From Erysipelotrichaceae bacterium (lineage in GTDB: Bacteria; Bacillota_I; Bacilli_A; Erysipelotrichales; Erysipelotrichaceae), in the NCBI GenBank assembly GCA_017539105.1, contig JAFYHQ010000022.1:1-54907 (forward strand): DNA of 54,907 nt, in the 5' to 3' direction. The position numbers and the translations under genes are program-made. Below the pieces are notes generated by a model. It worked only from the letters and a program-made list of their open reading frames with translations, searched no databases and was not told the DNA's origin. This document shows positions 1 to 54,907 of the stretch, in pieces. The stretch's first letter is position 1. The number at the start of each line of letters is the position of its first letter.

Positions 1-62
1 TTAAGAATCATTTCCCTGAATTCTGGATCATACCTGTTGAACTTCTGTCCTTTCCTAGCCAT
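1..62 (-). CDS. IS3-like transposase OrfA, N-terminal fragment (runs off window)
   Basis: The first 20 codons, beginning MARKGQKFNRYDPEFR, are visible before the window ends. A strong ribosome binding site (AAAGGAGGTAG) lies 11 bases upstream of the ATG at 62. The lysine/arginine-rich start resembles the opening of the helix-turn-helix part of IS3/IS150-type OrfA proteins, which bind the element ends. The rest of the gene lies outside the window, so completeness and frameshifting into OrfB cannot be judged. It could also be another small HTH protein. Confidence 0.45.
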   Translation of the reverse strand, partial: MARKGQKFNRYDPEFREMIL

Positions 63-115
63 AAGAAAAACTACCTCCTTTCGGAGATAGTTTCATTCAT
101 AAGCCGTTTTTAATC

Positions 116-141
116 AAGTGTACTAATCGGGGTACACTTCA
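116..141 (-). mobile_element. Possible IS terminal end with perfect 8-bp inverted repeat
   Basis: Read on the minus strand the segment starts TGAAGTGTACCCC, a TG-start with CCCC as in many IS3/IS150 ends. AAGTGTAC and GTACACTT form a perfect inverted repeat around 8 bases (116-139). It sits 54 bases upstream of the transposase-like start, where an element end is expected. The partner end is outside the window, so this is inference. Confidence 0.3.
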
Positions 142-178
142 GATGACCGTTTTTATATTTCGTGATTATCTTTATTGA

Positions 179-1027
179 TCACATTCTCACTTCATACGTG
201 AAGCCTTCGCCATTCACATCCTTGGTTTCCGAAATGATCACGAAAGCATTCGGATCGTTCCGATCGATGATCTCCCGGATCGCCTCATACTGGTCTTCCG
301 ACACGACCACCACCAGCATCTTTTTCTTATCCCCGGTATAGCCGCCTTCGATATCCACGATCGTCGTACCCCGTTTCACAATCTCATGGACCTCTTTGGA
401 GATGATCTCATACTGATCCGATATGATCTCGAATTTCTGCGCCGAAACGCCATTATAGATATTCATCGTCCGCTCCATAGCAGTCGTACACAGATACACG
501 CTGATCAGACCGATCAGCACCTCATTCATGCCATAGATAAACAGACCCGCAATGACCGTCAAAGCATCCAGCACCATGATCGTCCGGCTCACCTTGACAC
601 GGAAATACTTCTCCAGGATCAGCGCCAAAGCATCCGTACCACCGGAAGAACCGCCATTACGGAAAATGATCCCTACCCCGATCCCGCCGATCAGGCCCCC
701 ATACAGTGCCGCCAGCAGGGTATCGATCTCATAGACAGGAAACAGCCTCGTTACCAGCAGAAGCATGACGGGATAAGAAGCCGAATACACCAGCGTATTC
801 AGGAAAAACTCTTTCCCAAGAAAGATGCTTCCAATCACAAACAGAAACGTATTGATGAGAATCGTCATGATATCTTCATCGATCGGAACATACGACGAAA
901 ACAGGTTCGTGATACCTGCCACGCCTCCGGAAAGAATGTTTCCCGGCAAAACAAACATGCCGATGGCAAACGCAAAAAGAAAAGTTCCTACCTCAATCAT
1001 AAACAGCTGTCTGACTTTTTTCATCAT
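179..1027 (-). CDS. YitT family membrane protein (DUF161 + DUF2179)
   Basis: This is a 282-residue protein of the YitT family, whose transport substrate is unknown. Five to six hydrophobic segments fill residues 1-190, including the glycine-rich stretches GNILSGGVAGI and GGSSGGTDAL typical of the family. The C-terminal ~80 residues form the soluble DUF2179 domain (DIEGGYTGDKKKMLVVVVS). The ATG at 1027 is preferred over an upstream one at 1075 because a TATAAT box (1053-1058) lies between them and GGAG precedes 1027. It is divergent from mscL. Confidence 0.85.
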   Translation of the reverse strand: MMKKVRQLFMIEVGTFLFAFAIGMFVLPGNILSGGVAGITNLFSSYVPIDEDIMTILINTFLFVIGSIFLGKEFFLNTLVYSASYPVMLLLVTRLFPVYEIDTLLAALYGGLIGGIGVGIIFRNGGSSGGTDALALILEKYFRVKVSRTIMVLDALTVIAGLFIYGMNEVLIGLISVYLCTTAMERTMNIYNGVSAQKFEIISDQYEIISKEVHEIVKRGTTIVDIEGGYTGDKKKMLVVVVSEDQYEAIREIIDRNDPNAFVIISETKDVNGEGFTYEVRM

Positions 1028-1052
1028 CGTATCTTTGTATTCTCCGTTACCG

Positions 1053-1117
1053 ATTATACCATGAGATCCCTGCACTTTTCAGTCCTGCTGATCATCGGTA
1101 AACAATTGGGTTATAAT
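1053..1117. promoter_or_regulatory. Divergent promoter region yitT-like / mscL
   Basis: A perfect TATAAT lies at 1112-1117 on the plus strand, 23 bases before the mscL start. Another lies on the minus strand at 1053-1058 before the YitT gene. Neither has a convincing -35 hexamer, so the -10 boxes are the evidence. Confidence 0.45.
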
Positions 1118-1140
1118 AGACTTGTCAAGGGGGATCTAAC

Positions 1141-1539
1141 ATGAAGAAATTTATTGAAGAATTCAAGGAATTTGCGGTAGGCGGCAATCTGCTGGATATG
1201 GCGGTCGGCGTGATCGTCGGCGGTGCCTTTTCCAACATCATTAATTCGCTGGTTGCGGATATCTTTACGCCAATCATCGGCATGCTGCTGGGTTCGCAGA
1301 CCGATTTCTCTGACCTGAAACTGGGTCAGATCATGATCGGCAATTTCCTCAATGCGGTCATTTCGTTCCTGATCACCGCACTCTGCCTGTTCAGCGTCGT
1401 AAAAGCGATCAACACGGCAAAAGAAAAACTGGCGAAACCAAAAGAGGAAGAAGCGGAAGCGGATCCGGAGCCAAGCGAGGAAGTCAAGCTTCTCACAGAG
1501 ATCGCTGCCGAACTGAAGAAACTCAACAAGAAGAAATAA
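1141..1539 (+). CDS. mscL: Large-conductance mechanosensitive channel MscL
   Basis: A 132-residue homopentameric membrane channel that opens under hypo-osmotic tension to release small solutes. The N-terminal amphipathic helix (MKKFIEEFKEFAVGGNLLDM) and first membrane segment with the family pattern AVGVIVGGAFSNIINSLV are clear. A periplasm-side loop, a second membrane segment (about 68-90) and a charged C-terminal helix (LLTEIAAELKKLNKKK) complete the normal layout and length. The start is set by AAGGGGG seven bases upstream. It is followed at once by a terminator, so it is a single-gene unit. Confidence 0.97.
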   Translation: MKKFIEEFKEFAVGGNLLDMAVGVIVGGAFSNIINSLVADIFTPIIGMLLGSQTDFSDLKLGQIMIGNFLNAVISFLITALCLFSVVKAINTAKEKLAKPKEEEAEADPEPSEEVKLLTEIAAELKKLNKKK

Positions 1540-1547
1540 GAAACGCA

Positions 1548-1569
1548 AGCGGACTACGGTCCGCTTTTT
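1548..1569 (+). terminator. Intrinsic terminator after mscL
   Basis: AGCGGAC and GTCCGCT pair (1548-1554 with 1559-1565) around a TACG loop, followed directly by a T-run. Confidence 0.85.
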
Positions 1570-1585
1570 CATTTATAATATACCT

Positions 1586-2155
1586 ATGAATGAATCCGAC
1601 CGGTCTCATGTATTGCGGCAGCTTTTCAAGACAAGTTTTCTGATCTCCGCCTCCACTTCGGGAGGCTATACGATCGTATCTGTCATGAAAGATATTTTTG
1701 TGAACCGGTACCAGTGGCTGAGCGAAGAAGAGATGCTGGATCTTCTGTCGATCGCCCAGGCCACGCCGGGAGCGATCGCGATCAATACATCGGTGCTGGT
1801 GGGCTATCATATGGCGGGAATCGCCGGAGGGCTGCTGACCATGCTGGGTACGGTGCTGCCTCCGCTTGTCATCATGTCCATCGTGGCGACCTGCTACGGA
1901 TTCTTTGCGGACAATCAGATCCTCCGTTTCGTCATGAAAGGCATGCAGGCAGGAGTATGCGCGTTGCTTATCAGTGTAACCCTGGATCTGTTTCTGAATC
2001 TCACGAAGCAGAAGAGCGTTCTTTCCTATCTTCTGCTGATACTCTCTTTCATCATCGTACGCTATACGGAGATCAGTATCCTGTACCTGGCGCTGTTCTG
2101 TGCCATAGCAGGCATCGTCAAAGTCCTGCTGCTGAAGAAAGCAGGTGCCGAATGA
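1586..2155 (+). CDS. Chromate transporter family, N-half subunit (ChrA-like)
   Basis: A 189-residue member of the short CHR family, where the two halves of ChrA are separate proteins that probably pair. The family signature is seen in ISASTSGGYTIVSVMKD and in IAQATPGAIAINTSVLVGY, followed by several hydrophobic segments. The gene overlaps its partner by four bases (ATGA at 2152-2155), so the two are translationally coupled. Chromate export is established for some relatives. In an anaerobe the true anion may differ, so the substrate is unproven. Confidence 0.85.
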   Translation: MNESDRSHVLRQLFKTSFLISASTSGGYTIVSVMKDIFVNRYQWLSEEEMLDLLSIAQATPGAIAINTSVLVGYHMAGIAGGLLTMLGTVLPPLVIMSIVATCYGFFADNQILRFVMKGMQAGVCALLISVTLDLFLNLTKQKSVLSYLLLILSFIIVRYTEISILYLALFCAIAGIVKVLLLKKAGAE

Positions 2156-2697
2156 AGCTTCTTCTGGAAATCGTCTGGACCTTCATGCAGATCGGGATAT
2201 TGAGCTTCGGAGGAGGCTATGCTTCCGTATCGCTGGTAGAGAAGCAGATCGTAACGATACGCCATTGGATGACTTACAGCGAATTTGCGGATATCGTGGC
2301 CATCGATGAACTGACACCGGGTCCGGTCGCGATCAATGCGGCAACCTTCGTGGGCATCCGGATGGCGGGCGTTCCCGGAGCGATCGCAGCTACGATCGGT
2401 ACGATCCTTCCGTCTTGTCTCATAACGCTTCTGCCGGCATATCTTTACAAGCGCTACCGCGACCTGACACTGGTCAACGGCGCCGTATCCGGACTGCGAA
2501 GCATGGTGGTTGCGCTCATCGCTTCCACCACGATAAGCATCCTTCTTAACACGATCCGGGCCGGCTGCGGTTTCGATTTTGTAGCGATCGGATTGTTTCT
2601 CATCGCATTATTTATCCTACGCAGATACCATGTGAATCCCATCCTACTGATGCTGGGATGCGGACTTGCGGGACTCTTGATCTATCCATTCATTTAA
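2152..2697 (+). CDS. Chromate transporter family, second-half subunit (ChrA-like)
   Basis: A 181-residue partner of the preceding gene with the same fold. It carries the stronger CHR motif FGGGYASVSLVEKQIV near residue 20 and the repeat motif DELTPGPVAINAATFVG near residue 50, then three or four membrane spans. The start ATG overlaps the previous stop. The pair resembles the two-gene chromate transporters of Bacillus. It heads a run of five close plus-strand genes ending with an ABC exporter. Confidence 0.85.
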   Translation: MKLLLEIVWTFMQIGILSFGGGYASVSLVEKQIVTIRHWMTYSEFADIVAIDELTPGPVAINAATFVGIRMAGVPGAIAATIGTILPSCLITLLPAYLYKRYRDLTLVNGAVSGLRSMVVALIASTTISILLNTIRAGCGFDFVAIGLFLIALFILRRYHVNPILLMLGCGLAGLLIYPFI

Positions 2698-2706
2698 GGA
2701 GGCTCT

Positions 2707-3468
2707 ATGAACATCGACTTTACAGGAAAGACCGTTCTCATCACCGGAGGCGCATCCGGCGCAGGGACATCCATCGTCAGAGAATTCGCCAAAACCGGAG
2801 CAGATATCGCTTTTACCTACAATCATTCCGCACCGGAAGAACTGCTGAACGAATTCTCCGATCTTAAGATCAAAGGCTATCAGTTCAATCAGGGCGATCT
2901 CTCAGAGATCGATGTGCTGATCGATCGGATCATGAAAGACTTCGGACGTATCGATGTCCTGGTAAACAACGCAGGCATCTATCCCGCCCGTTCCTTCGAT
3001 ACGATGAGCGAACAGGATTACGACAACATGATGGATATCAACACCAAAGGCGTCTTCTTCTTAAGCAGAGCCATTTCCAAAGCCATGAAACAGGGTTCCA
3101 TCATCAATATCTCTTCCATCAATGCGACCAATCCGGCCGTACGGCTGATCCACTACGGCATGTCCAAGGCGGCCATCGAGATGGAAACAAGATGCCTGGC
3201 TTATGAGCTGGGACCTGAGATCCGCGTCAACTGCATCGCTCCGGGTCTCATCTACAAGGAAGGCCAGGAGAAATGGATCCCGGGCTGGACGGAAAGTTAC
3301 CAGGAACGTTCCGCGTTGCATCGTCTGGTCGATCCTTCCGAGATCGGCAAGGCCGCGGTCTTCTTTGCTTCCGATCTGGCCAGCGCCGTGACCGGACAGA
3401 TCCTCACGGTCGACTGCGGCGTTTCCCTGGCGCCTTATTTCTATAACGAAGTGGAGGACGAATCATGA
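2707..3468 (+). CDS. SDR-family NAD(P)-dependent oxidoreductase
   Basis: A 253-residue classical short-chain dehydrogenase. The cofactor loop TGGASGAG lies at residues 12-19, NNAG near residue 88, and the catalytic pattern Ser (ISSINA), Tyr and Lys (YGMSK) near residues 135-155. The C-terminal VTGQILTVDCGVS is typical of the family. AAGGAGG stands seven bases before the ATG. The substrate cannot be read from sequence. The next gene overlaps by four bases, which suggests a functional link to the cupin. Confidence 0.9.
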   Translation: MNIDFTGKTVLITGGASGAGTSIVREFAKTGADIAFTYNHSAPEELLNEFSDLKIKGYQFNQGDLSEIDVLIDRIMKDFGRIDVLVNNAGIYPARSFDTMSEQDYDNMMDINTKGVFFLSRAISKAMKQGSIINISSINATNPAVRLIHYGMSKAAIEMETRCLAYELGPEIRVNCIAPGLIYKEGQEKWIPGWTESYQERSALHRLVDPSEIGKAAVFFASDLASAVTGQILTVDCGVSLAPYFYNEVEDES

Positions 3469-3941
3469 CCAAGGAAGAGGTGATCAAGGCATTGGATCTC
3501 AAGCCCCTGATCGGGGAAGGCGGTTTCATCAACGAACTCTACCGCGGCGAAGAAGTCGACGGACGGGAGATCTATGGAACGATTTACTATCTGCTTACCC
3601 CGGACTGCTGCTCGATCATGCATAAGCTGGACGCGGATGAAGTCTGGTACTACCACGATGGTCCGGCCCTGGAGATGCTGCTGATCTACGAGGACCATTG
3701 CGAAATAAAATACCTGGGAAAGGATCTTCTCAAAGGCGAAGAACCGCAGATCCTGGTACCGAAAGGCGTCTGGCAGGGATCGCACATGGCTGATAAAGGC
3801 GAATATACGCTGGTTTCGACTTCGATGTCTCCGGTCTACGATGGAAAAGAGTTCACTGCAGGGACATATGAGGAACTGAAAGAAAAAACTGATAAACTTG
3901 AATTATTAAAGATACTGACCGGGGAACCGCAGTATCGCTGA
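3465..3941 (+). CDS. Cupin_5 / DUF985 family protein
   Basis: A 158-residue single-domain cupin of the DUF985 type (related to the yeast YML079w fold). Typical stretches are LKPLIGEGGFINELYR, the YYLLTPDCCSIMHKL strand with its histidine, DEVWYYHDG and LVPKGVWQGSHM. Such proteins are thought to bind small sugar-like or metal ligands, but no reaction is firmly known. Its start overlaps the SDR stop (ATGA), and the ABC exporter follows 10 bases later. Confidence 0.85.
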   Translation: MTKEEVIKALDLKPLIGEGGFINELYRGEEVDGREIYGTIYYLLTPDCCSIMHKLDADEVWYYHDGPALEMLLIYEDHCEIKYLGKDLLKGEEPQILVPKGVWQGSHMADKGEYTLVSTSMSPVYDGKEFTAGTYEELKEKTDKLELLKILTGEPQYR

Positions 3942-3951
3942 AGGAGCAACT

Positions 3952-5787
3952 ATGACACGTATGCGATTCGGACCGCGAGGCTTTCTGACCGACGAAGAAA
4001 AACAGAATGCCCCCAAGGTCACCAAAGAACTGATCTTCCGTATATTGAAATATCTGAAACCCTATTGGTTCCAGCTTCTGATCGTTTTTGCAATCATCAT
4101 CCTTTCTTCCGTGATGGGTTTATTGCCTTCCCTGATCACGGCCCAGATCATCGACAAAGCGATCCTGGGCAAAGACTTCGAACTGCTGATCAAGCTGGTC
4201 ATCCTGGCCATCGTCACGCTGGCGGCTTCCAATATCGTCGGCGTCTTCGAAACCTACATCAACAGCTGGATCTCGCAAAGGATCGTCTACGACATGAAAA
4301 ACGAGATGTTCGAACATCTCCAGACCATGCCGCATTCTTTCTTTACTTCCGAGAAACAGGGAGACATCATCACGAGAATGAACTCCGACATCTCCGGAGT
4401 CTCCTCGGTCATCAGCCATACGCTGACTAATATCGTTTCCAATGTCTGTACGGTCCTGACCACCATCGTTGCCCTGTTCAAGATCGATGCGAAGCTGTCA
4501 ATCATCGGAATATTGGTTATTCCATTGCTGGTGCTGCCGACCAAATCAGCCGGTAAATCGCGCTGGCAGCTGCTGTCGGAATCCCAGGCCAAGAACGACG
4601 AACTCAACGACATCATCAATGAATCGTTATCCGTATCGGGATCTCTCCTGATCAAACTGTTTACGCAGGAAAAATACATCAACGAGAAATTCCGCAAGAC
4701 CAATAAAGAAGTCACCGAACTGCAGACCAAAGAATCAAGAGCCGGCAGCTGGTTCCGGGTCATCATGGGTATCTTCACCAACCTCGGACCGCTGCTGATC
4801 TATCTGGCAGGCGGCTATCTCATCATCAAGATGAACGATACTGCGCTGACCGTGGGTACGATCACGGCGACCGTCAATATGATCAACCGTCTCTACCGTC
4901 CGGTCGAAAGCCTGCTGAATGTTTCCGTCGATATGACCCGTTCGATGGCGCTCTTCACCAGGATCTTTGGCTATCTGGATATGGAGGCAGCGGTCAAGAA
5001 TGCACGCGTCGTCATCAAGCCTTCCTTCGATAAAAAGACGGAAATCTCCTATGAAGATGTCGAGTTCTATTATCTGGAAGACGTTCCTTTGATCAAAGAT
5101 CTCTCCTTCCATGTGCCATCCGGCAAGATGTATGCGATCGTCGGTCCATCCGGTTCCGGCAAATCTACGGTCGTGAATCTCTTGCCGAGACTCTATGATG
5201 TCAAGGGAGGCGCGGTCAAGATCAACGGCACGGATGTACGCGATATCGATCTGACCTATCTGCGTCAAAGCATCGGTATGGTCACGCAGGAAGCATACAT
5301 GTTCAATGGAAGCATCCGGGAGAACCTGCTGTTTGCCAAGAAAGACGCGACCCAGGAAGAAATCGAAAACGCCTGCAAGATCGCAAATATCCACGATTTC
5401 ATCGTTTCCCAGCCGGATGGCTATGATACCCAGGTAGGCAACCGCGGCCTGAAACTGTCCGGCGGCGAGAAGCAGAGGCTGTCCATCGCCCGTGTCATCC
5501 TGAAAGATCCGAAGATCCTGATCCTCGATGAAGCGACTTCCGCCCTGGATTCCATCTCCGAGAGCTCCATCCAGAAAGCATTGGATGTCCTGATGCAGGG
5601 CCGCACTTCCATCGTCATCGCCCACCGTCTGTCCACGATACTGCAGGCAGACAAGATCCTGGTCATCTCCGGAGGCAAGATCGTCGAAGAAGGCGAGCAC
5701 GAGGAACTGATCGCGATGAATGGCGTCTACAAGGAACTCTACGAGACCCAGTTCCGTAAAGTCATCGAAATGGAAACCAACGGATAA
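3952..5787 (+). CDS. ABC exporter, fused permease and ATPase
   Basis: A 611-residue half-transporter that should work as a homo- or heterodimer. A six-span ABC membrane domain covers about residues 35-340 and the nucleotide-binding domain about 365-605. The latter shows Walker A GPSGSGKST near residue 398, the signature LSGGEKQR, Walker B ILILDEATSALD with the catalytic glutamate, and the switch histidine in IVIAHRLST. All catalytic residues are intact. It belongs to the multidrug/lipid exporter group, so the cargo cannot be named. It closes the five-gene run and is followed by a terminator. Confidence 0.92.
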   Translation: MTRMRFGPRGFLTDEEKQNAPKVTKELIFRILKYLKPYWFQLLIVFAIIILSSVMGLLPSLITAQIIDKAILGKDFELLIKLVILAIVTLAASNIVGVFETYINSWISQRIVYDMKNEMFEHLQTMPHSFFTSEKQGDIITRMNSDISGVSSVISHTLTNIVSNVCTVLTTIVALFKIDAKLSIIGILVIPLLVLPTKSAGKSRWQLLSESQAKNDELNDIINESLSVSGSLLIKLFTQEKYINEKFRKTNKEVTELQTKESRAGSWFRVIMGIFTNLGPLLIYLAGGYLIIKMNDTALTVGTITATVNMINRLYRPVESLLNVSVDMTRSMALFTRIFGYLDMEAAVKNARVVIKPSFDKKTEISYEDVEFYYLEDVPLIKDLSFHVPSGKMYAIVGPSGSGKSTVVNLLPRLYDVKGGAVKINGTDVRDIDLTYLRQSIGMVTQEAYMFNGSIRENLLFAKKDATQEEIENACKIANIHDFIVSQPDGYDTQVGNRGLKLSGGEKQRLSIARVILKDPKILILDEATSALDSISESSIQKALDVLMQGRTSIVIAHRLSTILQADKILVISGGKIVEEGEHEELIAMNGVYKELYETQFRKVIEMETNG

Positions 5788-5810
5788 AGCGAAACAATCT
5801 GTTCATACAA

Positions 5811-5840
5811 AATATCCACCGTCATGGTGGATATTTTTTA
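5811..5840 (+). terminator. Intrinsic terminator after ABC exporter
   Basis: AATATCCACC (5811-5820) pairs with GGTGGATATT (5826-5835) and a T-run follows. It lies between converging genes and may also stop the minus-strand operon, although the A-run on that side is short. Confidence 0.85.
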
Positions 5841-5858
5841 TCGATTGATTATCTGTTT

Positions 5859-6227
5859 CTAGAAACGGTTCCCGCATTTCGGACAGTAATCGAAATCTTC
5901 CTCCGTCTCATATCCGCAGTATCCGCATTTCTTATAGGAAGAACGGTTTCCCCGGATCAGCACAAGATCATCTTCCTGAATCATTGTGACCGTTCCATTC
6001 TCGATCCCTCTTCCCACCTCGCTGTCGAGCTCATACAAGGAATGGCAGCAGCTTGTTTCCACATAATACCTCCGATTCCATTTCCATACAGGAAGAAAGA
6101 AAAGAGTAAGCACCGAATAGATCACATAGACATCGTAACGGCCATAGGCACCGCAGACATCGCAGGTCACCATCTGAATGAAATCAAGATCTTCTCTTTT
6201 CTGTGTGACACCCATCAGAAAAAACAT
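5859..6227 (-). CDS. Zinc-ribbon protein, membrane-associated, unknown function
   Basis: A 122-residue protein not assigned to a named family. An early CDVC pair (Cys22, Cys25) and a CC pair near residue 59 flank a hydrophobic stretch (VYVIYSVLTLFFLPVW), suggesting one interrupted metal site next to a membrane helix. The C-terminus is a clean zinc ribbon (Cys101, Cys104, Cys115, Cys118). It starts 12 bases after the phosphatase stop with AGAAGG as binding site, so it is the last gene of the gpsA operon. Confidence 0.65.
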   Translation of the reverse strand: MFFLMGVTQKREDLDFIQMVTCDVCGAYGRYDVYVIYSVLTLFFLPVWKWNRRYYVETSCCHSLYELDSEVGRGIENGTVTMIQEDDLVLIRGNRSSYKKCGYCGYETEEDFDYCPKCGNRF

Positions 6228-6239
6228 GTCCGTATCCTT

Positions 6240-7067
6240 CTACTCGCAGTATTTCTCTTTCAGTTTCTTGCGCATCTCTTCATCGACGTGCAGATACGTT
6301 TCCAGGAATTCCAAAGGAGATCCCGCCTGTTCCTTCATCGTTTCGTAACAGGTATCGATGAAGTCTTCGCTGGCAGATAACGCGGTCTTAAACGAATCGC
6401 GGATGATCTCGTAGTTCTCGTGTTTTGAGGCAAGCTCATCGACCTTCCCCAGGATCTCATTCAAGGTGCGTCCGAGATGCAGGTTAGTCAAAAGATAATT
6501 CTCCCGTATCATCTGCCGGTCCGCGCCCAATGCCTCCAGAAGCAGTACCGCCGCGATCCCCGTACGGTCCTTTCCTGCGGAACAGTGCCACAGGACTTTG
6601 TCGCATTCCTCGCTAGCCAGGATCTCAAAGAAACGGGTATAACCCGCAATGGCTACTTCGTCGCTGACCAGATTGCGGTAGGCGCTGGAAAGATGCTCTG
6701 CAAACCGTGTCGGATGATCGTAGGATGCCTTGATCATCATCTCATAGAACGGTTCATCGTTATCGGTACGTTCCACCCCTTCATGTCTTTCTCTTTCTCT
6801 GAAAAGACTGAGATTGTAGTAGGCGACGCCATCGATTTCAGGATCCCTGTGCACATCGGCTTCCCGACAGGACCGGAAATCGATGATCGTATCGATCCCC
6901 AGTTCTTTTATCCTGCGGATATCTTCTTCGCTCGCATCATGAAGAGCGGCGCTGCGAAAGAGCTTCCTTTTTTTCACGGTTTTCCCATCGTTCGTCCGTA
7001 TTCCTCCCAGATCACGGAAGTTCTCGATACTCTCTATCTTGTATTCGTTCTCTATCTGTTTATCCAT
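6240..7067 (-). CDS. Tyrosine-protein phosphatase (DSP / Y_phosphatase3 type)
   Basis: About 275 residues. The active-site loop HCSAGKDRTG contains the catalytic Cys and Arg, and NFRDLGG near the start is the family's conserved N-terminal motif. Relatives hydrolyse phosphotyrosine or phosphoinositides in the cytoplasm, so the substrate here is open. Two starts are possible. The ATG at 7067, just past the gpsA stop, is given. An in-frame ATG at 7085 would overlap gpsA. The C-terminal acidic/lysine-rich helix is usual for this group. Confidence 0.85.
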   Translation of the reverse strand: MDKQIENEYKIESIENFRDLGGIRTNDGKTVKKRKLFRSAALHDASEEDIRRIKELGIDTIIDFRSCREADVHRDPEIDGVAYYNLSLFRERERHEGVERTDNDEPFYEMMIKASYDHPTRFAEHLSSAYRNLVSDEVAIAGYTRFFEILASEECDKVLWHCSAGKDRTGIAAVLLLEALGADRQMIRENYLLTNLHLGRTLNEILGKVDELASKHENYEIIRDSFKTALSASEDFIDTCYETMKEQAGSPLEFLETYLHVDEEMRKKLKEKYCE

Positions 7068-7068
7068 A

Positions 7069-8067
7069 TCAGTAATTGATCTCATTCTTCTTGTCCCGTC
7101 GCATCAGTTCGATGACGGCTTCTCTTGGATCGACCCCTTCATTGACGATCCCATGGACCATCCGGATGATCGGCATCTCTACCTGGTGTTTCTCCATCAG
7201 TTCCATCGCGGCAGGCAAAGCATTGATGCCCTCGACCACCATGCCGATTTCCTGCATGGCCATACGCGGATCTTCTCCCTGACCGATCAGGATGCCGCAG
7301 CGATTGTTTCTTGAATGCATGGAGGTGGCGGTAACGATCAGATCCCCGATCCCTGCCAGTCCGCTGAAAGTCTCCTGTTTCGCTCCGCAGGCTTTGCCCA
7401 AACGGATCATCTCTGCCATGCCTCTTGTCATGATGGCTGCTTTCGCATTATCCCCGAATCCCAGACCGGTCGAAATGCCGCAAGCCAAAGCAATGATATT
7501 CTTCAAGGCACCGCACAGTTCGACACCCAGCACATCCTCGTTCGTATAGACCCGCATATTGTCGGTCATGAAGATATTCTGCACATACTGCGCCGTTTCC
7601 TGATCTTCGCATGCGGCTACGATGGTGGTCGGAAGGTCTTTCGATACCTCTTCGGCATGGGTCGGTCCGCTCAGGGCAACGACTTTCACATTCTTATCTT
7701 TCAATACATCTTTGATCACCTGCGACATCGTAAACAGCGTTCCTGTCTCAATGCCCTTGGTGGCATCCACGATAACCTGCCCCTCTTTGATGAAATCCTT
7801 CAGTCCTTCGATGGTCGAACGCACGAACACGGATGGAACGACATTCAGCAGGATATCTTTCTCATCGCACAGTTCTTTCTTGTCCGAAGTGAATGCGATG
7901 CTCTCAGGAATCTCCACCCCCGGCAGATTCTTATGTGCCCTGGTTCTTGACAGTTCCTTCAGTTCCTGCTCGATCACGGAATAAACCGTAACCTCATAAC
8001 CCTTGTTCGCCAGCAATCTGGCCAATGCCGTACCCCATGTTCCGGCTCCGATCACGCCTATTTTCAT
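7069..8067 (-). CDS. gpsA: Glycerol-3-phosphate dehydrogenase [NAD(P)+]
   Basis: A 332-residue cytoplasmic enzyme that reduces dihydroxyacetone phosphate to glycerol-3-phosphate for phospholipid synthesis. The nucleotide loop GVIGAGTWGTAL is at residues 4-15. LSGPTHAEEV, GALKNIIALACG and the catalytic lysine context are all present, and the family motif SMHSRNNRCG follows. The ATG at 8067 is chosen over 8088 because GGGAGG lies eight bases upstream and the conserved protein starts there. It heads a three-gene operon with a phosphatase and a zinc-ribbon protein. Confidence 0.96.
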   Translation of the reverse strand: MKIGVIGAGTWGTALARLLANKGYEVTVYSVIEQELKELSRTRAHKNLPGVEIPESIAFTSDKKELCDEKDILLNVVPSVFVRSTIEGLKDFIKEGQVIVDATKGIETGTLFTMSQVIKDVLKDKNVKVVALSGPTHAEEVSKDLPTTIVAACEDQETAQYVQNIFMTDNMRVYTNEDVLGVELCGALKNIIALACGISTGLGFGDNAKAAIMTRGMAEMIRLGKACGAKQETFSGLAGIGDLIVTATSMHSRNNRCGILIGQGEDPRMAMQEIGMVVEGINALPAAMELMEKHQVEMPIIRMVHGIVNEGVDPREAVIELMRRDKKNEINY

Positions 8068-8154
8068 CCTCTGTGCCTCCCTTTTCATTTTAGCAATATT
8101 TCTTCGTTTTTATCCGTTCTCTTCATTGTATAATCAAATCAGGAGGAGCATTTC

Positions 8155-8943
8155 ATGAATAACAATACAAATAAAGTCCTGGCAGCGATCGACCAGAATC
8201 CTGAGATCCTGAATCAGCTGCTGAACGGCGATTCCGGCGATATGACCAGAGGCGGAACCGTCAATCCGCTGGTCAATATCCTGGGCAATGTCGACAAGAA
8301 CGAACTGCAGCAGGTTTCCCATGAACTCACAGAAAATCCGGCAGTTAAACTGTTCCTGGCTTCTTCCGGAAGCCTGGATGCCAAAGACCTGCTGAATTAT
8401 GTCGGTGGTGTCGGCGGTACCAGAGCGTCTGCCAATCCGGCGGTAAGAGCCTTGTTCGATGGCAAACTGGATCTCAAGGAGATCCTGATCCTGATCGTTC
8501 TTTTGAAACTCTTCAAGAGAAAGAATTCCAACACCTACAACAATTCCGCGATCGGTCTTCTCGGTTCCCTGTTGGGCTACAATACCGGCTACAACAGCGG
8601 TCTGTTCAATGTCCTGGGCGGAAACAACTATTCCAACGGCCTCTTCGGCAACAACAGCTATTCCAACGGCCTGTTCGGAAACAGCTATTCTTCCGGCCTG
8701 TTCGGAAATACCTACAACACCAGTTCCGGTCTGGGCAACTTCCTGGGTCTGACCAGCGGTTACGGGAACAACTCGAGCCTGTCGAATCTGATGAATTTCG
8801 TCAATGGCAACTACAACAACAATTCCCAGTATCAGACCTTATGGAACATCCTGAATCAGGCAGCGCCTACAGCCGTTTCCAGCAACGGTCTGGTCAGCGC
8901 GTCGGGCCTGTTCTCGGTACTGGCACATATGATGGGCTACTAG
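8155..8943 (+). CDS. Asn/Ser/Gly/Tyr-rich repeat protein, unknown function
   Basis: A 262-residue protein not recognised. Residues 1-120 look like an ordinary helical domain ending in a hydrophobic helix (LKEILILIVLLKLFKRKNS). Residues 125-230 are low complexity, rich in Asn, Ser, Gly and Tyr, with near-repeats of YSNGLFGN (about 8630-8710 in DNA). There is no signal peptide and no cysteine. It has its own TATAAT (8129-8134), a strong AGGAGGAG site and its own terminator. The composition recalls prion-like or assembly-forming segments, which is only inference. Confidence 0.7.
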   Translation: MNNNTNKVLAAIDQNPEILNQLLNGDSGDMTRGGTVNPLVNILGNVDKNELQQVSHELTENPAVKLFLASSGSLDAKDLLNYVGGVGGTRASANPAVRALFDGKLDLKEILILIVLLKLFKRKNSNTYNNSAIGLLGSLLGYNTGYNSGLFNVLGGNNYSNGLFGNNSYSNGLFGNSYSSGLFGNTYNTSSGLGNFLGLTSGYGNNSSLSNLMNFVNGNYNNNSQYQTLWNILNQAAPTAVSSNGLVSASGLFSVLAHMMGY

Positions 8944-8965
8944 AAATCATCCCATGATTTACAGA

Positions 8966-8995
8966 AGATCCGGTTTAAAAACCGGGTCTTTTTTT
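8966..8995 (+). terminator. Intrinsic terminator
   Basis: AGATCCGGTTT (8966-8976) pairs with AAACCGGGTCT (8979-8989, one G-T pair), followed by a T-run of seven. Confidence 0.85.
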
Positions 8996-9008
8996 ATATA
9001 CTGTTTTT

Positions 9009-9815
9009 ATGATACAAGATATCTTACCCGCCAGATATTCGCTGGTCTACGAAGACAGAAAGATCTCGGACAACGATCCAATCATCATCGGAGATGCGCA
9101 CAAGAATCTTCTGCTGATGAACGATCATCTTCCTTTGTACAGACAGGTCAAAGATCAGCTTCCGGACGAATACCGTTTCCTGTTTACGATCGATGATCAG
9201 CCTTATTTCATGAGCTACCACGATCTTCCCGATTTGGAACATGTCCATATCCGTAATGCGATCCGCATCCTGAAAGGAACCGAAGCCTTCGCAGCACTGA
9301 CAGGACATCATCTGCTGAACTGGTACCTGACGAACCGTTTCTGTTCCTGCTGCGGCAAGCCTTTGCGTCACAGCGACAGGGAACGGGCTCTGGTTTGCGA
9401 TGCCTGCGGGATGGTCTTCTATCCAAGGATCTCTCCTGCCATCATTGTGGCGGTCACGAATGGGGACAAGCTGCTGGTATCGAAATATGCCAGAGAGGTC
9501 TACAGGAATTACGCCCTGATCGCGGGATTCTGCGAGATCGGCGAGACACCGGAAGAGACCTGCAAGCGCGAGGTCATGGAGGAAGTGGGAGTCCGTATCA
9601 GAGACATCCGCTACTATGGCTGCCAGCCTTGGGGCGTCGATGGAGGACTGCTGCTGGGCTATTTCGCAAAACTGGATGGCGATGATACCCTGCATGTGGA
9701 TCATGTGGAACTTTCGGAAGCCGAATGGATCACGAAAGAAGAAATCGCTTTGGATGAAAATCCTCTGACTCTGACCTCCACCCTGATGCAGGAATTCAAG
9801 AAAGGCAACTGCTGA
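9009..9815 (+). CDS. nudC: NAD+/NADH diphosphatase NudC-type Nudix hydrolase
   Basis: A 268-residue enzyme of the NudC group, which cleaves NAD(H) and in characterised members removes NAD caps from RNA. A central zinc ribbon (CSCCG and CDACG near residues 115-138) separates a divergent N-terminal domain from the Nudix domain. The Nudix box fits the consensus exactly, starting at GFCEIGETPEE and continuing REVMEEVG. The usual SQPWPFPxS specificity motif is altered to CQPWGVDGG, so substrate range may be shifted. It ends shortly before the first copy of the repeated element. Confidence 0.88.
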   Translation: MIQDILPARYSLVYEDRKISDNDPIIIGDAHKNLLLMNDHLPLYRQVKDQLPDEYRFLFTIDDQPYFMSYHDLPDLEHVHIRNAIRILKGTEAFAALTGHHLLNWYLTNRFCSCCGKPLRHSDRERALVCDACGMVFYPRISPAIIVAVTNGDKLLVSKYAREVYRNYALIAGFCEIGETPEETCKREVMEEVGVRIRDIRYYGCQPWGVDGGLLLGYFAKLDGDDTLHVDHVELSEAEWITKEEIALDENPLTLTSTLMQEFKKGNC

Positions 9816-9842
9816 GATATTCTTAACAAATCAGATAAATAT

Positions 9843-9889
9843 AACAAGCGATGAGGAATCGCTTGTTTTTGTGTGAATAATGTATAGGA
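9843..9889 (+). repeat. Repeated element, copy A: terminator hairpin plus conserved tail
   Basis: AACAAGCGAT and ATCGCTTGTT form a perfect 10-bp stem over GAGGA, then a T-run, then TGTGAATAATGTATAGGA. From ATGAGG (9851) to the end it matches the copies at 10762 and 25568 almost base for base (one difference to the third copy). It terminates nudC and sits directly upstream of the RHH/GNAT toxin-antitoxin pair. Confidence 0.85.
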
Positions 9890-9916
9890 ACTTATCTCGT
9901 GCTTGCTCTAATTGTG

Positions 9917-9950
9917 TGTACATTTGACACATATAAATGTATAATGTGTC
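9917..9950 (+). promoter_or_regulatory. Promoter with palindromic operator for RHH/GNAT toxin-antitoxin pair
   Basis: TGTACA (9917-9922), a 17-base spacer and TATAAT (9940-9945) form a promoter. A perfect 7-base inverted repeat GACACAT...ATGTGTC (9926-9932, 9944-9950) overlaps the -10 box. This is where a ribbon-helix-helix antitoxin would bind to repress its own operon. Binding is inferred. Confidence 0.6.
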
Positions 9951-9963
9951 TGAAAGGAATCTT

Positions 9964-10218
9964 ATGACAATCATCATGAAAAACAACAGGATCGATCTTC
10001 GGGTAGATGATAAAAACAAGGAACTGCTGGAGCAGGCTGCACAGCTCAAGAATCTGTCGCTGACGGCTTATATCACTTCGGTCTGCCTCAGTCAGGCAAG
10101 ACAGGATATCCGTGAAAATGAAACGCTGTTTCTGTCGGAAAGCGATCGGGATCTGATCTACCGGCTGCTGGAAAACAGTCCGGAACCCAACGAGGAGCTG
10201 AAAGGTCTTTTTGAATGA
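9964..10218 (+). CDS. DUF1778 ribbon-helix-helix antitoxin (TacA-like)
   Basis: An 84-residue antitoxin. The first ~45 residues (NRIDLRVDDKNKELLEQAA, then LTAYITSVCL) match the DUF1778 ribbon-helix-helix DNA-binding fold. The C-terminal tail (LIYRLLENSP...EELKGLFE) is the usual toxin-wrapping helix region. The ATG at 9964 follows GAAAGGA and lies downstream of the TATAAT, which excludes an ATG at 9937. It overlaps the toxin start by four bases. Known TacA/AtaR proteins neutralise a GNAT toxin and repress the operon. Confidence 0.88.
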   Translation: MTIIMKNNRIDLRVDDKNKELLEQAAQLKNLSLTAYITSVCLSQARQDIRENETLFLSESDRDLIYRLLENSPEPNEELKGLFE

Positions 10219-10712
10219 ATTTTGTTTCGATACAGGACACGAGCAAGGAAACGATCGATGCTTTCGACTGCGGTAGCGATGAACTGAATGAATTCATTCG
10301 GAAATACGCGAAACAGAACGATAAGAAAGATATCGGCAAGACTTTCGTCTGTACAGAAGATGACCACATCATCGGCTACTATACGCTTTCCAATGCGCAG
10401 ATCATGTTTGAGAATACACCGAAAGAACTGTCGAAAGGACTTCCGAAATATCCGATTCCCTGCATCAGGATCGCCAGACTGGCAATCGATCGACGCTTCC
10501 AGAACGAAGGATACGGTTCATCGCTACTGAAAAACGCTTTGCTGAAGATCGTCCGCCTATCTGAACACACCGGCATCTATTTCATCATCGTCGATGCCAA
10601 AGAATCATCGGCATCGTTTTATGAACATTACGGTTTCATCCGTTTAAACATGGGAAACCTGACCTATATCATCCCTGTATCGACAGTCAGGAAAGCAATC
10701 GTCAATCATTGA
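10215..10712 (+). CDS. GNAT toxin acetylating aminoacyl-tRNA (TacT/AtaT-like)
   Basis: A 165-residue acetyltransferase toxin. The family hallmark FDCGSDELNEFIRKYAKQN lies near residues 17-36. The acetyl-CoA loop is RRFQNEGYGSSLL, and the catalytic tyrosine is in SFYEHYGF. Characterised TacT and AtaT enzymes acetylate the amino group of charged tRNAs and block translation. Which tRNA is hit cannot be read here. It is coupled to its antitoxin by ATGA overlap and is bracketed by direct copies A and B of the repeated element. Confidence 0.88.
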   Translation: MNFVSIQDTSKETIDAFDCGSDELNEFIRKYAKQNDKKDIGKTFVCTEDDHIIGYYTLSNAQIMFENTPKELSKGLPKYPIPCIRIARLAIDRRFQNEGYGSSLLKNALLKIVRLSEHTGIYFIIVDAKESSASFYEHYGFIRLNMGNLTYIIPVSTVRKAIVNH

Positions 10713-10744
10713 TCCTGTCTGAATGGATTTCCATAACAAAACAT

Positions 10745-10799
10745 GAAGCGATTCCGTTTATATGAGGAATCGCTTGTTTTTGTGTGAATAATGTATAGA
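10745..10799 (+). repeat. Repeated element, copy B: terminator hairpin plus conserved tail
   Basis: AAGCGATTCC (10745-10754) pairs with GGAATCGCTT over an 8-base-plus loop, then a T-run and TGTGAATAATGTATAG. The left stem arm and loop differ from copy A but the right half (10762 onward) is the same. It follows the GNAT toxin and precedes the first HicAB pair. Confidence 0.85.
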
Positions 10800-10811
10800 T
10801 AGGTTTTATAT

Positions 10812-10835
10812 TTAGCAACTATATTCAGTTGCTAA
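10812..10835 (+). promoter_or_regulatory. Palindromic operator upstream of HicAB pair 1
   Basis: TTAGCAACT (10812-10820) and AGTTGCTAA (10827-10835) are a perfect 9-base inverted repeat around ATATTC, 22 bases before the hicA start. A TATATT (10820-10825) lies inside it. It is the likely binding site for the HicB antitoxin. Confidence 0.6.
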
Positions 10836-10857
10836 TAATGAAAGGAAAAAGTATAAT

Positions 10858-11103
10858 ATGAGTCAGATAGAAAAACTCTTGGCAAGACTTTGCTCTTACC
10901 CGAAAAATTTGACTTACGATGAAGTCGTTAAGATATTTGCTCATTTCGGTTATACGAAAATCAGAAGTGCCGAAGGATCCAGAGTCATATTTACAAAAGA
11001 TGATAAAAGATTCCGGATGCACAAGCCTCATCCGTCAAATATCATCAAATCTTATATGGTCAAAGAAATCGTTGCTTTTCTGAAACAGAAGGAGGACCTA
11101 TGA
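10858..11103 (+). CDS. hicA: HicA-family toxin
   Basis: An 81-residue protein resembling HicA-type double-stranded-RNA-binding mRNA interferases. SRVIFTKDDKRFRMHKPHPS holds the family's conserved histidine region and the C-terminal helix follows. The usual GSH signature is changed to GSR, so the catalytic histidine may be supplied by MHKPH or activity may be altered. AAAGGAAAAAG precedes the start. It overlaps the antitoxin by ATGA. The toxin-first order is typical of hicAB. Confidence 0.8.
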   Translation: MSQIEKLLARLCSYPKNLTYDEVVKIFAHFGYTKIRSAEGSRVIFTKDDKRFRMHKPHPSNIIKSYMVKEIVAFLKQKEDL

Positions 11104-11435
11104 ATTATCTGGAATACAAAGGTTATCTCGGATCGGTTGAATATTCGAGTGAAGATGATATCCTGTATGGAAAGATTATCGGTTTACAGAATTCTTCCAT
11201 ATCCTACGAAGGTAATACGCTTGCTGAACTGAAAAAGGATTTTCATCAGGCTGTAGATGACTATATCAGCAGTTTTCCTGATCAATCGCTGATCGAAAAG
11301 CCATGCAAAGGCACCTTCAATGTCCGCATCGGACCCGAGCTGCATCTGCAGGCTGTTCTGAAGGCGAGACAGAACAACGAATCTTTAAACAGCTTTGTGA
11401 AAGAAGCGATCATAAGATACCTGGCAGCGAACTGA
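11100..11435 (+). CDS. hicB: HicB-family antitoxin
   Basis: A 111-residue antitoxin. The N-terminal part (YLGSVEYSSEDDILYGKIIG, then SISYEGNTLAELKKDFHQAV) is the partial RNase-H-like HicB fold. Residues 75-111 (FNVRIGPELHLQAVLKARQN, NSFVKEAIIRYL) form a ribbon-helix-helix DNA-binding domain suited to the palindrome at 10812. It ends 13 bases before a converging gene, with no clear terminator in between. Confidence 0.85.
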   Translation: MNYLEYKGYLGSVEYSSEDDILYGKIIGLQNSSISYEGNTLAELKKDFHQAVDDYISSFPDQSLIEKPCKGTFNVRIGPELHLQAVLKARQNNESLNSFVKEAIIRYLAAN

Positions 11436-11448
11436 TTCTATTAAGAAA

Positions 11449-12342
11449 TCATTCATTGATGATCTCGCAGATCTGTTCTATCGCTTCCCTTCCTTCCGGG
11501 ATCGGATAGGCCGGATAGACATGGCACAGTTCTTCGCCGATGTACAGCCGGTAATTTACTCCGTGTTCCTTCAGAACATCCGCAAACTTCAATATATCCG
11601 GATAGAACAGTTCGTTGCTTCCGGTAAAAAGATAGACATTCTTCAGACAGGAAACATCCCCATACAACGGAGACAGACGGTAATCCTTCAGATCTGTGCC
11701 GTTTGCCCAGTATTGTGCATCCACCTGCAGTTCACTGATGGTCAGGGTCGGATCGGTCTTTTCATATTTCTTCAGCTCGGGATCTTCCAGCGACAGTTCC
11801 ACCCAGGGCGACAGCAGGATCAGCCTGTCAGGCGTTTTCAGGCCTTTCTGAGCGAAATACATGCTTAAACCGATACAGAGTCCGGCTCCCGCGGAATCGC
11901 CCATCAGGATGATCTGTTTGTCCGGATAGTATTTGAGACATTTCTTGTAGAAGACGGTCATCTGTTCGTAGCATTCCTTGAAATCATGGAACGGAGCCAA
12001 AGGATAGTCCGGAATGATGAACGTCGCATCGACCTTGGAAGTGATCTGATCCAGCATCAGCCAGTGGATCGCCAGCATCTCTTCGACATAAGCTCCCCCA
12101 TGAAGATAGATGATCAGCTTATCGCTTTCACTCTCCACGTTCATATAGAAAAGTTCCATACCGGCAGATTCGATTTCATCGATATCGTTGCGTATCTTAA
12201 GAAAAATAGGAAGATCGTAACGCTGCTTCCCGATCTGTTTCCGGTAAGTCAGAATGACATCGGTCAGGGTCTTTCCTTTGGGGATGACGACGGTTTTCAG
12301 GATCCTTTCGCAGATCCTGGCGCTTCTTGATTTTGGCATCAT
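11449..12342 (-). CDS. Alpha/beta hydrolase (hormone-sensitive-lipase-like esterase)
   Basis: A 297-residue esterase of the HSL group. The oxyanion motif HGGAYV lies near residue 82, the nucleophile elbow GDSAGAG near 150, and a late acid/histidine pair is plausible (YPDILKF; LCHVYP). No signal peptide, so it is cytoplasmic, probably hydrolysing small acyl esters. A TATAAT ends only five bases before the ATG, so the message may be leaderless or start at the second ATG. It is divergent from the MutT gene. Confidence 0.85.
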   Translation of the reverse strand: MMPKSRSARICERILKTVVIPKGKTLTDVILTYRKQIGKQRYDLPIFLKIRNDIDEIESAGMELFYMNVESESDKLIIYLHGGAYVEEMLAIHWLMLDQITSKVDATFIIPDYPLAPFHDFKECYEQMTVFYKKCLKYYPDKQIILMGDSAGAGLCIGLSMYFAQKGLKTPDRLILLSPWVELSLEDPELKKYEKTDPTLTISELQVDAQYWANGTDLKDYRLSPLYGDVSCLKNVYLFTGSNELFYPDILKFADVLKEHGVNYRLYIGEELCHVYPAYPIPEGREAIEQICEIINE

Positions 12343-12371
12343 CTCAATTATAGCTTAAAATAAGAACGGAA

Positions 12372-12770
12372 ATGGAAACGAGGGAAAACAGGAAAACATT
12401 GCGGGTTGCAGCAGCCATCATAGAGAAGGATGACAGGATCATGATCGCCAGGAGATCCCACGGCGAACATGAGGGTCTTTGGGAATTCCCGGGTGGGAAG
12501 ATCGAAGAGGGTGAGACAGCAGAAGAAGCTCTGGTCAGGGAGATCAGGGAGGAATTCAATGCGGATATCCGGATCAGGGAATATCTCTGCACCATCGAGC
12601 ATTCCTATGATTCTTTCGATCTGGTCATGGACTGTTACATCTGTGAACTGGTAAGCGATGAAATGAAACTGCATGATCATTCCGAGATACGTTTCATCGA
12701 TCCTGAAGAAGAAAACATCGAATGGGTACCGGCAGACAGGAAAGTGATAGAAGCATACAGGAACAGATAG
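12372..12770 (+). CDS. mutT: MutT-like Nudix hydrolase, (deoxy)nucleoside triphosphate diphosphatase
   Basis: A 132-residue protein of the MutT/8-oxo-dGTP diphosphatase type. The N-terminal VAAAIIEKDDRIMIARR and WEFPGGKIEEGE lead into the Nudix box (REIREEF). The last glycine of the box is an Asn, a common variation. A role in cleaning the nucleotide pool is established for the family but specificity is inferred. The start is weakly supported (ACGGAA). A strong terminator follows. Confidence 0.87.
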   Translation: METRENRKTLRVAAAIIEKDDRIMIARRSHGEHEGLWEFPGGKIEEGETAEEALVREIREEFNADIRIREYLCTIEHSYDSFDLVMDCYICELVSDEMKLHDHSEIRFIDPEEENIEWVPADRKVIEAYRNR

Positions 12771-12799
12771 AAAATCATCCACGGTTGTGGATGATTTTT
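12771..12799 (+). terminator. Intrinsic terminator after mutT
   Basis: AAAATCATCCAC (12771-12782) pairs with GTGGATGATTTT over GGTT, followed by T. The A-run on the other side makes it usable for both strands. Confidence 0.85.
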
Positions 12800-12821
12800 G
12801 ACTTGATAATAAGATGTCTGC

Positions 12822-12905
12822 TTACTGATTCTGTTTTTCCAGTTTCAGGGTGATAATCAGATGGCGTTATCCCGACACGATGATCAGCAGCAGCACTATA
12901 ACCAT
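12822..12905 (-). pseudogene. Possible broken small hydrophobic peptide gene
   Basis: In one frame an ATG at 12905 gives MVIVLLLIIVSG, an in-frame TAA (12869-12867), then RHLIITLKLEKQNQ and a second stop. A hydrophobic helix followed by a charged tail is the layout of small membrane peptides such as holin-like or type I toxins. The interruption, weak binding site and short length make this speculative. Confidence 0.2.
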
Positions 12906-12915
12906 CGTTCCGTAT

Positions 12916-13284
12916 TCATAGATAGATGAAACTCTGCGGAGCTGCTTTGATTCCGTAGTCTTTCAGATCTTTTGGTTCCTGGTAGATCGTTGTTTTACCT
13001 AACGCATAGGCACAGGCGTCTTTATCGATAGGGAAATACCGGTTGAAAGCTTCTTTTGTTACTCCAGAGTATTCTTTGGTTTTGTTCCAGAGTTCTTCCC
13101 GGTTGCATTTCAGAGTATCGATCACTTCTGCTTCTCCGACTACTTTCATGACAGGAGATGTACTGTAGATGATAAGCTTATCTACAGGACGTTTAGCAAG
13201 CCTGGTACGGTATTCATATCGCTTGGAACCATTGAAGATCTTTTCAACATATTGGGGTTTGATGGAAATAAGGATATTAGCCAT
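12916..13284 (-). CDS. ASCH-domain protein
   Basis: A 122-residue protein with the ASCH/PUA-like pattern: ILISIKPQYVEKIFNGSKRY, YRTRLAKRPVDKLIIYST and VVGEAEV in order. ASCH domains are thought to bind RNA or modified nucleotides. Some relatives act on acetylated nucleosides. No specific reaction can be named. It stands alone between metK and mutT in an AT-rich surround, with a TATAAT-type box upstream but a poor ribosome binding site. Confidence 0.7.
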   Translation of the reverse strand: MANILISIKPQYVEKIFNGSKRYEYRTRLAKRPVDKLIIYSTSPVMKVVGEAEVIDTLKCNREELWNKTKEYSGVTKEAFNRYFPIDKDACAYALGKTTIYQEPKDLKDYGIKAAPQSFIYL

Positions 13285-13382
13285 GGTACTTATCTATCTG
13301 TAACTAATTTGTATACTTTCTTTTATATTTTATAATAAATCATCAAATTATAATATGCTCTATGATTGTCATATCATAGTTA

Positions 13383-14405
13383 TCATCTCCTAAAATGTCC
13401 ATACTTCGCTTGTTCTTCGTAGCATATCTTTTTCATATCCAGTTCTCTTATGATATTCCCCGGTTCTGCTCTCTGGTACATGCTCTCTTCCGGTTCCAGA
13501 TTCCCCTGATCCGAATCGATATAGATCGCCATCGGCCTTCTCATTCCGATCGCATACGAGATCTGCACCTCGCACCACTTCAAGTGATGCTTCCTTAACA
13601 GCTCCTTCGCAAACTCCCTGGCGATATACGTCCCTGACAGATCCACCTTGCTGGGGTCTTTGCCATTCATGCAACCCCCACCTACATTCGAAAACGACTG
13701 GTAGGAATCCACCACGATCTTCCTCCCCGTCAGTCCCGCATCTCCCTCGAATCCTCCGATCAGGAATCTTCCCGTCGGATTGATCAGGAATCTTTCTATT
13801 TCCAATCCATATTCTCTACACAGATCCGTTGCATAATCGATCAGTATCTTATCTGTCTTTTCTCTGTTTCTCTCTGCATTATTATAGGAGATCAAAAAAT
13901 CCTTGATCCTCACGATATGAAAATCATCATCATAATATCCCGTGATCTGCGCTTTCCCATCCGGATAGAAATCCTCATAAGTATGAACCAGCTCATCATA
14001 ATATCTGGCAAACCTTTGCAGTATCACCATCGCTGTCGGCAGCAGTTCCTTCGTATCATTACACGCATACCCGAACATCATCCCCTGATCGCCTGCCCCC
14101 ATGACGCCGTCATTGGTCCCTAACGCGATATCCTCGGATTGTAATCCGATGTTGTTTATGATGTCATAGTCATCTTTATAACCGATATCCCTCAGTACCC
14201 TTCTTGCGATCTCTTCTACCGAGAATTTCGCCTTCGTCGTGATCTCTCCCGTAATAAAGATGATCCCCTTCCCGCCCACGGTCTCGATCCCGCAGCGACT
14301 TGTTTCATCCTGTCTCAGACACTCATCCAAAATCGCCGAAGAAATCTGATCGCACACCTTATCCGGATGACCCCGGAAGACGATCTCATTGGAAAACAGT
14401 TTCAT
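13383..14405 (-). CDS. metK: S-adenosylmethionine synthetase (short, divergent form)
   Basis: A 340-residue enzyme making SAM from methionine and ATP. Key motifs are GHPDKVCDQI near residue 12, GAGDQGMMFGYA near 104, DGKAQITGYY, the GDAGLTGRKIVVDSY loop and GGGCMNGKDPSKVDLS with the phosphate-binding lysines. The normal KVDRS arginine is replaced by Leu. It is about 40-50 residues shorter than the usual 385-400, mainly in the middle, and diverges from the common Firmicute MetK. Control by an upstream SAM-clan riboswitch supports the assignment. It has its own promoter. Confidence 0.92.
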   Translation of the reverse strand: MKLFSNEIVFRGHPDKVCDQISSAILDECLRQDETSRCGIETVGGKGIIFITGEITTKAKFSVEEIARRVLRDIGYKDDYDIINNIGLQSEDIALGTNDGVMGAGDQGMMFGYACNDTKELLPTAMVILQRFARYYDELVHTYEDFYPDGKAQITGYYDDDFHIVRIKDFLISYNNAERNREKTDKILIDYATDLCREYGLEIERFLINPTGRFLIGGFEGDAGLTGRKIVVDSYQSFSNVGGGCMNGKDPSKVDLSGTYIAREFAKELLRKHHLKWCEVQISYAIGMRRPMAIYIDSDQGNLEPEESMYQRAEPGNIIRELDMKKICYEEQAKYGHFRR

Positions 14406-14422
14406 ATAACCTTCTTTCTACC

Positions 14423-14554
14423 TAAGAAAAAGTCTCATCCTATGACGAGACTTCACTTTAAACAATGTCACCCATCGTTCAAGCTTTAGCACCTTGTATA
14501 CTACAGGTTGCTGCACAGTCATCGGGCTTGTCCCTCGTGTGCTCTTCATAGGTG
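14423..14554 (-). promoter_or_regulatory. SAM-clan riboswitch with intrinsic terminator (metK leader)
   Basis: On the minus strand the aptamer (14554-14469) shows the SAM-I core in order: P1 CACCTAT/ATGGGTG, P2 GCACA/TGTGC enclosing GAGGGACAAGCCCGATGA, then AGCAACC, a small P3 (ACCTGTA/TACAAGGT) and GTGCTAA. The P2 loop CAAGC can pair with GCTTG after GTGCTAA, as in the SAM-I pseudoknot. No P4 hairpin is present. The expression platform is a terminator, AAGTCTCGTC with GATGAGACTT (14453-14430) and a T-run. Excess SAM should stop transcription of metK. Confidence 0.88.
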
Positions 14555-14559
14555 TCTTA

Positions 14560-14588
14560 ACTATAGTATATTTTTTCGATTATTTCAA
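14560..14588 (-). promoter_or_regulatory. Promoter of metK leader
   Basis: On the minus strand TTGAAA (14588-14583), a 17-base spacer and TATAGT (14565-14560) stand just upstream of the riboswitch P1 stem, overlapping the last codons of the upstream DUF4153 gene. Confidence 0.65.
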
Positions 14589-16148
14589 CAGCATTCCTTC
14601 CCAATAGAGATGATCGAAAGAACCGCTGTTCAAATCATAGTCATAATCGATATAACGGAAAACGATCTTGCTTCCATCGTTGAATTCATATTCCAGAAGA
14701 TCTTCTTCATATTCAGATTCTTTCTCCTGTTCCAGAGAAAGGAAGAAATCTTTCAGTTCATCGTTATAACCGATCTGATCCCGATAGGACAAAAGATGCA
14801 GCACGGAATAATGACTGATATCGAAATCCCTTCCTTCCAGATCGATGCTGTAGTAGAAAGAACGGATATTCTTTTCTTCATACGAATAATCGCTGAAAGA
14901 CTTGGCGATCTTGGATTCTTTGAATGTTTCAAAGAAAGAGCTCTTGGTTCCATCGCTGTATCTCAGATAATCATAGGCGGATTTCGCATCTTCGAGGTAT
15001 TCCGCTTCCATGACCACATTCTCGTTCAAAACGCCATTCACCAGCGCTCCGCCTTTGCTTAAGGCGTTCTTTAAACGGTTCTCCTGCAGCTTGTTCGGTA
15101 CGTCATAGATGTTCAACGGTGTACAGCTGAACAGAAGAGAGATCAGCGCAATAAACAGGAAACACCTGGACACATGGAAATGAAAGATCGCCGACAGCAT
15201 GTATCCGACTGCGATCGCGATCAGGATCAGCGACATGAAACGTGCGGTAGTGAGACCATAGGCATTCAATCTTATGACGATCGCAAAGAGCTGTATCGCC
15301 AGTACCGGTACCAGCAGATAGGCGCCTTTCGTCTTGAACAAGGCCTGAACCTTGCCATCCGTTTCATCCACCGACAGATAGAAGATCACATAGAACAGCA
15401 ACGCGAAGCAGCCGAACCAGTTCAACTTCCCTACCGGCATCTGCCAGGTGATGATGATCTTGAAGATATACAGATACAATATCCCGATCAGGATCAGATA
15501 GATATAGAACAATGCCTTATGGATAATCGTACGGTAGATCGATGGGACCGATACTTCTTCGTTGGGTCTTGGGACATAGGACAGGAATAACGTGATCCCG
15601 AAGAGTCCCAGCACCAGCAGGAAGAGGATGCTGTAGATTTTCCAGATCTCATCGAAATGGAAGATCAGGAAATGGAAGGCAGCGATACAGACGCTGAATC
15701 CTGCCAGGATGACGGCTGTAAAGATCCATACGATGAACGCCGACTTTGCCAGATAAGAGAAGAGATATCTGTTTTCTCTGTCTTTATATAAAACGTAAGC
15801 GGCCAGGGACAGCACGGCAACGCCGATTCCTGCCAGGGCGGTATAGATGTATTCGTTCTCGTATTTCTTCAATAGAAAGAATACAAGAAGCCCTGTGAGG
15901 ATGCTGACGGCGGGGACAAGATACCTGATCCTGTGGATCTCATATTCCAAGGACAGTTCCATCAAGAAACAGAACATCCCTGCCATGATCAAAGAGACCG
16001 TCAGTTTGGATAGATCTTCATCCGTTATGATCATATAAGCCGATGCGACGGTGATCAGACACAGTATCGCAAAGCTGAATGGGAAACGTTTGATGCAGTC
16101 CTGCAGTCTTCCCGATGCCTTTTTTATTTTTTCAAGTAAGTTTTCCAT
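14580..16148 (-). CDS. DUF4153 family integral membrane protein
   Basis: A 522-residue protein with about 12 hydrophobic spans (residues 20-350) followed by a soluble C-terminal region of about 170 residues. It resembles the DUF4153 family, whose function is unknown. FSCTPLNIYDVPNKLQENRL at the membrane-soluble border is typical. The ATG at 16148 with AGGAG five bases upstream is preferred over one 33 bases further out. Its stop overlaps the metK promoter, but the riboswitch terminator separates the two transcripts. Confidence 0.75.
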   Translation of the reverse strand: MENLLEKIKKASGRLQDCIKRFPFSFAILCLITVASAYMIITDEDLSKLTVSLIMAGMFCFLMELSLEYEIHRIRYLVPAVSILTGLLVFFLLKKYENEYIYTALAGIGVAVLSLAAYVLYKDRENRYLFSYLAKSAFIVWIFTAVILAGFSVCIAAFHFLIFHFDEIWKIYSILFLLVLGLFGITLFLSYVPRPNEEVSVPSIYRTIIHKALFYIYLILIGILYLYIFKIIITWQMPVGKLNWFGCFALLFYVIFYLSVDETDGKVQALFKTKGAYLLVPVLAIQLFAIVIRLNAYGLTTARFMSLILIAIAVGYMLSAIFHFHVSRCFLFIALISLLFSCTPLNIYDVPNKLQENRLKNALSKGGALVNGVLNENVVMEAEYLEDAKSAYDYLRYSDGTKSSFFETFKESKIAKSFSDYSYEEKNIRSFYYSIDLEGRDFDISHYSVLHLLSYRDQIGYNDELKDFFLSLEQEKESEYEEDLLEYEFNDGSKIVFRYIDYDYDLNSGSFDHLYWEGMLLK

Positions 16149-16320
16149 AAATGCTCCTTTACCAAACATTAATGATAGCATACCTGAGAATTATGTGAAT
16201 ATTACAAAAGAATTAAGTGATGATTTCAAAGCATACATTCATGTTTCATCCATGGATTGTTTCTTGTAAAAATAGTGAAATAATAGTGAAATAATAATGT
16301 AATTTTCTGATATAATATGA

Positions 16321-17457
16321 ATGGACATCACCATGATCAGATCGGTATTAAACAACGAAATATTAAACTATATCACACAGATCGAACTTAACAGATATAG
16401 AGTATCTTCTGTGGCTCTTTCGCATTCTTTGACTGATAGACTGCGTAAGAATTCCAAGAAAAAGAGTTCTTATGCATCTACAAAAATCGAAGGCAATCCT
16501 CTTTCTCAGTCACAAGTCGATGAAGTGATCGATCGCGATGAAAGAAAACACTTTCTCAAACCGGAACAGGAAGTACGAAATTATTATCTTGCCTTGAATT
16601 ATCTGGAAGAGAAAGCGAAAGAGAAAGAACCATTCTCAAAGAAACTGATCCTTGATGTTCAGAGATATGTTGAAAAAGGAGCTTCAAAAGAAAAGATCGG
16701 TTTACGGGGTCCGATGCCTCCGGAAGTACTGTTTGCAGTCTATGATTCTCAGACAGGAAATCCTGATTATATTCCGCCGGAATATAGCGATATCCCTGAA
16801 CTGCTGGATGAGCTGGTAGAATATGTAAACACGACCGATGATCATCCTTTGATCGTTGCGGCTGTCGTTCATTATCAGCTGGTAACGATTCATCCCTTTG
16901 AAGATGGCAATGGCAGGACGGCGCGTCTGTTATCCGGTTATATTTTGAATCATGACGGTTTCGGATTTAATGGAATTGGTTCCTTGGAAGAGTATTTTGC
17001 TTATGATGTGAATGAATACTATGAAGCGATACAGATGGGACTGCCTGCATTATATTACAACGGCAGAAATGATCCGCCTCATCCTGAAATCTGGATCAGA
17101 TATTTCTTAAGAATGGTGCTTCTGTATTCGCGTAAGATATGTGAATTATCAGAAAGTTCTGATGAAGAAAACATCAGCGGAAGCCTTTCTTATCTTAAAA
17201 CAAAAGAAAAAAAATTACTGCTGTATCTGGTCGATCATGATCAGAACGAGTATACGCCGATCGAAATCAGCAAAGTGATAGGTACTACAAATCGGACAGC
17301 TATCAACAGACTGACTCATCTTGTGAAAAACGGTTTCGTGGAACCGCTTCTGGTCAAGGAACGGATCCGATCCTACCGGCTCAGTGATTTCAGCAGGCAG
17401 TATAAGAAGCAGATCAAAAAACGGATCGAATCGTTATTATTGTCGTCTGATGACTGA
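16321..17457 (+). CDS. Fic family protein (AMPylator-type, class II)
   Basis: A 378-residue Fic protein. The catalytic loop HPFEDGNGRTARLL lies near residue 193 and is intact. A Fic_N region includes the inhibitory motif STKIEGNP near residue 54, which in class II Fic proteins blocks the ATP site. A C-terminal winged-helix segment (residues ~285-370, PIEISKVIGTTNRTAINRLT) suggests DNA binding. Fic enzymes transfer AMP to target hydroxyl groups. The target is unknown. A TATAAT ends only four bases before the ATG, so the message may be leaderless or start at 16333. Confidence 0.88.
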   Translation: MDITMIRSVLNNEILNYITQIELNRYRVSSVALSHSLTDRLRKNSKKKSSYASTKIEGNPLSQSQVDEVIDRDERKHFLKPEQEVRNYYLALNYLEEKAKEKEPFSKKLILDVQRYVEKGASKEKIGLRGPMPPEVLFAVYDSQTGNPDYIPPEYSDIPELLDELVEYVNTTDDHPLIVAAVVHYQLVTIHPFEDGNGRTARLLSGYILNHDGFGFNGIGSLEEYFAYDVNEYYEAIQMGLPALYYNGRNDPPHPEIWIRYFLRMVLLYSRKICELSESSDEENISGSLSYLKTKEKKLLLYLVDHDQNEYTPIEISKVIGTTNRTAINRLTHLVKNGFVEPLLVKERIRSYRLSDFSRQYKKQIKKRIESLLLSSDD

Positions 17458-17560
17458 ACTTGTTTTGATCTGATTCTGAAAATCAGTTTCAGTTACTCTT
17501 TATCCAAGGGATCACGATATTATCGTAATTCACATGGTAAATCATAGGTGCAACAGGATA

Positions 17561-17588
17561 TAAAAAGATCTCTGGTATTTCGAGATCT
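17561..17588 (-). terminator. Intrinsic terminator of the ATP synthase operon
   Basis: On the minus strand AGATCTC and GAGATCT pair around nine bases, followed by TTTTTAT, 25 bases after the atpC stop. Confidence 0.75.
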
Positions 17589-17612
17589 CCTTTGTCATAT
17601 AGAAATGTGCTT

Positions 17613-20234
<2,622 letters not shown>

Positions 20235-22298
20235 TTATCTCTCCAAAAGGTTGAATCTCGTAGTGAAAACGGTAATGATTTCCAGAAGCTGGTCATGGAG
20301 TTCGTCGGAGATCTTCTTTTCTTCTTCGATCTGTCGCATGATCTGCGGATGGACATGGTTCATTTCCGTCAGCAGTTCGTTTTCATAGTCTCTGATATCT
20401 TTCAATGGAACTTCATCGAGAAGCCCGTTCTTGTTGGCGAAGAGAAGGATGACCTGGTCCGCGGTAGCCAATGGGGCATACTGCGGCTGTTTCAAGAGTT
20501 CGACCACATGGCGTCCATGATCGATCTGCTTCCTGGTATTGCTGTCGAGGTCGGAACCGAACTGGGCGAAATCCAGAACTTCCTGGTACTGGGAAAGATC
20601 CAGCTTCAGGGAAGAGGATACGGATTTCATGGCCTTGGTCTGGGCAGCGGAACCGACTCTGGATACGGAGAGTCCGTAGTCGATGGCCGGACGGATGCCG
20701 CTGTTGAACAGTTCGCTCTGCAGGAAGATCTGTCCATCGGTAATGGAAATGACATTGGTCGGAATGTAGGCACTGATATCGCCTGCCTGGGTCTCGATGA
20801 TCGGCAGAGCCGTGATCGATCCTCCGCCCAGATCGTCATGCATACGGCAGGACCGTTCCAAAAGACGGGAATGCAGGTAGAAGACATCGCCCGGATAGGC
20901 TTCCCTTCCCGGAGGCCTTCTTAGCAGCAATGACAGCGTACGGTAGGCGACGGCGTGCTTGGAAAGGTCGTCATAGACGATCAGCACATCCTTGCCCTGA
21001 TGCATCCAGTATTCGGCGATGCTTGTGCCCGCATAAGGAGCGATATACTGCAAAGAAGCCAGTTCGCTGGCACCTGCCACCATGACGGTCGTATAATTCA
21101 TGGCTCCATACTGATGGAGTTTTTCGATGATCTGCGCTACGGTCGAATTCTTCTGGCCGATGGCCACATAGATGCAATAGACGTCTCTTCCGTTCTGGTT
21201 GATGATCGTATCGATTGCCAGTGCGGTCTTGCCGGTCTGGCGGTCGCCGATGATCAGTTCTCTCTGTCCTTTGCCGATCGGGATCATCGCATCGATGATC
21301 TTGATGCCGGTCTGCAGCGGTTCGTCGATCGGCTGGCGCTCGATGACGCCCGGAGCGTTGTTTTCGATCGGACGGAAATGTTCGGTCTTGATCGGACCTT
21401 TGCCATCGATGGGTCTTCCCAATGCATCGATGACTCTTCCCAGAAGTTCATCCCCGACAGGCACCTCTGCGACCTTGCCTGTAGAAGCGACTTTGGTTCC
21501 CTTTACGATCTCGCTGTCGTTGCCTAAAAGAACCGCGGCGATCTTGTTTTCCTGCAGGTCCATGACCATGGCCTTGGTGCTTCCCACATCCAGGATCTCG
21601 CCTGCCATGGCTTTACTGATTCCTGACAGATTGACGACGCCATCCGCCACGCTGATGACTTCGCCCATGGTATAGGCAGTCTGTCTCTGCAGATCGCTCT
21701 TATTGAAAGAAGCGATCTCTTCTTTCAGTTCCTTGCCGATGTCGTCGGATCTGACATCGAGTTCTTTCTGCAAGAGATTGTCTTTCAGTTCATTGATCTG
21801 GGCTTTGTAGCTGCCATCCCAGACGCTGTCGTTGATGGCGACTTTGACGCCGCCGATCAGGTCTTTGTCCAGCTTGTTTTCAAGCTTGATCGCTCTCTCC
21901 AGCTTATGAGTAAAGGCAGCTTCCAGGGTATATAAAGTCCCTTTGTCCAGTTCCCTGACGCTGTAGGCTGTCCCCAATGTGATGCCTCTGGTCTGATAGT
22001 AGTAGACCAGAAACTCATGGATCAGCCTGGACTCATAGCCTGCTTCCGGGATCGTATCGACGATCAGGAATAATCCGTAGAGTACGGACTCATCCAGATC
22101 ATGATCGAACGCTTCCTGCAAGGCCTGTTTCTTTTCCGCGGAACGGTGGTCCGGGGAATCGATGTATTTTAAAAGAACATCATTCTTGTTGAGTTCATCA
22201 TTGATTCGTTTGATTTCCGGATAAATCAGATCGACCTGCCCTTCCTGATTGGCCAGTTCCATCAGGTTGCGGGCATACGCCTTGATATCGACACTCAT
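20235..22298 (-). CDS. atpHA: Fused ATP synthase delta-alpha subunit
   Basis: One unbroken 687-residue frame. Residues 1-178 are a full delta (OSCP-like) subunit, starting AYARNLMELANQEG and ending in the GGVKVAINDSVWDGS strand region. Residues from about 180 are a complete alpha subunit starting SDDIGKELKEEIASF, with Walker A GDRQTGKT at 351-358. By comparison with E. coli alpha the join has no linker and loses almost nothing. No internal ATG lies near the join; a TTG at codon 176 has only a weak upstream AAAGA. Alpha is present three times and delta once in known enzymes, so the fusion raises a stoichiometry problem. It overlaps atpF by four bases. Confidence 0.95.
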   Translation of the reverse strand: MSVDIKAYARNLMELANQEGQVDLIYPEIKRINDELNKNDVLLKYIDSPDHRSAEKKQALQEAFDHDLDESVLYGLFLIVDTIPEAGYESRLIHEFLVYYYQTRGITLGTAYSVRELDKGTLYTLEAAFTHKLERAIKLENKLDKDLIGGVKVAINDSVWDGSYKAQINELKDNLLQKELDVRSDDIGKELKEEIASFNKSDLQRQTAYTMGEVISVADGVVNLSGISKAMAGEILDVGSTKAMVMDLQENKIAAVLLGNDSEIVKGTKVASTGKVAEVPVGDELLGRVIDALGRPIDGKGPIKTEHFRPIENNAPGVIERQPIDEPLQTGIKIIDAMIPIGKGQRELIIGDRQTGKTALAIDTIINQNGRDVYCIYVAIGQKNSTVAQIIEKLHQYGAMNYTTVMVAGASELASLQYIAPYAGTSIAEYWMHQGKDVLIVYDDLSKHAVAYRTLSLLLRRPPGREAYPGDVFYLHSRLLERSCRMHDDLGGGSITALPIIETQAGDISAYIPTNVISITDGQIFLQSELFNSGIRPAIDYGLSVSRVGSAAQTKAMKSVSSSLKLDLSQYQEVLDFAQFGSDLDSNTRKQIDHGRHVVELLKQPQYAPLATADQVILLFANKNGLLDEVPLKDIRDYENELLTEMNHVHPQIMRQIEEEKKISDELHDQLLEIITVFTTRFNLLER

Positions 22299-22804
22299 GA
22301 ATCGATCACTTCCTTAATGAAAGAACGGATCGATTCCTGTTCATTCGAAGCATCCAGTTTTTCCTGCAGGACTTTTTCTGCGGCACTGATAGTGACATCG
22401 ACGATTTCTTCGTGCATCTGTTTCATCATCTTGTCGTGCTGCAGTTCCATGTCCTTTCTGGCGTTCTCCAGAAGGAGCTTGGCTTCCTTCTGTCCTTCAT
22501 CCGTCAGCTGTTCCTTGAGCAGGTTGCCTTCTTCTCTGGCTTCCTTAAGGATGACTTCCGCGGTCTTATTCGCATCGAGGATGGCCTGCTTGGCTTCGGT
22601 ATTGAGCCGTTCGTTCTCTTCGATGAGTTTTTCCGCTTCCGTCAGTTTTGCCTGTTCATAGGCGGATCTCTCATCCAGAATCTTCTTGACCGGTTTCCAT
22701 GCCAGTTTATACATCAGAAAAAACAGCACGGCTGTCGCACAAAGCTGCGTGATCGCTGTCCAGACATTCGGTACGAGCTGAGACAGGATATCGACGATCT
22801 GCAT
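22295..22804 (-). CDS. atpF: ATP synthase b subunit
   Basis: A 169-residue outer-stalk subunit. A single N-terminal membrane span (ITQLCATAVLFFLMYKLAW) is followed by the conserved KPVKKILDER and a long charged coiled coil to about residue 150. The C-terminal tip would meet the delta portion of the fused protein. It is two bases from atpE and overlaps the fusion gene. Confidence 0.95.
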   Translation of the reverse strand: MQIVDILSQLVPNVWTAITQLCATAVLFFLMYKLAWKPVKKILDERSAYEQAKLTEAEKLIEENERLNTEAKQAILDANKTAEVILKEAREEGNLLKEQLTDEGQKEAKLLLENARKDMELQHDKMMKQMHEEIVDVTISAAEKVLQEKLDASNEQESIRSFIKEVIDS

Positions 22805-22805
22805 C

Positions 22806-23036
22806 TTAAGCTCCTAAAATGAAGATGATCAGGAAAGCGGTAAGCAGACAGTAGATGGCACAGGTCTCGGAAATGGCGGCACCGATGATGGCCATGGACT
22901 GGATCTTGCTGGCGGCATCGGGATTCTTGCCGATCTGTTCGACGGCAGTGATCGCGACTTTGCCTTCCATGATACCGGTGATACAGCCGCCTAAGACACA
23001 GAGCGTTGCCGCAAAACCTATTAATGCTTTTTCCAT
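22806..23036 (-). CDS. atpE: ATP synthase c subunit with two-carboxylate motif
   Basis: A 76-residue hairpin forming the rotor ring. Helix 2 carries the ion-binding glutamate in AAISETCAIY (Glu57, Thr58). Helix 1 has a second glutamate, Glu24 in GIMEGK, at the position of Gln32 in Ilyobacter c. The Glu24-Glu57 distance of 33 equals Glu32-Glu65 of the Fusobacterium nucleatum sodium-driven ring. Thr58 takes the place of the sodium-ligand serine. This favours sodium coupling, by comparison only. The polar loop (KNPDA) is standard. Confidence 0.95.
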   Translation of the reverse strand: MEKALIGFAATLCVLGGCITGIMEGKVAITAVEQIGKNPDAASKIQSMAIIGAAISETCAIYCLLTAFLIIFILGA

Positions 23037-23047
23037 ATGTTTTCCCC

Positions 23048-23731
23048 CTATTCTTTCTGTGGAAGTTCTTTTCCGATAAATGATAACGATAAGATCGTGA
23101 AGATATATGACTGCATCGCTCCTGAGAACAGATCGAAATAGAAATGCAGTACCGGAGCGAGGATGATGCCGAAGATATTGAGTTTGCCTATGAGAGGTAT
23201 TTTATTGGAAACGGCTGCCAGCATCTGGTAGATGACCGACATCAGGATGCCTCCCGAGAGAATGTTGCCGAACAGACGCAGAGACAACGACAGGAGCGTC
23301 GAGAACTTGCTCAGGACATTCAGGACCACGAATGGTGCGAACGGTTCGAACCAGGTCTTGAGATATGCCTTGCCTCCTCTGGCTTTGAGGGAACAGACTT
23401 CGATCAGGATGCAGGTAATCGCCGCCAGAACCAGCGTCACGCTGTAGTTGGAAGTCGGCGTATCCAGGGAGAAGAGTCCCGCGATATTGGCCAGGAAGAT
23501 GTAGGAGATGACCGTCATGATGTATGGCGTCAGATACTTGGCGAAACGTTCATCCGTCTTGTCTTTGACCATCTTGTCGATCATTTCCGCAAAGATCATC
23601 ACCAGCAATACGATGCCTGTAGGCTTGCTTAAAGGATCGAAGGCCTTCAGTTTCCTGTTGATGTACAGCAGCAAAAGAGCCATGAAGACAGTGATGATGA
23701 TAATGGAATAGACCGTTGTCTGAATGACCAT
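23048..23731 (-). CDS. atpB: ATP synthase a subunit
   Basis: A 227-residue stator membrane subunit forming the ion half-channels. Five or six spans are seen. The essential arginine lies in LSLRLFGNILSGG near residue 153, and the late helix FYFDLFSGAMQSYIFTILS is conserved. It is shorter at the N-terminus than the E. coli form, as usual in Firmicutes. It follows atpI by one base. Confidence 0.95.
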   Translation of the reverse strand: MVIQTTVYSIIIITVFMALLLLYINRKLKAFDPLSKPTGIVLLVMIFAEMIDKMVKDKTDERFAKYLTPYIMTVISYIFLANIAGLFSLDTPTSNYSVTLVLAAITCILIEVCSLKARGGKAYLKTWFEPFAPFVVLNVLSKFSTLLSLSLRLFGNILSGGILMSVIYQMLAAVSNKIPLIGKLNIFGIILAPVLHFYFDLFSGAMQSYIFTILSLSFIGKELPQKE

Positions 23732-23732
23732 C

Positions 23733-24080
23733 CTATGCTCCTTTCCTGCTTAAGGCATCGATCACGAGACTGACCATGAACAGGACCAGTCCGATGGTGA
23801 CGCCATAGATATTGAAATACTGCGGATTCCGGATCGCGATATAGATCACCAGGGCCAGCAGTCCGTAACGGAAGATATTGCTCATGATCAGCAGCGGGTA
23901 GTTGCGCATATCCTGTTCCTTCATCACCATCGACATGCTGGCAGATAGCAGCAGCAGATTGACCAGGCTTGCCAGGGTCGCTGTCATGATTCCGATCGAA
24001 ATCGTATAGTCAAAAAAGAAAGCGATGATGCTTAAGATGATGGCGATAAGTGCTGTCAGATAATAGATCTTAAGTTTCAT
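23733..24080 (-). CDS. atpI: ATP synthase subunit I (AtpI-like)
   Basis: A 115-residue protein with four hydrophobic helices placed first in the operon, the normal position of AtpI, which helps assemble the c ring. Sequence conservation in this family is low, so context and topology are the main support. No good ribosome binding site is visible. A 6-bp hairpin (GTATCA/TGATAC) occupies the region just before the ATG. Confidence 0.75.
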   Translation of the reverse strand: MKLKIYYLTALIAIILSIIAFFFDYTISIGIMTATLASLVNLLLLSASMSMVMKEQDMRNYPLLIMSNIFRYGLLALVIYIAIRNPQYFNIYGVTIGLVLFMVSLVIDALSRKGA

Positions 24081-24111
24081 GGGGTATCATTTGTTTCTTT
24101 TTGATACTAAT

Positions 24112-24141
24112 ATTTTATTATATGAGGATATTTCTGTTCAA
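24112..24141 (-). promoter_or_regulatory. Candidate promoter of the ATP synthase operon
   Basis: On the minus strand TTGAAC (24141-24136), an 18-base spacer and TAAAAT (24117-24112) lie 32 bases before atpI. Confidence 0.4.
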
Positions 24142-24226
24142 TATTCCGGATGACCTGAAAGACTTAGATCATCGGGATGCATTTTGTTTTTACAGTTGTC
24201 GCGTTTGATAATACAATGAAAGAGAT

Positions 24227-25543
24227 ATGAAGACACAGAATCTTTTCTATAACGAAATGAATGAGCCTCTGGCAGCAAGGCTGCGGCCGCAGACACTGGA
24301 TGAGATCATCGGTCAGCAGCATCTGATCGGTCCCGGAAAAGTATTGCGTAAGATGGTGGAAAGTGACCGTATCCCTTCGATGATCTTCTGGGGTCCTCCG
24401 GGCGTAGGCAAGACGACGCTGGCCAGCGTGATCGCGCGGATGACCAGGGCTTCGTTCGTGGATTTTTCGGCAGTGACCAGCGGGATCAAAGAGATCAAGG
24501 AGGTCATGAAACGGGCGGAAGAAGCGGTGGAAATGGGCGATCGGACCATTCTGTTTATCGATGAGATCCATCGTTTCAACAAAGCCCAGCAGGATGCTTT
24601 CCTGCCTTTCGTGGAGAAAGGAAGCATCATCCTGATCGGGGCGACCACGGAGAATCCTTCGTTCGAGGTCAACGGAGCCTTGCTATCAAGATGCAAGGTC
24701 TTCGTGCTGAAACAGCTGACGGCAGAGGATATCGTCGAGCTGCTCAAACGGGCGATCACAGACCCGCGGGCATTCCCCGGGAAAACGATCGATATCGATG
24801 AGAAGGATCTGTATTTCATTGCAAACTTTTCCAATGGCGATGCCAGGATGGCGCTGTCTACTTTGGAGATGGTCGTTCTTAACGGAGAAGAAAAGGATGA
24901 TCATATCACCGTTCGCAGCGAACTGATCGAAGAGATCACTTCCAAGAAATCGCTGCTTTATGACAAGAAGGGCGAGGAACACTACAATATCATTTCCGCT
25001 TTGCATAAGTCGATGCGTAATTCCGATCCGGATGCGGCGGTCTACTGGCTCGCGAGGATGCTAGAAGCGGGGGAAGATCCGCTGTATGTCGCAAGAAGGA
25101 TCATCCGTTTCGCAAGCGAGGATATCGGAATGGCCGATCCCAGAGCCTTGCAGATCGCGGTGGCTGCCTACGAGGCTTCGCACTACATCGGGATGCCGGA
25201 ATGCAGCGTCAACCTGACGGAAGCGGTCCTGTACATGTCCATGGCTCCGAAGTCCAATTCCGCCTACATGGCTTATGAAAGAGCGCGAAGCGATGCCATG
25301 CGAATGCTGGATGAGCCGGTACCTCTGGTGATACGCAATGCCCCTACGGGTCTCATGAAAGACCTGGGCTATGGCGATGGCTACCAGTATGCCCATGACA
25401 CGGAAGAGAAACTCACGAATATGCAGTGTCTGCCGGATTCTCTGAAAGACAAAGTCTACTATGAGCCGGTCGATCAGGGTCTGGAGCGGCAGATTTCTGA
25501 ACGGCTGAAACAGATCAAAGACTGGAAAAAGAAACATCAGTAA
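24227..25543 (+). CDS. rarA: Replication-associated recombination protein RarA (MgsA)
   Basis: A 438-residue AAA+ ATPase related to clamp loaders, acting at stalled replication forks. It opens with the family stretch PLAARLRPQTLDEIIGQQHL. Walker A GPPGVGKTTLAS lies near residue 50, Walker B LFIDEIHRFNKAQQDAFLP near 105, and sensor 1 GATTENPSFEVN follows. The C-terminal MgsA part (HYNIISALHKSMRNSDPDAA; YVARRIIRFASEDIGMADP) is complete. It is a single-gene unit ended by copy C of the repeated element. Confidence 0.97.
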   Translation: MKTQNLFYNEMNEPLAARLRPQTLDEIIGQQHLIGPGKVLRKMVESDRIPSMIFWGPPGVGKTTLASVIARMTRASFVDFSAVTSGIKEIKEVMKRAEEAVEMGDRTILFIDEIHRFNKAQQDAFLPFVEKGSIILIGATTENPSFEVNGALLSRCKVFVLKQLTAEDIVELLKRAITDPRAFPGKTIDIDEKDLYFIANFSNGDARMALSTLEMVVLNGEEKDDHITVRSELIEEITSKKSLLYDKKGEEHYNIISALHKSMRNSDPDAAVYWLARMLEAGEDPLYVARRIIRFASEDIGMADPRALQIAVAAYEASHYIGMPECSVNLTEAVLYMSMAPKSNSAYMAYERARSDAMRMLDEPVPLVIRNAPTGLMKDLGYGDGYQYAHDTEEKLTNMQCLPDSLKDKVYYEPVDQGLERQISERLKQIKDWKKKHQ

Positions 25544-25549
25544 ATTAAT

Positions 25550-25606
25550 GCAAGCGATCGATCTTAAATGAGGAATCGCTTGTTTTTTTGTGAATAATGT
25601 ATAGGA
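25550..25606 (+). repeat. Repeated element, copy C: terminator hairpin plus conserved tail
   Basis: CAAGCGAT (25550-25557) pairs with ATCGCTTG, then a T-run and TGTGAATAATGTATAGGA. From 25568 to 25606 it matches copy A with a single base change, though 15.7 kb away and after an unrelated gene. It again lies directly upstream of a toxin-antitoxin operon. Confidence 0.85.
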
Positions 25607-25648
25607 GATTGTATTTCTATGCTTATTCATATTCTTTATCTGATTGAA

Positions 25649-25678
25649 TTGATAATACGTATTTATACGTGTTATACT
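25649..25678 (+). promoter_or_regulatory. Promoter with operator for HicAB pair 2
   Basis: TTGATA (25649-25654), an 18-base spacer and TATACT (25673-25678). The spacer holds a perfect palindrome ACGTAT-TT-ATACGT (25657-25670), well placed for repression by the RHH domain of HicB. Confidence 0.65.
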
Positions 25679-25704
25679 GTTGATGGATCCGGGGGTGTCA
25701 TCCT

Positions 25705-25899
25705 ATGCCTATGACACCTAAGGAAATGGTGAGATTCCTGAAGAAACACGGGTTCGTAAGAACTCCGGGCGGGAAAGGTTCTCATTGGAAATACTACAAT
25801 CCCAAGACCGGAAGATCTACAACTGTTCCTTATCACAACAGAAGTATGAGTATAGGAACGGAACAGGCCACACTCAGACAGGCAGGACTGAAAAAATAA
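25705..25899 (+). CDS. hicA: HicA toxin
   Basis: A 64-residue canonical HicA mRNA interferase. The catalytic GSH motif appears in GGKGSHWKYYNP near residue 25, followed by STTVPYHNRSMSIGTEQATL and the final LRQAGLKK helix. GGGGGTG precedes the ATG by eight bases. A second in-frame ATG at 25711 is possible. It is different in sequence from the HicA-like protein at 10858, so the two modules are not recent duplicates. Confidence 0.92.
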   Translation: MPMTPKEMVRFLKKHGFVRTPGGKGSHWKYYNPKTGRSTTVPYHNRSMSIGTEQATLRQAGLKK

Positions 25900-25925
25900 C
25901 TTAAGTATATTAGGAGGAATTTCAA

Positions 25926-26330
25926 ATGGCAAAAATCTATTATCCCGCACTATTTCATGTCGCTGAAGATATCGGCGGATATTGGGTCGAGTTTCCTGAT
26001 CTTCCCGGCTGTCTGACAGAAGGCAGGAATGAGGTCGAAGCGATGGAGATGGCGGAAGATGCTTTGGGACTTTGGCTGGACCGTACCGGTGAAACATGGG
26101 AAAGAGAGATCCTTCCCCCTTCTACCTGTGAAGCGATCCGGAAACAGTTTCCCGATGAATTGGTCATGATGGTGGGTTGCGATCCGGAAGAATGGTATCG
26201 CAGGACACATTCCAGAGCAATCAAGAAGACACTTACGATTCCGGCATGGCTGAATGAACGCGCAACGAAAGCGAACCTCAATTTCTCAAAGATCCTGAAA
26301 GAGGCACTGATCGATAAACTGGGCCTATGA
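25926..26330 (+). CDS. hicB: HicB antitoxin
   Basis: A 134-residue antitoxin. Residues 1-60 show the HicB signature (YPALFHVAEDIGGYWVEFPD, then LPGCLTEG, then AEDALGLWL). Residues 95-134 (KKTLTIPAWLNERATKANLN, FSKILKEALIDKL) form an Arc-type ribbon-helix-helix domain. It has a strong TAGGAGG site. The stop overlaps the start of a GNAT gene by ATGA, which is unusual because hicAB is normally a two-gene unit. Confidence 0.92.
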   Translation: MAKIYYPALFHVAEDIGGYWVEFPDLPGCLTEGRNEVEAMEMAEDALGLWLDRTGETWEREILPPSTCEAIRKQFPDELVMMVGCDPEEWYRRTHSRAIKKTLTIPAWLNERATKANLNFSKILKEALIDKLGL

Positions 26331-26770
26331 AGATCGATATCCGAGCGATGAAAGAGACGGATCTTGATGACTTGTATCGTCTGCTGTCGGATCCATCGGT
26401 GATGAAATATCTGGAAGTTCCTTTTTCTTTGGAGCAGACCCGAATTTTCCTGCAGGAAGCAGGATTATCCGATCCGCCGATGATCTATGCGGCTGAATAC
26501 GAGAACTCCTTTGCGGGTTATGTCATCTATCATGATTTCGATGAAACGGCCATGGAGATCGGATGGGTGCTGCTGCCGGAATACTGGAACATGGGTATCG
26601 CTTCTTCTTTAACGGAACTGCTGATCCGAAAAGCAGAAAGTGAAGGAAAGGATGCCGTCATCGAATGCGATACGGAACAGAAGATCACGGAACATATCGC
26701 TGAGAAATACGAGTTCCATTACGAAGGCGAATCCGATGGACTGAAACGGTACAGGCTGCGTCTTTATTGA
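26327..26770 (+). CDS. GNAT acetyltransferase coupled to HicAB
   Basis: A 147-residue acetyltransferase (Acetyltransf_3 type). DLYRLLSDPSVMKYLEVPFS and GWVLLPEYWNMGIASSLTEL show the fold and the acetyl-CoA region, but the usual GxGxA loop is loose (NMGIASSL). The C-terminus ends in KRYRLRLY. The substrate is unknown. It lacks the TacT hallmark. Four-base overlap with hicB makes it a third gene of the toxin-antitoxin operon. A bidirectional terminator follows. Confidence 0.8.
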   Translation: MKIDIRAMKETDLDDLYRLLSDPSVMKYLEVPFSLEQTRIFLQEAGLSDPPMIYAAEYENSFAGYVIYHDFDETAMEIGWVLLPEYWNMGIASSLTELLIRKAESEGKDAVIECDTEQKITEHIAEKYEFHYEGESDGLKRYRLRLY

Positions 26771-26785
26771 ATATTGCCGAATATA

Positions 26786-26811
26786 AAAAGATGTCTGAAC
26801 AGACATCTTTT
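26786..26811. terminator. Bidirectional intrinsic terminator
   Basis: AAAAGATGTCT (26786-26796) and AGACATCTTTT (26801-26811) form a perfect stem with A and T tails, between the converging GNAT and coiled-coil genes. Confidence 0.85.
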
Positions 26812-26837
26812 ATAGTTCTCTGATATCGGATCTATTC

Positions 26838-28115
26838 TCAGAGCAGCGAATTGATTGCTCCATCGCTCAATCTGCCTAAACCGTTCGCCAAGACACCCTG
26901 GATCTTGCTGTTTTCGGCTGCGATCTCCAGTGCGCCATCCAGACGGACCTTGCTTCGCAAAGCATTGCCGACTTTCGTTGACAGTTCACCCGACTGCGTC
27001 TTGCCCAGAATATCGAGTGATTTCTTTGTGGTCTTATCCATGATCTCTTGGGTTTTGGCGGTTTTCGGTACCTTGACCTTCGACAGTCCGTGTTCGATGC
27101 CGGTGCGCACCGTTCCTTTCAATCCGCCCTTGACTGTTCCCCAGAAGACATTCTCGCCTTTTTCATAAGCTTCCAGACCGCCCTTGATGCCATCTCCTGC
27201 GCCATTGGCCGCATACTTGTAACCGATCTTGTTGACATTGGCCTGAGTCAGATCGATGACTGTCTTGGTGATGCTCTTGAGCAGCGAGGTACCGATGTTC
27301 TTTCTGTTAAGCAGGCAGTCCAGCATATCTCCCGCGCTGTTACGGGAAATGATATAGATGTTCTTGATCGGTCTGCCGCCGCCTAATGTCAGGACATCGC
27401 AGATATCGATCCCGAGATCCGCGACCCACTGGGTCCATTCCGTACGGTTGACGGATATGTCAAGTTCGTTGGCTTTTTCGATCTCTTCCAGCGCTTTGAC
27501 TTCGTGTTCTCCCTTTTCCTTGCTGATGTATTCCCGCATTTCCTGTTCGGTCATTTCGCTTCGGCCGTAATGCTTGGCGAAACGCTCGCGGATGCCTTGC
27601 TGCCTTTCCAGTTCCGCCAGCTCTTTCTCGCCGTCCCGTTTCATCTGATCGACTTCCCGATCCAGAGCCGTGTCGCGTTCCTGCAGTTTCTTCATCTGCT
27701 TATCCGACCACTCGCGGTCTTTCATGCGCTGGTTCTCCCATTCATCCAGTTTCGATTCATCAAGAACCGATCCGTCATCGCTTTCCCAGATCTTTTCTTT
27801 TTCATTCCAGTGGAAGAGGCGCTGCGCATTGGTGGCAGGATCGGTGATGATGCGATCTTTTACGGTTTTCGGAACCTTGTTCAAATTCGGAGTCTTGCCC
27901 GTTTTGATTTTCGGCGTGTTCGGAACCTTTTTCTTGCCGATACCGGAAATTCCCGTAAACAGAGACAGGATAATCATTCCCAGCGTACCGGCAATGGTTG
28001 CCGTCCTGATATCTTCCGGTGGCATCGGTTCGATAAAAGCGTTGTAGTACTGTACGATCAGGGCAGGGATACAGTAACACCCAAGCGTCAGCAGTAGGCC
28101 TATGATCTTCCTCAT
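26838..28115 (-). CDS. Membrane-anchored coiled-coil protein, unknown function
   Basis: A 425-residue protein not recognised. Two N-terminal hydrophobic spans (residues 5-27 and 40-58) are followed by a basic linker, then a long charged helix of about residues 120-210 with coiled-coil character. The C-terminal ~200 residues are Gly/Ala/Lys-rich helices (KYAANGAGDGIKGGLEAYEK, VKGGLKGTVRTGIEHGLSKV) resembling glycine-rich stretches of large secreted toxins, without any catalytic motif seen. It is the last gene of a three-gene operon directly abutting a zinc-ribbon gene. Confidence 0.65.
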   Translation of the reverse strand: MRKIIGLLLTLGCYCIPALIVQYYNAFIEPMPPEDIRTATIAGTLGMIILSLFTGISGIGKKKVPNTPKIKTGKTPNLNKVPKTVKDRIITDPATNAQRLFHWNEKEKIWESDDGSVLDESKLDEWENQRMKDREWSDKQMKKLQERDTALDREVDQMKRDGEKELAELERQQGIRERFAKHYGRSEMTEQEMREYISKEKGEHEVKALEEIEKANELDISVNRTEWTQWVADLGIDICDVLTLGGGRPIKNIYIISRNSAGDMLDCLLNRKNIGTSLLKSITKTVIDLTQANVNKIGYKYAANGAGDGIKGGLEAYEKGENVFWGTVKGGLKGTVRTGIEHGLSKVKVPKTAKTQEIMDKTTKKSLDILGKTQSGELSTKVGNALRSKVRLDGALEIAAENSKIQGVLANGLGRLSDGAINSLL

Positions 28116-28517
28116 CTATCCCACCTTCTTTCCGCAGGATGGACAGTAGACCGTGTCTTCATCCAAAGCTTCTCCGCAGTATTTGCAGAAGTTTTTCTTG
28201 CCCTTCCTGACCGGTTCGTCTTTGACGGAATCCGGATAGAATTCATCGCCGGTGAATTTTACGCTGATCTTGTCTTTGTTCAGAGGTTTGAACATTGGTA
28301 CGATCTCGTCGAAATCTTCATGAAGCATGCAGATCTCGCCATCCGGGAATACGACATACCAGGTCTTTTCCGACAGAGGGTATTTCTTATCCAGATGCGC
28401 TGCCAGCAGCATCATTTCGGCATAACTGAATACTTCTTTGTCATCGCAGTTCTGCCACTTGGAACTGTAGTAGGAGGCGCGATCCATCGCGCTTGTGAAA
28501 TTGCGGAATCCTTCCAT
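28116..28517 (-). CDS. Protein with C-terminal zinc ribbon, unknown function
   Basis: A 133-residue protein. Residues 1-100 are an unassigned domain (FSYAEMMLLAAHLDKKYPLS; TWYVVFPDGEICML). The C-terminus is a zinc ribbon with Cys111, Cys114, Cys125 and Cys128 (CKYCGEAL, YCPSCG). The stop is directly followed by the start of the coiled-coil gene, and the 55-residue membrane peptide gene ends one base before its start. All three probably work together. Confidence 0.65.
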   Translation of the reverse strand: MEGFRNFTSAMDRASYYSSKWQNCDDKEVFSYAEMMLLAAHLDKKYPLSEKTWYVVFPDGEICMLHEDFDEIVPMFKPLNKDKISVKFTGDEFYPDSVKDEPVRKGKKNFCKYCGEALDEDTVYCPSCGKKVG

Positions 28518-28518
28518 T

Positions 28519-28686
28519 CTATTGCCCCCTGTTTCTGATTGCGATATAAACGCCTAAAACGGCCAAAACGCCACACAAGATATAGATTCCTGTCTTTGCG
28601 TTGTCTTCCATTCCCATCATCTGAACAACGACAGCCATGAGATAGAAAGCCCCCGCAAACATCACGGAGTATATGATCTTTTTCAT
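28519..28686 (-). CDS. Small membrane protein (55 residues)
   Basis: A short frame with a good start: AGAGG six bases before the ATG at 28686. The product starts MKKIIYSVMFAGAFYLM and has two hydrophobic helices (about 4-24 and 32-50) around a short polar turn (MEDNAKTG), ending IRNRGQ. No family is recognised. It heads the three-gene operon with the zinc-ribbon and coiled-coil proteins, so an accessory membrane role is likely but unproven. Confidence 0.65.
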   Translation of the reverse strand: MKKIIYSVMFAGAFYLMAVVVQMMGMEDNAKTGIYILCGVLAVLGVYIAIRNRGQ

Positions 28687-28735
28687 CTTGAACCTCTTTC
28701 TGATGCCTGAGGCATCATTGCTACTTTCATTATAT

Positions 28736-28765
28736 AAAATTCAGGTGCTGTTTCACCACAGCACC
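28736..28765 (-). terminator. Intrinsic terminator after ktrA
   Basis: On the minus strand GGTGCTGT pairs with ACAGCACC (28765-28744), followed by TGAATTTTAT. The T-run is imperfect. Confidence 0.6.
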
Positions 28766-28780
28766 TTCTAAAGACATATT

Positions 28781-29434
28781 TTACAGTTTCTTCTCGAAAC
28801 ACTTCTGCACATCGCCGTTCTTGCCGATGATGATCATGCGTTCCCCTTTCACCAGCGGAACATCCGGGTTCAGGCCGATCATGAGATCGTCATCCGTCTT
28901 CAATGCGACGACATTCAAAGCATGTTTTCTTCTGACATCCAGTTCGCTCAAGGAATGGCCGACCCACTTTTCCGGCACCTCGACTTCAAACAGGACCATA
29001 TCGTTGCCTAAAGTGATGTAGTCCAGAATATATTCGGAACTGTGTCTGGTGGCGGTCCATTCCGCCATCATCCGTTCGGGATATACGACTTCATCCGCGC
29101 CGTTACGCAAAAGGAATTTCGCCTGAACGTCTCTGCTGGCCCGGGAGATGACTTTCTTGGCTCCCAGTTCTTTCAGAGTGGATGTCGTTTCCAAAGCGCT
29201 CTGGAAATCATCGCCGATCGCTACGATGCACAAGTCGAAATCTTCGATGCCCAGAGATTCCAGGAAGTCCTGCCTGGTGCTGTCGCCGATCACCGCATTG
29301 GACAGATAGCTTAGAGCCGCATCGACTCTGTCTTCGTTCCAGTCGACTGCCAGGACCTGGTGTCCCAGTTCCGTCAGTTTGACACCGCAGTGTCTTCCAA
29401 ATCTTCCTAAACCAATCAGTAATACGTTTTTCAT
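28781..29434 (-). CDS. ktrA: Potassium uptake regulatory subunit KtrA/TrkA
   Basis: A 217-residue cytoplasmic RCK protein forming the gating ring of the Ktr potassium channel. The nucleotide fold starts LLIGLGRFGRHCG near residue 4, with the acidic end VDWNED near residue 35. The C-terminal RCK_C domain (residues ~140-217) ends with MIIIGKNGDVQKCF. ATP/ADP or NAD binding controls the channel in relatives. It follows ktrB by 11 bases. Confidence 0.93.
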   Translation of the reverse strand: MKNVLLIGLGRFGRHCGVKLTELGHQVLAVDWNEDRVDAALSYLSNAVIGDSTRQDFLESLGIEDFDLCIVAIGDDFQSALETTSTLKELGAKKVISRASRDVQAKFLLRNGADEVVYPERMMAEWTATRHSSEYILDYITLGNDMVLFEVEVPEKWVGHSLSELDVRRKHALNVVALKTDDDLMIGLNPDVPLVKGERMIIIGKNGDVQKCFEKKL

Positions 29435-29445
29435 TTTATTCTCTC

Positions 29446-30783
29446 CTAACCGACGTTGATGCTGCCCATAGGCAGTTTCATCGGATCTTTTCTAACACGA
29501 GGCAATGCCGCATAAATCAGCGTCAGACAGCCGACTCTTCCAAAAAACATCAGGAAGATCAGAATGATCCTGGTCGGCACTTTTACCAGCGTGGTAATGC
29601 CCTTGGTGATACCGACGGTGCCAATCGCGCTGGCTGTTTCGAACAGGCAATCGATCAGCGGAAGATCTTCGATGCTGCTGATGAAGATCGCGGAAAAAAT
29701 AAACAGGGCCATATAGAGCAGGAAGATCGCGGAAGCGGCCTTAACCGTATTATCGGAAATGCGGCGGGTCTTCGTGTGTGCCGTCTCGCTCTGGTTGAAC
29801 ACGGAAATGCTGGAAAGGATCAGCACTGCGATAGTTGTCGTTTTCATGCCTCCTGCGGTCGATCCCGGACATCCCCCTATCAGCATCAATATGATACTGA
29901 TGAGGCTTGCGGAATTGGACAGCTTTGCCAGGTCGGCCGTATTGAAGCCTGCCGTTCTGCAGGTAACGGATTGGAACAAAGAAGCCAGCACTCTTTCTTT
30001 TCCATAGAGATCCGTGTATTCGAAACAGTAGAAATAGATCGCAGGAACCAGGAACAGCCAGAAACTGACAGATAAGATGACCTTGCTTTGGAACGTATAA
30101 TTCTTTATATCGAACCTGTGCTGTTTCACATCCTGCCAGGTATAGAAACCGATGCCTCCGAAGATGATCAGGGTCATGACGACCAGATTGATGTATGTAT
30201 CACTGACATAAGAAGTCAGCGACTGGAAATTGCCGAAAAGGTCGAAACCGGCATTGCAGAAAGCGGAAACCGCATGGAAGACTGCATAGGTCATTCCTTT
30301 GATCAGACCGTATTCCTTACAGAAGGGAAACATCAGAAGCAAGGCTCCGATCCCTTCGAACAGCAGCGTTATCCGGATAATAAAGGAGATCATCTTCATG
30401 ACGCCTCCGCCATGGTCCACGCTTAAAGAATCCTGAACCACGCTGCGCTGGTAGATGCTGATCTTCCTGCCTGAAAGACGGACCAGAGCAATGGTCATCG
30501 TAATGACCCCCAGACCGCCGATCTGTATCATGACGAAGATGATGAACTTGCCGAATTGCGACCAGTGGTTTCCCGTATCCAGGACTGTCAGTCCGGTCAC
30601 GCAGGATGCCGAGGTCGCGGTAAACAGGCAATCGAGGAATGGCGTACCCTGATGCGCCTGGCTGGAGACCGGCAGCATCAATAAAAAAGTCCCGATCATG
30701 ATCAGGGCCAGAAAGCCGAACAGGATCAGTCGAAAGGAGGTGATCCTCGCTCTTTTTAACAGGGGTTTCCTGATATCATTCAT
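29446..30783 (-). CDS. ktrB: Potassium uptake channel subunit KtrB/TrkH
   Basis: A 445-residue membrane protein with the four membrane-pore-membrane repeats of the Trk/Ktr family. The pore glycines are visible in CVTGLTVLD, AFCNAGFDLFG, CRTAGFNTADL and SAIGTVGITKG. In characterised Ktr systems uptake is stimulated by sodium, which fits the sodium-type ATP synthase nearby, as inference. It starts the ktrBA pair and is divergent from the ferredoxin-rubredoxin gene. Confidence 0.93.
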   Translation of the reverse strand: MNDIRKPLLKRARITSFRLILFGFLALIMIGTFLLMLPVSSQAHQGTPFLDCLFTATSASCVTGLTVLDTGNHWSQFGKFIIFVMIQIGGLGVITMTIALVRLSGRKISIYQRSVVQDSLSVDHGGGVMKMISFIIRITLLFEGIGALLLMFPFCKEYGLIKGMTYAVFHAVSAFCNAGFDLFGNFQSLTSYVSDTYINLVVMTLIIFGGIGFYTWQDVKQHRFDIKNYTFQSKVILSVSFWLFLVPAIYFYCFEYTDLYGKERVLASLFQSVTCRTAGFNTADLAKLSNSASLISIILMLIGGCPGSTAGGMKTTTIAVLILSSISVFNQSETAHTKTRRISDNTVKAASAIFLLYMALFIFSAIFISSIEDLPLIDCLFETASAIGTVGITKGITTLVKVPTRIILIFLMFFGRVGCLTLIYAALPRVRKDPMKLPMGSINVG

Positions 30784-30825
30784 AGGTAATTATTTTAGCA
30801 CTAACAGATAGGAAAACGCCATAGA

Positions 30826-30854
30826 TTGTGTACAGGTAGGAAACAGGATAAAAT
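30826..30854 (+). promoter_or_regulatory. Promoter of ferredoxin-rubredoxin gene
   Basis: TTGTGT (30826-30831), a 17-base spacer and TAAAAT (30849-30854), 24 bases before the start codon. Confidence 0.5.
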
Positions 30855-30866
30855 GGTATTGTATAG

Positions 30867-31238
<372 letters not shown>

Positions 31239-31328
31239 TCATCGATCTGAAACGCAAGCGTCAACAGTCATCTCAGGATGGCTGTTTTCTATGCAAAGGC
31301 TATAATAGAAGTAAAGAAGGTAAGAAGA

Positions 31329-31589
31329 ATGGAAAACGATAGAAAACTGCAGACTTTGAAGATCCGTTACAGTTCTCCCGAAGGCGGAATCATCAACGCG
31401 GATCTGCCGCTTGGCATCCTGAAACCGGGCTTCGAGCTGGGTCTTTTGGATACACTGCTGAAGGAACATGAGGCTCTGGGAAACATTGATTTCGATCGGA
31501 TCATGGAACTGGTAGATCAAGGTTATACGGGTGAAGTCATGAATGAGAAGACAGAGGAGGGTGGCGATCTGAGTATCGTCATTGAATGA
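31329..31589 (+). CDS. Small protein with SHOCT/LiaX-like C-terminal pattern
   Basis: An 86-residue acidic protein. LKIRYSSPEGGIINADLPLG, a central helix, then IDFDRIMELVDQGYTGEVMN and GDLSIVIE. The order (strand, ADLPLGI, IDFDRI..L...G, final IVIE) recalls the small domain seen at the end of LiaX/YvlB-type proteins, but the match is by eye only. The ATG at 31329 lies after a TATAAT (31301-31306), which rules out an upstream ATG. It is coupled to a second, similarly built gene. Confidence 0.55.
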   Translation: MENDRKLQTLKIRYSSPEGGIINADLPLGILKPGFELGLLDTLLKEHEALGNIDFDRIMELVDQGYTGEVMNEKTEEGGDLSIVIE

Positions 31590-31590
31590 G

Positions 31591-31833
31591 ATGAAAATAA
31601 CGATTTATCGTAAAAACGGAAAAGAATTCAATGTGCCGATGCCTTTGACTGCCATGGCATCGAAACTGTTCTGGAAAACGCTGGATCTCGAACAGGATGT
31701 CAATGATGCCCATCAGCAGGGACTGATCAAGGAAATGATCGAGGTGCTGAACGCATACAAACAGAAAAACGGCAGTTTCACTCTGGTGGATGCCAAGGAT
31801 GACGAAGATACCGGAATCAGGATCGTGATATAA
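31591..31833 (+). CDS. Small protein, partner of the preceding gene
   Basis: An 80-residue protein with the same layout as its neighbour: ITIYRKNGKEFNVPMPLTAM, a helix, LIKEMIEVLNAY and a final GIRIVI strand. The two may be diverged copies of one domain. The ATG is one base after the previous stop with no separate ribosome binding site, so translation is probably coupled. Function is not known. A strong terminator follows. Confidence 0.55.
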   Translation: MKITIYRKNGKEFNVPMPLTAMASKLFWKTLDLEQDVNDAHQQGLIKEMIEVLNAYKQKNGSFTLVDAKDDEDTGIRIVI

Positions 31834-31857
31834 ATACTGCCTTGGCAGTATTTTTTA
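31833..31857 (+). terminator. Intrinsic terminator
   Basis: AATACTGCC and GGCAGTATT (31833-31841 and 31844-31852) pair around TT, followed by T residues. Confidence 0.85.
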
Positions 31858-31872
31858 CCGTTTTTATACATC

Positions 31873-31897
31873 AAAAAAGACAGTTTTCACTGTCTTT
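31873..31897 (-). terminator. Intrinsic terminator of the minus-strand operon
   Basis: On the minus strand AAAGACAG and CTGTCTTT pair around six bases, followed by a T-run (the A-run at 31873-31878). Confidence 0.75.
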
Positions 31898-31911
31898 GTT
31901 TATCTTCTCTT

Positions 31912-32457
31912 TTATTTCCGATGAATAAGGACGCCGATTCCCTGTATGAGGAAATATAGAACATAACCTTCCATCGCTGCCGTTGTCAGAAGAAGGAAAA
32001 TCGTGTTCGCATCTCTGAATGCTGTCGTCCAATCCGTAACCATCTGCAGCAGGTTGACCACCAGCAATACTCCGATCAAAAGACAGATCCCAAGCATCAG
32101 CAGCAGCTTCCCGGTCCCGATCGATTCGAAACGATCCTTCAGAGTAAGACTCTCGGGAATCTCGACATTCTCATAAACCGTCAGCGTATCCAGGAACCTG
32201 CGGTACAGGAATTCCAGAATAAGCAGCGACAGGATCGCCAAGCCGATGGCCGCAAACCAGTTGTAGTAGAAACCGGCCAGCAGCAGGATGATCAGAGGGA
32301 TCGTATAGCGCTGCTGAAACAGATACAGCTTGCTGCGGCTGTCGCGGTCGATCACATAGAGGACCCCTTTCTTTCTGTCTCCCACATAGGTGCGGCCTTT
32401 CTTATCTTCATAGATGCCTCCGCCTTTCGCTTCCAACCCATCGATCCTGCTTTTCAT
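31912..32457 (-). CDS. Four-span membrane protein, unknown function
   Basis: A 181-residue protein not recognised. A polar N-terminal segment (residues 1-50, GGGIYEDKKGRTYVGDRKKG) precedes two hydrophobic spans (52-70, 70-88), a loop, and two more spans (118-140, 150-175). It overlaps the GNAT gene by four bases and is the last gene of an operon with a GNAT enzyme and an aldo/keto reductase. Confidence 0.6.
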   Translation of the reverse strand: MKSRIDGLEAKGGGIYEDKKGRTYVGDRKKGVLYVIDRDSRSKLYLFQQRYTIPLIILLLAGFYYNWFAAIGLAILSLLILEFLYRRFLDTLTVYENVEIPESLTLKDRFESIGTGKLLLMLGICLLIGVLLVVNLLQMVTDWTTAFRDANTIFLLLTTAAMEGYVLYFLIQGIGVLIHRK

Positions 32458-32921
32458 ATGCTGTTTCCTTTCTTGATCTTCTTAAATAATCTGGCGCTCC
32501 AGAATTCCATATCCAGTTCATCCAGATAGAAATGAAGGATGCTCCTGTAATTCTTTGTTGCCGTAGATAGGACGATATATTCTTCTTCCGCTAGATTCTC
32601 TTCCAGATACTGAAAGAGTTTCGTACCGATGCCTTGATTGCGTTCTTCAGGGATCACATAGAGTTCTTCGACTTCAAAGAACAATGTTCCTTCTTTCATG
32701 ATGGAACGCATGTTTTCGGAATGTTCCGGATGACCGAAAAGATAGGCAACGATCCTTCCTTCCTTTTCCGCAACGAAGATCCTGTTGCCTTCGATGTCCT
32801 CTTTCGTATTGGCGCGATAGCCGTAGGTGGAATCCTCTTTCTCCCAGTCGCGGGAAAAACCGATCAGGCAGGACAGGATCTCTTCGTTCAGCTGTATTTC
32901 TTTACAGGTGATCTCACTCAT
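32454..32921 (-). CDS. GNAT family acetyltransferase
   Basis: A 155-residue acetyltransferase with the acetyl-CoA loop EERNQGIGTKLFQYLE near residue 95, the preceding strand FFEVEELYVIP and a late VLSTATKNYRSILHFYLDEL. The motif is complete. The substrate is not predictable. It overlaps both neighbours (eight bases upstream, four downstream), so it is translated together with the aldo/keto reductase. Confidence 0.85.
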   Translation of the reverse strand: MSEITCKEIQLNEEILSCLIGFSRDWEKEDSTYGYRANTKEDIEGNRIFVAEKEGRIVAYLFGHPEHSENMRSIMKEGTLFFEVEELYVIPEERNQGIGTKLFQYLEENLAEEEYIVLSTATKNYRSILHFYLDELDMEFWSARLFKKIKKGNSI

Positions 32922-34035
32922 CCAGCAGTCCGGATGCTTTCTGCATCAGTTCGATGATCGGAAGATGCTGCGGACAGACGCTCTCGCACTGACCGCACTG
33001 CAGACAGTCGGAAGCTTTGCCGTGTTCCTTGTTCAGCAGGAAACGGTAGCTGAATTTCGCTTTATCGACGTTTTCATAGATCGTATGTTCATTGACGATC
33101 CGGAAAATATCCGGAATGGCGATATTCATCGGGCAGCCTTCGGTACAGTAACGGCAAGCCGTGCAGCCGATCTGTTCGACACTGAACATCTCTTTGACGA
33201 CCTGATCGATCAGTTCTTTTTCTTTCTCATTCAATGGTTCGAAATGAGTAAAAGTATTCACGTTATCCTGCATCTGTTCCAAAACGGACATGCCTGACAG
33301 GATCGTCATGACACCCGGCAGAGAGCCTACGAAACGCAGCGCCCACGACGCGATGGATTTCTCCGGTTCCGCTTCCAGGTAATGCGCTTCCAGTTCCGGT
33401 CTGAGTTTCGCCAAAGTGCCGCCTTTGACCGGTTCCATGATGACCATCGGAAGATTGTGATCACGCAGGATCTGATACAGTTCTCCGGATCTTACCTTCG
33501 GATTGTCCCAGTCGGCATAGTTGAGCTGTATCTGCACGAATTCCACCTCGGGGTGTTCATCCAATAATTCCTTTAACAGATCCGGTGTTCCATGGAAGGA
33601 AAAACCGAAATGCCTGATCAGACCTTCGTCCCGTTTCGCTTTCGCCCATTCGAAACAGTCATTCTCCCGGTAGATATGGATATTCCCGTTCTCGACCGAA
33701 TGCAAGAGATACATATCGAAATATCCCGCTCCGGTCCTTTCGAGCTGTTCATTGAAGATGCGGTCGCGATCCTCTTTGCCGTGGATCTCCCAGGCAGGAA
33801 GCTTGTCTGCCAGGATGAAGCTTTCTCTCGGATAACGGTCGACGATCGCTTCTTTGATCGCAACTTCGGATTTGCCGCGATGATAAACATAAGCAGTATC
33901 GATGTAGTTCAGTCCTGCCTTGAGATAAAGATCAACCATTTCTTTCATCTGTTCGATATCGATCTCATCGTCTTTGACAGGCAAGCGCATGCAGCCGAAG
34001 CCGAGCTTTGGCATTTTACTTAAGTCAATACTCAT
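32914..34035 (-). CDS. Aldo/keto reductase with C-terminal 4Fe-4S domain
   Basis: A 373-residue protein. The TIM-barrel reductase part (residues 1-270) keeps the catalytic tetrad region: Asp and Tyr in YIDTAYVYH, Lys in ILADKLPAW and His in YLLHSV. The C-terminal ~90 residues carry a helical bundle and two cluster motifs (CTACRYCTEGCP and CLQCGQCESVCP). This architecture is common in anaerobes and is thought to link ferredoxin to carbonyl reduction. The substrate is unknown. Confidence 0.9.
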   Translation of the reverse strand: MSIDLSKMPKLGFGCMRLPVKDDEIDIEQMKEMVDLYLKAGLNYIDTAYVYHRGKSEVAIKEAIVDRYPRESFILADKLPAWEIHGKEDRDRIFNEQLERTGAGYFDMYLLHSVENGNIHIYRENDCFEWAKAKRDEGLIRHFGFSFHGTPDLLKELLDEHPEVEFVQIQLNYADWDNPKVRSGELYQILRDHNLPMVIMEPVKGGTLAKLRPELEAHYLEAEPEKSIASWALRFVGSLPGVMTILSGMSVLEQMQDNVNTFTHFEPLNEKEKELIDQVVKEMFSVEQIGCTACRYCTEGCPMNIAIPDIFRIVNEHTIYENVDKAKFSYRFLLNKEHGKASDCLQCGQCESVCPQHLPIIELMQKASGLLDE

Positions 34036-34097
34036 TGTGTTCCTCCGCTAGATATATTTATAATTTAATTATAAAGGATTTCTCAAGAAGGAGATTT

Positions 34098-35246
34098 ATG
34101 AAGCACTATCATCAGGCGGATTTGAATAATATTTTTCGTAAAAGACCGTATACGACCAGACGGATTTCTTCTTATGACCGCAGCGGAGGAAACGACGACC
34201 GTATCCATGTGAAAGCGAACGAAGAATGCGAGTTCGCCTGTATCAATGGACCGGCCGTGATCACGCATTTCTGGTGCACCTATGGCAATGCGTTCCCGGA
34301 TGGATCGGGGGCGATCGGACATGAACTGTTCAACACCAGGAAGATCCTGCTGAAGATCTACTGGGATGAGGAAAAGGAACCGAGCGTCGAAGTGCCGTTG
34401 GGAGACTTTTTCGGAAATATCGATGGCTATGCGAAGCAGTTCAGGAGCGAACCGATACAGTCGACCAGCGAAGACGGACACGGATGCAACTGTTTCTTTC
34501 CGATGCCGTTTCATAAGAAGGCAAGATTTGTCATAAAGAACGAATGTTTCAGCGAACTGGTTTTCTATTTCTACCTGGATTATGAAGAAGTCGATGAACT
34601 GCCTGAAGATACGCTGTATTTCCATGCTTCCTGGAGCAGGATGATGCCTACGAAAGGAAAGGATGAGAAAGGATACCGCACACATACCGAATGGATCTTT
34701 GGAAACAGCAAGGACAAAAACCTTGATGGTAAAGAGAATTATGTCATTCTGGATGCAAAGGGAGAGGGCCACTATGTGGGCTGTCTTCTGAATGTGGTGA
34801 ACTGTTCTCCTTCTGCCAGCTGGGACTGGTATGGAGAGGGAGATGACATGATCTTTGTGGATGGCGAAGAATGGCCGCCGAGACTGCATGGTACGGGAAT
34901 GGAGGATTATTTCTCTCTGGCCTGGTCGCCGACGCAGTCCTATGAATCCCTGTGGAATGGTGTGAACATCCAGACCAACGGTCAGTTCAAAGGCCACGCC
35001 TCCTTCTATCGTTTCCATCTGAAAGATCCCGTGATCTTCGACAAATCGATCAAGGTCACCATCGAGCATGGCCACAACAACAATCGCAGCGATGACTACA
35101 CTTCTCTGGCCTACTGGTACCAGAAAGAACCGCACAAACCGTTCAAGAAAATGCTTCCGGTAGAGAAACGCCTGCCTCTGGACGAACATGAACTGTGGTG
35201 GAAACAGAAAATTGTAACAATAAAAAACAGCGATGAGATCAAATGA
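34098..35246 (+). CDS. GH172 (DUF2961) family glycoside hydrolase
   Basis: A 382-residue single-domain protein of the DUF2961 family, now GH172, with relatives acting on difructose dianhydride and D-arabinofuranosides. Conserved stretches are GGNDDRIHVKANEECEFACI, PVITHFWCTYGN-like AVITHFWCTYGN, VPLGDFFG, CNCFFPMPF and HGTGMEDYF, whose glutamate is a candidate catalytic residue. There is no signal peptide, so it would act inside the cell. AAGGAGAT precedes the ATG at 34098. No sugar transporter is adjacent, leaving it an orphan enzyme. Confidence 0.85.
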   Translation: MKHYHQADLNNIFRKRPYTTRRISSYDRSGGNDDRIHVKANEECEFACINGPAVITHFWCTYGNAFPDGSGAIGHELFNTRKILLKIYWDEEKEPSVEVPLGDFFGNIDGYAKQFRSEPIQSTSEDGHGCNCFFPMPFHKKARFVIKNECFSELVFYFYLDYEEVDELPEDTLYFHASWSRMMPTKGKDEKGYRTHTEWIFGNSKDKNLDGKENYVILDAKGEGHYVGCLLNVVNCSPSASWDWYGEGDDMIFVDGEEWPPRLHGTGMEDYFSLAWSPTQSYESLWNGVNIQTNGQFKGHASFYRFHLKDPVIFDKSIKVTIEHGHNNNRSDDYTSLAYWYQKEPHKPFKKMLPVEKRLPLDEHELWWKQKIVTIKNSDEIK

Positions 35247-35280
35247 TCTCAAAAGATAAAACAAAGAAAGGAAGATAAAA

Positions 35281-36132
35281 ATGAAATATTGTACCTACTG
35301 TGGAAGCGCTATGGAAGATAACGCGAACTATTGTCCGAATTGCGGAGGAGAAGCTTATGATGCCGGGGCGGAGCAGCCCCTCGCGGCAGAGCCGGAAGAT
35401 CTCGATGTCGGTTACCGTATCGTGCTCTTTTCCAGAGGAACCTGTTCACTGAAAACGACCAAGGAAGTGCTTTGCGATCTGTTGGGTTACACGACATCGA
35501 CAGTCGAGGATCTGCTGGAAAACATGCCGGTAGAAGTTGCGGATGAACTGACGGAACTGCAGGCGGTCACGATCGCTCAGGTGCTGGCAGAATACGGCAT
35601 GGAGATCACGATCGTCGATGAAAACAACAACTATGTCGATCTGTCTTCGAAAGCGAAGACTTCGGTCTTTGACAGTTCCGGATCGATGCTGGATTCGACC
35701 CTGCGTACGCTGGCGACCTTGTCTGCGCTCAACCGTGTCCATCGCTACCGCCGTTACCGCAGACCGAGCCTCTTGAGCCTTTTGTTTATGCCAAGCTATG
35801 TCAGACCGAGACCGGTCCATGTGAGAAGACATATCAACCTGGATCCGGAACCGCGCAAGCGTATCGTGATACAGCAGAAGCCTTCCCATTACAACAGCTG
35901 GTCTTCCAACAGTCACAGACCGCAGACCAATACCTGGTCTTCCAAGCCGTCAAGTTCCAAGCCTCAGCATACGCCGAAGGCCCAGAACAGCATCCGGCCT
36001 AGCAGCTCCAAGCCATCGACCGGCTTCAAGCCGTCCTCCAACAAATCTGCAGGCATGGGACACAAGATCCAAAGCAATATGAAAGCAGGACATTCCGGCG
36101 GACATAGCGCGCCAAGAGTCGGAAAGAAGTGA
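35281..36132 (+). CDS. Zinc ribbon + L7/L12-C-terminal-like domain + basic tail protein
   Basis: A 283-residue protein. Residues 1-22 form a zinc ribbon (Cys4, Cys7, Cys18, Cys21). Residues 45-115 (YRIVLFSRGTCSLKTTKEVL, VEDLLENMPVEV, LAEYGMEITIVD) have the beta-alpha-alpha-beta-alpha-beta order of the ribosomal L7/L12 C-terminal domain. From residue 155 it becomes Arg/His-rich and then Ser/Lys/Pro-rich and disordered to the end. No transmembrane segment is clear. A ribosome- or nucleic-acid-linked role is possible but unproven. Confidence 0.6.
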   Translation: MKYCTYCGSAMEDNANYCPNCGGEAYDAGAEQPLAAEPEDLDVGYRIVLFSRGTCSLKTTKEVLCDLLGYTTSTVEDLLENMPVEVADELTELQAVTIAQVLAEYGMEITIVDENNNYVDLSSKAKTSVFDSSGSMLDSTLRTLATLSALNRVHRYRRYRRPSLLSLLFMPSYVRPRPVHVRRHINLDPEPRKRIVIQQKPSHYNSWSSNSHRPQTNTWSSKPSSSKPQHTPKAQNSIRPSSSKPSTGFKPSSNKSAGMGHKIQSNMKAGHSGGHSAPRVGKK

Positions 36133-36157
36133 TCAAGTATCGTCTGACGTTTCAACG

Positions 36158-36556
36158 ATGAATAAGATTTTATCCGGTTCCTTTGTCAGGTTTGCTGCAT
36201 CGGCACTCGGCTCCTGTCTGGTCGATTTCTCGGTTTTCCAGATCATGCTGCTGCTGACGAAAGACAGATTTCCTGCGGTCTATATCATGGCTTCGACCTG
36301 TGTCGCTAAAATCGCGTCCGGGTTGTTTAACTATGTGATCAACAAAACACTTGTATTCAAAAACAGAAAGAATGATGTTTCTTCCGTCTGGAAGTACCTT
36401 ATGCTGTGGGCGACACTGATGTTTCTGTCAGGATCGATCGTGGGAATCTTATATCAGATGACGGGAGCTCCGGAAGTCTTATTGAAAGCTATCACGGATA
36501 CGTTGCTGTTCTTTTTCAGCTATTTCATTCAGAAAAAACTGATATTCAAGCAGTAA
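36158..36556 (+). CDS. GtrA family membrane protein
   Basis: A 132-residue protein with four membrane helices and the GtrA/DPMS pattern: LVDFSVFQIMLLL, ASTCVAKIASGLFNYVINK and LVFKNRK, then a late FFFSYFIQKKLIFK. Family members help move lipid-linked sugars across the membrane for wall or polysaccharide glycosylation. No partner glycosyltransferase is adjacent. It starts 25 bases after the zinc-ribbon gene with a weak binding site. Confidence 0.85.
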   Translation: MNKILSGSFVRFAASALGSCLVDFSVFQIMLLLTKDRFPAVYIMASTCVAKIASGLFNYVINKTLVFKNRKNDVSSVWKYLMLWATLMFLSGSIVGILYQMTGAPEVLLKAITDTLLFFFSYFIQKKLIFKQ

Positions 36557-36573
36557 CAGAACACAGAGATACA

Positions 36574-36604
36574 AAAAGCTGTTTCATTAACGAAACAGCT
36601 TTTT
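36574..36604. terminator. Bidirectional intrinsic terminator
   Basis: AAAAGCTGTTTC and GAAACAGCTTTT pair around six bases, with A and T tails serving both the gtrA-like gene and the converging SLH gene. Confidence 0.85.
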
Positions 36605-36629
36605 CATATGTTTGCTCCCAGTCAGGATC

Positions 36630-39482
36630 TTATCTGTTTTCAGCGAGCCACTGATCCACCTGCGCCTGATAGTCGGCGATGATCGTGTCGATCCCCGCAT
36701 CTTGCAAAGCAGCCAGGAATTCCGGATACTTCTCATCAGGATCGACATCGCCATAAGTCAGAATGTTGACATACTGATCGACAACACTTCTTACAGCTTC
36801 GATTTCATCCGAGACATTCTCCTGAGACGGAACAAAGCCATAGAGTGGCGGACACCATGCGTTTTGCATGAGCTGTTGCGCATACTCAAGATTCGAATCG
36901 AACCCGCCATCCACTTCGTGATTCCATGTCTGGAAATAATTGCCAAGCATGCCGCGATTATAATAGCAGTTGTATGGCAAAGTATTGAAACTCAAGCCTT
37001 CCGGATATCCGATTTTGGTATGATCATCGTTCCATACGTAGTCCTCGCCTTCCAATCCGAATATCAGGGTATTCCATATAAATTCATCCGTGTAAAGCAG
37101 ATTGATGAAACGCTCTGCTGATGCGGGGTCCTTGCATTTCTGAGCGATACCGATACCCAACGAATCCGTATGGAGATCATCGATTCCCAACGAAACGGCA
37201 CCGAATTCATGAGTCCGGCCATCGCCATAGTTGGCAGTCAACGTGAACATGTCTGCAATCGATTCGCAGTCACTCGCATGTCCCATGATGACACCCTTGG
37301 AAATGCCACTCATGACAATTGCGTCATGGCTCAGCGTATTTATGGAACCATTCGGATCGGCATAGCCTTTCTGCCGGAAATCATAAGCCTTGTAGATGGC
37401 GTCCTTGAATGCGTCTGTCTCATAGTAGTTATATAATGTCGTATTATCGCCGACCGTTGCGGTATATGTGCCTACTAGAGAAGTCTTGTAAGCAGGCTGA
37501 AGGATTCTGTCGAACTGGTTGCAGTAAACTACGAAGTATTCTTCGGGGTAAGCGGCTTTCAGTTCGGCCAGCGCTTCTTCCAGCGTATCCAGATCATGGA
37601 TCTGTGATACATCGATATTGGCAGCTTCTACCAGTTCCTTGTTGTAGATCCACTTCCAGTCAAGAACGGTGGCGAAGTAACGAGGAATCATGTAGTAGGA
37701 ACCTTTGTACTTGCCGCTGTCGGCAACATTTCCGATCGTTTCCATCGTATCTTTCAGAATGTTGCTGAGATACGGATCCATATTCTGCAGATAACCTTTG
37801 TCCGTCCATTGCGATAAATCAAATACTTGGACGATATCGGCGCTATCATCGTCACCTGAAGCGAGTTCGATAGGAATATTGGTTAAATAATCACCGATGG
37901 CAGTGATCTTCAGATCGATCACATACCTGTTTTCATGCAGCGTGTTGACCAGATAATCATTGATAACGTCTTCTACGGCTTGCACTGTTTCATCGCTTGG
38001 AACAATGAACAGTGTTGACAAATCCACTCGGATCACGGAAGGTTCGCCATAAGCGTCCTTGTATCTCTTCAGGAAAGTGACGACCATTCCCCTGATACAG
38101 TTCTGTCCCACACCGAATCTGGTATTGCCGTCGACACCGGTGGTGATACCCGTGGAGTATGCCCATAATACGGCGTCGTAGAAGTAGTTGCTTTCTTTCA
38201 CATCATGGAAATTCATCTCTTTTGGAGTATAGGCTGGAACTTCTCCGCCGTTTTCATAGATCGCCGTTCTGTAAAGGAAGGTTACGATCTGTTCCCTCTT
38301 GCATTTTGCATTCGGGGAGAATTTCATTGTGGAAGTGCCGGTCGTGATGCCGTTCTGGTAGGCCCATAGTACCGCTTTATAGAAGAACTTGTCTTCCGTC
38401 ACGTCCGTAAACGGATTGCTGATCGTCGGTTCCGGACAGCCCACGGCTCTCCACAGGAAGGTTACTACCTGTCCCCTGGTACAGTTGTCGTTCGGGGAGA
38501 ACTTGGTACCACTGGTACCTGTAGTGATTCCGTTATCAAACGCCCAATATACCGGTTCATAGAAATACTTATTGCTGTCTGCAACATCAGTAAAGAGGAT
38601 GCGGACCGTGATGGAATCCGTATATTCCGTATCCTGTTGGGTCACGGTGATTGTCACCAGTCCGGCCTTGATGCCTTTCAGCATTCCTGTTTCGCTTACG
38701 GTAGCGATCGCAGGGTCGGAAGATTCCCATGTAATATTGTCATTAGTTCCGTATACAATCAGCTGCTGGCTGTTGCCTGCAATCAGAGTTTCCAAAGCCT
38801 CGATCGCCAGTCCTTTCTTTCTGATCCAGGTGCCTGCCCATGTTTCCGCATTGCTGGGGTACTGCACATTCCCATCGGGTTCCGGGTCATCCCAGACAAA
38901 AGAGCCGCTCATTGCCTTTGGATACCATTTCCTATCCTGAAGTTCGTATCCTTCACTGCTGAAAGAAAGACCTTTCAGATGATAATCTGCGACATGTTTC
39001 GTCAGACTGTAGATGATTGCTACACTGTTCTTCAGATACGGATCGTTTTGCTGATCCGGTACAACCGAAACGACTTCCGTATCATAGCCTTCGATACTGA
39101 TATTGATATCGTCGGCACTGAGCTGAGTAAAATCGATGGAATTATCACCGGACTGGCTGGCGGAGATATATATCACCGCATAATAAGTCACGCCTTCTTG
39201 CGGTGCGTTCTCCAGCTGTTCAGTACAGCCCGCATCCAGAAAGATGATGGTCTCAGATATTTCCGTCCGGTTTTCACCCGGTTCCGGTTCGAACTGCAGG
39301 CTTACTGCGTCTTCCGGATAGGTTCCCCATCTTCCTTCGCCATATTCTTTGACGCCATCGTATTCCGCCGTCACGCCTGATAAGACATATTCGCCTTCTG
39401 CATGGACCGTCTGCGGAATCATCGTTATCAGCAGCATGACCGATAACGATACTTTCATCAGTTTCTTCATCAAGGAATCCAT
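36630..39482 (-). CDS. Secreted Big2-SLH protein with C-terminal ABC solute-binding domain
   Basis: A 950-residue exported protein. A signal peptide ends near residue 28 (PQTVHA) and has no lipobox. An unassigned region follows, then a Big2 Ig-like domain (about 230-290; ITWESSDPAIATVSETGMLK). Three SLH-type repeats run from 299 to 480, each with a GITTG core (WAFDNGITTGTS, WAYQNGITTGTS, WAYSTGITTGVD). From 484 to the end is an extracellular solute-binding protein of the DUF3502/LipO-like sugar type (GLEGEDYVWNDDHTKIGYPE). No permease genes are adjacent. GGGGGAG sets the start at 39482. Confidence 0.85.
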   Translation of the reverse strand: MDSLMKKLMKVSLSVMLLITMIPQTVHAEGEYVLSGVTAEYDGVKEYGEGRWGTYPEDAVSLQFEPEPGENRTEISETIIFLDAGCTEQLENAPQEGVTYYAVIYISASQSGDNSIDFTQLSADDINISIEGYDTEVVSVVPDQQNDPYLKNSVAIIYSLTKHVADYHLKGLSFSSEGYELQDRKWYPKAMSGSFVWDDPEPDGNVQYPSNAETWAGTWIRKKGLAIEALETLIAGNSQQLIVYGTNDNITWESSDPAIATVSETGMLKGIKAGLVTITVTQQDTEYTDSITVRILFTDVADSNKYFYEPVYWAFDNGITTGTSGTKFSPNDNCTRGQVVTFLWRAVGCPEPTISNPFTDVTEDKFFYKAVLWAYQNGITTGTSTMKFSPNAKCKREQIVTFLYRTAIYENGGEVPAYTPKEMNFHDVKESNYFYDAVLWAYSTGITTGVDGNTRFGVGQNCIRGMVVTFLKRYKDAYGEPSVIRVDLSTLFIVPSDETVQAVEDVINDYLVNTLHENRYVIDLKITAIGDYLTNIPIELASGDDDSADIVQVFDLSQWTDKGYLQNMDPYLSNILKDTMETIGNVADSGKYKGSYYMIPRYFATVLDWKWIYNKELVEAANIDVSQIHDLDTLEEALAELKAAYPEEYFVVYCNQFDRILQPAYKTSLVGTYTATVGDNTTLYNYYETDAFKDAIYKAYDFRQKGYADPNGSINTLSHDAIVMSGISKGVIMGHASDCESIADMFTLTANYGDGRTHEFGAVSLGIDDLHTDSLGIGIAQKCKDPASAERFINLLYTDEFIWNTLIFGLEGEDYVWNDDHTKIGYPEGLSFNTLPYNCYYNRGMLGNYFQTWNHEVDGGFDSNLEYAQQLMQNAWCPPLYGFVPSQENVSDEIEAVRSVVDQYVNILTYGDVDPDEKYPEFLAALQDAGIDTIIADYQAQVDQWLAENR

Positions 39483-39501
39483 TTGTTTCTCCCCCTTAAT
39501 C

Positions 39502-39586
39502 AAAAAATACACATAAAAGTGTATCGTTCATTCAAAAATCAGATATGGAAAACAGGCAACGGTGTTGACTGATTCCTGTATCTGAT
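39502..39586 (-). promoter_or_regulatory. Structured leader with two terminator-like hairpins
   Basis: On the minus strand, upstream of the SLH gene, ATCAGATA and TATCTGAT (39586-39579 with 39545-39538) form a stem extended inside by CAGG/CCTG and followed by TTTTTG. Then ATACAC/GTGTAT (39524-39507) forms a second hairpin followed by six T. The start codon is 20 bases further on. A TATACT box lies further upstream. This could be an attenuator or an unclassified cis-acting RNA. Confidence 0.5.
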
Positions 39587-39671
39587 CCTGTTGTAATGTT
39601 TTATGATCCATAATGGAAATTAGTATAGTTCCATTTTAAAATATCCGTTTCTTCTCAACAATATTCTACCA

Positions 39672-39708
39672 AAAGAAAAGGCCATTCACTGGTTCGTGCA
39701 TGGCCTTT
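39672..39708 (-). terminator. Intrinsic terminator after pepF
   Basis: On the minus strand AAAGGCCAT pairs with ATGGCCTTT (39708-39677), followed by TCTTTT. Confidence 0.75.
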
Positions 39709-39719
39709 CATTTCTTGAA

Positions 39720-41519
39720 TTACAGCTGTGCCGCGATCTCTTCGGCTTCCGCCAGGACTTTTTCGAATTTCTGCAAAGCGATATCGATCGGTTCCGGTGT
39801 CGTGAGATCCACGCCTGCGTGTTTGAGTTCATCCAGCGGATATCTGCTTCCGCCCATGGACAGGAATTCCAGATACTTCTTCACGGCTTCTTCGCCTTCA
39901 TGCAGGATCTTCTCGGATAACGCGACCGCCGTCGAATAGCCTGTCGCATAGACATAGACATAGAACGGACGGTAGAAGTGCGGGATCCTCGACCATTCAT
40001 ACTGGACTTCCTCATCCATCGTGAGATCTTCTCCGAAATAATCCCGGATCAGATCGGCATAGATCTTGTTCAGCAGGGATGGCGTCAGCGTTTCTCTTGC
40101 TTCGACCAGTTCATGGGCTTTCTTTTCGAATTCCGCAAACATGGTCTGACGGTAGACCGTGCCTTTGAAGTTTTCCAGATACTGATTCAATAAAGCCAGT
40201 CTCACTTTCGGATCTTTTTCTTCGCTTAAGAGTTTTTCAATCAGCAGATTCTCGTTGACCGTCGATGCGACTTCCGCCACAAACAGCGTGTAGTTCGCAT
40301 ACTGGGCAGGCTGATGGCTGTTGGAGAGATAGCTGTGCATGGAGTGTCCCATCTCATGAGCGATCGTGGAAACGGAATCCAGGGTGCCTGTGAAATTGGT
40401 CAGGATATATGGATTGGAATCATAGGAACCGGAAGAGAATGCGCCGGTGCTCTTGCCTTTGTTTGGATAGACATCGATCCAGCGATCCTTGAAGGCGGAA
40501 CGTACGACATCCGTGTATTCCTTGCCCAATGGAGCCAACGCCTGTAAGATCAGTTCCTGAGCCTGTTCATAGGTGTATTCTTTCTCTGCGGATGCGACTA
40601 ATGGCGTATAGACGTCGTAGTAATGCAGTTCATCGAGCTTCAATATTTTCTTGCGCAGGCTTACATAGCGATGCATGGCAAACATATGGGTACGTACCGT
40701 AGCGATCAGCTGGTCGTAGACTTCTTCCGGAATGTCGGATTGCGACATGGACATGACTCTTGAGCTTGGATAGTGGCGCAATTTCGCTTCCACGGTCGAT
40801 GCTTTGACCGTCGTAGAATAGGTCGAAGCCAGGGTGTTGTTGTGCTGCTTGTAAGTCTTGTAGAAGCTGCGGAACGCGTTCTCTCTCAAGACGCGATCCG
40901 GATTGCTTTGCAGCAGGATGAAATTGGCTCCGCTGACCTCGTGTTCGTTGCCTTCGCTGTCTTTTGCGTTCTCGAACACCATATCCGCATCCATCAGGTA
41001 ATCGGCGATCTCTCCTGCAGCCTGATTGACTTCCGCAAAGCTGGCCATGATCCTTTCCTCTTCCACGGACAAGGTATGCGCTTTCTTCTTGATCAGACGT
41101 TCCAGATTGAAACGATGATCCTTCAGCCCTTCGTATTCCAGAAGACCATTCAGTTCTTCCATCGACAGAGACAGGATCTCCGGTTCCGCATAAGAAGAGA
41201 CCGTCATCAGTTCCACGAACCGGGACATGGCCTGGCCGAACATGGCTTGGGCTTTTTCGCTGGTGTTGTCTTCGCTCTTGCGTAAAGAGACGTAGCAGAA
41301 GAGATCATACATCTTGCGGGAGATTTCCGTTTCCTGATGATAGAACTCGGCAATCGTTGCAGGATCATGAAGCTTTCCCTGGTAGGACGCGGCGATCCTG
41401 ATGAAGTCTTCCGTTTCTTCGAGGGCTTTCTGCCAGGCTTCGTCATCTTTAAAAAGGCTTGTCAGATCCCACTTGTATTCTTCCGCGATCTCGCTTCTTT
41501 CTTTTATCGTTTCATTCAT
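39720..41519 (-). CDS. pepF: Oligoendopeptidase F
   Basis: A 599-residue cytoplasmic M3 metallopeptidase cutting short peptides. The zinc site HEMGHSMH lies near residue 387, with the third ligand glutamate in FVAEVASTVNENLL some 25 residues later. The N-terminal helical domain (EEYKWDLTSLFKDDEAWQKA) and the end (YPLDELKHAGVDLTTPEPI) match the PepF family in order and length. It is a single-gene unit, and no regulatory signal stands out. Confidence 0.95.
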   Translation of the reverse strand: MNETIKERSEIAEEYKWDLTSLFKDDEAWQKALEETEDFIRIAASYQGKLHDPATIAEFYHQETEISRKMYDLFCYVSLRKSEDNTSEKAQAMFGQAMSRFVELMTVSSYAEPEILSLSMEELNGLLEYEGLKDHRFNLERLIKKKAHTLSVEEERIMASFAEVNQAAGEIADYLMDADMVFENAKDSEGNEHEVSGANFILLQSNPDRVLRENAFRSFYKTYKQHNNTLASTYSTTVKASTVEAKLRHYPSSRVMSMSQSDIPEEVYDQLIATVRTHMFAMHRYVSLRKKILKLDELHYYDVYTPLVASAEKEYTYEQAQELILQALAPLGKEYTDVVRSAFKDRWIDVYPNKGKSTGAFSSGSYDSNPYILTNFTGTLDSVSTIAHEMGHSMHSYLSNSHQPAQYANYTLFVAEVASTVNENLLIEKLLSEEKDPKVRLALLNQYLENFKGTVYRQTMFAEFEKKAHELVEARETLTPSLLNKIYADLIRDYFGEDLTMDEEVQYEWSRIPHFYRPFYVYVYATGYSTAVALSEKILHEGEEAVKKYLEFLSMGGSRYPLDELKHAGVDLTTPEPIDIALQKFEKVLAEAEEIAAQL

Positions 41520-41625
41520 ACATTTTCCTTCTTTCTGAATCAGTGATATCTATGATGTTTTATCATGATGAAAACATCGTTATCTCTATTGTAGCACCAT
41601 GATGAAATCATGTTCGGTTCAGGAC

Positions 41626-44600
41626 TTATTTCTTTTCCTGTCTGGCAATCAGGCTTTCCAGCGTCTCGTACAATACTTCCGGCTGTACCGGCTTGCTTAA
41701 ATGGGCATTGAGTCCTGCCTGCATGCTTCTTTGGACATCTTCATCGAAAGCGTTGGCAGTCAGAGCGATGATCGGGATCGTCTTGCTGTCTTCGAGTTCC
41801 GCCGCCCTGATCCTTCTGCTTGCTTCCAGTCCATCCATTTCCGGCATGCGCATATCCATCAGGATCGCATCGTAATGATACGCAGGATGGCTTAAATATT
41901 TGTCTAATGCGATCTTGCCGTTTTCTGCCAGATCGACTTCGATTTCCCTGGCCTGCAGGACCATCTTCATGATCTCGGCATTGATCTGTACGTCTTCCGC
42001 CAGCAGGATGCGTCTGCCGCAAAGATTGGTTTTCGACTCTTCATAGATGTTCTGCTGCTTCTTTTTCTTGACCGCGGAACTGAATTCATCCAGTACGTTT
42101 GCCACAAACAAAGGTTTCGCGATAAAACTGTCTACTCCCGCTTTCAGCGCTTCCTCCAGAACGTCATCCCAGCGGTAAGCCGTCAGGATGATGATCGCCG
42201 ATTCGTCTCCGACGATCTCGCGGATCTGCCTTGATGTTTCGACCCCATCCATTTCCGGCATCTTCCAGTCGATGAGGATGAGATTGTAAGGCTGCCTGCG
42301 GGCATGCTGAAGCTTGACCATCTCCAGCGCCTGCATTCCGGATTCCGCCGTTTCCGCAGCGATCCCCGCTTCCGAAAGAACCAGCCGGGCGTGTTCACAA
42401 GCGATCGGATCATCATCGACGATCAGAACGCTCATTTCGTCCGGATGAATCTCTTTATCATCGCTGTCGTCTTTGCGATCGGAATCCAGGAGAGTCACAT
42501 CTACGGTAAAGGTCGAGCCCTCTCCCTTCTTGCTTTGGACCTCGATATTGCCATTCATCATTTCAACGATATTTTTCGTAATAGCCAGACCCAGTCCGGA
42601 ACTGCCGTAACGGTTGGTGGAAGAAGAGTCTTCCTGGGCAAAGGTATCGAAGATATGAGGAAGGAACTCTTCGCTTATGCCGATGCCGTTATCTTTGATA
42701 ACAAATCTCAGCGTTGACTGTCCGTCAAACTTGTTCAGACATTCGACATTGAATTCAACGGTACCGCCTTCCGGCGTGAATTTCACCGCATTGCCCAGAA
42801 TGTTGATCAGGATCTGACGCAGTTTCATATTATCGCCGATATAGTAATCATCGACTTTTCCTTTGATGTAACAGTGATAATCAAGTCCTTTGTCCGTGCA
42901 CTGTCCGCTGAACATAGTGTTGATGGTTTCCAGCAGTTTACGGAAAGAGAACTCTTCTTTCTTCAGTACCATCCTTCCGGATTCGATCCGGGACATATCG
43001 AGAATGTCGTTGATCAGATTCAGAAGATGCTGCGCGGAATCGCCCATCTTGACGAGATATTCTTTGGTCTTCTCCGGCGTTTCCGGATCGTTGAGCGCGA
43101 TGCTGTCAAGACCGATGATCGCATTCATCGGGGTACGAATCTCATGAGACATGTTGGAGAGGAAGGCGGTCTTGGCCTTGTTGGCTTGTTCCGCGGTATC
43201 CAGGGCATCGCTTAAGGCCTGGTTCTGTGCCAGATTCTTCCTGGTCTCGGCATCCACATCGCAGAAGCACGCGCCTACCGCACGCACGAGATGATCGTTC
43301 CTATCTTCCGGATGTCTGACCCCGGCAAAACGGACCATCTCATAGGATTCTTTGTCATGTCTGCGTACTACATATGTATAAGAAATGATCCGGTTTTCGG
43401 AGAGCTTCTCTTTGATCGAATCGATCTGAATGAATTTCAAAAATTCCTCGCGGTACGCTTCGGTGACATATCTGTTGGCATAGTTCGTGAAGGTTTCCAG
43501 ATAGCGGAAGTATTCCCCTTCTTTGACGCCATCATCGATATCGGTATGGGACTGGTAGCAGATGCCTTCATCCTTGTCCAGTTCCACGTAATAGACGCTC
43601 CAGTAGTCCGATGATAACGCGGTAATCAGCTTGTTCTGCTGTTCGCTTTCTCTTTCTTCTTGCAGAAGCTGTTCCTGCAAAGCAAGGCGCTGTTCCAGTT
43701 CCTGCTGCTTGATCCTGTTTTCCGCATCGGATGTCTCTTTTTCGATCTGCAGGCGGACATTCTTGCGGTTCTGCAGAAGCACATAGGCAAAGACACCCAG
43801 AAGGGCTATGAATGTCGCGATCGACTGCAAGCTGCTGCGGCGGATGATGCTGTCGGTAACGGAGCTGATCTCATCGGAAATGACGCTTTCCCGGATCAGG
43901 TAAGTCAGCTGCCAGTCCGTTCCCGTGACCGGGACATAGCTAAATGTTTCATAGATATCGTTGTAGGTGAACGAAGCGACGCCGCGGGAGCCATTGCTGA
44001 ATTCTTCCACAAACTTTTCATAAGAATAGCCATCCGTAAATGTCGCATGGCTCATGGCTTCCAGCAGGTTGTCTTCCACCGCCAGACCGCCCAGGACCGT
44101 ATCGGTCAATGCGACACCGTTGTCTGTATAGATATTGCTGAAGGTCGTGCCATCCTCCTGCTCCTGCATCGAAACACCTGTCAGCATTTCCTGCATATCG
44201 ATCTCCATGAAACATACGACCAGTTCTTCGTTATTGAAAGCGATATGATCGACCGGCACGGCAATGATGACCTTCTTGTCGCCGCTCTCCAGATTCTTGA
44301 TCGAGATCTCCGGACCGGATAATGACTTGTAGTCGAACTGATACTGATCGATGTCATCCTGGGTACCCAAGGAAGTGTAGATCAGGCCATTGCTGTCGAC
44401 AAAGGCGAACTTTTCCAGTTTGAAAAGCTTCTTCATGTTGGACTGGTAGTTCTGTAACGCTTTCATGCTGCTGAGGTCTTCCTCGCTCAAAAGATTCAAA
44501 GCAGTCGTGATGACTTCGATTTTATTCTGCAGGTTGGCGGAAACGACCTGTTCCCGTCTTCCGGCCAGTTCGTCCAGATACAGCAGGCTGACGGAGCGTA

Positions 44601-44724
44601 CGGCTTCGACGGTATCGTCTCTGGCATCCCGGCCGATCCGGATGGTACTGATCACCAGCGCGATGATAAGAGTGATGATGCCAATCAGGGCGATCATGGT
44701 AGTTCGATTGCTTTTGCTTTTCAT
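41626..44724 (-). CDS. Hybrid sensor histidine kinase with two receiver domains
   Basis: A 1032-residue membrane kinase. A first membrane helix (9-27), an extracellular Cache-like sensor (~30-290) and a second helix (~305-325) are followed by a PAS-like segment. The HisKA domain has the phospho-acceptor in NMSHEIRTPMNAIIGL near residue 527. The ATPase domain shows DNGIGI and SSGLGLAI. Two receiver domains carry phospho-aspartates in LILIDWKMPEMDG (~819) and AILMDMRMPEMDG (~957). No HPt domain or separate regulator gene is adjacent, so the output partner is elsewhere. Confidence 0.92.
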   Translation of the reverse strand: MKSKSNRTTMIALIGIITLIIALVISTIRIGRDARDDTVEAVRSVSLLYLDELAGRREQVVSANLQNKIEVITTALNLLSEEDLSSMKALQNYQSNMKKLFKLEKFAFVDSNGLIYTSLGTQDDIDQYQFDYKSLSGPEISIKNLESGDKKVIIAVPVDHIAFNNEELVVCFMEIDMQEMLTGVSMQEQEDGTTFSNIYTDNGVALTDTVLGGLAVEDNLLEAMSHATFTDGYSYEKFVEEFSNGSRGVASFTYNDIYETFSYVPVTGTDWQLTYLIRESVISDEISSVTDSIIRRSSLQSIATFIALLGVFAYVLLQNRKNVRLQIEKETSDAENRIKQQELEQRLALQEQLLQEERESEQQNKLITALSSDYWSVYYVELDKDEGICYQSHTDIDDGVKEGEYFRYLETFTNYANRYVTEAYREEFLKFIQIDSIKEKLSENRIISYTYVVRRHDKESYEMVRFAGVRHPEDRNDHLVRAVGACFCDVDAETRKNLAQNQALSDALDTAEQANKAKTAFLSNMSHEIRTPMNAIIGLDSIALNDPETPEKTKEYLVKMGDSAQHLLNLINDILDMSRIESGRMVLKKEEFSFRKLLETINTMFSGQCTDKGLDYHCYIKGKVDDYYIGDNMKLRQILINILGNAVKFTPEGGTVEFNVECLNKFDGQSTLRFVIKDNGIGISEEFLPHIFDTFAQEDSSSTNRYGSSGLGLAITKNIVEMMNGNIEVQSKKGEGSTFTVDVTLLDSDRKDDSDDKEIHPDEMSVLIVDDDPIACEHARLVLSEAGIAAETAESGMQALEMVKLQHARRQPYNLILIDWKMPEMDGVETSRQIREIVGDESAIIILTAYRWDDVLEEALKAGVDSFIAKPLFVANVLDEFSSAVKKKKQQNIYEESKTNLCGRRILLAEDVQINAEIMKMVLQAREIEVDLAENGKIALDKYLSHPAYHYDAILMDMRMPEMDGLEASRRIRAAELEDSKTIPIIALTANAFDEDVQRSMQAGLNAHLSKPVQPEVLYETLESLIARQEKK

Positions 44725-44833
44725 CCGTCTGTTCCTTTCTGTTCTGTGATTTTATTTCATGTATCCTCATTATAACATTCCCTTCCGCCATGACAGAGTA
44801 TAATAGGAATGAGTCATGAATTCAGGGGAAAAT

Positions 44834-45955
44834 ATGATGAAACGAATCGATATCGTCGGAGAGAATTATTTTGGAAACTATACCCGTACGCGTACCTCGT
44901 GCAGAGGGATCGTTCTGGATGGGGATAAGATCCTGCTGACATATGAAAGCGCGGTCGATCAGTGGATGATCCCGGGCGGAGGTCTGGAAGGAAACGAGAG
45001 CCCGGAAGACTGCTGCGTCCGTGAGGTCGCGGAGGAGACGGGGTATCGGATCGAAGTGGAGCCATGCGTACTGGAGATCGATGAATACTATGAGGAAGGA
45101 AAATTTCCGAATTTCTATTTCTTTGGCAAGGTCATCGGACAATGCGAGATGAAACTGACCGAACAGGAAATAGAAAGAGGCACAAAACCGAGATGGATCC
45201 CGATCGACGAGGCGATCGCCATCTTTTCGGCTCATGCTTCCTATGCGGATACGGACGAGATGCGCAGGGGGATGTATCTTAGGGAATACACGGCACTGAC
45301 GGAATCGCTGGATAGAAAGAAACGATTTGAAAACGTCTATTTCATCAATGGGACGGCCTATGCCGGGAAATCTACGATGGTCAAGCTGCTGGCAGAGAAA
45401 CATCACGGAATCGCCTGCGAGGAGAACTATCACGACGCCTTGCTGGAGGAACTGGACAAGGAAGAATTCCCTTGCCTGTGCTACACCAAGGATCTGGAAG
45501 ACTGGCACGACTTCATCCGCAGAAGTCCCGAAGAATACAAAGCCTGGATCGATGGCGTCTCCAAGGAATGCGAGATCCTGGAACTGAGGATATTGGATGA
45601 ACTGGTCAAAGAGAATCAACTGATCTTTGTCGATACGAACATCTCTATGGAAACGCTGAAGGAGATCGCCGAACCGGATCATGTGCTCATTATGGTGGCG
45701 GATCCGATGATTTCGGTGAACCGTTTCTTTGAACGTCCCGATCGGGAGAAGCAGTTCCTTTACCGCCTCATCATGGAAGAACCTGATCCGGAGGCGGCCA
45801 TGGAGAATTACCGCCAGGGGCTGATGCTGATCAATTCACAAGAAAACTATGACCATCTAGTGCATTCCGGTTTCCGGGTCATCGAAAGAGATGAGGAACG
45901 CAGCATCGAGGAGACCTTATCCCTTGTGGAAGATGCTTTTGGCTTGAAACACTGA
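44834..45955 (+). CDS. Nudix hydrolase fused to P-loop kinase-like domain
   Basis: A 373-residue fusion. The N-terminal Nudix domain (about 10-165) has a full box starting at GGGLEGNESPEDC and continuing REVAEETG. The C-terminal part (about 172-373) begins FINGTAYAGKSTMV, a Walker A motif, and has IFVDTNISMETL and a late LIMVADP, as in small-molecule kinases. Its substrate is unknown. The ATG at 44834 after CAGGGGA is used; one at 44816 is also possible. A TATAAT (44799-44804) lies upstream. It is divergent from the histidine kinase. Confidence 0.8.
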   Translation: MMKRIDIVGENYFGNYTRTRTSCRGIVLDGDKILLTYESAVDQWMIPGGGLEGNESPEDCCVREVAEETGYRIEVEPCVLEIDEYYEEGKFPNFYFFGKVIGQCEMKLTEQEIERGTKPRWIPIDEAIAIFSAHASYADTDEMRRGMYLREYTALTESLDRKKRFENVYFINGTAYAGKSTMVKLLAEKHHGIACEENYHDALLEELDKEEFPCLCYTKDLEDWHDFIRRSPEEYKAWIDGVSKECEILELRILDELVKENQLIFVDTNISMETLKEIAEPDHVLIMVADPMISVNRFFERPDREKQFLYRLIMEEPDPEAAMENYRQGLMLINSQENYDHLVHSGFRVIERDEERSIEETLSLVEDAFGLKH

Positions 45956-46061
45956 TTTCAACTGTAAATAGAATTTTCTCAAATTTCTAGTTATTTATGA
46001 ATTTTTTGTTATGCTGTATGATGAACTTGCGGGCCGCATAAGAGAATAAGGAGTGAATCAT

Positions 46062-46604
46062 ATGGATACATTAAAAATCGGACAATACATCCAACATCTG
46101 CGTAAGGCTGCCGGTATGACTCAGAAGGAACTGGCGGAGAAGCTGAATATTTCTTTTCAGGCGGTTTCCAAATGGGAGAATGGCGATACGCTTCCTGATA
46201 CGGGCATTCTGCTGGATCTGTGCGATATCCTGGGTACGACCGCGGATAAGTTGCTCAATGGCGGAAGCCTGGTAGCGGCTACGGAGCGCAGGCTGATGAA
46301 GCTGGAGGATGTCAAGAAAGGCTTCGAAAACCTGGAAAGCATCGGCAAGCTCTTTGGCGAAAACTGCACGTTCTTCACAGGCATGATCGAGGGGATCAAC
46401 GAGAAGATGAACATGGATATCCTGACCTACTTAAGCAATCCGATGACCAGGGAAGTCATGTATGCGGAGGTGCTGATCCAGGGAATCATGAACGGACGTA
46501 CCGTGGATATGGAAGAGATCGAAAACAGTTTCCAGAACCAGGGAATGGTCGAACAGATCAGAAGATATATCGCCAAAAGCGGAAGCAACGAAACAAACGG
46601 ATAG
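46062..46604 (+). CDS. XRE-family helix-turn-helix regulator
   Basis: A 180-residue regulator. The HTH domain covers residues 5-60 (RKAAGMTQKELAEKLNISFQ, AVSKWENGDTLPD), the common form in Firmicutes. The C-terminal ~110 residues are helical and unassigned and may sense a ligand or form dimers. TAAGGAG eight bases upstream supports the ATG at 46062 over a GTG nine bases earlier. Targets are not visible. Confidence 0.85.
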   Translation: MDTLKIGQYIQHLRKAAGMTQKELAEKLNISFQAVSKWENGDTLPDTGILLDLCDILGTTADKLLNGGSLVAATERRLMKLEDVKKGFENLESIGKLFGENCTFFTGMIEGINEKMNMDILTYLSNPMTREVMYAEVLIQGIMNGRTVDMEEIENSFQNQGMVEQIRRYIAKSGSNETNG

Positions 46605-46613
46605 TCATGACGA

Positions 46614-46651
46614 AACACTCTTCATAGATTCCTATATGAGGAGTGTTTTTA
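46614..46651 (+). terminator. Intrinsic terminator after XRE gene
   Basis: AACACTC (46614-46620) pairs with GAGTGTT (46641-46647), with inner TCATA/TATGA, then a T-run. Confidence 0.75.
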
Positions 46652-46686
46652 TTTTGTTATTATTTAAGAGAACAGAGGTAGCGGAT

Positions 46687-47214
46687 ATGAATGCCATTGA
46701 AACGATCAATAAAAGACACAGCTATCGCGGAAGATACAAAGAAGTACCGGTCCCAAGGGAAGATCTTCTGACGATCCTGGAAGCGGGACTGGCTGCCCCT
46801 TCCGGCTGCAACAGACAGACGACTTCTCTGATCTGCGTGGATGATCCTGAAGTATTGAAAAAGATCCGTGAAGCGATCGATCCTCCGGTTGTGGAAACGG
46901 CTCCTGCGCTGATCTGCGTATTGACCCAAAGGATCATCGCCTACCGGGATAAGTGCTACGCCACCCAGGATTATGCCGCAGCTATCGAAAACATGCTTCT
47001 GGCCATCGTGGAACTGGGCTATCAGAGCTGCTGGTATGAGGGACATATCACGGACGAAGACAGGATCGGGGATAAGATCGCGAAAATCCTGAATGTTCCG
47101 GACGGCTATGAACTCGTCTGCATCCTGCCTGTCGGGATTGCCGAAGAAGAAACGGTCCATCCTAAGAAAAAAGCGTTCGAAGAACGCGCCTGGTTCAATT
47201 CATTCCCTGAATAG
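46687..47214 (+). CDS. Nitroreductase family protein
   Basis: A 175-residue FMN-dependent oxidoreductase. The family opening NAIETINKRHSYRGRYKEVP with its Arg-His-Ser FMN contact, GLAAPSGCNRQ, and AIENMLLAIVELGYQSCWYE are clear. The length is normal for the short nitroreductase type. The substrate is unknown. The ATG at 46687 with AGAGGTAGCGG upstream begins the conserved region. It starts a plus-strand run of closely spaced genes reaching 51962. Confidence 0.88.
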   Translation: MNAIETINKRHSYRGRYKEVPVPREDLLTILEAGLAAPSGCNRQTTSLICVDDPEVLKKIREAIDPPVVETAPALICVLTQRIIAYRDKCYATQDYAAAIENMLLAIVELGYQSCWYEGHITDEDRIGDKIAKILNVPDGYELVCILPVGIAEEETVHPKKKAFEERAWFNSFPE

Positions 47215-47226
47215 AAAGAAGATACT

Positions 47227-47871
47227 ATGACTGATCAGAAATTCAACCGGTTTTCCGTACCCTTAGGACTATTGGATTATGTCAATCCGATCCTTTATGC
47301 AGTAACGATGCTGGCGGTGATAAAAAATATCGGCTATCAGATGGTCATTCCTTACAATCGCATCCTGTTTGTCGGAGCTGCCATTTCGATCTTCTTCGGC
47401 TTGATCATCCCTACCGGAAAAGTGCTTGTCGGTCTGGGCGTGCTCCGTTTCCGTATGCCGGTGAGTCTGGTGTTCTGCGTCAATACAGGGATCCTGATCT
47501 CCGGAATGATGTTGCTTCAGTATGTATCGAAACTGAGGTCGCTTCCTCTTCTTGCGGTGATTCTTCTGATCGTACTGCTTCTGTTTCTGATCTATCTCAA
47601 GACAAAGAAAATGAATACGGTCGCTGTACTGACCGGTGCCATCGGATATCTGCTGATCTACGGCTCGCTGATCACGATATCCATCAGGAAAGAGATGACG
47701 GTTCCAATCGTGCTTTATGCCGTGGCGATCGGACTGTTCGTGATGCTGTGCGGGATCGGAATCAAGGCGGATCTGAAGAATCCGAAAGTCCACTGGGTCA
47801 TCGAGATCTCCAATGTGCTGTGCCAGTTTCTGGTTGCGCTTGCGACGATCGTGCTGTTTTCTGCGAGATGA
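47227..47871 (+). CDS. Multi-span membrane protein, unknown function
   Basis: A 214-residue protein with about seven hydrophobic spans and few polar residues. No family is recognised. Notable stretches are LGLLDYVNPILYAVTMLAVI and IKADLKNPKVHWVIEISNVL. It begins 12 bases after the nitroreductase stop, with GAAAGAAGA as a modest ribosome binding site, so the two are probably co-transcribed. Confidence 0.65.
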   Translation: MTDQKFNRFSVPLGLLDYVNPILYAVTMLAVIKNIGYQMVIPYNRILFVGAAISIFFGLIIPTGKVLVGLGVLRFRMPVSLVFCVNTGILISGMMLLQYVSKLRSLPLLAVILLIVLLLFLIYLKTKKMNTVAVLTGAIGYLLIYGSLITISIRKEMTVPIVLYAVAIGLFVMLCGIGIKADLKNPKVHWVIEISNVLCQFLVALATIVLFSAR

Positions 47872-47908
47872 TCCTAAAATATATAAAAAGAAAGAAACAG
47901 GTGACATT

Positions 47909-48118
47909 ATGGAAATGGAATGGGTAGATGGCTTTGAGATCCGTGTCAGCGCCGATCATGGTCAGGTGCTGATTTCTGCCAACAAAGAAGGCTTGCTGTC
48001 GCTTGCGAAACAGCTGGTTGTCCTGGCGCAACAGGCACCGGGAACGCACATTCATTACGATGAATATAATTCGCTGGAAGAAGATTCTGCGGAACTGACC
48101 GTTGAGATCACGGAATGA
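47909..48118 (+). CDS. Small protein resembling Imm32-type immunity proteins
   Basis: A 69-residue protein: EIRVSADHGQVLISANKEGL, LSLAKQLVVLAQ, THIHYDEYNSLEEDSAEL and a final VEITE. The order NKEGL..LAKQL..LA, then HIHYDEYNSLEE resembles the Imm32 family found beside polymorphic toxins. The match is from memory and needs a profile search. The ATG at 47909 follows CAGGTGA. No toxin gene is nearby in this window. Confidence 0.5.
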   Translation: MEMEWVDGFEIRVSADHGQVLISANKEGLLSLAKQLVVLAQQAPGTHIHYDEYNSLEEDSAELTVEITE

Positions 48119-48128
48119 TGAGGCAGCT

Positions 48129-48869
48129 ATGAGATTCAATGAATTCGGAAACAAAAACAATCCTCTTTTGCTGCTTCTGCATGGCATGATGCAGGACTGG
48201 AGAAGTCTCTATGAACTGCTGAAGCCTTTGCAAGAGCACTACCTTCTGATCCTTCCGGCGCAGGATGGCTTTTATGAAGGAAGCGGCGACTTCACTTCTT
48301 TTGCCGATCAGGCGCAGCAGATTGAGAAATATATTAAAAACTACTATCAGGGCAAGGCCCATGGAGCATATGGAGTGTCTCAGGGAGCGCTGCTGCTGAC
48401 GGAATTGCTTACCCGGAACAAGGTCGATCTCGGGAATGTCATCATGGATGGCTGCTGTGTCGCCCACCAGGGAGAGTTTGCCGGAAAGAAAACGGCCAAG
48501 ATGTTCCTTCAATACAAGCACACTGGCAGATTCCCTGCCTGGATCAATCTTATGATGAAACTGATGGGTCTTTCAAAAGATGACCTGGGCATGATGGATG
48601 GCTTGTATCTGGATGCCAGCGATGAATCGATACGAAGGAATTTCATGGAGAATTATACTTATCGTGTCCGTCCGGAAATCACGGAAAACGAAACAATGGT
48701 TCATCTCTGGTGCGGAAGCAAGGAACCATATGCGATCAAGTCGCACAAGGAACTGAAACAGTACCTGAAGAATGATCACGAGGAAATCATGAATGGATAC
48801 GGCCATGGGGAATTTCTGATGAAGCATACGAAGGAATGCTGCGAAAAGATACGGGAAACGATCCAATGA
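48129..48869 (+). CDS. Alpha/beta hydrolase
   Basis: A 246-residue hydrolase. NPLLLLLHGMMQDW carries the oxyanion motif, AYGVSQGALLL holds the nucleophile Ser in GxSxG near residue 89, and the final YGHGEFLMKH supplies the catalytic histidine. The substrate is not predictable. GAGG lies five bases before the ATG. Its stop overlaps the next gene by four bases (ATGA), so they are co-translated. Confidence 0.82.
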   Translation: MRFNEFGNKNNPLLLLLHGMMQDWRSLYELLKPLQEHYLLILPAQDGFYEGSGDFTSFADQAQQIEKYIKNYYQGKAHGAYGVSQGALLLTELLTRNKVDLGNVIMDGCCVAHQGEFAGKKTAKMFLQYKHTGRFPAWINLMMKLMGLSKDDLGMMDGLYLDASDESIRRNFMENYTYRVRPEITENETMVHLWCGSKEPYAIKSHKELKQYLKNDHEEIMNGYGHGEFLMKHTKECCEKIRETIQ

Positions 48870-49438
48870 AAAGACAGCTGATCATCGATGACAGTTTTAT
48901 CCGTTCCCATCTTCCTGAAAAGCTGAGAAATCAGCCGATCGGTTTTTTTCATGGTTTTTATCTTGATGGACTGACGATCCTTCACGAAGGAGAACGGGGC
49001 GGAAAAGATATCATCATATATCAGGCGGAAGATGAAGAAGATCTCCTCTACTGGGAACTGGAAGAGGTCTGTTACGGTCTCAAGGAAAAAGAACCATTCC
49101 CAAGAAAAACCTGGCGTTATTACCGGGATCATGCGGAAAACGGGCAGTGGTTCTACATCGAACACCGCCATTACGACTACAACGCAATCGAAGACAGCCG
49201 TCTTTCCGGTTTTGAATCATTCCTTCGTCTTCTGAAATACGGATTCCCTCAGGATCGCTGGGAAAAGAAGGTAGAGAAATACACCGGACTGATGAACCGC
49301 TGGTATGAGATCCCGCACTGGGATTACGACTATGAGAACCTCTGTTTCATCGAGATCAGCGATTCCAGGGAACATGACCGTGACGATGTGATCGTCGAAG
49401 AACCGCAGCCCGGTTCGATCATCAAGGTAGTCAACTGA
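48866..49438 (+). CDS. Protein with Imm63-like C-terminal pattern
   Basis: A 190-residue soluble protein. The N-terminal half is unassigned (GFFHGFYLDGLTILHEGERG). From about residue 85, WRYYRDHAENGQWFYIEHRH, then SRLSGFESFLRLLKYGF and a late ENLCFIEI recall the Imm63 immunity group (tyrosine/acid-rich strand, then E..LL.. W helix), judged by eye. It is coupled to the hydrolase gene. With the Imm32-like gene it may form an orphan immunity cluster. Confidence 0.45.
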   Translation: MKRQLIIDDSFIRSHLPEKLRNQPIGFFHGFYLDGLTILHEGERGGKDIIIYQAEDEEDLLYWELEEVCYGLKEKEPFPRKTWRYYRDHAENGQWFYIEHRHYDYNAIEDSRLSGFESFLRLLKYGFPQDRWEKKVEKYTGLMNRWYEIPHWDYDYENLCFIEISDSREHDRDDVIVEEPQPGSIIKVVN

Positions 49439-49458
49439 TAACAGAAACGAGTAATATT

Positions 49459-49773
49459 ATGAGGATCAACGAGATGAACGAAGGAATCCACAGGAAACAA
49501 CTCTTTGAATCGGAGCATATTTCTTTTGTTGAGGTGTCGGAAGACCTGATACAGGATTATCTTGTCATGGTCAATGACTATGAGAACGTCAACAGATATA
49601 TCGGAGGCTTGCAGAAAACATTTACCGAGGAACAGGAAGCTGATTGGGTACGCAAGAAACAGGAAGAAAAAGCGACTGTCTTTTCGATGATTGAAAAGAA
49701 AAGCGGAGAATATATCGGAAACATCGAACTGATGGACAGGAAGATTACTCGGGGGAACTGGGAATCGCTTTGA
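49459..49773 (+). pseudogene. GNAT acetyltransferase, 5' part, frameshifted
   Basis: This frame encodes the N-terminal half of an Acetyltransf_3-type GNAT enzyme (YENVNRYIGGLQKTFTEEQE, ATVFSMIEKKSGEYIGNIEL) and then ends in WESL. One base lower in frame the same DNA reads GELGIALTAKKQDMGYG, exactly the continuation expected. One extra G in the run of five at 49751-49755 would restore a single protein. It may be a true mutation, a phase-variable site or a sequence error. Confidence 0.75.
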
Positions 49774-50606
49774 CCGCAAAGAAACAGGACATGGGTTATG
49801 GAACGGAAGCGATCCTGGCCTTGATCGATTACGGATTCGATCAGCTGGGTCTGCAAAGGATCTATTTACGAACCAATCCCGATAATGCCAGGGCGATCCG
49901 TGTCTATCAGAAATGCGGTTTCCAGGAATACGGATGCAACGAGAAACATGTCTATATGGAACAGATGAAACCGGACGAGTCATCGCAAGAGGAACATCTG
50001 CATGAACCGGAAAACGATAACGCCTATGCGGTCATCAGCCAATACGATCCGGAAGGCGTGCAGTACTTTCTTATGACCGATGATCTACCTTATCAGGGTC
50101 TGGATTCTCATCGGGAAGCGATCCGTTTTGCGATGCAGAAAGCATCCGACCTCATGATCAGGGACATCAAGGAAGCGGAAGTGAAGCTGGAAAAGACATA
50201 TGCCGATGCGATGCGTCCGATCTCTTTCGATATCGGTAAAGCCGAAGCAAAACCAATCGATGCGAAAGATCTCCTTTATGTACCGGTATTATTGAAAAAA
50301 GACCGTTTGAACAACACCTTCTATGACTGCGATTACAAAAACGAAAACAACGGCGGAGCCATTCCATACTGGTATGCGTTTCTGGAAGTCCCTCATGAGT
50401 CGGGGCGTTTTGATCCCTCTGATTTTGAAAAGGTCAATCATTCGCTGTTCCCGGAAGGAACGGATCAGCTTGAAGCCTATGAGTGGACGACGGACTGGTC
50501 GGAATATTTTGTTGACGGGCACGAATGGTGGGGAGCCTCCTGCTGGAGCGTTTACGATAAAAAGAAGAACCGCTATGTCGTGATCCTGGCATCTGCAACA
50601 GATTAA
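49770..50606 (+). CDS. GNAT acetyltransferase 3' part with extra C-terminal domain
   Basis: The second part of the frameshifted gene. It begins in the middle of the acetyltransferase fold (QDMGYGTEAILALIDYGFDQ, then LRTNPDNARAIRVYQKCGF) and ends that domain near residue 65. About 200 further residues form an unassigned domain ending GHEWWGASCWSVYDKKKNRY with a VVILASATD tail, a pattern also seen as a stand-alone hypothetical protein in Firmicutes. There is no proper start codon here (TTG inside the fold), so it is probably not translated alone. With the frame restored the protein would have about 380 residues. Confidence 0.65.
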   Translation: MTAKKQDMGYGTEAILALIDYGFDQLGLQRIYLRTNPDNARAIRVYQKCGFQEYGCNEKHVYMEQMKPDESSQEEHLHEPENDNAYAVISQYDPEGVQYFLMTDDLPYQGLDSHREAIRFAMQKASDLMIRDIKEAEVKLEKTYADAMRPISFDIGKAEAKPIDAKDLLYVPVLLKKDRLNNTFYDCDYKNENNGGAIPYWYAFLEVPHESGRFDPSDFEKVNHSLFPEGTDQLEAYEWTTDWSEYFVDGHEWWGASCWSVYDKKKNRYVVILASATD

Positions 50607-50617
50607 AAGAGAATAAC

Positions 50618-51466
50618 ATGACTCATTGGAAAGATATCAAGAAAATCGATGCGCACATCCATCTGCTTCCGGAAGAAGTCCATCAGGCAAACCCGGATTC
50701 CGATGACGAGTTTTCTTATGCCGTTCAGGGCAGACATATCGATCTGATGGATAGATACAATATCGAAAAATCCATCCTCATGACATTCAATGACCCTTAT
50801 CTGATGTCCATTGATTTTACGCTGGACGCTGTCCATAAAAACATCATTGGAATGTGTGAAAAATATCCGGGAAGATACTATGCGTTTGCGGATCTCGATC
50901 CAGGAATCAGTCCGGAAGAGAATTGCAGCAAGTTGAATGAACTGTTTCCAAATGAATGGTTCAAAGGCATCAAGATCCACCCGAACAATACCGGGATCAA
51001 TATCGATGATGAATACAACGATCCCATCTTCGATCTGGCAGAAGAGTTAGGTGTACCGATCGCGATCCATTCCTATCCATCCAGCGATAAGAAGCATGAT
51101 CCTGCCGATTTCTGTTCCCCGAAACGGATATCCAATATTATGAACAGACACAGAAATGTCAAGGTGGTCATTTGCCACATGGGAGGTTTCCAATGGGAGG
51201 ACTGTCTAGATATGGATGCCTATTTCGATCTCTCCTGTATCCTTCCGGATTATGTCAAAGAATATGGAACGGAGCAGACAAGAAAACTGCTGCACCGTTT
51301 TGATATGGATCGGATCTTCTTTGCGACAGATTGGCCATGCAGCAGATCTCTGGATCCAGGCGAGATTTATGAACGCTACTTTGATTTGCTGGATGATCTG
51401 CGACTCTCAGAATGTGAAATCAACAAGATCGCTATTCAGAATATCAAGGATTTCTTAGGATTATAA
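50618..51466 (+). CDS. Amidohydrolase family protein (TIM-barrel metal hydrolase)
   Basis: A 282-residue amidohydro_2-type enzyme. The metal ligands appear in order: His13 and His15 in KIDAHIHLLPEE, a histidine in IAIHSYPSS, another in VICHMGGFQWED, and the aspartate in FFATDWPCSRS. Relatives are decarboxylases or lactone/amide hydrolases, so the substrate is unknown. It starts 11 bases after the frameshifted gene with AAAGAGAA as binding site. Confidence 0.85.
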   Translation: MTHWKDIKKIDAHIHLLPEEVHQANPDSDDEFSYAVQGRHIDLMDRYNIEKSILMTFNDPYLMSIDFTLDAVHKNIIGMCEKYPGRYYAFADLDPGISPEENCSKLNELFPNEWFKGIKIHPNNTGINIDDEYNDPIFDLAEELGVPIAIHSYPSSDKKHDPADFCSPKRISNIMNRHRNVKVVICHMGGFQWEDCLDMDAYFDLSCILPDYVKEYGTEQTRKLLHRFDMDRIFFATDWPCSRSLDPGEIYERYFDLLDDLRLSECEINKIAIQNIKDFLGL

Positions 51467-51497
51467 TCATGTTTATTTAGCAAAGGAATCAAGTATC

Positions 51498-51962
51498 ATG
51501 ATCGTTAAAACCGTTACAGATAAAAATGAGAAGCAACAGATCGCACGATCCGTTCTGGAAGCACTGACGGACTGGTTCGGGATCCCTGAAGCAAGAGAGG
51601 ACTACATCACAAAGAGCGCCGATCTTCCATTCTTCGCGGCATACGATGAAGAAAAACCGATCGGTTTCCTTTGTCTGAAAGAAACAGGTAAGGACACCGT
51701 GGAACTGTGCGTCATGGGCGTACTGAAAAACTATCACCGGAAAGGTATCGGAAGAATGCTGGCGGAGAAAGCGAAAGAAGAAGCGATACAGATGGGCTAC
51801 TCTTTCCTTCAGGTGAAGACTGTCCAGATGGGAGTCTATGAAGAATATGATGCTACCAACCGTTTTTATCGCGCTTTGGGTTTCAAAGAATTTGAAGTAT
51901 TTCCTACGCTTTGGGATGAAAAAAATCCCTGTCAGGTCTATGTGATGTCTCTCACAGAATGA
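51498..51962 (+). CDS. GNAT family acetyltransferase
   Basis: A 154-residue acetyltransferase. The acetyl-CoA loop is YHRKGIGRMLAEKAKEEA near residue 77, preceded by the strand VELCVMGVL. The C-terminal TNRFYRALGFKEFE carries the catalytic-type tyrosine. The N-terminus (VLEALTDWFGIPEAREDYIT) fits a common Firmicute GNAT subgroup. The substrate is unknown. It ends the plus-strand run and converges on a GDPD gene. Confidence 0.88.
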   Translation: MIVKTVTDKNEKQQIARSVLEALTDWFGIPEAREDYITKSADLPFFAAYDEEKPIGFLCLKETGKDTVELCVMGVLKNYHRKGIGRMLAEKAKEEAIQMGYSFLQVKTVQMGVYEEYDATNRFYRALGFKEFEVFPTLWDEKNPCQVYVMSLTE

Positions 51963-52002
51963 TCCTTAAGGGATCGCGTGCCGCTTGTCAGATGTTTATG
52001 TC

Positions 52003-52974
52003 TTATCTTTCGAAGTCTTCCGGAAGAAGGCTGTTCGTATAGATCATCGTTACGCCCAGATCAAGCATTCCCTGGGCTTCTTCCCGATCGTCGATCGTGT
52101 GCGTGGCGGTCATGATTCCGAATTTATCCCAGGCATCCAGACGCTCTTTTGTCGCGTATTTGCCCCACATCGTAACAAACCCGATTCCTGTTTTCGAACA
52201 GAATACCGCCAAAGTATCGGTCTGCCAGTCCGGATCTTTGTAGATGGTGTAAATCATGGATTTAAAATCATACAGATCCATGAGATAGTTCAGCATTTTT
52301 TCATGATAGATCTGCGGGATGACGCGGTCCAGCACTTCAGGATGGCCTGATTCTTCCGCGTAACGCAACAGCTGCAAGAACTGCATCCTTACCCTGTATT
52401 CATCCTTGTATTTGTTGTCCGTGATGATATAAATATCCGGATATTCAATCAGCAGATCGATGATATCTTTCCCATCCAACGTACTCATATCGCCGCAGAT
52501 CGGCCGGGACTTAAAGTGTTCCAGATCGTATTCGATATCGTCCCCGCTTTCCGAAAACTCTCTCCAGCGATCCTCGTCATGGCAGCAGATCAGATAGTAA
52601 TCCGTGCTCAGATCGAAATCGACTTCGAATACCCGATAGCCTAAATCATAATTGTATTCAAAAGCCTGCAGACTGTTGGTGTAGATCTGTCCCTCATAGC
52701 CGCCCATGGCATGGGCTACAAGCACATTGTTTTCTGTCCAGGAATAATCAAAGTCGTAATGAATGAACTGCTCATCGCTGACAAAAGATACTTCTTCTTC
52801 GATTTTATCGATATCTTCCTCCATTTTGCTGACGGTTTCAGAGATGTCGTTGAGATGATCCCTGATAAAATGATATTTCTCTTTGGCAAAAGCCAGTACA
52901 AAATATCCTGCAAACGCGCAGACTGCCAGCAGCAGTGCAGCAACAATGATTCGGGTTTTCTTTTTATTCTTCAT
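52003..52974 (-). CDS. Glycerophosphodiester phosphodiesterase-like membrane protein
   Basis: A 323-residue protein with one N-terminal membrane anchor (residues 8-28), then a short coiled region, then an external GDPD-type TIM barrel. AHAMGG, TNSLQAFEYNYDLGYRVFEV with DFDLSTD, and ICCHDED occupy the positions of the usual HRG, E-N-T, E-x-D and H-D motifs. The Arg of HRG and the first glutamate are changed (HAMGG, TNS), as in a divergent subgroup. Activity on glycerophosphodiesters is therefore uncertain. Confidence 0.8.
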   Translation of the reverse strand: MKNKKKTRIIVAALLLAVCAFAGYFVLAFAKEKYHFIRDHLNDISETVSKMEEDIDKIEEEVSFVSDEQFIHYDFDYSWTENNVLVAHAMGGYEGQIYTNSLQAFEYNYDLGYRVFEVDFDLSTDYYLICCHDEDRWREFSESGDDIEYDLEHFKSRPICGDMSTLDGKDIIDLLIEYPDIYIITDNKYKDEYRVRMQFLQLLRYAEESGHPEVLDRVIPQIYHEKMLNYLMDLYDFKSMIYTIYKDPDWQTDTLAVFCSKTGIGFVTMWGKYATKERLDAWDKFGIMTATHTIDDREEAQGMLDLGVTMIYTNSLLPEDFER

Positions 52975-53217
52975 AACAGATTTTCCTTTGCGATATTCTT
53001 GTTAAGGGACGGATACCGGTCCTATACCAGCTGACTACTTTATTATATCATCAGCAAACTCTTTTCTTCGAATTCCGGTCAATACTGTTCAAGATCTGTA
53101 TCTGCGGATTATCATTAATGTAGAAGCAGGAAACGGCTTATAAGTGAAGCATAAAAACGCTGAACCGGCGCATAATCTGTTCGCTTCGAAGGCGCATCTT
53201 GTTTAGAGGAATATCTT

Positions 53218-53646
53218 ATGAGATTTGTACCCAGCAAGGAAATGAAGATAATCCTTCTGCCGGAGCAGGAGGAACAGCTTTGCACAAAAGAGACCATCAG
53301 AGAGGTCTTTGCGAAAGATGACAAAGGCGAGTGCATGGCTTTTGATATCTATGACGGAGAGGACATGGTGGGTTTTAGCATGTTCTGCGAATATCCGAAA
53401 GGAAGCTTCTTTTTATGGAACTACGGGATCGATGCAAAGTATCAGAACCAGGGCATCGGCACCAGAGCGCTGAAGGAGCTGCTTGCTTACATGGTTTCCA
53501 ATTATGAGGTGAAAGAGTTTACCACGACCTACCTCTGGGGAAACAAATATGCCAAGAGGCTCTATGAAAAAGTCGGCTTTATCGAAACAGATGTGATCGA
53601 TGAAGAAGACTGTCATGAAGTCAACATGCTGTATCGGGTCGAATGA
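53218..53646 (+). CDS. GNAT family acetyltransferase
   Basis: A 142-residue acetyltransferase with YQNQGIGTRALKELLAYM as acetyl-CoA loop near residue 80, the preceding strand FFLWNYGIDA and YAKRLYEKVGFIETDVI near the end. The domain is complete. The substrate is unknown. TTTAGAGGAATATCTT gives a moderate ribosome binding site. The 243-base space upstream (52975-53217) shows only a TATAAT for the divergent GDPD gene and nothing else recognisable. Confidence 0.87.
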   Translation: MRFVPSKEMKIILLPEQEEQLCTKETIREVFAKDDKGECMAFDIYDGEDMVGFSMFCEYPKGSFFLWNYGIDAKYQNQGIGTRALKELLAYMVSNYEVKEFTTTYLWGNKYAKRLYEKVGFIETDVIDEEDCHEVNMLYRVE

Positions 53647-53676
53647 TTCAGAGCCTAATGTATTCATAAGAAACAT

Positions 53677-53701
53677 AAAAGTACGGTTCTCCCGTACTTT
53701 T
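53677..53701. terminator. Bidirectional intrinsic terminator
   Basis: AAAAGTACGG (53677-53686) pairs with CCGTACTTTT (53692-53701), between the converging GNAT and protease genes. Confidence 0.85.
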
Positions 53702-53725
53702 CATTTCTTTCAATGATCAGCGATA

Positions 53726-54823
53726 TCATTCCTGTCTCAGTTTTTCTTCTGCGATTTCCATCAGTTCCTTTTCTGTCTGATATTCTCCTTTGAAAGGATA
53801 ACCTTTCTCCAAAGTAATAAACGCCTGCCTGCTCTTTTCAAGTTCTTTCTCATCCTTGAGATACAGGGCACGCACATAGAAATAACGGATGACGGAGAGT
53901 GCGCTCTTTCGTGCTCCTTCCAGATATTTCAGGGTCTGCTTATCCGTGATATCTTCAAAACAGCCATTCAGGCAATCGATGTATTTCTGATCCAGCAGCA
54001 GCATCTTCTTGTGATAATCCAACAATGGATAGTCTTTGGAAAGGATCTCTTTGATGAATGCTTCGGCTTCATTGAAACGGTGTTCATCCATGAGCTTGTT
54101 TTCTTTCCACAGGAGATTGGAAGTCCCGATGGATCCCGTATGCAGCGTCTCTTCCCGCAAGTCGATCGCTTCTTCAGGAATGTCTCTGGCTCTCGCGCCT
54201 TTGGACATCAGTTCATTGCTGTCAAGGATATTGTAGAAAGTATCGATCGCTACAGGATGTCTTTTCATCTCCCGGATATTCATGCCGTCATTGGCGATGC
54301 CGGTTCCATCGAACGGGATCCCGTTTCCGATCAGCATGATTAGGTCATACATTGCGTTGGCGGCAGCGAAGATCGCAAGATAAGGGTTCCTGGAAAGGAA
54401 GGCAATCAGATAGTTGATCACCATGAAGATGAAATTGAAAATCAGACCGCCCGCATTGTAAAGATAATACGGCTTCTTTTCCCTGTCGGTCGGCGTCCCC
54501 ATCAGACACTGGCCCACCGTTCCCGGGATAGAGAAACGTCCAAGTTTGAGCTTTCCGTCTTCCTTGCTGAGGATCATGGACAATACCCGATAGGACAGGA
54601 AACGGAATCCTGTCAGCAGACCAAAGACCATATGCCCCGCTTCATGAAGCGCTGTCTGCAGCACCAGAGCGATCCCCATCGACAGCAGAAACAACAGATA
54701 GATCGGGAAAATATCGATCCCTGCTTTGTATCCTATGATTCCGATCAGCAGTCCGCTTGGCAGGCATCCGAGCATCAGCAATATGCCCATCAGGAGTCTG
54801 TTTTTCTTGTTTTTCTTGTTCAT
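53726..54823 (-). CDS. M50-like membrane metalloprotease
   Basis: A 365-residue protein. The zinc motif HEAGH lies at residues 60-64 inside the second hydrophobic segment, and NGIPFDGTG near residue 168 corresponds to the late Asn-Pro-Asp-Gly site of site-2 proteases. Further membrane spans lie around residues 120-165. Residues 190-365 are a soluble helical region with TPR-like character (DEHRFNEAEAFIKEILSKDY). The substrate is unknown. It is a single-gene unit on the minus strand ending at the shared terminator. Confidence 0.8.
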   Translation of the reverse strand: MNKKNKKNRLLMGILLMLGCLPSGLLIGIIGYKAGIDIFPIYLLFLLSMGIALVLQTALHEAGHMVFGLLTGFRFLSYRVLSMILSKEDGKLKLGRFSIPGTVGQCLMGTPTDREKKPYYLYNAGGLIFNFIFMVINYLIAFLSRNPYLAIFAAANAMYDLIMLIGNGIPFDGTGIANDGMNIREMKRHPVAIDTFYNILDSNELMSKGARARDIPEEAIDLREETLHTGSIGTSNLLWKENKLMDEHRFNEAEAFIKEILSKDYPLLDYHKKMLLLDQKYIDCLNGCFEDITDKQTLKYLEGARKSALSVIRYFYVRALYLKDEKELEKSRQAFITLEKGYPFKGEYQTEKELMEIAEEKLRQE

Positions 54824-54907
54824 AAACGTTCCCTTCCGTTTCTTTTCTCATCCCTATTATATTCCCTGATGGATGTTTACTAAAGTGGAAGAATATTGTA
54901 CTAAAAA

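What the first reader, a model, noticed from the sequence alone, without database searches (positions are those of the whole stretch)
20235..22298. ATP synthase delta and alpha subunits fused in one reading frame
Seen: a complete delta domain (1-178) runs straight into a complete alpha subunit (from ~180) with no stop, linker or loss of conserved residues, inside an otherwise normal operon. Known: F1 has three alpha and one delta. Inference: either the ring carries three delta domains, or free alpha is made by internal initiation (a TTG at codon 176 with weak AAAGA upstream) or by cleavage. Any of these would be new biology for this enzyme.
Basis: partly seen in the sequence, partly recalled or inferred. 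Interest (0 to 1): 0.82.

Follow-up and report, generated by a model that had tools for sequence, protein, structure and literature searches.

The report
Naturally fused ATP synthase delta-alpha subunit
In a group of bacteria, some of them from animal guts, the ATP-making enzyme is built from a protein that joins its delta stator piece to its alpha ring piece, so each enzyme probably carries three delta copies instead of one; this lets us test whether natural ATP synthases can have more than one outer stalk.

Summary
In detail: window 22298..20235 (-) is one open 687-codon frame with complete delta and alpha in an otherwise normal operon. It is not an error: 33 complete fused frames (window included) and 5 cut by contig ends were listed among 272 genomes of the family; in the window's genus none of 23 fused genomes has another delta match. 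Internal initiation is not supported: the proposed TTG is TTA in a 97%-identical relative and no start is shared by the 33. After fusion the alpha N-terminal helix, which normally docks on delta, diverges about three times faster relative to alpha while both delta domains stay constrained. I favour three covalent delta-alpha chains per F1 (inferred). Fusion arose independently in Lachnospiraceae/Ruminococcaceae relatives, often without the delta N-domain, once even as b-delta-alpha holding the genome's only b. Precedent: PMC12229609 engineered an N-truncated fusion with up to three stalks and reports natural N-truncated ones. New here: the full-length version as sole enzyme, docking-helix decay, order of events. 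Stalk number is untested.

The parts
20235..22298 (-). delta-alpha fusion ORF (687 aa, 76.4 kDa); its ATG overlaps the stop of the b gene (ATGA)
21984..22298 (-). delta N-terminal domain, residues 1-105 (retained)
   Evidence: Pfam OSCP 6-175; alignment with separate deltas
22023..22076 (-). rewritten stretch of the delta N-terminal domain (residues 75-92): canonical F75, L79, K82, R85 lost; F77, E89, L92 fixed in the fused clade
21765..21983 (-). delta C-terminal domain, residues 106-178
   Evidence: one alignment with engineered chain 9jc1_I spans window residues 105-678
21684..21764 (-). junction and former alpha N-terminal docking helix, residues 179-205, fast-evolving after fusion
21771..21773 (-). 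in-frame TTG (codon 176) proposed as internal start; TTA in the closest relative
20238..21683 (-). alpha subunit proper (beta-barrel, nucleotide-binding, C-terminal domains)
22295..22804 (-). subunit b
   Evidence: PF00430
22806..23036 (-). subunit c; Glu aligned with the helix-1 Glu of chain 3zk1_A
23048..23731 (-). subunit a
   Evidence: PF00119
23733..24080 (-). subunit I
   Evidence: PF03899
19395..20234 (-). subunit gamma
   Evidence: PF00231
18004..19395 (-). subunit beta
   Evidence: PF00006
17613..18056 (-). subunit epsilon (listed ORF; true start uncertain)
   Evidence: PF02823/PF00401

Best explanation
The only alpha this bacterium is seen to encode is a covalent delta-alpha chain, so its F1 head carries three delta domains (inferred). 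Each former alpha N-terminal helix is now the short bridge between a delta C-terminal domain and its own alpha; it no longer has to dock as a free helix and has lost most of its docking sequence (the loss is shown by comparison, the reason inferred). Each alpha thus presents its own stalk-binding delta C-terminal domain, which could receive one to three b2 stalks and a subunits (inferred). The retained N-terminal domains are remodelled around residues 75-92, presumably for a new way of packing on the crown (inferred).
For: Sole delta match in the window assembly; in all 23 fused genomes of the genus (20 complete, 3 cut by contig ends) the one OSCP match lies in the fused or cut frame. 33 complete fused frames, window included. 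No shared internal start: 23 of 23 separate alphas start at codon -19 to -24 with an SD match of 4 nt or more; of the 33 fused, 6 have an ATG at -19/-20 with at most 3 nt, 5 have no start codon from -45 to +3. Alpha N-helix divergence relative to alpha core: 4.81 fused (16 disjoint pairs) vs 1.61 separate (14), p=6.5e-6; Lachno/Rumino full-length fusions 2.68 (16) vs 1.62 (12), p=8.8e-5. A free alpha docking on a free delta should keep that helix. The engineered delta(CTD)-alpha fusion assembles, with up to three stalks (PMC12229609); PDB chain 9jc1_I aligns with window residues 105-678. In G393 b, delta C-domain and alpha are one 778-aa chain and PF00430 finds no other b, so there each alpha must bring its own b unless the chain is cut.
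Against: No protein-level data. PMC12229609 holds that the delta N-terminal domain limits the enzyme to one stalk; here it is retained and not relaxed (2.41 vs 3.51 in separate, p=0.077), which speaks against three full stalks. Delta helix-1 residues Y8, A9, L12, L15 stay conserved, and in the old alpha helix I195 stays 76% with hydrophobic residues common at 191 and 198, so some docking may persist. 10 of 33 fused genes have a scattered in-frame start behind a 4-5 nt SD-like match, and 11 of 33 share an ATG at -36 to -39 in the last delta helix, though the window does not. One b gene in the operon and nothing shows extra b. Cleavage is not excluded. No Rnf-type match in the assembly, so a low-gradient synthase role has no support.
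Confidence: 0.6

Rival explanations
1. The fusion is made but cut by a protease in the junction, giving normal 3 alpha : 1 delta stoichiometry, with surplus delta degraded.
For: The junction is variable; the alpha N-terminal sequence need not be kept if alpha is trimmed.
Against: No shared cleavage motif seen by eye in the 33 fused rows; fusion arose more than once; in G393 a cut would also have to free b.
Confidence: 0.17
2. Internal translation initiation supplies free alpha, giving one delta-alpha plus two alpha per F1.
For: It would give the normal stoichiometry; 6 of 33 fused genes have an ATG near the old alpha start, and 10 of 33 have some in-frame start in the stretch behind a 4-5 nt SD-like match.
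Against: The codon-176 TTG is TTA in the closest relative; starts differ in place between relatives and 5 of 33 have none; no synonymous dip at the junction; the alpha docking helix has decayed.
Confidence: 0.08
3. Three delta-alpha chains are present but only one b2 stalk binds; the other two delta domains are idle. (A sub-case of the best explanation, about half of its weight.)
For: The delta N-terminal domain is retained and was argued to restrict stalks to one (PMC12229609); one b gene in a normal operon.
Against: N-domain loss after fusion in the Lachno/Rumino lineages and the b-delta-alpha chain of G393 suggest that fused enzymes tend to give each alpha its own stalk; neither is in the window's clade.
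Confidence: 0.27
4. Assembly or sequencing error removed the stop codon.
For: None found.
Against: 33 complete fused frames in separate assemblies down to 55% identity.
Confidence: 0.01

Closest known systems
Engineered Bacillus PS3 deltaDeltaN-alpha FoF1 (PMC12229609; PDB chain 9jc1_I, taken to be this construct)
   Same: delta C-terminal domain fused through a short linker to the alpha N-terminus, sole delta and alpha of the enzyme; aligns with window residues 105-678
   Different: Engineered; delta residues 2-104 deleted, whereas the window protein keeps them; stalk number known there (up to three, two on average), unknown here
Natural N-truncated delta-alpha fusions (Acidaminococcus fermentans; UniProt G4Q3K6 and A0A1I2C5T3 as 'similar'; PMC12229609)
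   Same: Natural delta-alpha gene fusion
   Different: Reported without the N-terminal domain; I did not fetch these records. Butyrivibrio L078/L106 are of this kind
Canonical F-type ATP synthase of the same family and order, with separate atpH and atpA
   Same: Nearest alpha relatives in the tree (one clade, support 99)
   Different: Two genes, each with its own start and SD; conserved alpha N-terminal docking helix
b-delta fusion (mentioned in a passage of PMC5709465; the mycobacterial case is recalled)
   Same: A natural fusion that involves delta of the peripheral stalk
   Different: delta joined to b, not alpha; one delta per enzyme (recalled)

Membership tests
F-type ATP synthase alpha subunit | beta-barrel, nucleotide-binding and C-terminal domains with P-loop (GDRQTGKT) | tested here: met
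   PF02874, PF00006, PF00306; motif in translation
F-type ATP synthase delta/OSCP | OSCP profile over both domains | tested here: met
   PF00213 residues 6-175, profile 3-172 of 172
F-type ATP synthase operon | all eight subunits in a-c-b-delta-alpha-gamma-beta-epsilon order | tested here: met
Canonical alpha-delta docking | conserved alpha N-terminal helix E-I-S-x-L-I-x-x-Q-I | tested here: not met
   E186, I187, I191, Q194: 90-100% in 29 separate rows of the same family and order; commonest residue at most 48% in 33 fused; I195 100% vs 76%
N-truncated delta-alpha multi-stalk class of PMC12229609 | delta C-terminal domain fused in frame to alpha | tested here: met
N-truncated delta-alpha multi-stalk class of PMC12229609 | delta N-terminal domain absent | tested here: not met
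   residues 1-105 present in the window; none of the 33 fused rows of its clade is under 80% occupancy over the N-domain
N-truncated delta-alpha multi-stalk class of PMC12229609 | more than one b2 stalk and a subunit per enzyme | not testable with these tools
Two-carboxylate Na+ c-ring (the name for 3zk1 is recalled) | carboxylate in helix 1 plus ET-x-x-x-Y type motif in helix 2 | tested here: inconclusive
   Sequence pattern present: E aligned with E of 3zk1_A and SETCAIY; the ion was not tested

The most novel reading that the evidence does not exclude
These bacteria have a naturally multi-stalk ATP synthase: three full delta-alpha chains hold two or three b2/a stator units, with the retained delta N-terminal domains remodelled into a cap around the threefold axis. 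This would multiply the ions moved per ATP with no larger c-ring. The b-delta-alpha chain of G393 would be the extreme form, one stalk built into each alpha.
Probability: 0.33. Interest if true: 0.92.

Novelty: new variant of a known kind. Interest (0 to 1): 0.76.

Why it matters
One peripheral stalk and one a subunit per enzyme has been taken as universal; [quoted passage not shown] Dozens of Bacillota genomes carry the gene architecture that its authors used to break that rule, in the window's clade with the domain said to enforce the rule still present, and in one relative with b fused on as well. That gives a natural test of what sets stator number and of the ion/ATP ratio in anaerobes.

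Tried and rejected
Assembly error: rejected. Internal start at TTG176: rejected by comparison. A hidden separate delta: no other OSCP match in the window assembly or in the 23 fused genomes of the genus (assemblies incomplete). A V-type ATPase as the main enzyme: no PF01813 match in the assembly. Rnf: no PF03116 match. A split delta (N-domain gene just before N-truncated fusions): looked at by eye upstream of 21 loci, 20 N-truncated (of 21 in the tree) and L198; the readable upstream frame looked like subunit b in each, though some have under 300 bases. One origin for all fusions: rejected by AU test on 60 of the 156 rows. Long frames whose match began in alpha or whose length was odd were fetched for 9 genomes: 6 have short upstream parts, L267 has 199 open codons without a delta match, L268 (G393) and L269 (G693) have delta C-domain joined to alpha behind a b or b-like part. 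Species-tree check with the RarA-like protein: confused by a paralogue; the paralogue found in most genomes gave 33 rows of 36, where fused genomes cluster but are not one clade. Literature searches that could have shown natural delta-alpha fusions; among the listed papers I saw it only in PMC12229609; none of these searches was aimed at b-delta-alpha. Papers: PMC12229609 sections 6 and 13 read in full plus passages; PMC4057687, PMC4478896, PMC5706428, PMC5709465 passages only; others only in search listings.

Full report
Observation. The window carries one F-type ATP synthase operon on the minus strand: I (23733-24080), a, c, b, then a single 687-codon frame (22298..20235), gamma, beta, epsilon. 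The long frame holds a delta/OSCP match at residues 6-175 and then the three alpha domains. Its ATG overlaps the b stop (ATGA) behind an AAGGAAGTGA stretch. The assembly (2.09 Mb, 48 contigs, 89% complete) has one OSCP match, this one, and two matches to the fusion protein, of which the second was not listed and I take it to be beta. The family name Erysipelotrichaceae comes from the record title of the 97%-identical relative L032.

Is it real? Yes. Among 272 genomes of the family 33 complete fused frames of 683-703 codons are listed, the window's included, in three genus groups (g1 20, g23 8, g26 5), and 5 more are cut by contig ends (the row list is truncated at its weak end, so these are at-least numbers). 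Of the 36 genomes of the window's genus 20 are fused, 3 fused but cut, 9 have separate genes and 4 have no match. Each of the 23 fused ones has exactly one OSCP match, in the fused or cut frame; this was not tested for g23 and g26. Identity to the window falls to 55%. G005 and L032 look like one and the same assembly (same coordinates).

No shared internal start. In 23 of 23 separate alphas of the same family and order the start lies 19-24 codons before a fixed alpha point, with an SD match of at least 4 nt. Of the 33 fused genes 6 have an ATG at -19/-20 with at most 3 nt of SD match, 11 have an ATG at -36 to -39 in the last delta helix (not the window), 10 have some start in the scanned stretch (-45 to +3) behind a 4-5 nt SD-like match, at differing places, and 5 have no start there. 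In 15 relatives (window not among them) codons 166-195 show ordinary synonymous variation (0.54-0.55 of same-residue codon pairs differ; 0.31-0.60 along the gene).

What changed after fusion. I compared delta N-domain, delta C-domain, alpha N-helix and alpha core in 33 fused and 29 separate rows of the same family and order (L123 was dropped because no delta was found). At alpha-core identity 0.70-0.75 the alpha N-helix is 0.18 identical in fused pairs and 0.61 in separate pairs, the N-domain 0.36 vs 0.30, the C-domain 0.47 vs 0.33. With disjoint pairs (L164 also dropped, its delta being poor) the ratio of N-helix to core divergence is 4.81 (16 pairs) vs 1.61 (14), p=6.5e-6; N-domain 2.41 vs 3.51, p=0.077; C-domain 2.28 vs 3.06, p=0.15. 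Lachno/Rumino full-length fusions (16 pairs) against their separate relatives (12): N-helix 2.68 vs 1.62, p=8.8e-5; N-domain 2.88 vs 3.27, p=0.24; C-domain 1.99 vs 2.9, p=0.001, that is slower. N-truncated fusions (10 pairs): N-helix 2.2, p=0.027. The alignment of the short N-helix across linkers of unequal length adds some noise. The lost signature is E-I-S-x-L-I-x-x-Q-I, of which I195 stays at 76%. On the delta side F75, L79, K82 and R85 are lost while N33, N37, L42, F77, E89, L92 and Y100, among others, become fixed; helix-1 residues Y8, A9, L12, L15 stay. In the Lachno/Rumino lineage R85 is already variable in separate deltas, so this second change is not parallel there. In mitochondria OSCP helices 1 and 5 bind the alpha N-terminus, with a contact of alpha E7 and OSCP R94 (PMC4057687, passage); that R85 and E186 are the equivalent positions rests on recall. 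In alpha, positions fixed in separate but replaced in fused proteins are commoner in the crown barrel (5 of 70) than elsewhere (7 of 407), p=0.02; post hoc and weak.

Reading. A free alpha that docks on a free delta should keep its docking helix. Its faster change in independent fusion lineages, with both delta domains still constrained, fits a chain that works uncut, hence three delta per F1. This is inference; no protein was measured. From delta L175 to alpha G212 there are 29-39 residues (median 37) in the 33 fused rows, against a combined 27-38 (median 31) for the two free ends in separate relatives (the latter depend on how I cut the ends), so no long linker was added.

Spread and history. 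Counting listed frames without a stop whose match begins in delta, I get 18 of 669-703 codons and 34 of 576-643 among 250 genomes of one family (centre GAM79, Lachnospiraceae), and 9 of 671-681 and 9 of 585-643 among 197 of another (centre a Ruminococcus) (truncated lists). In Butyrivibrio INlla21 subunit b is followed directly by delta C-domain plus alpha. Of the six non-Ruminococcus genomes that carry the Lachno/Rumino type (G312-G317) five have a second, canonical OSCP and one does not; the eight Ruminococcus genomes G318-G325 have only the fusion. Of 40 further genomes 17 have one OSCP match, in 16 of them the fused frame (8 N-truncated, 8 long frames, of which G657 has an unclear N-domain) and in G509 the canonical gene (completeness not given). 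In the alpha-core tree (156 rows: 65 full, 21 N-truncated, 70 separate; quick method, 55 forks open) the 33 fusions of the window's family are one clade (support 100) inside alphas of its family and order; the others lie in another clade of 78 rows. One clade for all fusions is rejected (AU p 1e-36, 60 rows). Parsimony needs 17 changes with free costs, then including 3 regains; if a lost N-domain cannot return, 6 to 8 fusions, 15 losses from full fusions and 1 N-truncated fusion straight from separate genes. Fusion first and N-domain loss later is the likely route; the numbers are soft. The N-truncated second operons of G036, G045 and G055, of the window's family, fall in the Lachno/Rumino clade, which suggests transfer. 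A RarA-like marker puts 19 of 21 fused genomes of the genus in one clade of 22 with 3 genomes that lack OSCP; G004 and G023 fall outside. So inheritance looks mostly vertical.

An extreme case, found while checking counts. In G393 (drawn) the operon reads a, c, one 778-codon frame, gamma, beta, epsilon. The frame has subunit b (PF00430 at 9-137), delta C-domain (PF00213, best stretch 131-249, profile 54-171) and alpha, and PF00430 finds no other b in the genome. Unless it is cut, each alpha there brings its own membrane-anchored b. In G693 a separate b gene is followed by a 749-codon frame with a hydrophobic, b-like N-terminal part that Pfam does not recognise, delta C-domain and alpha.

Against what is known. 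PMC12229609 (sections 6 and 13 read; passages) fused the delta C-terminal domain to alpha in Bacillus PS3, saw up to three stalks, two on average, and an H+/ATP ratio of 5.8, and argues that the delta N-domain limits stalks to one. Its Discussion reports the N-truncated fusion in Acidaminococcus fermentans and similar features in two UniProt entries. A PDB chain named as delta plus alpha (9jc1_I, 580 aa), which I take to be that construct, is the only such name among the 60 hits shown of 210. What I add: full-length fusions, which the parts I read do not mention, as sole enzyme in a clade; their spread; the docking-helix decay; the order of events; b-delta-alpha. The window case meets 'delta C-domain fused to alpha' but not 'N-domain absent', so I call it a new variant, not a member of the N-truncated class.

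Limits. Stalk number, stoichiometry and ion ratio are untested. The retained N-domain is the strongest point against three stalks. Subunit c has a Glu aligned with the helix-1 Glu of 3zk1 and an ET-x-x-x-Y type motif in the window and in the other 29 fused rows where I found c (30 of 33), so Na+ coupling is possible, not shown. No Rnf or V-type match was found in the assembly, so the enzyme may run as an ATP-driven pump.

Noticed in passing
L270:3656-5992 (G393): Natural b-delta(C-domain)-alpha triple fusion of 778 aa in an operon a-c-[b-delta-alpha]-gamma-beta-epsilon; the only b match in that genome.
   Followed up: partly
L271:3463-6149 (G693): Separate b gene followed by a 749-aa frame with a hydrophobic b-like N-terminal part, delta C-domain and alpha.
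   Followed up: partly
window 22806-23036: c subunit has Glu at the helix-1 ion site aligned with 3zk1; same in the 30 of 33 fused rows where c was found, while in the listed Lachno/Rumino fusions the residue is not a carboxylate.
   Followed up: partly
L078 3962-5746 and L106 (Butyrivibrio): Natural N-truncated delta-alpha fusion of 595 aa, close to the engineered construct; in L078 the b gene is directly upstream. Both genomes also have a canonical delta elsewhere.
   Followed up: partly
L120, L121, L122 (G036, G055, G045): Genomes of the window's family with a second F-ATPase operon of N-truncated delta-alpha type that groups with Lachno/Rumino enzymes, suggesting horizontal transfer.
   Followed up: partly
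L154 (G009): Separate delta of 211 codons with an extra stretch of about 35 residues in the N-terminal domain, and a GTG-started alpha with an altered N-helix, in a same-genus genome.
   Followed up: no
G007, G011, G013, G035: Four same-genus genomes show no delta or alpha match; G013 is 90% complete, so the F-ATPase may be lost there.
   Followed up: no
window 16321-17457: Fic-domain protein next to the ATP synthase operon.
   Followed up: no
window 25705-26330: HicA/HicB-type toxin-antitoxin pair.
   Followed up: no
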